Assembly (NCBI GenBank): GCA_014360465.1
Contig: JACIXQ010000016.1
Location: 1-38,470, forward strand
Reading direction: 5' to 3'
Length of the DNA stretch: 38,470 nucleotides
From: a bacterium
GTDB taxonomy: Bacteria > Armatimonadota > JACIXR01
Positions within the stretch are counted from its first letter, which is position 1, and each line of letters begins with the position of its first letter. Shown one piece after another: positions 1-38,470 of this stretch. The notes below the pieces were generated by a model. The model did no database searches and was not told the origin of the DNA. It saw nothing but the letters and a program-made list of their open reading frames with translations. Made by a program: the position numbers and the translations under genes.

Positions 1-2
1 TA

Positions 3-413
3 AAGTTTAGGCGTTCTCGTCCCTATCGAAAGAATGATGCTCCCTATGTGGAGAGCAAGAATTGGTCACTTGTTAGGCGTTATACAGGGTGGCGACGATA
101 TGATTCCGAAGAAGAAGGTGAGATACTCAGAGCACTTCTTTATCTGCTAAGCTTGAGGCACAACATTTTCACTCCTACGATAAAGACAAAGGGCAAGGTA
201 AGGGAAGGTGATAAGGTAAGAGTGCAAAAAGACATCAACACGCCATACAATAGGGTGTTAGAACTTTCCGAGGTGCCGGAGGAGACGAAGGAAAAACTAA
301 AGGCAATGAGAGCTAATATAGACTTATTTGAACTATCAGAACGGATTGAGATGTTGGAGAAAAGACTTGACAAAGCATATCAAATAAAGGTAAGGAGGTA
401 TAACAATGAATAA
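3..413 (+). CDS. IS transposase, DDE integrase-type, C-terminal part (cut by window edge)
   Basis: The frame is open from base 3, and its true start lies outside the window. The visible protein begins KFRRSRPYRKNDAPYVESKN and continues with WSLVRRYTGW. This is the end of an rve/DDE integrase core of the kind found in IS transposases: the Glu of the VE-K-N-W block (codon 51-53) sits where these enzymes carry their third catalytic acidic residue. A charged helical tail (ELSERIEMLEKRLDKAYQ) follows. A GTG at 48 could be mistaken for a start, but the conserved core runs through it. The stop lies 42 bases from the convergent clpC stop, so the element inserted, or was cut off, right behind the heat-shock operon. 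The exact IS family cannot be named from this fragment. Confidence 0.8.
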   Translation, partial: KFRRSRPYRKNDAPYVESKNWSLVRRYTGWRRYDSEEEGEILRALLYLLSLRHNIFTPTIKTKGKVREGDKVRVQKDINTPYNRVLELSEVPEETKEKLKAMRANIDLFELSERIEMLEKRLDKAYQIKVRRYNNE

Positions 414-543
414 ATGGAACAAGCTTTCAAAGCAATTTATTTTTGAGGAAAGACGCTATTTTTCTTCTTTATCGTCCTTTTCCGTATCGGTTTTTTCCGT
501 TTCAGCCTCTTCTGTTGATTGCTGTCTAAGTGGTTCAAGGTAG
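406..543 (+). CDS. Short ORF coupled to the transposase, running into antisense clpC
   Basis: A full Shine-Dalgarno (AAGGAGGT, 392-399) sits six bases before ATG 406, and the ATG overlaps the transposase stop by eight bases. The ORF starts [19 protein letters not shown] and has 45 codons, but everything past about codon 17 is the antisense of the clpC 3' end. The initiation site looks real, as for a second IS gene. The body probably is not, because the original downstream gene appears to have been lost at the junction. No function can be given. Confidence 0.3.
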   Translation: MNKWNKLSKQFIFEERRYFSSLSSFSVSVFSVSASSVDCCLSGSR

Positions 544-2933
544 AGGCTCAGGACTATTTCGCCATCTTGAACATCGGCATAAACGGTGTCACCGGGCTTG
601 AACTCGCCCTTGAGGATGGCGTTGGATAGGGGATTTTCTATAAGCCTTTGAATTGTTCTTCTCAGAGGGCGAGCACCAAAGGAAGGGTCATAGCCCTTTT
701 CTGCCAAGAAATCCTTAGCTTTATCGCTGACGATTAGCTTGATGTTGTTCTCCATCAGTTGCTTATTTATGCGGGAGATAAAGAGGTCAACGATTTGGCG
801 GATATGTTCGTGGCTTAATGGGCGGAAGACGATGATTTCGTCTATGCGATTAAGCAGTTCAGGTCGTAGGGTTCTATGCAATTCCTCCAGTACTCTCTCC
901 TTTGCTTTTTGGAAGAAGTCTTCGACTAAGGGAATAGAAGCGAGGTAGGAACTACCAATGTTGGAGGTCATAATTATGACAGTGTTGCGGAAATCAACGG
1001 TGCGTCCGGAGGCGTCGGTGAGGCGTCCATCATCAAGAATCTGAAGCAGGATATTCAGGACATCGGGATGTGCTTTCTCTATCTCGTCAAAGAGGATCAC
1101 CCTGTAAGGGCGACGGCGGACAGGCTCCGTCAACTGACCACCTTCCTCATAGCCGACATAGCCTGGAGGTGCTCCTACGAGGCGAGACACGGTGTGCTTC
1201 TCCTGATATTCGCTCATATCTATTCTCAATAGGGCGCTTTCGTCGCCGAAAAGGAATTCCGCCAATGTCTTTGCCAGCTCCGTCTTCCCAACACCTGTTG
1301 GACCAAGGAAAAGGAAAGAGCCTATCGGGCGGTTGGGATCTTTAAGACCAGCGCGTGCCCGCCTGATTGCTTCAGCCACCGCTTTCACCGCTTCCTCCTG
1401 GTCTATTAACCTTTGATGGATGATTTCCTCTAATCTCGCCAACTTATCCTTCTCATCCTCAATCAGACGGGATAATGGAATGCCCGTCCAACGAGAAACA
1501 ACCTCTGCAACATCCTCCGGTCCAACAACATTATTTACTCCTGTTTCCCGCTCCCATTTTTCCTTTTCTTCGCTGAATTTCTGATAGAGTGCATCGTATT
1601 CATCCCTAATCTTTGCTGCTCTTTCATATTCCCGGCTTGCAACGGCTTCTTGACCATCTCTCGCCAATTTATCAAGCTGTTCCTTCATTTCCTTCAAGTG
1701 AGGAGGCATAGAGTATATCTTCATCCTGACCTTTGAAGCCGCTTCATCCATAACATCTATAGCTTTATCTGGAAGGAAACGGTCCGAGATGTAGCGTGCT
1801 GATAATTTCGCTGCGGATTCCAGCGCTTCGTCACTTATCTTGACATTGTGATGAGCTTCATATTTATCTCTCAGACCTTTGAGAATTTCCACCGTTTGCT
1901 CGACGCTTGGTTCGGATACAAATACTGGTTGGAATCTCCTTTCCAGAGCAGGGTCCTTTTCTATATATTTTCTATATTCATCAAGTGTTGTCGCTCCAAT
2001 ACAACGCAGCTCACCCCTGGCAAGGGCTGGTTTCATCATATTGCTTGCGTCAATGGCACCTTCTGCTGCTCCCGCACCTACAACTGTATGGAGCTCATCT
2101 ATAAAGAGGATAATATCCCCCTGTGAAGCTTTTACCTCGTCCAAGACGCCCTTAAGCCTTTCCTCAAATTCTCCTCTGTATTTTGAGCCGGCGAGTAGAG
2201 CGCCCATATCCAGCTGAATTATTCTCTTTCCCTTCAGAGGTTCTGGCACATCACCTTTGACTATTCTCTGAGCCAATCCTTCCACGATAGCGGTTTTACC
2301 GACGCCTGCTTCACCGATTAGGACTGGGTTGTTTTTCGTCCTCCGGGAAAGAATTTGGATAACTCTCTCTATCTCCTCATCCCTTCCGATAACAGGGTCG
2401 AGTTTTCCTTCACGGGCGAGCTGTGTTATATCCCTGCCAAATCGCTCAAGAGAAGCATATCTTCCTTCGGCGAACTCGTCCTGAACCCGGTGGCTTCCCC
2501 TTATCTCGCGCAGAGCTTGATATAGTTTCTGCTCGTCCAAGCCTAAACGACGAAGAATTCTTCCCGCTCCTCCCTCTGCTTCCTTCAGGATACCAATTAA
2601 TAGGTGTTCTATTCCTATATATTCATCTTTGAGACGTTGTGCCTCTTCCCATGCCAAATCAAGGGCATGTTTTGCTTGGGGAGTTAGATATATCTGAGTT
2701 GAAGCAGGTCCATATACTTTTGGAAAGCGGGATAAAGCTTCCTCTAATTGTCTTTTTATTTGGTCGGGATTGAGGCCAGCCTTGCTGATTATCCTGCTCG
2801 CCAAACCTTCCGGATGTTCAAGGAGAGCGAGCAGGATGTGTTCGGTATCCATTTGATTGTGGTTAAATCTCTCCATTATTTTCTGAGCAGTGTAAAGAAC
2901 CTCCTTGGCTCTTTCAGTAAATCTGTCAATCAT
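456..2933 (-). CDS. clpC: ClpC-type AAA+ unfoldase, Clp protease ATPase subunit
   Basis: This is a cytoplasmic hexameric unfoldase that feeds damaged or tagged proteins to ClpP. The 825-residue protein has two N-terminal Clp-N repeats (about 1-145), a first AAA+ module with Walker A GEAGVGKT (207-214), a UVR-type middle domain (about 415-455, [20 protein letters not shown]), and a second AAA+ module with GPTGVGKT (544-551). The single UVR-size insert, rather than a long ClpB middle domain, makes this ClpC. The last 30 or so residues are a Glu/Lys/Asp-rich tail. ATG overlaps the hspR stop as ATGA, so translation is coupled, and clpC is the last gene of the heat-shock operon. No mcsA, mcsB or ctsR is nearby; HspR is the evident regulator. 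Its proteolytic partner clpP is not in the window. Confidence 0.95.
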
Positions 2934-3250
2934 TTCTCATCACCTTCCTGTTCAAGTATTATAGTTGGTTTTTCTTGAAGTTTACTTTCCAATTCTCTGA
3001 TTTTGTCCATAAGATTGAGGATTATCTCCACTCCCGCCAGGTTTACCCCAAAATCCTGGGTAAGTGTCCTTATTACTTTTATCCTTGCGATATCCCGAAG
3101 AGAATAGACCCTCTTTCCACCCTTCCGTAGGGGTTTAACGAACCCCATCTGTTCGTAAAGGCGAAGTGTGTGGGGGTGGCATTTAGTTATTTTAGCCACC
3201 ATTCCGATAAAGAAGAAAGGTTCCTCCCTATCTTTATCTTGTCTTGCCAT
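2930..3250 (-). CDS. hspR: HspR, MerR-family heat-shock repressor
   Basis: This is a DNA-binding repressor of chaperone genes. In Actinobacteria and Helicobacter, HspR binds the inverted repeat HAIR and uses DnaK as co-repressor. The 106-residue protein has a MerR helix-turn-helix from about residue 13 ([20 protein letters not shown]), the recognition block [15 protein letters not shown], and a short helical tail. It is shorter than many actinobacterial HspR proteins. The gene lies between dnaJ (17-base overlap) and clpC (4-base ATGA overlap), the classic dnaK-grpE-dnaJ-hspR order. It therefore most likely represses its own operon, including clpC. The Shine-Dalgarno is weak, which fits translational coupling to dnaJ. 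Confidence 0.92.
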
Positions 3251-4364
3251 ATCTCATCGCCTGCCTGAAAAGTTCAGCTCTTGGGTTTTCCGTATGAAGC
3301 TTACGGAATTCCTCCAGCAACTGTTTATCCCTGATTCCTAAAGTGCGTGGGAGTACTATCTTAACGGTGGCATAAAGATTTCCATAGCCCTGCCCGTTGA
3401 GGCGAGGCATACCCTTGCCAGCGAGGCGGAATATCTGACCAGATTGGGTTCCTGAAGGTATGTTGAATTTGACGGTTTTTCCATCCAAAGTTGGGATTTC
3501 AATTTCTGCGCCGAGACCAGCCTCATAAAAGGCGACGGGTACCTCTACATAGAGGTCATCCCCTTGACGCTTGAAAACAGGGTGGGGGCGTACAACCAGA
3601 TAAACATATAGATCACCCTTCCTTCCAGTGGGGGAGGAGTGTCCTTCTCCTCTTAATCTCAGGCGTATACCTGTATCCACGCCTTTTGGAATCTTTACTT
3701 CAATTGTTTTGATAGTTCTTATCAAGCCTGAGCCACCGCAATCCCTACAGGGGTCTATCACTTTCCTACCAGAACCTTTACAGTCCGGGCATATGCTCTC
3801 GCTCGAGAAAAAGGAAAAGCCAACCCTTACCCTTCCTCTGCCCCCACAGGTAGGGCAAGTGCCCACCCTTCCATTGGGGCGAGCCCCAGTACCTGAACAG
3901 GTTGGGCAGATTTCTTCTCTTGGAATTTGAATTTTTTTGGTAGTTCCCATATAGGTATCTTCAAGTTCTATCTCCAATTGGGTTTCTATATCAAGGTCTC
4001 TTTCTTCTGCTGTGCGGGTTGTCGTGCCGAATATGGTATCGAAGATATCACCTATTCCAAAATCAGCAAATGGGTCGAAGTCAAAGCCAACGGTAGAGCC
4101 AACATTTGAGGAGTAAGCTCCTGATCTCTGGAATTCCTGCCAATGTTCGCCATAGGTATCGTAGAGGCGTCTTTTCTCGGGGTCAGATAGGACCTGATAA
4201 GCTTCGTTTATTTCTTTAAATTTTTCCTGTGCCTCCTTGGAGGGATTGACATCGGGATGATATTGGCGGGCAAGGCGTCTGAACGCCTTCTTAATCTCCT
4301 CCTGGGAGGCATTGCGAGGGACCCCGAGAATCTGATAATAGTCCTTAGCCATTACTTTGGGCAT
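3234..4364 (-). CDS. dnaJ: DnaJ (Hsp40) co-chaperone
   Basis: DnaJ delivers unfolded clients to DnaK and stimulates its ATPase. The J domain (about residues 5-70) contains the HPD motif (QYHPDVN, H36). A short Gly/Phe region with an aspartate-rich stretch follows. The zinc domain has all four CxxCxGxG-type repeats ([32 protein letters not shown]). Two C-terminal substrate-binding beta domains complete a type I DnaJ of 376 residues. The upstream ATG (4364) gives a four-residue extension, MPKV. The ATG at 4352 ([11 protein letters not shown]) is the more usual start; a purine-rich GGAAGGAG lies before both, so the choice is open. The start overlaps the end of grpE. Confidence 0.95.
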
Positions 4365-4869
4365 CTCCTTCCTTCCTTGCTACTTTTACCTTAGCAGGAC
4401 GTAATAATTTTCCTTTGTAAGTGTAACCAGCGAGTAGTTCCTCTACAATTATACCATCTTTATCCTGGCTATCCACCCAAGCTACTGCCTCATGGAGATT
4501 GGGGTCGAATTCCTTCCCCACAACTTCCATTCTTACCACCCCTTCCTTTTGGAGGAAATCCATCAATTGTTTATAAATCATCTGCATACCCTGAGCATAG
4601 GGGTTATCCTCATAAGAGAGGGCTCTTTCGAAGTTATCTATGATTGGAAGGAAGCGCTTGAGGAGCTCGGATTTGGCGAATTCACCTACCTCCTCAAAGT
4701 GGCGGGCGCTCCTCCGTTTGTAATTTTCAAAATCAGCACGTAGACGGAGGAGAGCGTCCTTATACTCCTCTAATTCCGATTTATATTTTTCCAGTTCAGC
4801 TTTAGTTTCTTCCATTTCTCGCTTCCACCTTTTTGTCCAGTGTTCTTTTACTTCCTTTTTTTCTTCCAT
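4345..4869 (-). CDS. grpE: GrpE nucleotide exchange factor
   Basis: GrpE releases ADP from DnaK. The 174-residue protein has a long charged coiled-coil N-terminus (about 1-60), the conserved segment [12 protein letters not shown], and a C-terminal beta domain with FDPNLHEAV and [17 protein letters not shown], all standard GrpE features. A Shine-Dalgarno GAGGTGA lies six bases before the ATG. A small GC hairpin (4889-4905) sits just upstream of that site in the 56-base gap after hsp20. The grpE 3' end overlaps dnaJ. Confidence 0.95.
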
Positions 4870-4888
4870 TCTACTTCACCTCGCAAGA

Positions 4889-4905
4889 GGGGCGAGGGAT
4901 GCCCC
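4889..4905 (-). promoter_or_regulatory. Small GC hairpin in the hsp20-grpE spacer
   Basis: GGGGC (4889-4893) and GCCCC (4901-4905) pair around a seven-base loop. The hairpin precedes the grpE Shine-Dalgarno by about five bases. It could be an mRNA processing or pausing element, or a weak control on grpE translation. It has no U-tract, so it is not a standard terminator. Confidence 0.35.
4894..4905 (+). repeat. Left copy of a 12-base inverted repeat flanking hsp20
   Basis: GAGGGATGCCCC on the plus strand. Its exact reverse complement lies at 5408-5419, on the other side of hsp20. Only 12 bases match, and the flanking bases differ. Confidence 0.5.
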
Positions 4906-4925
4906 CTGGTGTTGACAAATTGATT

Positions 4926-5363
4926 TCACTTCTCTACTTTTATTTTAATAGGTTTGGGTTTTGCCTCCTCGGCTTTAGGCACCCTGACCTCCAGGATGCC
5001 ATCCTTGAAGGTGGCCTTCACCTCGTCTGCCTTGACGGGGACGCCGAGGGTGAAGGAGCGCTGGAAGGAGCCGTAGCAGCGCTCGAGGCGGAGGTAGTTC
5101 TCCTTCTCGCTGCGCTGCTCCTCCTTCTTCTCGCCGCGGATGGTCAGGGTGTCGCCGTGGAGGGTTATCTCCACATCGTCGGGGTTGATGCCGGGAAGCT
5201 CCATCTTAACGATGAACTCGTTCTCCGTCTCAACTATATCGGTGAGAGGATGGAACTCCTCGCGGCGTATGGGACGGCGCTCAAAAATCTCGTCGAAGAG
5301 GCGCTCCATTTCCCTCCTGAGGGACATAAGCTCCTCGAAGGGTCTCCATCTCATAAGTCCCAT
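4926..5363 (-). CDS. Hsp20 / alpha-crystallin small heat-shock protein
   Basis: This is an ATP-independent holdase that keeps unfolding proteins soluble for DnaK. The 145-residue protein begins MGLMRWRPFEELMSLRREME, the usual N-terminus of bacterial Hsp20, and carries the alpha-crystallin domain with MELPGINPDDVEI and the signature GVPVKADEVKATFKDGILEV. A perfect Shine-Dalgarno AGGAGGTGA ends six bases before ATG 5363, which decides that start over one 51 bases upstream (MPRKRNLQ). Its base composition is unlike its neighbours: line 5041-5100 has 40 G/C in 60, against 30 in 60 in sampled lines of dnaK and grpE. It sits between dnaK and grpE and is flanked by a 12-base inverted repeat, which may mean later insertion into the operon. 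Confidence 0.93.
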   Translation of the reverse strand: MGLMRWRPFEELMSLRREMERLFDEIFERRPIRREEFHPLTDIVETENEFIVKMELPGINPDDVEITLHGDTLTIRGEKKEEQRSEKENYLRLERCYGSFQRSFTLGVPVKADEVKATFKDGILEVRVPKAEEAKPKPIKIKVEK

Positions 5364-5407
5364 ACTTCTCACCTCCTTTCCCTGAGATTTTTGGAGATTT
5401 CTTTTGC

Positions 5408-5419
5408 GGGGCATCCCTC
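5408..5419 (-). repeat. Right copy of the 12-base inverted repeat flanking hsp20
   Basis: GGGGCATCCCTC on the plus strand, the reverse complement of 4894-4905. It lies in the 68-base gap between the dnaK stop and the hsp20 start. In the operon mRNA the two copies could pair and loop out the whole hsp20 coding region. Confidence 0.5.
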
Positions 5420-5431
5420 ATCACCCCCAAA

Positions 5432-7330
5432 TTATTCTTCCTTATAGTCGGCGTCTATGACGCCACCATCACCAGATGGTGGCGGAGTAGTTCCTCCACC
5501 TGCCGCTTGTGCGCCAGGCTGGGAAGTAGTTTGCTGATAGAGGATTTGGGAAATCCTGAAGGAAATTCTTTGCAGATTATCCATCTTCTGTCGGATAAGG
5601 TTTATGTCTTGCCCTTTGAGTGCTTCTCGTAGCTCGTCCATAGCTCTGGTAACCTCCTCTTTCTCGCTTTGAGGCAATTTATCGCCAAGTTGGTCTATAG
5701 TCTTTTGCACTGTGTAGAGGAGGCTGTCGGCATTATTGCGGAGGTCTATTTCCTCCTTGCGGCGTCTATCTTCCTCTGCGTGAGCTTCTGCTTCCTTTAT
5801 CATCCTATCGATTTCTTCTTTCGTCAGGTTTGTTGAGCCGGTTATGGTGATGGACTGCTGATTACCCGTGGCGAGGTCTTTTGCCGTTACATTGAGGATA
5901 CCGTTGGCGTCTACATCAAAGGTTACCTCTATCTGGGGAACCCCGCGAGGAGCGGGTGGAATCCCAGTGAGGTGGAATCTGCCGAGAGAGCGGTTATCCT
6001 TAGCTAAAGGTCTCTCGCCTTGAAGGACATGGATTTCCACCGTTGTCTGCCCGTCCGCAGCAGTGGTGAATATCTCGCTTTTACGGACGGGAATGGCGGT
6101 GTTGCGCTCAATGATGGGCGTGAAGACGCCGCCCAGTGTCTCAACGCCGAGGGTGATGGGTATGACATCTATAAGGACGATGTCCTTAAGTTCACCCTTT
6201 AAGACGCCCGCCTGGATAGCCGCGCCCATCGCTACCACCTCATCGGGGTTTATATCGCGGCGAGGTTCTTTGCCGACGAGGCGACGGACGAGGTTCTGAA
6301 TAGCGGGCATCCTTGTAGCTCCGCCAACGAGGATAACATCATCAAGGTCGGATGGCTTCAAACCTGCATCGGAGAGGGCTCTCTCGAAGGGACCTATACA
6401 GCGCTCTACGAGGTCAGCAGTCAATTCCTCGAACTTAGCCCTCGTGAGCACCATATCCAAATGCTTAGGTCCGGAAGCATCGGCGGTGATGAATGGAAGA
6501 TTGATTATGGTTTGCGTGAGGGAAGAGAGCTCCACCTTCGCTTTCTCGGCAGCTTCTATCAGGCGCTGAAGTGCCTGAGGGTCTTTGCGAAGGTCAATCC
6601 CGTGTTGTTTCATAAATTCGTCGGCGAGATAGTTAGCTATTCGTTCGTCAAAATCATCTCCTCCGAGATGAGTGTCGCCAGCCGTGGCAAGCACCTCGTA
6701 GACACCTTCACCCACCTCTAAGATAGAGACATCAAAAGTTCCACCCCCTAAGTCCCAGACAAGTATCTTTCCGCTTTTTCCTTTGCCGTAGCCATATGCC
6801 ATTGCTGCGGCGGTAGGCTCGTTGATTATTCTGAGGACTTTGAGACCAGCTATTTCGCCAGCGTTTTTTGTGGCAGTCCGCTGGGCATCGTTGAAGTAAG
6901 CGGGAACAGTGATCACTGCTTCCTTGATTTCTTCTCCGAGATACTTCTCCGCATCTTCCTTGAGCTTCCGTAGTATCATAGCGGATATCTCTTCAGGGGT
7001 GAAATCCCGTCCAGCTGCTGGTATGTAGACTCTCGCTTCACCTTTAGGTCCCCTTACGACCTTGTAGGGAACGCGTTGGCGCTCCACCTCAACCTCCTCG
7101 TATCGCCTTCCCATAAATCTCTTTATGGAATATATCGTATTTTCAGGATTGATTACCGCCTGCCTTTTGGCAGGAGCACCGACTAACCTTTCTCCGTTTT
7201 TGGTGAAGGCGACTACCGAGGGGGTTAGGCGGCTACCTTCAGAGTTTACGATAACCTCAGGCTCGCCGCCTTCAAGAACGGCAAGCACCGAGTTAGTCGT
7301 TCCGAGGTCTATTCCTACTGCTTTTGCCAT
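5432..7330 (-). CDS. dnaK: DnaK (Hsp70) chaperone
   Basis: DnaK is the central ATP-dependent folding chaperone, working with DnaJ and GrpE. The 632-residue protein begins [15 protein letters not shown], the phosphate-1 motif. The ATPase domain carries [14 protein letters not shown] and [13 protein letters not shown], the substrate-binding domain carries [20 protein letters not shown], and the tail ends [15 protein letters not shown] 15 bases upstream lies inside the Shine-Dalgarno, so ATG 7330 is preferred; AAGGAGGT (7344-7351) is 13 bases away, a long spacing. The gene opens the operon behind a clear promoter. A 10-bp hairpin is built into its last codons. Confidence 0.96.
5461..5484 (-). 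promoter_or_regulatory. 10-bp perfect hairpin inside the last codons of dnaK
   Basis: CGCCACCATC (5461-5470) and GATGGTGGCG (5475-5484) pair perfectly around a four-base loop. The hairpin lies in the glycine/proline-rich tail codons, about 26 bases before the dnaK stop. No U-tract follows. It is a good candidate for an mRNA stability or processing element that sets dnaK apart from the downstream genes. Confidence 0.5.
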
Positions 7331-7372
7331 TGTCTTTATTAACACCTCCTTATCATTTTTATTCCGCTATAT

Positions 7373-7407
7373 ATAATAACACTTTATAATAGCATTGGCA
7401 AGTCAAG
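7373..7407 (-). promoter_or_regulatory. dnaK operon promoter with a HAIR-like half site
   Basis: Read on the minus strand: TTGCCA (-35, 7401-7396), a 17-base spacer, TATTAT (-10, 7378-7373). Each hexamer is one base from the sigma-70 consensus. The predicted start near 7366 gives a leader of about 36 bases. CTTGACT (7407-7401), one mismatch from the HAIR half CTTGAGT, abuts the -35. The second half of a canonical HAIR repeat is not visible. Confidence 0.6.
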
Positions 7408-7490
7408 TTGCAACAAAAGTTTCAAAATTTTATTGGGGAAAAGACCTACACCATTCTTTAATGAAAAGCAAAGGGGTGATTAGTCGGGGT

Positions 7491-9512
7491 TCAATCTTCT
7501 TTAACTTTAAGCCAGGGGTAAGCTATTACGGTAAATACGGGTGTGGCGTCGAAATAATCGTAGGCAAAAGGCTTATCGGCGAATTCTTTAAAGTATTTTC
7601 GCCAATCCTCCTTTTTAAACCTGTGAATTGCTATCAAGTCGGCGTAATCATAAGCCCTTTGGGCGCTTTTCTCATAATATCGCCACCACTCTTGTTTTTG
7701 GAGGATATTCCAGAGATTGTAAATATCCTCTTTGGGAAGCCACCATAAGGGGACGAAGGAGAACCAGGTGTACATCGTGTAGTCCCAGGGTATTTCAATT
7801 TTTATCTTGAAGCTGTCCCATTTAATTTCTGAGACGATATTGTCCTCGCCATATTCGGGTTTGTGCTTATAAATAGCCATTGCTTTGAAAGCAAAGCTTG
7901 CTCTTGCAAGGAATTCGGTTGAAAGTTCTTTTTCCCCTGCCATATTAAAAAGATGATATAAACAGGCATAAGAGAGATAACCGCCAACTGTGGATTCAAC
8001 GATTATATGGAAGAAGTCGGGACCCGGAAAGGCATATGCTGAGCCGGTCCAGTCGTAGGCAGGTGGGAGGGTTTTTGCGATAAGCTTTGCCTTACCAAGT
8101 ATCCTTACAATATAGCTTTCATCAACCAGCTTTATATAGGCAGCGGTAGGGTAAAGCAGTGTGGAGGTAATCTCGGGATAATCCACTTGTGGGATTGAGG
8201 GGGGTGGTTCGGGGAACCAGTAGATACCAGTTTTTTCATCCCTCTCCAGCTTATCCCACCAGTGGTCAAGACACTTTCTCACAGCCTGGGCAACTCGTTC
8301 TTTTAGAGGCGATTTAAGAATTGGGTAGAGCTGGATAAGGGCGGATGCTGTCAAGCCATCGTAGAAGGGTCTTCCGCGGGAGAATGTGAATGTTCCATCC
8401 GGATTTTGATGGGAAAGTATATCCTGAAGATGTTTTTCTATAGTTCTCATTTCGGTATCAGGTAGAGAGGGGAAGTTAATTGTGAGTTTGGAGAGATTAG
8501 GAGGTTGGGGAAGGTGAATGCGTATGGAGTCTCCCTCAATATATCCTACATCTCCGAATAAGGAGGGAATGTAGAAGTCTGCTTTAACAATGTCGGTGAG
8601 TGTAGGGGGAATTTGAATAAGCTTGAGCGAAGCGAGGTTTAATTGAGAGGGTTCTTCCCTGAATGTTGAACGGTACTCTATATAGGGACCGTTGTTGTCT
8701 ATTCCATAGAGCGTTGTAGATTTCCCGGGAGGTGAGCAGATACTTCGCTGGAGCTTGGTGATGACTTCCTGTTTCAATTCATCAGGAGGGATGGGTAGTA
8801 TTGCATAATATATTGGTGGCAAGACATATTTTTGACCAGGATTTAGTGTATCAGTGAACGCTATTCTGATCTCGCTTTCGTTTTTGTAAATGCTTTTTGG
8901 AGGGATTGTGAAGAAGAAGAGATAAGTTACAGGTTCTTGGGAATGGAAAAGGACATAACCGTTTCGCAATTCCTCTTTATTTTGGAGAATGAATCCCTCT
9001 TTTATTTCCTGTTCTTCTTTCCCGTGTAGTTTAAAATATGCCGGTGCAGTCATTCCCGCCCAAGGATAACCAGCAAGGACATACTGAACTTTCATTTGCT
9101 TCTTAGGCTCTATTTCCGCCCAGAAGCGAAGGTATGGATAACCTATCCATACCTCGCAATAGGTTTTCAGGGAGAAATTTTCGTTGGAAGCGCTTTTTGC
9201 GACGATGATGTGGTTATCATTGTGGCTCAATATTTCCGTTCCATCTTCAGGATTGAGGAATTGGGTAAAAAGATACTGGTCATCTATAAGTAAGGTCAAG
9301 AAGCCAGCATACACTGATTTGCCGAACTGGTCATTTTCCCTTTTGGGCACAATTGCAAATACCTTGAAGCCACGTTCTACATAAACAGAGTAGTGGATGT
9401 TCCAGAGATAGCCTTCTTTTTTGGCAAGTACTTGGGAGAATCTGCCCAGTTCTATCTCGCTCCGAAGCAGGGTTGACAGTAAGAGGAAGCCAAGAAGAAA
9501 AAGTCTTTTCAT
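7491..9512 (-). CDS. Secreted protein, beta region plus alpha/alpha toroid, unknown function
   Basis: The function is not recognised. The 673-residue protein starts MKRLFLLGFLLLSTLLRSEI, a clear signal peptide. Residues 20 to about 330 are predicted mainly beta, rich in Trp, Tyr and Phe. From about 360 the protein looks like an (alpha/alpha) toroid, as in glycoside hydrolases, lyases and terpenoid-cyclase folds: the turn QNPDGTFTFSRG is followed by repeated amphipathic helices with many Trp and Pro. ATG 9512 is chosen over one 42 bases upstream because it starts the signal peptide directly. A TAAAAT ends seven bases before this ATG, so the mRNA may be leaderless, though no good -35 is seen. 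It resembles the 1254-residue protein at 20411 in layout. A carbohydrate-active role outside the cytoplasm is inference. Confidence 0.75.
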   Translation of the reverse strand: MKRLFLLGFLLLSTLLRSEIELGRFSQVLAKKEGYLWNIHYSVYVERGFKVFAIVPKRENDQFGKSVYAGFLTLLIDDQYLFTQFLNPEDGTEILSHNDNHIIVAKSASNENFSLKTYCEVWIGYPYLRFWAEIEPKKQMKVQYVLAGYPWAGMTAPAYFKLHGKEEQEIKEGFILQNKEELRNGYVLFHSQEPVTYLFFFTIPPKSIYKNESEIRIAFTDTLNPGQKYVLPPIYYAILPIPPDELKQEVITKLQRSICSPPGKSTTLYGIDNNGPYIEYRSTFREEPSQLNLASLKLIQIPPTLTDIVKADFYIPSLFGDVGYIEGDSIRIHLPQPPNLSKLTINFPSLPDTEMRTIEKHLQDILSHQNPDGTFTFSRGRPFYDGLTASALIQLYPILKSPLKERVAQAVRKCLDHWWDKLERDEKTGIYWFPEPPPSIPQVDYPEITSTLLYPTAAYIKLVDESYIVRILGKAKLIAKTLPPAYDWTGSAYAFPGPDFFHIIVESTVGGYLSYACLYHLFNMAGEKELSTEFLARASFAFKAMAIYKHKPEYGEDNIVSEIKWDSFKIKIEIPWDYTMYTWFSFVPLWWLPKEDIYNLWNILQKQEWWRYYEKSAQRAYDYADLIAIHRFKKEDWRKYFKEFADKPFAYDYFDATPVFTVIAYPWLKVKED

Positions 9513-9767
9513 AGTTTTGATTTTAAGAAAAAATGAGAAAGTAGGAAAGAGCAATTTTCGCTACTTTTTATCAAAAACCGCAACACATAAGAGAAAGGAA
9601 GCCAGACGAGCTTTTGTGAGGAAGTCTCGCTACGAAGAGATTCAAAAAGATATTTGAATTATCCAGAGCAAAAGTTACAAGAGAAGCATTTGGTATCGCT
9701 AAAAATGCGGTGTAGTAAAGGTCATATTCTCTTGGAGTCCAATATGTTAGAAAATTCTGGAGTTTCT
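9513..9767. other. Intergenic gap before the metallophosphoesterase promoter
   Basis: No convincing gene is present. The stretch around 9598-9650, with a GTGAGGAAGTCTCGCTACGA core, looks like a decayed copy of the repeat type at 24431-24560, but the match is loose. The start region of the 7491-9512 gene lies at the left edge and the next promoter begins at 9768. Confidence 0.4.
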
Positions 9768-9798
9768 TTGACATTACGCCTTCAAATATGTATATAAT
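9768..9798 (+). promoter_or_regulatory. Promoter of the metallophosphoesterase, nearly leaderless
   Basis: A consensus TTGACA (9768-9773) is followed by the -10 block TATATAAT (9791-9798): TATATA at 17 bases spacing or TATAAT at 19. Transcription should start near 9803-9805, while the ATG is at 9809. The leader would be about 4-6 bases with no Shine-Dalgarno. Confidence 0.7.
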
Positions 9799-9808
9799 CT
9801 CATAATGT

Positions 9809-10543
9809 ATGAGATATGGCATCGTATCGGACATCCATAGCAATCTGCCTGCTTTTGAGGCGGTCCTCTCTAAGTTGAAGAAAGAAGTGGATTCATTTTT
9901 GTGTCTTGGGGATATAGTGGGCTATGGAGCGCAGCCAAACGAATGTTGTGCACTAGTGAGGGAATTGAAGGCGATTTGTGTTGCTGGTAACCATGATTGG
10001 GGAGCGGTTGGAAAAATGTCCCTTGATTATTTCAATCCTTACGCCGCTGAGGCGATTATCTGGACAGCAGAAAAATTGAAAAATGAGAATTGGGAATTCA
10101 TTTCTGCCCTTCCCGAGACATATGAGGAGAAAATATTTACGATTGTTCACGGCTCGCTTTCTGAGCCAATAGAGGAATATCTTTTATCATCTTCCCAGGC
10201 AAGGGATACCTTTTCCCTCTTAAAAACACATATTCTTTTCTTCGGGCATACACATATTCCCACCCTTTTTCTTCAGAGAAAGGGTGAAATGATGGTTGCA
10301 ACTATACCTCTTCGGGGTGATGTGGTTATAAACATTAAAGATGATTACCGCTATCTTATAAATCCCGGTTCGGTTGGGCAACCAAGGGATGGAATCCCTC
10401 TTGCGAGTGCTGCTGTCTACGATAATGAGAGGAAAGAAGTGAGAATTTTTAGGATAGAGTATCCAATAGAGGAAGCCCAGCGAAGCATAATCTCCGCTGG
10501 GCTTCCTCTTGTGTTGGCGGAAAGGTTAAGTTTCGGTTGGTAG
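9809..10543 (+). CDS. Calcineurin-like metallophosphoesterase (YfcE/MJ0936-type)
   Basis: This is a cytoplasmic phosphodiesterase or phosphatase of the binuclear-metal superfamily; the substrate is unknown. All metal motifs are present in the 244-residue protein: VSDIHSN (D8, H10), GDIVGYG, GNHDWG, VHGSL and FGHTHIP. The GDIVGYG block and total length match the small single-domain bacterial family. The start MRYGIVSDIH is dictated by homology, since no Shine-Dalgarno is present. The last codons form a 14-bp perfect hairpin, and the 3' end overlaps that of fmdB by 18 bases on the other strand. Confidence 0.9.
   Translation: MRYGIVSDIHSNLPAFEAVLSKLKKEVDSFLCLGDIVGYGAQPNECCALVRELKAICVAGNHDWGAVGKMSLDYFNPYAAEAIIWTAEKLKNENWEFISALPETYEEKIFTIVHGSLSEPIEEYLLSSSQARDTFSLLKTHILFFGHTHIPTLFLQRKGEMMVATIPLRGDVVINIKDDYRYLINPGSVGQPRDGIPLASAAVYDNERKEVRIFRIEYPIEEAQRSIISAGLPLVLAERLSFGW
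10468..10509. terminator. 14-bp perfect hairpin in coding sequence at a convergent gene end
   Basis: AGAGGAAGCCCAGC (10468-10481) and GCTGGGCTTCCTCT (10496-10509) are exact reverse complements around a 14-base loop. The hairpin lies within the metallophosphoesterase codons, about 11 codons before its stop, and 16 bases past the fmdB stop on the other strand. It is placed to end or protect both converging transcripts. Neither side has a U-run, so Rho-independent termination would be atypical and a 3'-end stabilising role is equally possible. Confidence 0.55.
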
Positions 10544-10894
10544 CTCCTCGCTTGTTTCCAGATTTTCTCCTTCTAAATCTTCACCACTTTCTACGGCTTC
10601 TATTAATTCCTCCATATCTTCACCCTCTTCACCCATCTCCTTGCTCAGCTTTCTCATAAAAGAGGCTACACTACGAGGGTCATTCTCATCTATACCCGAG
10701 AGTGCCGCTTCGTCAGTCAGAGATTCGAATATCTCGTCCTCGTCTCTAAGGCGGGAGACCCTGGAAATCAGCTTTTTGAGGTTCTTTTCCTCGCCACAGC
10801 GAGGGCATTTAAGTGGTCCGGGATCTGCCACGACGCCGATAAGGTATGAGAACCGTTTTTTGCAGGTCAAGCAGAGGTATTCATAAATCGGCAA
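10526..10894 (-). CDS. FmdB-family zinc-ribbon protein
   Basis: This is a small putative regulatory protein of the FmdB/CxxC_CXXC_SSSS group, of unknown exact role. It starts MPIYEYLCLTC and has a zinc ribbon from C8, C11, C30 and C33 (KCPRCGEEK). A long acidic tail, rich in Glu, Asp and Ser, makes it larger (122 residues) than many family members. The start codon is TTG; GGAGGTG within the ligA end serves as a Shine-Dalgarno about ten bases away. It follows ligA by six bases, so it is co-transcribed with it. The 3' end overlaps the convergent metallophosphoesterase. Confidence 0.85.
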   Translation of the reverse strand: MPIYEYLCLTCKKRFSYLIGVVADPGPLKCPRCGEEKNLKKLISRVSRLRDEDEIFESLTDEAALSGIDENDPRSVASFMRKLSKEMGEEGEDMEELIEAVESGEDLEGENLETSEELPTET

Positions 10895-10900
10895 GGTGGC

Positions 10901-12958
<2,058 letters not shown>

Positions 12959-12971
12959 TTATCGGAAAGAA

Positions 12972-13097
12972 TTAGTCAATAACTATGTATAATTCTATAA
13001 CACCTTGAACTCTCAGCGGGACTGCTTCAGACATTTGTTTAATCCATCTTCTACAATTCCATCTATATTCTTCTTCAAAGGAAATCTTCCCCAATGA
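12972..13097 (-). pseudogene. Possible remnant of a TonB-C-like domain
   Basis: The minus strand encodes KISFEEEYRWNCRRW followed by MSEAVPLRVQGVIELYIVID and a stop. The spacing of arginines, the EA-PLRVQG turn and the hydrophobic run ending VID resemble the core of TonB/TolA C-terminal domains (in those proteins, roughly PEEARRRGIEGTV then VID), but the segment stops where that domain would go on. There is no start codon with a Shine-Dalgarno, and upstream the frame runs into the terminator hairpin. If real, it is a decayed fragment; chance is not excluded. Confidence 0.2.
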
Positions 13098-13104
13098 GAG
13101 TTGG

Positions 13105-13131
13105 AAATAAAAACGGCAGGATTTTTCCTGC
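13105..13131 (-). terminator. Intrinsic terminator of the pyrG-AEC-pcrA operon
   Basis: On the minus strand GCAGGA-AAAA-TCCTGC (13131-13116) forms a six-bp stem. ACG/CGT can add pairs around a bulge. CG then TTTTTATTT (13113-13105) follows. This is a textbook Rho-independent terminator, about 125 bases after the pcrA stop. Confidence 0.8.
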
Positions 13132-13256
13132 GTCCCTAAATTTCTTTTTGCAGTAATACACACTACTTTTAGCTATTTGGACATTCGTAGGTTGAGGTAG
13201 AACCGTAGAGGTAGCTGGATATTCTTAAAGAATGTTTTAGTTGTAGGAAATGAAAT

Positions 13257-15422
13257 CTAAATTTTCTTCAGCGGAGCGAAACTAAGGAGGAGTCTCTTGC
13301 TTCCCCCTCCGGCGTTGAAGAAGACCGTTACCATAACATCGTCTTCTAACTGTTCAACCTGGATGACCATTCCCTCGCCGAATTTTTCGTGCTTAACCTT
13401 GTCTCCAACCTTTAGATGGAGTTTCCTTTTTTGTGTAGCTTTTTCCACAATCCTTTCAACCTGGGGAAGCTGGGAAGGAGAGGAGGAGGGTGCGGGGGTA
13501 ATGACGACGCGTTCCAGTAGTTCCTCGGGTATTTCATTGATGAAGCGTGAGGGTCTACCTCCGCCGTAGGCTGACCTATTCCAGGAACGTGAAAGAAAAA
13601 GCCTATCTTTTGCCCTCGTCATACCCACATAGAGAAGTCTTCTCTCTTCCTCTATTTCCATATCGCTCATCAATGAGCGTGAGTGGGGAAGTAATCCTTC
13701 TTCCAGACCGACGATGAAGACGACGGGGAACTCCAATCCTTTAGCGGCGTGAAGGGTCATAAGAGTGACGGCGTCGGGCGATTGCTCATATGTATCTATG
13801 TCGGTGAGAAGCGAAACCCTTTCCAATAGGGCGTTGAGGTCTGCCTGGGGTGTCTTGTCTTCTAATTCCCTGGCAAAGGCTATGAACTCTTGGAGATTTT
13901 CCTTCCTCGTCTCTCCTTCTATCGTTCCATTATCAATATATTTCCAGTAACCTGTTTTCTCCAGAACTTCCCTTATGAGGCGGGAGGGCGGGAGTGATAG
14001 GGCTTTTTCTCTCAACTCCTCAATCATTTTCAGGAACTGCTCAACATTTTTCAAAGTAGCGGATTGGAGAGTTTGTCTTTCTATCAATATCTTAAAAGCC
14101 TGATAAAGGGAAACTTCTTCCTCTAAAGCAAGGGCTTCTGTCTTCCCCATAGTGACGGGACCAATGCCCCTTGGTGGGGTATCTATTATCCTTCGGAGGG
14201 AGAAATTGTCGTCAGGATTAGCTATAACGCGTAGGTAGGCGACGATGTCCTTTATTTCTTTTCTCTCAAAGAAGCGGAGTCCACCGATTATCTTATAGGG
14301 TATGTTCAAGGACATAAGGGTCTCTTCAAAAGCTCTTGATTGGGCGTTAACGCGGTAAAGTATGACGAAATCACCGTAGCGTCTGTTCTCTTTTGCGACG
14401 AGTTCCCTTATGGTCAACCCGACGAACCTCGCTTCATCCTGTGGGCTTTCCGCCTCGTAAAAGCGTATCTTTTCCCCTCCTTCTCTGTCCGTCCAAAGCC
14501 TTTTCGCTTTACGCATCCTGTTGTTCTTTATCACAGACCAGGCTGCATCGAGCACGGTTTGGGGAGAACGATAGTTCCTTTCAAGTTTTATCACTTTCGC
14601 ATTGGGAAAATCCTTCTCGAACTGCAAAAGAAGGCGGAAGTCTGCTCCACGCCATCCATATATAGATTGGTCATCATCGCCCACGATGGAGATGTTCCTA
14701 TATTTATCACCCAGTAATTTGACCAATTCATACTGGGCATAATTTACATCCTGGAATTCATCAACCAAGATGTAACGAAACTTGTCTTGCCATTTCTCCC
14801 TTATATCCTGGCGCTCCCTAAGGAGCCTGACGCAATAAAAAATAAGGTCATCAAAATCAAGAGCTTTGCTGAGTTTTTTCTTATCTTCATATAGCTTATA
14901 AATCGTGGCTACTTTTTTCTCAAGAAAACCGTTTGCCGATTGGATGAAGTCCAGCACCCCGACGAGGTTCTCCTTGGCACGGGATATCGTGCTGAGGACG
15001 AGTTTGGGTTGGAAATATTCATCGCTCAGGGAAAGCTGTGATACAAGTTCCTTGATAAGCGTTAGTTGGTCGTCCTCATCCAGGATGACGAAGTTTGAGG
15101 GCAAGCCGATAGCTTCTCCATCAATCCGAAGGATGCGGGCGCAGGTGGCATGGAATGTGCCAATCCACATATCGTCGGCATCGGCACCCACCAAGTCAAT
15201 TATTCGGGAGCGCATCTCCTCTGCCGCTTTATTGGTGAAGGTGACGGCAAGTATGTTGCGAGGAGATACTCCCTGACTCAGCAGATAGGCAGCTTTGTAA
15301 GTAAGCACCTTTGTCTTGCCAGAGCCTGCTCCGGCGAAGATGACGAGCGGTCCAGAATTATATAAAACTGCCTCTTTCTGCTCGGGATTGAGTTCCGACA
15401 GAATATCTTTCAAATCTTTCAT
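13257..15422 (-). CDS. pcrA: UvrD/PcrA-type 3'-5' DNA helicase
   Basis: This is a superfamily 1A helicase that unwinds DNA in repair, rolling-circle replication and the removal of RecA filaments. The 721-residue protein has the Q motif (LNPEQKEAV), Walker A GAGSGKT (31-37), TFTNKAAEEM, the DEFQD box (ILVDEFQDVNYAQYEL), DDDQSIYGWRGAD, and motifs IV-VI ending with LMTLHAAKGLEF and RRLLYVGMTRAKDRL. The C-terminus carries the PcrA/UvrD Tudor-like domain (VGDKVKHEKFGEGMVI). ATG overlaps the upstream transporter stop as ATGA. UvrD and PcrA cannot be told apart firmly from sequence alone. Confidence 0.94.
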   Translation of the reverse strand: MKDLKDILSELNPEQKEAVLYNSGPLVIFAGAGSGKTKVLTYKAAYLLSQGVSPRNILAVTFTNKAAEEMRSRIIDLVGADADDMWIGTFHATCARILRIDGEAIGLPSNFVILDEDDQLTLIKELVSQLSLSDEYFQPKLVLSTISRAKENLVGVLDFIQSANGFLEKKVATIYKLYEDKKKLSKALDFDDLIFYCVRLLRERQDIREKWQDKFRYILVDEFQDVNYAQYELVKLLGDKYRNISIVGDDDQSIYGWRGADFRLLLQFEKDFPNAKVIKLERNYRSPQTVLDAAWSVIKNNRMRKAKRLWTDREGGEKIRFYEAESPQDEARFVGLTIRELVAKENRRYGDFVILYRVNAQSRAFEETLMSLNIPYKIIGGLRFFERKEIKDIVAYLRVIANPDDNFSLRRIIDTPPRGIGPVTMGKTEALALEEEVSLYQAFKILIERQTLQSATLKNVEQFLKMIEELREKALSLPPSRLIREVLEKTGYWKYIDNGTIEGETRKENLQEFIAFARELEDKTPQADLNALLERVSLLTDIDTYEQSPDAVTLMTLHAAKGLEFPVVFIVGLEEGLLPHSRSLMSDMEIEEERRLLYVGMTRAKDRLFLSRSWNRSAYGGGRPSRFINEIPEELLERVVITPAPSSSPSQLPQVERIVEKATQKRKLHLKVGDKVKHEKFGEGMVIQVEQLEDDVMVTVFFNAGGGSKRLLLSFAPLKKI

Positions 15423-16338
15423 CTTAATAGCAACACCTGACTCATTAATGGAATTGTAATAATAGAAACCAGAGTTGTCAAGAAAACTATGCTAGTTGCA
15501 AGCTCTAAATCAAGCTTATAGTTCTCAGCGAAAACGACGGTCATAAGGGCTGTGGGCATACAGGCTTGCATAATCAGGACCTGGAAAGGAAGCGAAGATA
15601 GGTGGAAGTAAAAGGAAAGAGCATAAATCACCACTGGTTGGAAGAAAAGCTTAAGGATTGTGGCTATTGCAACGGGGAAAATTTTTTTATTCAGGCTTGA
15701 AGGGCGAAGTGATATGCCGAGAAAGAGCATAATCAGGGGCACGGTGGCATCGCGGAAGAATTCCATAGAACGCCAAAGAGGCTGGAGGACAGCGGGGATA
15801 TGCCTTCCTATCAGGAAAAGGGCGATGAGGCTTGCTATAAAGGGAGGGCTTTTAAGCAGGGCAAGGGCTCTATTGCCATTTGTGACCGCTGAACCGTAAT
15901 AAGTTGCTATCGCTATGCCCAGGGTATTCAGGGGGAGAGCCATTCCGAACTGGTCTATAATAGCAGCCCAAGGTAGCCCTTTATTCCCCAGAACGCCAAG
16001 AATAACAGGATAGCCGAGAAACCCGGTATTCCCCACAGAGGATGCGAGAATAAGAGTCCCAGCTGAAGGTTTGGGTATTTCCAAAACGCGGGTTATAAGG
16101 AAGGCGATGATTCCGCTCAAGAGGGAGCCCACCAAGAATACGAAAAGGATGCTGAATGCTTCAGTGGTCAGTTTAGCTCCAGCGAGGGCAAGAAGGATGA
16201 AACAGGGTAGACAGACATAGAGGACTGTTTTGCTGAATACAGCTCCTTCAGGTTGCCCCCAGAAGCCGACCCTCTTAAGGAGATAGCCGACCCCTGCCAT
16301 CAGGAAGATGGAGAGGATTATCTGAAAACAGCAAGCCA

Positions 16339-16339
<1 letters not shown>
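15419..16339 (-). CDS. AEC-family membrane transporter (auxin efflux carrier / malate permease type)
   Basis: This is an inner-membrane secondary transporter; relatives carry organic acids such as malate or malonate, or auxin in plants. The 306-residue protein is almost entirely hydrophobic helices (about 8-10). It starts MACCFQIILSIFLMAGVGYL and has the family's GNTGFLGYPVILGV and MPTALMTVVFAENY blocks, the latter near the C-terminus. Its ATG overlaps the pyrG stop as TAATG, and its own stop overlaps pcrA. It is thus tightly coupled between two housekeeping genes with no obvious functional link. The substrate cannot be read from sequence. Confidence 0.88.
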
Positions 16340-18063
<1,724 letters not shown>

Positions 18064-18190
18064 TTAGTTTCAGATAAGAGTTAAATTTTATCCCTCTAAG
18101 GATGAAATTCTCTATGAAAAATCTGCGTTGTTGGTGTGGAGAAGCGCTTCGTAAACTTTTTCTATATCCTTCACATTTTGGTAAATTTTC

Positions 18191-19270
18191 CTAATAGGCT
18201 CTACTTTTTCTTCGGGGTGAAAATTTGGATAATAGAACAAAATATCTTTGGATTAAATCTTCCAGCAGATTTATAGAAAATAAAGCATATCTGGTTTCCT
18301 CTATCGGGTTCGAATATGATGAGGAGGAATAAAATCCATCTCCTTTATAAAAACCATTAACTTTCTTCAGCAACAATTCAATAGACTTAATTAATTGGGA
18401 TAGTTCGTATTGTTGGAGTGTTATTTTTGAATAGAGAAAATCAAGACAGTAGACGATCTTTGCCACATTTTCTAAACTATGAGATTCTTTAGTACTGTAA
18501 GATAAAGCCTTTAGGAACCAAGTTTGTATGTTTTCTGGAATTTTATTTAGATTATCCAATATGAAACAAATTTCGAAAAAGCTCTCTAAATCCCGCGGTA
18601 TCATTTTAAGGATTTTCTCTTGATCGATTACACTTTGAAGAAGTTTGGAAAGCTTTTGCTTGAGAATATCAATTAATTGATGTTGAAATTCCAAAATGAA
18701 GTTTTTGACATCTATCATATAACAAACTTTTTCCAATTTCTTATCGGGGAGAAGTATTTCTTCAAATTTTTCCTTAGGTACTCTAAATGCTTCACTTCTC
18801 CAAGCTTCCACGAATCCCCTTATACCGTTTTCCATTATCCATTTTGGTGTAATTATCGCGTATTTAAGCAAAGGTTTGTGGATGTATATGAAAAACTTAC
18901 CTTCTATGGGTTTAACAGTATGATGTTTCCTTTTCACTATCTTGGAAATCTTAAAATCATAAAATTTTAAATCCTCTTTATCTGCATACTGGAACTCAAA
19001 TTCTACAATTTGGCCATCTATCTCCGCTATAAAATCGGGTTCCCTTGTAATTCCTCCCTTTCTTAAAAACCATAAAAATCTATCTCCGCCCGATTTGCGT
19101 ACTGTTATTTGTTTATTGGGGTTTAATTCTCGCAATTTTTCCTCCAACCACGGCAGAACTTCTAATTCCGCAATGGCTTTTCTTTTCATATCCTTACGAT
19201 ACTCTAAGTAAGTTCGGGACTTTATATCAGAGGATTGCGCGTATATCTCCCTTGCGTCTTGATAATTCAT
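18191..19270 (-). CDS. Probable restriction endonuclease partner of the adjacent methyltransferase
   Basis: No close family is recognised. The 359-residue protein follows the methyltransferase by six bases on the same strand, the usual place for a type II partner nuclease. A candidate PD-(D/E)xK core is visible: GGDRFLWFLRKGGITREPDF (D79), then IVEFEFQYAD (E90, E92, Q94). The canonical lysine is replaced by Glu or Gln; BamHI is a known enzyme with an ExE core. The C-terminal half is helical, with no other motif. The gene is strikingly AT-rich: line 18541-18600 has 18 G/C in 60. The start has only a weak Shine-Dalgarno and is probably coupled. Function rests on context plus the motif. Confidence 0.6.
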   Translation of the reverse strand: MNYQDAREIYAQSSDIKSRTYLEYRKDMKRKAIAELEVLPWLEEKLRELNPNKQITVRKSGGDRFLWFLRKGGITREPDFIAEIDGQIVEFEFQYADKEDLKFYDFKISKIVKRKHHTVKPIEGKFFIYIHKPLLKYAIITPKWIMENGIRGFVEAWRSEAFRVPKEKFEEILLPDKKLEKVCYMIDVKNFILEFQHQLIDILKQKLSKLLQSVIDQEKILKMIPRDLESFFEICFILDNLNKIPENIQTWFLKALSYSTKESHSLENVAKIVYCLDFLYSKITLQQYELSQLIKSIELLLKKVNGFYKGDGFYSSSSYSNPIEETRYALFSINLLEDLIQRYFVLLSKFSPRRKSRAY

Positions 19271-19276
19271 AGTTTA

Positions 19277-20347
19277 CTAAAGAAGCTTTGTCTGATAGTT
19301 TTTTAAATTTTTAAAAGCCTCCATAGCTATTTCGGGATTTATCTCGTAGCCTATGCCATTTCTCCCTAAATCCGCTGCTGCTAGGAGAGTTGTTCCGGAA
19401 CCCACGAATGGGTCAAGAACAGTTTCTCCTATGTAGGAATAAGCCTTAATTAACCTGTAGGGAAGCTCATAAGGGAAAGGGGCAACATGGTTTCTTCTAT
19501 CGCCACTCCCTTGGGGTTTCATTATCCAGACATCGCTTTTCTTTATTGTGAGCCAGAATTCTTTATCTAATTTGGATTGCTCTTTCTGTTCCTTTGTTAA
19601 GTGTCCATACTTATCTTTCCCTTCTTTTTCTGGTTTCTCGAATTCAAGGATAAATTCGTGAGCGTTATTTAGCAGAATACCGCCCGGATATGGATATGTC
19701 CCGAAAGGAGCTCTTACGGAGTTCGTTTTGTGCCATATTATATCCCTTTTGAAGATAAACCCGATTTTCTCGCAGATGTCTATCGTCCAACCCACTAAAT
19801 TCAGAGTTCTGAAACTTCCATTTTTCAATCTAACGGGAAGATTCATAATGTTAATGAAGGCTTTCCTTCCAGATTGTAGTACGCGGAAAACCTCTTTCCA
19901 AACTTCGGATATCTTCTCCAGCCACTCGTTCAAATCGTGGATGTTTCCCAAATCATTTTCAATAGGTTCTCGGGAATACATTTTGGTGTTGAAATAGGGA
20001 GGAGATGTAATCATAAGATGAACGCTCTCATCAGCAAGGTTCTCCATTTTCATCGCGTTCTTAACGAAAAGCTTTTGAACGGTCCCATTTAGCTCAATTA
20101 TGTATTCGTCATTTTTGCTTTCAATTTCTCTTTTTCGCTGGAGATTTAGCTCGGCTTCGTATCTTTTTAGCTCTTTCAGGTCAAATCGCATCTGTCCGCT
20201 TGCAGCGATTTGTGTTCTGATAACTTTTCTTTTGACCAACTCATGTAGGGCTTTAACCGATATATTTAGATACTTAGCTGCCTCCACAGCAGAGAGATAT
20301 GACCTATCTTCATAATCATTTGACTTTACCCTTTTAGAATAGTCCAT
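19277..20347 (-). CDS. DNA methyltransferase (TSPPY type) with N-terminal helix-turn-helix
   Basis: This enzyme transfers a methyl group from S-adenosylmethionine to cytosine N4 (most likely, from the SPPY motif) or adenine N6. In the 356-residue protein the catalytic TSPPY (114-118) precedes the AdoMet site VLDPFVGSGTTLLAAADLG (310-328), the order of beta-class enzymes. Residues about 17-65 form an excisionase/MerR-like helix-turn-helix (YLSAVEAAKYLNISVKALHE, then a wing QIAASGQMRFDLKEL), unusual in front of this domain. It may help target recognition or repress the gene's own promoter, as the N-terminal HTH of some C5 methyltransferases does. The gene is AT-rich, like its neighbour. A strong promoter lies only 14 bases before the ATG, with no Shine-Dalgarno. 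Confidence 0.9.
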   Translation of the reverse strand: MDYSKRVKSNDYEDRSYLSAVEAAKYLNISVKALHELVKRKVIRTQIAASGQMRFDLKELKRYEAELNLQRKREIESKNDEYIIELNGTVQKLFVKNAMKMENLADESVHLMITSPPYFNTKMYSREPIENDLGNIHDLNEWLEKISEVWKEVFRVLQSGRKAFINIMNLPVRLKNGSFRTLNLVGWTIDICEKIGFIFKRDIIWHKTNSVRAPFGTYPYPGGILLNNAHEFILEFEKPEKEGKDKYGHLTKEQKEQSKLDKEFWLTIKKSDVWIMKPQGSGDRRNHVAPFPYELPYRLIKAYSYIGETVLDPFVGSGTTLLAAADLGRNGIGYEINPEIAMEAFKNLKNYQTKLL

Positions 20348-20361
20348 ATGCTTTTATTTTT

Positions 20362-20390
20362 TTTATATTTTCAAATTTTAAGAATGTCAA
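20362..20390 (-). promoter_or_regulatory. Promoter of the methyltransferase-nuclease pair
   Basis: On the minus strand: consensus TTGACA (20390-20385), 17 bases, TATAAA (20367-20362). Transcription should start near 20355, about eight bases before ATG 20347, leaving no room for a Shine-Dalgarno. The hairpin at 20393-20426 directly precedes it. Confidence 0.8.
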
Positions 20391-20392
20391 TA

Positions 20393-20426
20393 CCCGACCC
20401 CAAACATCTATCATAGCGGGGTAGGG
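20393..20426 (-). terminator. Hairpin across the stop codon of the 1254-residue gene
   Basis: CCCGACCCC (20393-20401) and GGGGTAGGG (20418-20426) pair with one mismatch around a 16-base loop that contains the TGA stop (20411-20413). No U-tract follows at once. It probably marks the 3' end of the secreted-protein mRNA and insulates the methyltransferase promoter that begins three bases later. Confidence 0.45.
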
Positions 20427-23400
20427 CTTAACCTGATCCAATCTATTTCGAATTGGATTCCGGTTCCACTTCCAGGGTCAAGCCTGATTTGCACTATCGT
20501 TCCTTTCCACTCGGGAGAATCAGCCACCCTGACATTATATGTATGCCATTCGCCATCAGCTATAATGGGGAAATGGATGCTCTTTTGCTCGGTCATAGAT
20601 GTCTCGTCCTCCCTAGCCCAGAATATCTGGGCATCGGGAACCGCACCCGGTGGTAGTGGATTGAATTTCATCCGCAAGGAGATATATGGATACTCGTTTG
20701 CCGAGACCCTGAAAAATGGGCTTTCCATATAGGGGTCGCCTCCGATAGACCTTCCCTTAAGGGTACCGCCTGATACATTGAAGGGAGCGAGGTCGTGGGT
20801 TTCCGACCAGCCCTCTGGGTCGTTATCAACATTGAACTCCCAATCGGGCTTCGCGGTGAGGAGTGGTGTCCTGTTTTCCTTCGCTTTTACTCCTTCTATC
20901 CTCAGATTGAGGAATGGTTCATCGTGCTTGACCTTTATTATAAGCAGACCGCCATTGCGCTCATCGTATCGCCACCATTCTTCCTCTTCTATATTCTGTG
21001 AGATTTCCCTACCATTCCTAAGAACTCTTATCGGGCGCTCGATTGGGGCAACGGTTGTATAGGTTGAGATGGGCTTCCCTGGGATTGAGCGTGGTGACTT
21101 AAGGGTGAGGAGCAGGTTATCGCCATCCAGCTTAGCATTTATTGAGGGTGCTTCGGAGTTGACCATAATCTTCAGGTTATTCTGGAATAAAAGGAAGAAG
21201 GAATTATCTTGCGGGTCTTCCTCTGGATTGCGCAGGATATAGACATTCCTCGCTATTCCAGCAGGGTTAAGCATACCGGGGTCGCTCTTCGTGTATGTCA
21301 TCAAGTTGACGGAATCGGGATAGCCACCTTTATGTTCGCCCTCTGTCGTTTGCATTTGCATAGCGCAGAGCGTTATTCCCTCTGCGATGTGTTTCCAGGG
21401 ATAGCTGTCATCATATTGAGCCAATTTGAGAAGGGAATAGGCGTAATCCAGCCCACACCACTGGACGGGAGTGCCAAACCAGGGAGCGGCATTGTAGAAG
21501 CTAACGCCGAATATGGGGATCGTGGCATAGAGCATCATCCTGGGACGGTCGGGAGCGTTCCATACATAGACGAATGGTAGCCCCGTTTTCGCCCAGAATA
21601 TGGCTCGCTTGAGATATTCCTTATCTCCCGTAAGTTTATAAGCCTCAAGGTAGAGAAGAACGCCGTTTGCCGAGGCGAGTATGTCAGGGGCATGGAGGGG
21701 GATTTCCCAGGTTTGTGCTCCCTCAGGGCGGGTGAAGTGGTCTGTTATATAATTGAGTGCTTTCAGCCCAGCTTCCCAGGTGAGCTGGTTGTTGGTGAAG
21801 CGGGTATACCTTAGCAGAGCGGTCGCCCTCCTATTCAGGAATGTGCAGGTGCCGATTGAGGTATCGCCTTCCGCTCCCAGATTCGGTCGCTTCGGGTTGA
21901 ATTTTCTCAGCATTTCCGTGTTCTGGGGGTCCATCTTAAATCCCCAGCTTCCATCCTCCCTCTGGGTGGACATATCAAGGGCGCATTGCTGGGCAAGGGA
22001 ATTTATCTGCCCTACAAGCCGCAGATAGCGCGGTGGAATATCGGGAAATCCACAGAGCTGGAGCTCCAAATCGTAGTTGCGGACCCTTTGGGGTAAAGGA
22101 GGAATGCCGAATTTCTCAAGATAGAAATCAAATGAATCGGTTATATCAAGGGGATAGCCACCGATAAGCCAGTAATGAAGTGAGAGCTTAACCTGGGGAT
22201 TCAGTATGAAGGGTTCGCTTGCTTTCTCCTCGTTTTCCTTGACCCAGCGTGGGATGGAGGGGAGAAAGAGTCCAAAAAGGTGATTGTCTTGCCCTTCCAA
22301 CCAGTTAGGAGAGGCGAAGAGTGCGGATGGGCATACATTTACGCCGTCCCATTTCTGTAATGGGTCCCACATAATTCCCACGAGATGTTTATCTTTCACA
22401 AGGGTCATCATCGGCACGGTAATCTTGTAGGGATGGGGAGCATGTTGATCGTTGAATGGTGGGTCGCCGAACTCGGTTGAGATGGAGCTTTCTCCCTTGA
22501 GCATATAGAAAAGCCCAGGGAAAAGGGCATAATCCTTATCAGAACCGAACTCTCCCTCACCGATGTAGAGGCGAGGACAATGGATGGCGAGGAGTTGGAC
22601 GGAATGCTCCGCAGAGAGGGCCCAATCAACATCTATGCTCCTTTGACCGCTTTTCGCAGTAAAACGAATGCTCATCTTCCAGAGAACTCCATCGTCGTCC
22701 TTGAAACTGAGGGGGAAAATCAGCTCAACTTCTCCGGGTTTTTCTTTTTTCTCATATGATTGGGCGTAAAGCAAAGCGTTTGCCTCCTTGCCAATTCTTC
22801 GGCGGTAAATCAAATTGGCAAGATAAGGGGATATAGCCATCCGCATATAACCAGCCCTCATATCCTTCACATCAAGGGCGAATACGCCGTAACCAAAGGA
22901 GTTTTTGGGAAAGACGAGGCGGAGATTTTCATTCTGAATGACAAGGTCGCCATTCTCTTCCATTATACTCGCACCTTTTCCCCAACTGAAATGGGGGAGA
23001 TGTTTGCTAACGACGAGGTACAGCTCCTTCTCCAATTTACCACCCTGCCAGGTTATAGCCAGCTTCAGCTTATGCAAGCCATCCTGAAGTGGCTTAAGCT
23101 CAAATGTTTGCTCCTCCTGCGATGAGGCAGGGAGGAGGGGGAGCTGAAGTTTAGAGGGTTTGATGAGGACGGAAGGAGGAGCGGATATCAAGATGTTTAC
23201 ATTCTGGGCGCTACCCAATCCATCATTTGCAAGGAGGAGATGCAGATTATAGCTGTCGCCACGGAAGTGGATAGCTCGTTTGGTGGAGAACTCCTTCACG
23301 ATGAGTGATGGTTCATAGACGGCAGAGAGGGTGACGGAGTCCTCAATCTGAGGATTGGGATGCCAGCTGAGGGTGAAGGCAACTTTCCCTTTGCTCTCTC

Positions 23401-24175
23401 CTTCTAATTTCCATTTTATATCCCCTTCCTCTCCACTCTTTAAATCTATGCTTTTCTCTGGGGAATCTATCCGTATCCCAGCGGGAGGGCTCAACTTGGC
23501 GGTTAAGTTTTTTGCTTCCTCATCGCCAACATTTTTGAGCCGTAAGGTCAAAGAATCCTTACTTATATCAACCGAGAGAGGGAGGAGGAAGGGACCGGCT
23601 GATTCAACATAGTTTACATCATCTATGATTAATTCTCCATCGCCATTGCCTCCCTCATTTATACGAGGTGCCACTTGCACGCTCCGAACATCGGGCATTT
23701 TGGTGTAATCGTAGGCTATTATTCCGAAATGCCATTTATCGTCGGCGAAGAGGGGAGGGATGACGAAGGTAGTGCGGGCGGGACCGATTTCGTAGTTATC
23801 CTTACCCATTGGTATGACATAGAAGCGGACATTGTCGCCCTCTGCTTTCTTGAGCTTGAACCAGAAGGTAAAGGCGCCCTTGAGGCGTGGGAAGAGGTCG
23901 CCGATTGAGGATTGTTCTTCTCCCTTTTTGCCGATGGGATAGGTGCGGTTGAGACCGGCGACGGAATCCCTTTTGGCTTTCAGGAGGATAGCGTAATTTC
24001 CCGAATGTGCTTCTTTCGTTAGTTTAACTTCAGCTTGTCCTTTTCCAGCGGTATAGCCAATCCAGCCAGTGGGGAAACCATTTTTCAATTCCTCAAAACC
24101 GCCATTGCTCAATGTTTGCGCCTCCAAAAAGAAAGGGAGAAAGAGCAAGATGAGACAAATCCTGAAATTTTTCAT
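20411..24175 (-). CDS. Large secreted multidomain protein, carbohydrate-binding and toroid domains, unknown activity
   Basis: The exact function is not recognised. The 1254-residue protein starts with a signal peptide (MKNFRICLILLFLPFFLEAQ). Next comes a CBM4/9-like jelly roll (about 22-190; LSNGGFEELKNGFPTGW ... LIIDDVNYVES), then two CARDB/NPCBM-like beta domains (about 195-390; RLKNVGDEEAKNLTAKL, LLANDGLGSAQNVNILI). A large beta region (about 400-660) and an alpha/alpha toroid (about 720-960; TQREDGSWGFKMDP, GTPVQWCGLDYAYSLLKLA) follow. The C-terminal beta domain (about 1100-1254; EFNVDNDPEGWSETHD, FEIDWIRLSP) again looks like a carbohydrate-binding module. AGGGTGA lies six bases before the ATG, and a TATAAT lies at 24214-24219 without a clear -35. 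A polysaccharide lyase or hydrolase is plausible but unproven. Confidence 0.8.
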   Translation of the reverse strand: MKNFRICLILLFLPFFLEAQTLSNGGFEELKNGFPTGWIGYTAGKGQAEVKLTKEAHSGNYAILLKAKRDSVAGLNRTYPIGKKGEEQSSIGDLFPRLKGAFTFWFKLKKAEGDNVRFYVIPMGKDNYEIGPARTTFVIPPLFADDKWHFGIIAYDYTKMPDVRSVQVAPRINEGGNGDGELIIDDVNYVESAGPFLLPLSVDISKDSLTLRLKNVGDEEAKNLTAKLSPPAGIRIDSPEKSIDLKSGEEGDIKWKLEGESKGKVAFTLSWHPNPQIEDSVTLSAVYEPSLIVKEFSTKRAIHFRGDSYNLHLLLANDGLGSAQNVNILISAPPSVLIKPSKLQLPLLPASSQEEQTFELKPLQDGLHKLKLAITWQGGKLEKELYLVVSKHLPHFSWGKGASIMEENGDLVIQNENLRLVFPKNSFGYGVFALDVKDMRAGYMRMAISPYLANLIYRRRIGKEANALLYAQSYEKKEKPGEVELIFPLSFKDDDGVLWKMSIRFTAKSGQRSIDVDWALSAEHSVQLLAIHCPRLYIGEGEFGSDKDYALFPGLFYMLKGESSISTEFGDPPFNDQHAPHPYKITVPMMTLVKDKHLVGIMWDPLQKWDGVNVCPSALFASPNWLEGQDNHLFGLFLPSIPRWVKENEEKASEPFILNPQVKLSLHYWLIGGYPLDITDSFDFYLEKFGIPPLPQRVRNYDLELQLCGFPDIPPRYLRLVGQINSLAQQCALDMSTQREDGSWGFKMDPQNTEMLRKFNPKRPNLGAEGDTSIGTCTFLNRRATALLRYTRFTNNQLTWEAGLKALNYITDHFTRPEGAQTWEIPLHAPDILASANGVLLYLEAYKLTGDKEYLKRAIFWAKTGLPFVYVWNAPDRPRMMLYATIPIFGVSFYNAAPWFGTPVQWCGLDYAYSLLKLAQYDDSYPWKHIAEGITLCAMQMQTTEGEHKGGYPDSVNLMTYTKSDPGMLNPAGIARNVYILRNPEEDPQDNSFFLLFQNNLKIMVNSEAPSINAKLDGDNLLLTLKSPRSIPGKPISTYTTVAPIERPIRVLRNGREISQNIEEEEWWRYDERNGGLLIIKVKHDEPFLNLRIEGVKAKENRTPLLTAKPDWEFNVDNDPEGWSETHDLAPFNVSGGTLKGRSIGGDPYMESPFFRVSANEYPYISLRMKFNPLPPGAVPDAQIFWAREDETSMTEQKSIHFPIIADGEWHTYNVRVADSPEWKGTIVQIRLDPGSGTGIQFEIDWIRLSPTPL

Positions 24176-24342
24176 AGGGCATCACCCTCTTCAGATGGTG
24201 GTTTTCATAATAGATTATATTAGAAATGTCTTAAGGGGGGAAGTTGAACTGATAGTTGAGGAGAAGTTGATTTAGAGATTTTCTCTATGCCCTATTTATT
24301 GAAGGGTGAATTGATTACTATTAAAAGAAATTATGGGGCTTT

Positions 24343-24360
24343 AAGAGCTGTGCTCTTTTT
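24343..24360 (+). terminator. Compact hairpin with T-run in an otherwise empty gap
   Basis: AAGAGC-TGT-GCTCTT is followed by TTT on the plus strand. No plus-strand gene lies just upstream, so it more likely serves the minus-strand aldolase operon or is a relic. Confidence 0.35.
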
Positions 24361-24430
24361 GTCTTTCTTCTCCACTCCTCAATTACGAACTTTTCCTCAA
24401 GAAAGGCGTGGCGATTTTATTCACTCTTCC

Positions 24431-24560
24431 GTCATTGCGAGCCCCCGACAGGGGGCGTGGCAATCTCGTTTTTTGAAAGGCAACCATGGGATTCTTCGGC
24501 TTCGCCTTTCGGCGAAGCCTCTGAATGAGGGAAATGGTCGTCATCACGAACCCTAAAAAT
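24431..24560. repeat. Hairpin-rich dispersed-type intergenic repeat
   Basis: The segment contains GTCATTGCGAG, then GCCCCC-GACA-GGGGGC (24441-24456), then GTGGCAATCTCG, and further on a perfect 9-bp stem GGCTTCGCC-TTTC-GGCGAAGCC (24498-24519), ending near GTCATCACGAACCC. I recall very similar CATTGCGAG...GGCAATCTC repeats scattered between genes in many genomes of uncultured bacteria. Only one clear copy lies here. It encodes no credible protein. The rest of the 513-base gap (24176-24688) holds the promoter region of the 1254-residue gene, the hairpin at 24343, and nothing else I can recognise. Confidence 0.65.
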
Positions 24561-24688
24561 CCTTGCAATTTATCAAAAAAAATCTTATGCCCTATTTTAA
24601 GAATCTTGTTGGTTAGCAAGGGAGTAATAGAAACCGTGGATTATTGATTCACCAACAAAATTTTGAAAATAACAGCGCGAATTATCAG

Positions 24689-25459
24689 CTAAGAACCGTT
24701 TTTACCTTTCAAACTTTTCAGCAGATTGCTACAAGCTTGGCGAAGAATTTGGGCATCTGTGGATAAAGCGACGAAGAGAAATCCCTGCTCAATGTATCGC
24801 TCCACTTCCTCGGTGGATACCGCATGGATGCCCATTGGCTTTCCTTTTTCCCTTCCAACTTTCAAAATCCTCTTAACCGCATCCTGCCACAGGGTGTTCT
24901 CTTTGAAGGGGGTGCCAAGAAGCCCAAGTGAGCTGGCGAGGTCGTTTGGTCCTATGAAAACTAAATCTATCCCCTCAACCTCACATATTTCCTCTGCTCG
25001 CTGGACTGCCTCTATATGCTCTATCTGAACTGAAAGCAGGATTTCCTCGTTTGCTCTGGGGAAATAATCCTCACCATAAAAGGTCTGGACTGCCAACCCG
25101 CCATAGCTTCTCCTTCCCTGCGGAGGGAACCTCACAGCCTCAACAGCAAACCTCGCTTCATCTCCGTTCATAACCATAGGGATAAGGACGCCCATCGCTC
25201 CCGCATCAAGGGCTCTCTTTATCAAGGCACCATCGTTCCAGGCAACCCTCACAAGGGGAGTGGTTGTGGTTGGAAGTATCGCCTGAATAGCTGATAACAT
25301 ATCGGAATAATCCATCGTTCCATGTTCTGTATCAATCATCAGCCAATCAAATCCCACCCTCGCCATTATACCTGCAACGAGGGATGAATCAAGCGTGAGC
25401 CAACTGCCCACAGTGGGTTTTCCCTCTCGCAGTTTTCTCAAAACTGTGTTGTCTCTCAT
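24689..25459 (-). CDS. HpcH/HpaI-family class II aldolase
   Basis: This is a cytoplasmic metal-dependent aldolase that cleaves 2-keto-3-deoxy or 4-hydroxy-2-oxo acids to pyruvate and an aldehyde, as in rhamnonate, galactarate or hydroxyphenylacetate breakdown. The 256-residue protein has MIDTEHGTMDY (H46), R71 in LVRVAWND, RFPPQGRRSYGG, metal ligand E147 in SVQIEHIEA, and D173 in FIGPNDLASSLG: the complete family set. GGAGG lies seven bases before ATG 25459, and the ATG overlaps the preceding gene's stop as ATGA. It is the last gene of the six-gene run, and its pairing with a glycoside-hydrolase-like protein points to sugar-acid catabolism. The true substrate is unknown. Confidence 0.9.
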   Translation of the reverse strand: MRDNTVLRKLREGKPTVGSWLTLDSSLVAGIMARVGFDWLMIDTEHGTMDYSDMLSAIQAILPTTTTPLVRVAWNDGALIKRALDAGAMGVLIPMVMNGDEARFAVEAVRFPPQGRRSYGGLAVQTFYGEDYFPRANEEILLSVQIEHIEAVQRAEEICEVEGIDLVFIGPNDLASSLGLLGTPFKENTLWQDAVKRILKVGREKGKPMGIHAVSTEEVERYIEQGFLFVALSTDAQILRQACSNLLKSLKGKNGS

Positions 25460-27798
25460 TTCCTTTCCTCCTTTATCAACCAGATTTCCGCTACCTGACA
25501 GCCTCTCCCGTTCCCTCCCAGCCCTGGCTCGGGATACCAGCTGAGAATGAGTTCTCCATTCTTTATCGCTGATTTGGGGATTTCGAAATTTAGAGGGCGA
25601 GGAGGATAGGGCTTGGGGATGAATGGGTGAATTTCGTATTCTTCATTAGCAACGAGCCGTATCTTAATCACCCTATCCCCTGCGTAAACGACCTTCAATC
25701 TGTAGGAATATTCTGGGTTTAAACCTTGCAGTCGCAATTTGAGCGGGGCATCGTAGCGGGATTCCAGATGGTACCACCAGGAAATCGGTTTGTCTGGATG
25801 GTGAGCAAAACCAATGAGGGGAGATTCGCGAAATTCCGGGTCCTCTTCATAGGGTTTTCTGTCAACCGCATATGATAAGCTGGTGAAGCTTCCTAAATCT
25901 AAATAGAAACCCCCTGGACCAGGGTTTTTCCAATTAAGGATTTCCTCAATCCTTTTCAAGCGTTCTTTCTCGTCCTGAAGGGAGCGAATTTGGGAGAATT
26001 GGGATTTCAGCCAGATGCTATTATTTAGAGGGAAATCCAGGGTATCAAGGTTAGCTCCCCTTTCAACTTCAATGGCATAGTAGCGCTGGACGCTCAACTG
26101 CATACGGATGCTTTGGAAAAGGGCTTCCGCAAGTTCAAATATCCTCGCCCTGATGTCACTCGCAACAGGTTCGGTAACCGCCTTATTGAGGATTTCCTCC
26201 GCCTTATCCATAGCAAGAAGCGAGCCATAAAGTTGGGCTTTTCTCAATTCTTCCATTGCTTTTTCCTCAAGGTGTCTCTCGTATCTAAGGCGAGCTTGGA
26301 GGTAGGCATCGTAATAAGCTCTGTAAAGAGCCATTTGGAATCGCCAGTTGAGTTTTGTCATAGGCGGCGCAGTTCGTTCCATCTCCTGAAATTGAAGAAA
26401 AGTCGTGGGGATGGAATCGTTGGAGAGAAGGGGACCATCCCAGTTTTTCTCAAGGGAGAGAAGCCCCTGAGCGAAAGCCTCACGGAACTCCTCAGCGATG
26501 AAGTAGCCGGCGTATTCTTGCAGAATTTCAAGCGGTTCAGCCTCTGGATTCCACCCCAGGGTGCTCCAAATAATCTTGTTTACATCGTCGTTACATCCCT
26601 CAGAATAGGTTATGAAACCGATGCTATAAGGAAGATGGCGTTTGGCTATTTGGCTCATCTGGACGGGGCGAGGGTTGATTCCTTCTCTTCCCTGGGTGAA
26701 GGCGAAAGCCATATCCCAATTTGGAACGGGAAACTGGCACTGACGGTTATGGGTTATATCGGGGTAGAGCCGAATTGGATAACGCTGAGGAATAAGCTCG
26801 CGAAGGCGGGGGAGGGGTAGGCGGACCTGTGGTCCAAAGACGACGCCGGTTAGCCAATCTGGCTCTTTTTTCAAAAGAGCGAGAAATTCCTCCATCCATA
26901 CCGAAGAGAAACCTTGAGGAGAGACCCAGAGTTGGGCTGAGGGATGATAATGGCGAAGATTGTCAGCCTGTTTTTCCAGAAAGGAGAGAAGGAGTTTGGG
27001 AGAAGTGTGCCCCGGGTCACCGCCGGGGACGAAGACGGCGTCAAGCCGGGGGAGAGCTTTGAAGACCTCTGCCCATTCCTTGAGAGCGAAGGCTACTGTC
27101 TCCTCATCGGAGTAATCCTCGTCCATAGCGGGATACCAAACCCAGACATCAAGGTCGTACTCATCAGCAAGGCGGGACATCTCCCGCATCATAATCAGGG
27201 GAGGAAGGGTGAACAAGGGGCTATCCGATGCATCGTCCGAGCGGGGAGGGATGAGCTCTATCGCATTGGTGCCAAAGACAACAAGGTCCCTTATATACTG
27301 CTCCCAGATGGCGAGGTCCCACCCATCATAGGAATGGGTCTTGGGACGATACCCTAACTGGTGCCCTCTCAAGGGATAAATGGGTTTTGAGGAGATACAG
27401 AGGTTCTCGGGGATGGACAAGCGGTCGCGCTCCATCCGAAGACACCTTAAGAGCCTGCCTACGGCAAAGAGGGTTGCTCTGGGAGTATTGCCGATTGCCA
27501 GCACTAATGGTCCACCAGCTTGTGATTTAACAACTTTGAGAAGGTAACCCTCATGGCTTGTCTGGTCATCCTGCAAAGTGGGTGGAAGGAGGTCGAGAAA
27601 AGGCTTGGCAGGGGCAGGGCAATTTTCCCTTGTAGCAACGATGATTAGAGGGAAACTTCCTATGGGTAGGTCGGTCGTGGTTGGCAGAATTAAGCGGGTT
27701 CGTCTCGTTATCTCCTCCCTGAGCATCTTCACTGCTTTCAGCTCTGGAGAGGAGATGCCTTTTGGATGGAGAACGACAGCTTTATTTAGCTCTATCAT
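25456..27798 (-). CDS. Glycoside-hydrolase-like protein (GH20/GH67/GH84-type layout), cytoplasmic
   Basis: The family is not firmly recognised. The 780-residue protein has an N-terminal alpha/beta domain (about 1-125) like the GH20b domain that precedes GH20, GH67 and GH84 barrels (ELKAVKMLREEITRRTRLIL). A TIM-barrel-like region follows (about 135-430; YPLRGHQLGYRPK, FGTNAIELIPPRSDD, AVFVPGGDPGHTSPK, WVSPQGFSS), then a helical region, then a C-terminal beta domain (about 640-780; YRLKVVYAGDRVIKIRLVAN) like carbohydrate-binding modules. No signal peptide is present, so it should act inside the cell. The start has only a weak ribosome site, 15 bases after the deacetylase stop. Its ATGA overlap with the aldolase argues that the two work in one pathway. 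Catalytic residues cannot be assigned. Confidence 0.7.
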   Translation of the reverse strand: MIELNKAVVLHPKGISSPELKAVKMLREEITRRTRLILPTTTDLPIGSFPLIIVATRENCPAPAKPFLDLLPPTLQDDQTSHEGYLLKVVKSQAGGPLVLAIGNTPRATLFAVGRLLRCLRMERDRLSIPENLCISSKPIYPLRGHQLGYRPKTHSYDGWDLAIWEQYIRDLVVFGTNAIELIPPRSDDASDSPLFTLPPLIMMREMSRLADEYDLDVWVWYPAMDEDYSDEETVAFALKEWAEVFKALPRLDAVFVPGGDPGHTSPKLLLSFLEKQADNLRHYHPSAQLWVSPQGFSSVWMEEFLALLKKEPDWLTGVVFGPQVRLPLPRLRELIPQRYPIRLYPDITHNRQCQFPVPNWDMAFAFTQGREGINPRPVQMSQIAKRHLPYSIGFITYSEGCNDDVNKIIWSTLGWNPEAEPLEILQEYAGYFIAEEFREAFAQGLLSLEKNWDGPLLSNDSIPTTFLQFQEMERTAPPMTKLNWRFQMALYRAYYDAYLQARLRYERHLEEKAMEELRKAQLYGSLLAMDKAEEILNKAVTEPVASDIRARIFELAEALFQSIRMQLSVQRYYAIEVERGANLDTLDFPLNNSIWLKSQFSQIRSLQDEKERLKRIEEILNWKNPGPGGFYLDLGSFTSLSYAVDRKPYEEDPEFRESPLIGFAHHPDKPISWWYHLESRYDAPLKLRLQGLNPEYSYRLKVVYAGDRVIKIRLVANEEYEIHPFIPKPYPPRPLNFEIPKSAIKNGELILSWYPEPGLGGNGRGCQVAEIWLIKEERK

Positions 27799-27813
27799 TG
27801 TCTTATCATTTTA

Positions 27814-28404
27814 CTAAAGAATCCCTTTACTGGAAAAGGGAATCCGTTGGAAAGTGTAGCCCTTTTCTACAAGAGCTTCTATTATTATCGGTATCGCTTT
27901 CACCGTGTTTTCCCTGCTCGATTTCTGGCGGATTCCATCACCGTCATGGAGAAGGACTATGCAATTGTCTTTCGCTTTTTCTATTACCCTACTGGCAATC
28001 TTTTCTGCTGGTATCCTCTGCCAGTCTTCGGGGTCTATATCCCAGAGGACGAGCTGGTAGCCATTCCGTTTGAGATATCTGGTCAGCCAGGGGGGACGAA
28101 TCCCCCAGGGCGGGCGGAAAAGATTAGTTTTTAGGGAGGTTATCTTTAATATCAGTTCTGTCGTTCGTTCAATCTCCCTGCGGAATGCTCCAATGAAGGT
28201 TAATAACCTGCTATGGGAATAGGAGTGATTCCCTACACTGTGCTTATTTTTTACGATTTGCTCCAATATTTTTGGATATTTTTCTATGTTTTTCCCACAA
28301 ACGAAGAAGGTGGCTTTAACGGCATATTTGTTTAAGATTTCCAAAATGGTGGGAGTATAAATCGGATGGGGACCGTCGTCAAAGGTGAGGAAAATCTGGG
28401 GCAA
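27814..28404 (-). CDS. Polysaccharide deacetylase, NodB/CE4 family, no signal peptide
   Basis: CE4 enzymes remove acetyl (or formyl) groups from N-acylated sugars with a divalent metal. All five motifs are present in the 196-residue protein: TFDDGP (7-12), the metal pair in VGNHSYSH (H60, H64), RPPWG (97-101), DIDPEDW (122-128) and LLHDG (151-155). It starts directly with the catalytic domain and has no signal or anchor, unlike secreted peptidoglycan or xylan deacetylases. That fits an enzyme working at the cytoplasmic face on a precursor, as NodB or ArnD do. The start codon is TTG, six bases after AAGGTGA, which itself overlaps the stop of the upstream glycosyltransferase. The two proteins are thus coupled. 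Confidence 0.92.
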   Translation of the reverse strand: MPQIFLTFDDGPHPIYTPTILEILNKYAVKATFFVCGKNIEKYPKILEQIVKNKHSVGNHSYSHSRLLTFIGAFRREIERTTELILKITSLKTNLFRPPWGIRPPWLTRYLKRNGYQLVLWDIDPEDWQRIPAEKIASRVIEKAKDNCIVLLHDGDGIRQKSSRENTVKAIPIIIEALVEKGYTFQRIPFSSKGIL

Positions 28405-28410
28405 TCCTCT

Positions 28411-29739
28411 TCACCTTTTTAGGTGAAAGTGTTCCACCTTTTGGAACTTGTTCTTGATGACCTTTTCAACTTTCGCCAATCTTTTTTCCATTTTCACTTT
28501 TTCCATCGCCAAATAAGGGGAGCGGAAGAAGAAAAGGGAGAATAGATAGATTGTCATAATGAGAAAGGGTAAGGGAGAGAGCATATGGAAAGAGGAGGGT
28601 TCCTTTCTGATTGCAGGGAGGGGTGTCTGGACATTCTTCCTAAGCAGAAGACGACCTATCGTGTTTTTCGCGTATGTCCAAGTTCCCTTGAAGAAACCTC
28701 TGTGGTATCTTCTTCCCGATGTCCTTACTCTGAAACAGGGGTCAAGGACAACCTTTCCAATTTTGCCCAATCTCAAGGTGAAATCGGCATCTTCTCCGAT
28801 TTTTAGCTCGGTGTTGAAGCCGCCGATTTTCAAGGCGGCTGATTTTCTGAAGGCAAGATTGGAGGCGGGGATGTTCCAGAGACCATCGCTGAGCCATTTG
28901 TCAAATATCCAGAGGAAATGGGCGAAGTGGCGAATCCAGATACGGGCTATTACGGGTCCGCTGTAGAGATTATAAAGCCCGCCGAAAGCCACGAGATGGT
29001 CGTCCTTTCGGAATTCGCTCACTATGCGCGATAGCCAATCCTCCGGAAGGATTACATCTGCATCGGTCATTGCTATTATCTCCCCCTTTGCTTCAAGGAG
29101 TCCCTTTTGCCTGACAGCTCCTATCGTCTTCTTTTTTTCTATCAAGACTCTTGCTCCGAATTTCTTTGCTATCTCTCTTGTTCTATCCTCTGAGCAATTA
29201 TCAACAACTATTATCTCAAAATCCTGGAAATCCTGTTCAAGAAGGCTTTGAAGAACATTACCGATATAATTTTCCTCGTTATAGGCTGGGATGACGACCG
29301 AGATAAAGGGGTTGTCAGGATTTTGTCTTGGTTTTGAAGGTGGTTTTGGGGGCGCGACTTCTTGCTGGTTTCCCAGCCAGAGGAGAAACAAGAAAATAAA
29401 ATTTACCAGGAGAAGCAAGAGGAAATTGAATAAAGACCAGTAATCGCTGAAAGGAGAGCGGGTGAGAAGTCCGAAACCATCAGCAAGTATCCCCAATCCC
29501 GTTCCCAAGCAGAGATAAGGAAGAGATGGGCGCTTGAATAGGTAGGAAATAAGGGAGATAAAAAATATGGGGAAGGCGATGACGAGGTGCCAATAGGGGA
29601 AAAGAATCAAAGGACAGGGGCGGTTGTAATAGATGAAAGCGATGCTTCGTATCAGGAGAATTGTGAGCCAGAAGGAGATATATACGATGGTAAGCTCCTC
29701 CACATATTTGACGAATAGCGAGCTTTTCCTTGCCTTCAT
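28411..29739 (-). CDS. Membrane-anchored family 2 glycosyltransferase
   Basis: This enzyme transfers a sugar from a nucleotide (or lipid) donor, probably to a lipid carrier. The 442-residue protein has four predicted N-terminal membrane helices (about 17-37, 47-67, 75-92, 103-123), a proline-rich linker, then a GT-A domain (about 146-345) with ISVVIPAYNEENYIG, VDNCSEDRTREIA, the metal motif DAD (226-228) and the acceptor ED (316-317, KIGEDADFTL). A fifth helix (about 388-408) and a basic tail follow. The ATG overlaps the upstream membrane-protein gene as ATGA, and the stop lies in the ribosome site of the deacetylase. Dolichol/undecaprenyl-type GT2 enzymes share this order with flippase-like and deacetylase genes. 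Confidence 0.9.
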   Translation of the reverse strand: MKARKSSLFVKYVEELTIVYISFWLTILLIRSIAFIYYNRPCPLILFPYWHLVIAFPIFFISLISYLFKRPSLPYLCLGTGLGILADGFGLLTRSPFSDYWSLFNFLLLLLVNFIFLFLLWLGNQQEVAPPKPPSKPRQNPDNPFISVVIPAYNEENYIGNVLQSLLEQDFQDFEIIVVDNCSEDRTREIAKKFGARVLIEKKKTIGAVRQKGLLEAKGEIIAMTDADVILPEDWLSRIVSEFRKDDHLVAFGGLYNLYSGPVIARIWIRHFAHFLWIFDKWLSDGLWNIPASNLAFRKSAALKIGGFNTELKIGEDADFTLRLGKIGKVVLDPCFRVRTSGRRYHRGFFKGTWTYAKNTIGRLLLRKNVQTPLPAIRKEPSSFHMLSPLPFLIMTIYLFSLFFFRSPYLAMEKVKMEKRLAKVEKVIKNKFQKVEHFHLKR

Positions 29740-30773
29740 TCATCCATCGCCTCCTTCCCGATTTTCCTCGCTTCTCTTCTCATATTTATTAACACGATGA
29801 CGCCGACGGCGAGAGGAAGCCAGTATGAGAAAGCACGGTAGAGGGCACCAGAAAGGATGACGATGTGGGCAGGGATGCCAAGTGAGGTAAATATGACGCT
29901 TAGGGAAGCAAGAAGGACCCCGGGAGTTTGGGGCACCAAGGTGAGGGCGCTGAGAAGAAGGGAAAGAGAATAGCCATAAACTATATGGAAGAAATTACAT
30001 TTCTGCCCAAAGATGAAGAAGGAAAAATAGAGGGTCAAAATGTTGCCAAGATAGAAGATGAGCGAGGCAAGAAAAGCCTTGGGTAGCTCGCGATAATGGT
30101 TCTCCAACATTCTAAATGTCTGGTAAAGGCGCGGAATAAATCTCTTCGGGCGTTCAGAATCAATCAAATCTCTTTTAAAGAGGAACATTGTTATACCATT
30201 TAAAATCCTTGATAGTGAGACAGTGAGGGAAATAAGTTTCCTGCCCTCATCTTTCAAGAGATAGTAGATTGCAAGAAAGAAAGTAATAACTACAAAAATA
30301 CAGGTTATAAGGGCTGGGGGAGGAAGGAAATATAAAGGTGAGACAGGAGCGAAAAAGAGGCTGAGAAAGAAGAAAATCCCATACATAATGTAGACAAGGA
30401 ATGTCCAGCTGATGACAAGGAAGACGATTGCTTCGTGGGGTAATTTCAATTTGCGATAGAAATAATAGCTCAAGGCTACACCACCAAGGACGGGGAAAGC
30501 CTGGTTACCAACGACTCCGAGGATGGCTATCCTTAAGGTATCGCGGAGACGAAGATTGTATCCCCCCATTTTTAAGACAATTTTTGACAACCAGCCATCT
30601 CCGAAATAGTAAAGGGTTTGGGCGATGAGAAGGAGGGGAATGAGGGTTTTATTCGCTTTACGGAACACCTCGGGAATCTCATTATAGGTCTCGCCAAGCT
30701 TAGGAGCAAGAATCCAGAAAGCAATTCCCATCAGTATTAGAACAAACACATATCGCCAATATCTCATATTCAC
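29736..30773 (-). CDS. UPF0104 / LPG-synthase-type integral membrane protein
   Basis: This polytopic protein of 345 residues has about eight helices. It matches the lysylphosphatidylglycerol synthase membrane-region (YbhN/UPF0104) group by LILMGIAFWILAPKLG at the start, GVVGNQAFPVLGGVALSYYF in the middle and LTLVPQTPGVLLASLSVIFT near the end. It lacks the soluble aminoacyl-transferase domain of MprF. Members next to glycosyltransferases are often suspected lipid or lipid-sugar flippases; that is inference. The start is GTG at 30773, overlapping the lipoprotein stop as GTGA; an ATG two codons later is also possible. It is coupled on both sides. Confidence 0.85.
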   Translation of the reverse strand: MNMRYWRYVFVLILMGIAFWILAPKLGETYNEIPEVFRKANKTLIPLLLIAQTLYYFGDGWLSKIVLKMGGYNLRLRDTLRIAILGVVGNQAFPVLGGVALSYYFYRKLKLPHEAIVFLVISWTFLVYIMYGIFFFLSLFFAPVSPLYFLPPPALITCIFVVITFFLAIYYLLKDEGRKLISLTVSLSRILNGITMFLFKRDLIDSERPKRFIPRLYQTFRMLENHYRELPKAFLASLIFYLGNILTLYFSFFIFGQKCNFFHIVYGYSLSLLLSALTLVPQTPGVLLASLSVIFTSLGIPAHIVILSGALYRAFSYWLPLAVGVIVLINMRREARKIGKEAMDE

Positions 30774-31159
30774 TCTTTGTTGAGGAAGAAGTCTACTTCT
30801 TGTGGTGAATCAGGAGAAGATAATATAACTTCTTTTGTAGATGATTGGTATTCCGATTTAGAAGCGGTAAGCAGATAAACTTTGTTGGGAGAGCTCCAGG
30901 GAACCCAGAGGTAATATTTTCCCTCTGAATCGGTTGTCTTGCTATCAAGGATGGTCTGAGGGTCATCCTTGTAGCAGGCGGAAACGGAAGCACCCGGCAG
31001 GATACGACCTGCGGTGTCCTTCACATAACCATAGATATTATATGGTGGGGGGGGAGGGTTGTTGTCAGAGGGGGTAGGTGTTCCCCCTCCACCTCCTCCA
31101 CATCCGCTAAATAACAGGATTAAGGAAACCAGAAAGACAGATATAAGAACAATTCGCAT
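30770..31159 (-). CDS. Lipoprotein with carboxypeptidase-regulatory-like domain
   Basis: This 129-residue surface lipoprotein starts MRIVLISVFLVSLILLFSGC, a signal peptide ending in a lipobox with Cys20 as the lipidated residue. A flexible Gly/Pro-rich linker (GGGGGG, PTPSDNNPPPPP) follows, then one carboxypeptidase regulatory-like (transthyretin-fold) beta domain: IYGYVKDTAGRILPGASVSA, TTDSEGKYYLWVP. ATG 31159 is preferred over one 36 bases upstream because a consensus-like promoter ends exactly seven bases before it; the longer form would begin at the promoter -35 itself. It is the first gene of the six-gene glycan operon and likely an envelope-anchored binding or scaffold protein. Confidence 0.85.
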   Translation of the reverse strand: MRIVLISVFLVSLILLFSGCGGGGGGTPTPSDNNPPPPPYNIYGYVKDTAGRILPGASVSACYKDDPQTILDSKTTDSEGKYYLWVPWSSPNKVYLLTASKSEYQSSTKEVILSSPDSPQEVDFFLNKE

Positions 31160-31166
31160 TTGTTTA

Positions 31167-31195
31167 AATATAAGACCTGTTTTATTAATTGTCAA
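31167..31195 (-). promoter_or_regulatory. Promoter of the six-gene glycan operon, leaderless
   Basis: On the minus strand: consensus TTGACA (31195-31190), 17 bases, TATATT (31172-31167), then seven bases to ATG 31159. The predicted start falls at or within a base of the start codon, so the mRNA should be leaderless. Confidence 0.75.
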
Positions 31196-31547
31196 ATTGG
31201 ACGATTGGATGTAAAAGATTACAATGACTGTTTGGCGCTATGCGTAAATGAAAGAAAAGTTCAAACGGCATCACTTTCTTGAAATTTTCAGAAAGATATT
31301 GGTATTAATTTCCTTTGAAGGAAAAGTTGAACTGCTATGCAAAGAATTTATGAAAATGTTTCATAAGGATGGATAAGGAAAATGTTTCAAAGAACGCTGC
31401 AAGAATATTTTGTATTAAAATGATTAGTTTAATTTAACAGGAGATTGTATATTCATAAGGAAGACGGTAATATATAGTTAGAGCAAAGCTTTTCGTGTGT
31501 TCACTGATGAAGTTACCAGCTGAGTTTTTATTTAGAAGGAGGAAGAT
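31196..31547. other. Divergent intergenic region
   Basis: This is AT-rich spacer between the minus-strand glycan operon and the plus-strand GT4 gene. The right end has a strong Shine-Dalgarno (GAAGGAGGAAG, about 31534-31544) for ATG 31548. A weak promoter candidate, TTGTAT (31446-31451), 17 bases, TAATAT, lies in it. I see no small gene, tRNA or repeat. Confidence 0.45.
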
Positions 31548-32726
31548 ATGAGGATATTGATGTTATCTTGGGAATATCCTCCCAACATAGTTGGAGGGCT
31601 TTCCCGTCACCTTGCTGGTTTATGTCCTTCGCTTGCCAAGATGGGTGTTGAGGTCCATTTAATCACTTCCAACACAGGCGACCTGCCAACCTATGAGGAA
31701 AAAGATGGTGTTCATATTCACAGGGTCTATGCCGATTTCATTGACCCGCTGGATTTTCCCAACAGAATACATCAGCTCAATTTCGCCACAGTACAAGCTG
31801 CGATTCCTCTCTTGAATACGAAAAAATTCCAATTAATCCATGTCCATGACTGGCTGAATTGTATGGCGGGAAGGGTTTTGAAACATGCTTACAAGATACC
31901 TCTTGTCGCCACAATCCACGCTACCGAATTCGGGAGAAGAGGGGGGATAAATGAGCCCCTATCCCGCTATATTCATGCCCAAGAATGGCTTCTCGGCTAT
32001 GAAGCCTGGAGGGTTATCGTCTGTAGTATGGCTATGAAAAACGAAGTAATAAATGTCCTTTCCATTCCTCCCGATAAGATAGAAGTCATCCCCAATGGCA
32101 TAGATACAGAAAGATTTGACATTGAAGTGGAGGAAGGATTCAGAGAAAGATTCGTTGCCCCGGATGAAAAATTAATATTATTTGTTGGAAGGCTCGTTTG
32201 GGAGAAAGGGATAGATGTTTTAATAGATTGTTCACCCTATGTTTTGGAGCGATTTCCCAAAGCTAAATTTATTGTAGTTGGAAAAGGGAATATAGAGGAA
32301 TACAGACAAAGAGCAAGGAATTTGGGAGTGGAGAGCAAGTTCTTCTTCACTGGTTTTCTTGATGACGAAACTGTTGCCAAGCTATATAAGTGTGCAGATA
32401 TCTGCGTTTATCCCAGTAGGTATGAACCTTTTGGAATAGTTGCTCTTGAGGCGATGGCGGTGGGTATCCCTCCAATTACTTCGGATGCTGGCGGTTTCTT
32501 AGAAACTGTAAGAAATGGGGAAACAGGGTTGATAACTCGTAAGGGTGACCCCCTTTTGCTTGCTCAGGCTATCGTTTTTCTGTTAGATAACCCCTCCCTG
32601 AAGGAAAAGATGGGCAAGCAGGCGGAAAAGGAAGCAAGGGAGAGATATCGCTGGGAGATGGGAGCGCAGAGAACCATCCAGCTATACAGAAGAGTTGTGA
32701 AGGAAAGAAAGGAAAGCCAATGGTGA
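31548..32726 (+). CDS. GT4-family glycosyltransferase (glycogen-synthase-like)
   Basis: This retaining GT-B glycosyltransferase uses a nucleotide sugar; the acceptor is unknown. The 392-residue protein starts MRILMLSWEYPPNIVGGLSR, the glycine loop of glycogen synthase-like GT4 enzymes. It has LIHVHDWLNCMAG and HATEFGRRGG, the domain-2 start LILFVGRLVWEKGID, and the E-x7-E signature EPFGIVALEAM followed by TSDAGGFLETV. Length and blocks fit the group of archaeal and bacterial GT4 enzymes annotated as glycogen synthase or as trehalose or lipid-sugar transferases. A strong Shine-Dalgarno precedes the ATG. The phosphatase-superfamily gene follows after 12 bases, so the two form an operon divergent from the glycan cluster. 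Confidence 0.9.
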   Translation: MRILMLSWEYPPNIVGGLSRHLAGLCPSLAKMGVEVHLITSNTGDLPTYEEKDGVHIHRVYADFIDPLDFPNRIHQLNFATVQAAIPLLNTKKFQLIHVHDWLNCMAGRVLKHAYKIPLVATIHATEFGRRGGINEPLSRYIHAQEWLLGYEAWRVIVCSMAMKNEVINVLSIPPDKIEVIPNGIDTERFDIEVEEGFRERFVAPDEKLILFVGRLVWEKGIDVLIDCSPYVLERFPKAKFIVVGKGNIEEYRQRARNLGVESKFFFTGFLDDETVAKLYKCADICVYPSRYEPFGIVALEAMAVGIPPITSDAGGFLETVRNGETGLITRKGDPLLLAQAIVFLLDNPSLKEKMGKQAEKEARERYRWEMGAQRTIQLYRRVVKERKESQW

Positions 32727-32738
32727 TTTACTTTTAAG

Positions 32739-34088
32739 ATGAAGATAATCTTTATTGCAGTAGATACGCTTAGGGCTGACCATCTTCACTGTTATGGCTA
32801 TAAGCATTTAACTTCTCCTAACATTGATGAACTTGCGGAGCAAGGTTTGATATTTCTCAATGCCTATGCGAATGGTATACCAACCACGCCAGCTTTCACC
32901 ACGATTTTCACCGGTCTCCATAGCATAACTCATAGGGTTGTTTCCCACGGTGGAGATGAATTTTTAAGTTTTGCTGTGCCTTTTCTTCCCGAGATACTGC
33001 GGGAGAACGGCTTTCGCACCTGTGCAGTTGACAATTTGTATACTATAAAGCCTTATTTCGCACGTGGCTATGAATTCTATATAAATCCTCAAAGTAGAAG
33101 TCCCCATCTGATCGGAGCGGATGAGATAAACAGGGAAGCTATAGGGTGGTTGAAGAGCCATTATAAGGAGGATTTCTTCCTTTTCATCCATTACTGGGAC
33201 CCTCATTCTCCCTATCTTCCACCAGAGAAATATAGAAAAATGTTCTACGAGGGTAAAGACCCCTTTGACCCAGCCAACACCAGTATGAAGAGAGCGGAAA
33301 GACAGCTTTCATATCCTTTTTTCAAGAAGTGGCATTACGATTTGTTGGGCAATCCGACGGATGCGGATTACATAATCGCACAATACGATGGTGAGATAAG
33401 GTTTGTTGACGAAGCTGTGGGAGAGCTATTGAATGTGGTAAGCGAACTGGGGATAGAGGAAGATGTCTTGATAGTGTTGACATCGGACCATGGCGAGAAT
33501 ATGACCGAACACGATTTCTTCTTTGACCATCAGGGTTTGTACGAGCCTACAGTTCATATACCCTTGATTGTTCGCTACGGTTCCAAATTTCCCAATAAAA
33601 GGATAGAAACCCCCGTACAGCATATCGATTTGATGCCGACGATTCTTGAGATTGCAGGTGTAAAAGGCGACTTTAGATTTGATGGTAAATCTCTTTTGCC
33701 ATTGATGAGCGGGGAGGAGGGAGAAAGCGAACAAAGGTTGATAGTTTCAACTGAATGCACTTGGAGGGCGGGTATATCAATCAGGAAAGGGGATTGGAAG
33801 CTGATAAAGACAATAGACCAGGGACTTTATGTAACTCCCTCTAAAGAATTATTCAATTTAAAAAAGGACCCTCTTGAGGAAAGGAACTTATATGGGATAG
33901 AAAAAGATAGGGGAGATGAGCTGGAGTTGGAGCTATGCAGGTGGATGGATGGGATGCTGGGTAATAGACCTGACCTGATAAGGGTACAGGCAGAGAAAGG
34001 ACTTCCTGCCAAGTTGTGGGTTGAACGAGTTATAAAAGAGATGAATTTGAGCTGGGAGCAATGGGTGGAAAGGCAGAGATACATTTGA
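32739..34088 (+). CDS. Alkaline-phosphatase-superfamily hydrolase, sulfatase-like but without formylglycine site
   Basis: The 449-residue protein has the sulfatase fold: MKIIFIAVDTLRADHLHCYG (D9), TSDHGENMTEHDFFFDHQG with the second metal site, and HIPLIVRYG. In true sulfatases the CxPSR motif lies nine residues before a TG. Here that position reads TTPAF (T49-F53), with T58-G59 in register, so Thr replaces the Cys/Ser that becomes formylglycine and the Arg is also gone. A Thr nucleophile is normal in other branches of the superfamily, such as nucleotide pyrophosphatases, phosphoglycerol and phosphoethanolamine transferases. This is therefore more likely a phospho-transfer or phosphodiester enzyme than a sulfatase. 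No signal peptide or membrane anchor is present. It follows the GT4 gene with no clear Shine-Dalgarno. Confidence 0.85.
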   Translation: MKIIFIAVDTLRADHLHCYGYKHLTSPNIDELAEQGLIFLNAYANGIPTTPAFTTIFTGLHSITHRVVSHGGDEFLSFAVPFLPEILRENGFRTCAVDNLYTIKPYFARGYEFYINPQSRSPHLIGADEINREAIGWLKSHYKEDFFLFIHYWDPHSPYLPPEKYRKMFYEGKDPFDPANTSMKRAERQLSYPFFKKWHYDLLGNPTDADYIIAQYDGEIRFVDEAVGELLNVVSELGIEEDVLIVLTSDHGENMTEHDFFFDHQGLYEPTVHIPLIVRYGSKFPNKRIETPVQHIDLMPTILEIAGVKGDFRFDGKSLLPLMSGEEGESEQRLIVSTECTWRAGISIRKGDWKLIKTIDQGLYVTPSKELFNLKKDPLEERNLYGIEKDRGDELELELCRWMDGMLGNRPDLIRVQAEKGLPAKLWVERVIKEMNLSWEQWVERQRYI

Positions 34089-34175
34089 TTGCTTTTATAG
34101 AGAGGAGATGCAAATTTTATTTCAGGATTTAATTCTTGTAAACTGAAACCCAAAATTCACTATGGCAACTACCTC

Positions 34176-34200
34176 CAAAACAGAGCGAGCACTCGTTTTG
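34176..34200 (+). terminator. Hairpin between the GT4 operon and rtcB
   Basis: CAAAAC (34176-34181) pairs with GTTTTG (34195-34200). Inside it GAG/CTC adds three pairs around a six-base loop, with one bulged A. No U-run follows. It is a weak terminator or processing site at the end of the plus-strand operon. Confidence 0.35.
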
Positions 34201-34239
34201 AGAGGAGAATTTTGCTTAGATTACAAGCAATAGCTTGAT

Positions 34240-34267
34240 TTGACATTTTTTATTTGCTATATAAAAT
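34240..34267 (+). promoter_or_regulatory. rtcB promoter, nearly leaderless
   Basis: Consensus TTGACA (34240-34245), 16 bases, TAAAAT (34262-34267). Predicted start near 34274 and ATG at 34282: a leader of about eight bases, all A/T with one C, and no Shine-Dalgarno. Confidence 0.75.
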
Positions 34268-34281
34268 TAGAATAAAAACTT

Positions 34282-35742
34282 ATGCCATCCGCTTGGAACG
34301 GTCCCATAGAGAAAATAGACGATTACCGCTGGCTTATACCGAGAAGGTATAAGCAGGGTATGAGGACTGATGGTCTCATCTTCGCCAAGGAGCGTATGCT
34401 GGCGAAGATCAAGGAGGATATGGCTCCAGAGCAGGTGGCCAATGTTGCTTGTCTACCGGGCATCGTTGGCTATTCAATGGCTATGCCTGACATCCACTGG
34501 GGATATGGTTTCCCCATAGGTGGAGTGGCTGCGTTTGATGTGAGGGAGGGGGTTATATCTCCAGGAGGAGTGGGCTACGACATCAATTGTGGCGTGCGTA
34601 TACTTAGAACGAATCTTACTCTTGAGGATATAAAACCTTACCTATCGCAGCTATTGGACGAGATATTCCGGAATGTGCCTTCGGGTGTTGGCTCGGAAGG
34701 AAAGCTGCGCCTCAGCAACGAGGAATTGAGGCAGGTTATGATACAAGGAGCGAGGTGGGCGGTAAGGAAGGGATATGGCTGGGAACGGGACCTTGACCAC
34801 ACGGAGGAGAATGGTGAGATGGAGGGAGCTGACCCTCAAAAGGTCAGCCAGCGCGCTATGGAAAGGGGCAGAAGCCAGCTTGGTACCCTGGGCTCAGGCA
34901 ATCATTTCCTTGAAATACAAGTCGTCAGCGAAATATACGATAGGAAATCCGCTAAAGTGATGGGAATAGAGAAAGAGGGACAGATAACGGTTATGATACA
35001 TACAGGTTCACGAGGATTCGGACACCAGATTTGTGATGAATATGTTAAGGACTTGCTTCGCTCAGCCCAGCATTACAATATATACCTTCCTGATAAGCAA
35101 CTTGCCTGTGCTCCATTCTCTTCCCCTGAAGGCAAGGCGTATTTCTCCGCAATGGTATGTGCAGCTAACTACGCCTGGGCTAACAGGCAGATAATAACCC
35201 ACTGGGTGAGGGAAGCTTTTGAGAAGGTTTTCAAGAAATCAGCGGAGGAGCTGGGCTTGGAATTGATTTATGATGTTGCCCATAACATAGCCAAGGTGGA
35301 GGAGCATATGATAAATGGCAAAAAAGTAAAGGTGGTAGTGCATCGGAAGGGGGCAACGAGGGCATTTGCTCCGGGACATCCTTTAATTCCCAGGGATTAT
35401 AAGGAAATAGGGCAACCCGTTATAGTTCCTGGTGATATGGGGAGGGCTTCCTATCTTCTCGTGGGGACGCAAAGGGCTATGGAGGAGACATTTGGCTCTA
35501 CCTGCCATGGGGCTGGCAGGTTGATGAGCAGGGCACAGGCTTCTCGCAGCGTGAGGGGGCAAGAGGTGAAGAGAAGAATGGAAGAGCAAGGAATTTTGGT
35601 AAAGGCTGCCAGCTTTGCCACCTTGACGGAGGAGATTCCCGAGGCTTATAAAGATGTTAGCGAAGTTGTCGATACTTGCCATGGAGCGGGCATATCCCAA
35701 AAGGTGGCTAAGCTTCGTCCACTCGCTGTAATTAAAGGGTAA
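34282..35742 (+). CDS. rtcB: RtcB RNA-splicing ligase
   Basis: RtcB joins RNA 2',3'-cyclic-phosphate or 3'-phosphate ends to 5'-OH ends using GTP and Mn, in tRNA splicing or RNA repair. The 486-residue protein has the metal cysteine in GGVGYDINCGVR, the metal histidines in GTLGSGNHFLEIQ and MIHTGSRGFGHQI, YDVAHNIAKVEEH, and the block TCHGAGRLMSR with His409, where the family forms its GMP-histidine. It ends with the typical DTCHGAGISQKVAKLRPLAV. Archease, its usual activator, and RtcA or RtcR are not adjacent. It has its own promoter and is followed after 58 bases by ppdK. Confidence 0.95.
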   Translation: MPSAWNGPIEKIDDYRWLIPRRYKQGMRTDGLIFAKERMLAKIKEDMAPEQVANVACLPGIVGYSMAMPDIHWGYGFPIGGVAAFDVREGVISPGGVGYDINCGVRILRTNLTLEDIKPYLSQLLDEIFRNVPSGVGSEGKLRLSNEELRQVMIQGARWAVRKGYGWERDLDHTEENGEMEGADPQKVSQRAMERGRSQLGTLGSGNHFLEIQVVSEIYDRKSAKVMGIEKEGQITVMIHTGSRGFGHQICDEYVKDLLRSAQHYNIYLPDKQLACAPFSSPEGKAYFSAMVCAANYAWANRQIITHWVREAFEKVFKKSAEELGLELIYDVAHNIAKVEEHMINGKKVKVVVHRKGATRAFAPGHPLIPRDYKEIGQPVIVPGDMGRASYLLVGTQRAMEETFGSTCHGAGRLMSRAQASRSVRGQEVKRRMEEQGILVKAASFATLTEEIPEAYKDVSEVVDTCHGAGISQKVAKLRPLAVIKG

Positions 35743-35800
35743 GCATTTAGCTGACCCCCTATGCAGACCATAATAAATCCAAAAAGGAGGGATTTTTATA

Positions 35801-38455
35801 ATGTCAGAGAAATGGGTTTATCTTTTTGAAGAAGGAAACGCGCAGATGCGTGACCTTCTGGGAGGAAAGGGCGCCAATCTTGCCGAAATGACCAACATTG
35901 GTTTGCCCGTTCCCCCTGGCTTCACCATCACCACTCGCGCTTGCATCTACTATATGCAAAATGGTGAGTTTCCCCCTGGTATGTGGGAGCAGACATTGGA
36001 GGCTTTGAAGAAGGTAGAAGAGCGAATGGGGAAGAAATTGGGTGATCCGAAGAACCCTTTGCTCGTATCTGTGCGCTCTGGAGCTAAGTTTTCTATGCCC
36101 GGGATGATGGACACGGTTCTTAATCTCGGGCTCAATGACGAGTCCGTCAAGGGATTGATAGAACAAACTAACAACCCTCGTTTCGCCTGGGACGCCTACA
36201 GACGGTTCGTGATGATGTTTGGAAACATAGTTTTGGGTATAGACAGGCGCAAATTTGATGTTTTGATGGACAAGATGAAAGAGGAAAAAGGGGTAACACA
36301 GGATGTGGAGCTAACTGCTGAGGACCTTCAAAAGCTCACGGAGCAATACAAGGAGCTGGTGAAAGAAGAGAAAGGATTTGACTTTCCTCAAGAGCCACTG
36401 GAGCAGTTAAGGATGGCCATTGAGGCAGTTTTCAAATCTTGGAATAACCCCCGAGCTATTGCTTATCGGGAAAGGGAAAAAATTCCCCACGATTTGGGAA
36501 CGGCGGTTAATGTTCAATCGATGGTATTTGGAAATATGGGTGATGATTCCGGCACGGGTGTTGCTTTCACCCGCGATGTAGCTACCGGTGAGAAGAGGAT
36601 TTATGGTGAATTCCTCTTCAATGCTCAAGGTGAAGATGTAGTAGCAGGCATTCGCACACCTCTAAAGATAGAGGAATTGGAAAAGCGAATGCCCGAAATT
36701 CACGACCAGTTTGTTAGGATTTGTGAGATATTGGAAAGGCATTATAGGGATGTTATGGATATAGAGTTTACCATAGAAAAGGGGAAGCTTTATATCCTGC
36801 AATGTCGTGTAGCTAAGCGAACGGCACAGGCGGCTATAAAGATAGCGGTAGATATGGCTAAGGAAGGGCTCATAACGCGCGAAGAGGCGGTTATGAGGAT
36901 TGACCCTGCTGATTTGGACCAGCTTCTCCACCGCCAGATAGACCCGAAGGCTGAGGTGAAGGTAATAGCAAGGGGCGTTGCTGCATCGCCTGGCGCAGCT
37001 GTTGGTAAAGCGGTATTTGAGGCTCATAGGGCTGCCGAATTGGGAAAAAATGGAGAAAAAGTCATACTTGTGCGCCCTGAGACCAATCCAGATGATATAG
37101 TGGGAATGCTTGCATCCCAGGGAATTCTGACCGCGAGAGGAGGAATGACTTCTCACGCAGCGGTCGTGGCAAGGGGATTTGGAATTCCCGCAGTGGTTGG
37201 TTGTGAGGCGATTCGTATAGATGAGGAAAAGAATCTCTTCACGGTAAACGAAGTTATAGTTAAGGAGGGCGATGTCATCACCATTGACGGTTCCACTGGT
37301 AGGGTTATACTGGGAGAAGCGCCACTTGTAGAGCCGAAGTTAAGCGACGAGGTGCGTGAGCTTCTCTCCTGGGCTGATGAATTCCGCAAGCTCGGCGTCA
37401 GGGCTAACGCTGATACGCCAGCCGATGCTCAGAAAGCTTTTGATTTCGGTGCCGAAGGAGTCGGGCTTTGCCGAACCGAGCATATGTTCTTCGGCGAAGA
37501 GAGGGTGCCCCATGTACAGAGGATGATACTTGCTGAGACAACCGAAGAAAGGGAAGAGGCGCTGGAAAAGCTTCTTCCTTTCCAGAGGGAAGACTTCATC
37601 GGAATATTCAAGGCTATGCAAGGTAGACCGGTGGTTATCCGTCTGATTGACCCACCCCTCCACGAGTTCCTCCCTCGTTATGAGACCCTTCTTGAGGAGG
37701 TAATAACCCTCAGGCTAACTAAACCTGATTCTCCCGAGCTGGAGGAGAAGGAGAAATTGCTCAGAAGGGTCAGCCAGTTGAGGGAGCTTAACCCGATGCT
37801 CGGTTTGCGTGGATGTCGTCTTGGCATTCTTTACCCCGAGATTGTCAAGATGCAGGTTCGTGCGATATTTGAAGCGGCGGCATATTTGGCGAAGCAGGGC
37901 TTCCCCGTTCATCCCGAGGTTATGATTCCCCTTGTTGGGCATGTCAACGAGCTAAAGTATCTCCGTTCCATTCTTGAGGAAGTGGCAAAGGAAGTTCTCG
38001 AACGTGAGGGAGTAGATATTGAGTATCACTTCGGAACGATGATAGAGATACCGAGGGCCGCACTTACATCTGAGGAAATAGCGAAAGAAGCTGATTTCTA
38101 TTCCTTCGGAACAAACGACTTGACCCAGACGGTGTTTGGCTTCTCTCGCGATGATGCAGAAGGTAAGTTCATCGGTCCCTACCTTGAGAAGGGCATTCTG
38201 CCAAACAATCCATTCGAGGTTTTGGACAAGGATGGAGTGGGCAAATTGATGAGGATGTGCGTTGAAGCGGCGAGGAAGACCAATCCCAATATCATTATAG
38301 GAATCTGTGGAGAACACGGAGGAGAGCCCCAGTCGGTGAAGCTATGCCATGAGATAGGGTTAGATTATGTATCCTGTTCTCCGATGAGGGTGCCCATAGC
38401 AAGGCTTGCTGCCGCTCAAGCCAACTTGAAGACGGAGGTGTTTGAGGACAAGTAG
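35801..38455 (+). CDS. ppdK: Pyruvate, phosphate dikinase
   Basis: This enzyme interconverts pyruvate + ATP + Pi with phosphoenolpyruvate + AMP + PPi, serving gluconeogenesis or PPi-dependent glycolysis. The 884-residue protein is complete. The N-terminal nucleotide-binding domain has GGKGANLAEMTNIGLPVPPG and SVRSGAKFSMPGMMDTVLN. The central phosphohistidine domain has GGMTSHAAVVARGFGIPAVV, where H452 carries the phosphate and T450 is the site of regulatory phosphorylation. The C-terminal PEP/pyruvate barrel has GLCRTEHMFF, SFGTNDLTQT and the catalytic Cys in IGICGEHGGEP. AAAGGAGGG lies about eight bases before the ATG. It may share the rtcB transcript; no separate promoter is obvious. Confidence 0.97.
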   Translation: MSEKWVYLFEEGNAQMRDLLGGKGANLAEMTNIGLPVPPGFTITTRACIYYMQNGEFPPGMWEQTLEALKKVEERMGKKLGDPKNPLLVSVRSGAKFSMPGMMDTVLNLGLNDESVKGLIEQTNNPRFAWDAYRRFVMMFGNIVLGIDRRKFDVLMDKMKEEKGVTQDVELTAEDLQKLTEQYKELVKEEKGFDFPQEPLEQLRMAIEAVFKSWNNPRAIAYREREKIPHDLGTAVNVQSMVFGNMGDDSGTGVAFTRDVATGEKRIYGEFLFNAQGEDVVAGIRTPLKIEELEKRMPEIHDQFVRICEILERHYRDVMDIEFTIEKGKLYILQCRVAKRTAQAAIKIAVDMAKEGLITREEAVMRIDPADLDQLLHRQIDPKAEVKVIARGVAASPGAAVGKAVFEAHRAAELGKNGEKVILVRPETNPDDIVGMLASQGILTARGGMTSHAAVVARGFGIPAVVGCEAIRIDEEKNLFTVNEVIVKEGDVITIDGSTGRVILGEAPLVEPKLSDEVRELLSWADEFRKLGVRANADTPADAQKAFDFGAEGVGLCRTEHMFFGEERVPHVQRMILAETTEEREEALEKLLPFQREDFIGIFKAMQGRPVVIRLIDPPLHEFLPRYETLLEEVITLRLTKPDSPELEEKEKLLRRVSQLRELNPMLGLRGCRLGILYPEIVKMQVRAIFEAAAYLAKQGFPVHPEVMIPLVGHVNELKYLRSILEEVAKEVLEREGVDIEYHFGTMIEIPRAALTSEEIAKEADFYSFGTNDLTQTVFGFSRDDAEGKFIGPYLEKGILPNNPFEVLDKDGVGKLMRMCVEAARKTNPNIIIGICGEHGGEPQSVKLCHEIGLDYVSCSPMRVPIARLAAAQANLKTEVFEDK

Positions 38456-38456
38456 T

Positions 38457-38464
38457 TAGGAGGT
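38457..38464 (+). promoter_or_regulatory. Shine-Dalgarno for the next gene, beyond the window
   Basis: TAGGAGGT immediately follows the ppdK stop, six bases before the window ends. It strongly suggests that a gene starts just past base 38470 in the same operon. Confidence 0.6.
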
Positions 38465-38470
38465 TTCTTA

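Follow-up and report, generated by a model that had tools for sequence, protein, structure and literature searches.

A six-gene bacterial operon that probably joins a membrane glycan module to a separate module of a glycoside hydrolase-like protein and a pyruvate aldolase

Abstract

A six-gene operon within a window of 38,470 nucleotides (the whole stretch of bacterial DNA analyzed here) probably consists of two modules, separate in function and fused locally, the second of which is likely to have been acquired horizontally. The first module comprises a lipoprotein, a UPF0104 membrane protein, a family 2 glycosyltransferase (GT2), and a NodB-like family 4 carbohydrate esterase (CE4), and the second pairs a glycoside hydrolase-like (GH-like) protein with an HpcH/HpaI aldolase. 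The sequences show which genes are present, how they adjoin, how they are distributed among genomes, the predicted fold, and the aldolase active-site residues; the substrates, the enzymatic functions, the direction of transfer, and co-transcription are inferred. If active, the GH-like proteins would form a sister family to the GH115, GH67, and GH84 families, one that is conserved and widespread and has no Pfam or NCBIfam name, and the aldolase genes that recur beside them are an unusual clue to the substrate.

Operon organization

All six open reading frames lie on the minus strand, to which the gene coordinates below refer, in the order lipoprotein, UPF0104, GT2, CE4, GH-like protein, and aldolase. 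Neighboring genes overlap by 4 bases at three junctions (lipoprotein/flippase, flippase/GT2, and GH-like/aldolase) and are separated by 6 bases (GT2/CE4) and 15 bases (CE4/GH-like) at the other two. This single-strand order with short overlaps and gaps had been described in the original prediction, and every position and junction was confirmed. Pfam and NCBIfam also agreed with the families that it named, except for the GH-like protein, for which no Pfam family scored at E<=0.001.

The promoter proposed for the operon, TTGACA-17-TATATT (31167..31195, minus strand), ranks first among 18 promoter-like sites in the region, for which shuffled sequences gave an expectation of 11.5, and a similar -35/-10 pair with the same spacing to the lipoprotein ATG occurs in a sister genome (G001). 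Because the -10 element ends only 7 nt ahead of the ATG, the mRNA is probably leaderless. Judged from this layout, the six genes are likely to be co-transcribed. The accompanying claim that no internal terminator exists fared less well: a hairpin followed by the U-rich tail UUCUUU (27822..27841, minus strand) lies exactly at the CE4/GH-like boundary and may act as a weak terminator, although its stability (-11.8 kcal/mol, z -2.1) does not exceed what chance would give in this region. A promoter-like site near the same boundary (27836-27808) is also within chance, and with both signals at that level the absence of an internal terminator is unproven.

The membrane module

The lipoprotein (30770..31159), whose true start is the ATG at 31159, carries the lipobox LLFSGC and a CarboxypepD_reg-like domain (PF13620, E 1.4e-9). 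It is followed by a UPF0104/LPG_synthase_TM membrane protein (29736..30773) that matches PF03706 (E 4.6e-17) and exceeds the cut-off of TIGR00374, on which basis it is predicted to be flippase-like and to translocate lipids. The membrane GT2 (28411..29739; PF00535, E 6.3e-32) is estimated to have three N-terminal and one C-terminal transmembrane-like segments, and no QxxRW motif was seen in it. Its best NCBIfam models, TIGR04283, MftF, and EpsD, all scored below cut-off. A search of the host phylum (291 genomes) gave no other full-length relatives of this GT2; the best outside matches reached about 75-81 bits and covered the catalytic domain. The CE4 deacetylase (27814..28404; PF01522, E 3.1e-30) has a TTG start, lacks a signal peptide, and contains the motifs TFDDGP, HSYSH, RPPWG, and LLHD. 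It did not reach the NCBIfam cut-offs for NodB, PdaB, or PgdA equivalogs, the highest scores being 149 of the required 237 bits for PdaB and 142 of 240 bits for NodB.

Taken together, GT2, CE4, and UPF0104 plausibly constitute a lipid-linked sugar module. On the cytoplasmic side, GT2 would load a lipid carrier or envelope glycan with a sugar, the NodB-like CE4 would strip an N- or O-acyl group from the product, and UPF0104 would carry that product outward. To this extent the original prediction, in which a lipid-linked sugar is built, deacylated, and flipped, remains plausible, but its further step, recycling of the same sugar through the GH-like protein and the aldolase, does not hold up against the phyletic patterns.

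Comparison with sister genomes

Two congeneric draft genomes, G001 and G002, were compared with the window. Both contain the UPF0104 flippase (71% identical) beside a lipoprotein of approximately 57% identity. In G001 these two genes are retained and directly followed by a convergent gene, and GT2 is absent. In G002 they are followed by a decayed GT2 pseudogene, whose fragments are 44-86% identical and broken up, with long stretches deleted, and whose start still overlaps the flippase stop. CE4 (searched at E<=1e-20) and the GH-like protein are missing from both sisters, and no match to the aldolase was found in the neighborhoods fetched from them. The retained genes indicate that lipoprotein-flippase(-GT2) is an inherited genus module, and these patterns leave the six-gene set known, as far as searched, in this genome alone. 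We also considered an insertion between the first module and def-fmt, an order present in G002. A clean empty site could not be demonstrated, as G000 and G001 have def on other contigs.

A widespread GH-like family

The GH-like protein (25456..27798) is composed of a GH67N-type N-domain, a TIM barrel, a helical domain, and a C-terminal beta domain. It is unnamed in Pfam and NCBIfam, and the family could already bear a GH number among the 194 CAZy GH families. Relatives with 34-62% identity were present in 37 of the host phylum's 291 genomes, in 15 of 297 genomes sampled from the acidobacterial phylum, and at 30 loci of Acidobacteria, Verrucomicrobia, Planctomycetes, Hydrogenedentes, and others; the genomes were drafts, and scanning contigs detects close relatives only. 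The family thus appears to be spread across bacterial phyla, frequently beside an aldolase gene. An alignment of 50 sequences has 48 invariant positions and a mean column identity of 50%, and the invariant acidic residues of the barrel domain are E181, D261 (beta4 loop), D347 (beta7), D404, and D405.

The window protein shares 59-62% identity with proteins from other families of the host phylum and 58% with one from an acidobacterial MAG, and the tree places it with these same relatives. Since the GH-like/aldolase module is otherwise absent from the genus and its nearest relatives belong to other families and phyla, it was probably acquired by horizontal transfer, ending up behind the resident promoter of the first module. 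Codon usage of the GH-like gene is host-like (correlation 0.91), indicating that any transfer was not recent. Many or most relatives appear by eye to carry an N-terminal signal or Tat-like leader; the window protein begins at the domain itself, with no room for a signal peptide, and its location and substrate may therefore differ from theirs.

Structure prediction, which had been proposed as a check, yielded a confident AlphaFold2 model of the GH-like protein (pLDDT 94.8, pTM 0.94). Foldseek ranked GH115 alpha-glucuronidases first (E 2e-21), followed by GH84, GH67, and GH20, and VIA-align Z values were 20-21 for GH115, 18-19 for GH84, and 18 for GH67, so nearly alike that GH115 is only narrowly nearest. 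The overall GH115 fold, including the C-terminal beta domain, is present, with the alignment extending over model residues 1-778. At the sequence level, a phmmer search of the PDB with the single protein returned a chance match alone (E 0.45) and a profile was needed; hhalign against GH115 proteins of the host phylum gave 92.7% probability over residues 7-289, that is, the N-domain and the first half of the barrel. Among 50 members, PF15979 (Glyco_hydro_115) was unmatched even at E<=1, as were the GH67 middle and C-terminal catalytic Pfam domains and the GH84 NAGidase domain; in the N-domain, PF03648 (GH67N) matched weakly in 29 of the 50 and GH20b in 27. Essential residues of the GH115 enzyme BoAgu115A include Asp-332 and Arg-328 on a mobile barrel loop (PMC3879575). 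In the profile alignment this loop, with its RxxxD motif, falls at the beta4 position of D261, in different columns. The ND of the beta1 FxND motif, with Asp-206 of BoAgu115A (PMC3879575), lies opposite a gap in the GH-like alignment, which stops at residue 289. On the predicted model, the protein resembles GH115, GH84, and GH67 enzymes without falling within their sequence definitions.

Recurrent pairing with aldolases

The last gene of the operon encodes a predicted HpcH/HpaI class II pyruvate aldolase (24689..25459; PF03328, E 3.5e-39). Membership in this family is indicated by the PF03328 match together with the catalytic His and Arg and the metal-binding Glu and Asp (H46, R71, E147, and D173), which are kept in 13 of 13 GH-linked HpcH aldolases aligned. 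Among the HpaI, GarL, and RhmA equivalogs, its best model is the C7-diacid aldolase HpaI (213 of 369 bits, below the NCBIfam cut-off), and GarL is also among the matches.

Across 87 non-redundant GH-like loci with enough flanking sequence, an aldolase adjoins the GH-like gene at 21, the window included; 18 of these are HpcH and three are of the dihydrodipicolinate synthase (DHDPS) class. At the other 66 no pyruvate-type aldolase is adjacent, so the pairing is recurrent, not universal. Where flanks were gene-called (58 loci, 728 ORFs), 9 of the 10 HpcH genes directly adjoin the GH-like gene. Mapping the aldolase label on the GH-like tree requires at least 10 changes, with gain and loss not distinguishable, and among GH-linked aldolases that of the window has 41% identity to its nearest relative and approximately 33% to the rest, values compatible with separate recruitment. 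No paper describing the GH-like/aldolase pair was found in the open-access literature. We regard the GH-like proteins as a hydrolase-like family not described before, one whose members repeatedly have an aldolase as a putative partner.

Other genes found beside GH-like genes elsewhere encode MFS transporters (nearest the D-galactonate type), a Gfo/Idh/MocA protein, Fe-ADH, PIG-L, an acetyl xylan esterase, and a sulfatase, which points to a sugar-acid or polysaccharide catabolic setting. In the same 87-locus set, no CE4, UPF0104, or lipoprotein gene was near the GH-like gene at any other locus, and a GT2 occurred at one locus only, 4.9 kb away on the opposite strand. The search for the GT2, CE4, UPF0104, and GH-like quartet covered two phyla and the 30 loci named above; the six-gene order was found in this genome only, and the modules lay apart in relatives, an outcome that the original prediction itself had named as telling against a shared pathway. 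The pair thus occurs elsewhere without GT2, CE4, and UPF0104, and the lipoprotein-flippase pair of the sisters occurs without the GH-like protein and CE4, a pattern that speaks against the recycling loop.

Possible substrates and alternative readings

In the two-module reading, the GH-like enzyme, distantly related to the GH115/GH67 glucuronidases and to GH84/GH20 enzymes, would work in the cytoplasm on an imported oligosaccharide and free an acidic sugar or sugar derivative. The aldolase would then cleave the sugar acid, directly or several steps later, to pyruvate and an aldehyde.

Kinship with GH115 hints at a uronic acid as the product, and an alpha-glucuronidase-like enzyme that feeds an oxidative route (via glucarate, GarL-type) or another uronate route is a possibility that we hold at about one chance in four. 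GH115 is the best match by both structure and profile, GarL is among the aldolase matches, and the neighbors include galactonate-type MFS transporters. However, the GH115 and GH67 catalytic-domain models are unmatched, and the beta1 Asp of GH115 has no aligned counterpart. Neither this genome nor two Acidobacteria that carry the pair yielded the uronate isomerase UxaC, which counts against ordinary glucuronate catabolism through that enzyme, and matches to the enolase-superfamily dehydratase domain (PF13378, MR_MLE_C) in this genome were weak, with no clear sugar-acid dehydratase.

The missing UxaC and the weak dehydratase matches also favor a rather less likely reading, in which the GH-like enzyme cleaves a bound 2-keto-3-deoxy (ulosonic) acid, for example a Kdo- or Dha-type residue, and the aldolase splits the freed acid into pyruvate and a shorter sugar with no intermediate enzyme. 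A new glycosidase family that frees an ulosonic acid, with a separately recruited aldolase, would then be a portable two-gene, two-step module in several phyla, which we consider improbable. The adjacent aldolases belong to two unrelated classes, HpcH and DHDPS (the latter includes N-acetylneuraminate lyase), which makes a hydrolase product directly usable by an aldolase an attractive, unproven idea; the pair is not regularly accompanied by an isomerase or dehydratase, and the top model of the window aldolase is a C7-diacid enzyme, albeit below cut-off. Against it, the structural relatives use uronic acids or N-acetylhexosamines rather than ulosonic acids, and most GH-like loci lack an adjacent aldolase.

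A single pathway, in which a lipid-linked sugar is built, deacylated, flipped, and recycled by the GH-like hydrolase and the aldolase, would suit the tight gene packing behind one promoter and the lack of signal peptides in CE4 and the GH-like protein, which may share the cytoplasm, but the modules are separate in every other genome examined and a weak hairpin marks their boundary, and on the phyletic patterns this reading is rejected as very unlikely.

Relation to known systems

The window aldolase belongs to the same fold family as HpaI, GarL, and RhmA/YfaU and has each of their four active-site residues, and its score falls short of every equivalog cut-off. The N-domain, TIM barrel, helical, and C-terminal beta domains of the GH-like protein align end-to-end with those of the xylan alpha-1,2-glucuronidases BoAgu115A and wtsAgu115A (GH115); they differ in that identity is 11-13%, overall rmsd is large owing to domain shifts, PF15979 is not matched, and the mapped GH115 catalytic residues occupy other alignment columns. 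GH67 alpha-glucuronidase and GH84 O-GlcNAcase have the GH67N-type N-domain and barrel fold in common with it, whereas their middle/C-terminal and catalytic Pfam models, respectively, do not match.

ArnC/ArnD, which had been offered as a model for the first module, also combine a GT2 with an adjoining CE4. This analogy is unsupported, because the window GT2 is closest to the TIGR04283, MftF, and EpsD models and the window CE4 to PdaB and NodB, all below equivalog cut-offs. It had further been stated that no system with this gene set is described; this holds for all six genes, but not for UPF0104, deacetylase, and glycosyltransferase, a neighborhood that the relevant passage of PMC5898192 describes in archaea and reads as glycan flipping. 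That passage also describes AglD as GT2-UPF0104 fusions in archaea. The host there is archaeal and a lipoprotein goes unmentioned in the passage; the same three protein classes stand side by side, lipid-linked glycan flipping is proposed for them, and the likeness to the window is one of protein class (PMC5898192).

The transcript that starts from the promoter of the six-gene operon (window 31159-31195) is probably leaderless, since 7 nt separate the end of the -10 box from the start codon (ATG) of the lipoprotein gene; this spacing is common to the window and the sister genome G001. In a second sister genome, G002, the GT2 gene of the operon is present only as decayed fragments (locus L061, 11948-11336, minus strand), at which the 4-base start/stop overlap is still recognisable, and the lipoprotein and flippase genes ahead of them are intact.

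Among the loci of GH-like relatives in other genomes, a DHDPS-class aldolase (L071, 3599-4483; L141, 6260-7129; also in L087) occupies the exact place that is taken elsewhere by the unrelated HpcH aldolase, and the GH-like proteins of these three loci form one clade. In three close loci (L047, L049 and L055), the GH-like gene has a gene for a galactonate-type MFS transporter upstream and is followed, after about 190 bases, by one for a 404-aa protein without a Pfam family (10582-11796 in L047).

Downstream of the operon, the window encodes an exported protein of 1254 aa (20411-24175), whose sole matches, CARDB and NPCBM_assoc, were both sub-threshold. A 687-aa ORF (7491-9554), flanked by a heat-shock cluster and ligA, had no Pfam match. 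Within 18191-20347, an N6/N4 DNA methyltransferase with HTH_17, called a type II MTase by PADLOC, adjoins a low-GC (0.33) gene for a 359-aa protein without a family; the two resemble a type II restriction-modification pair in which the endonuclease has gone unrecognised.
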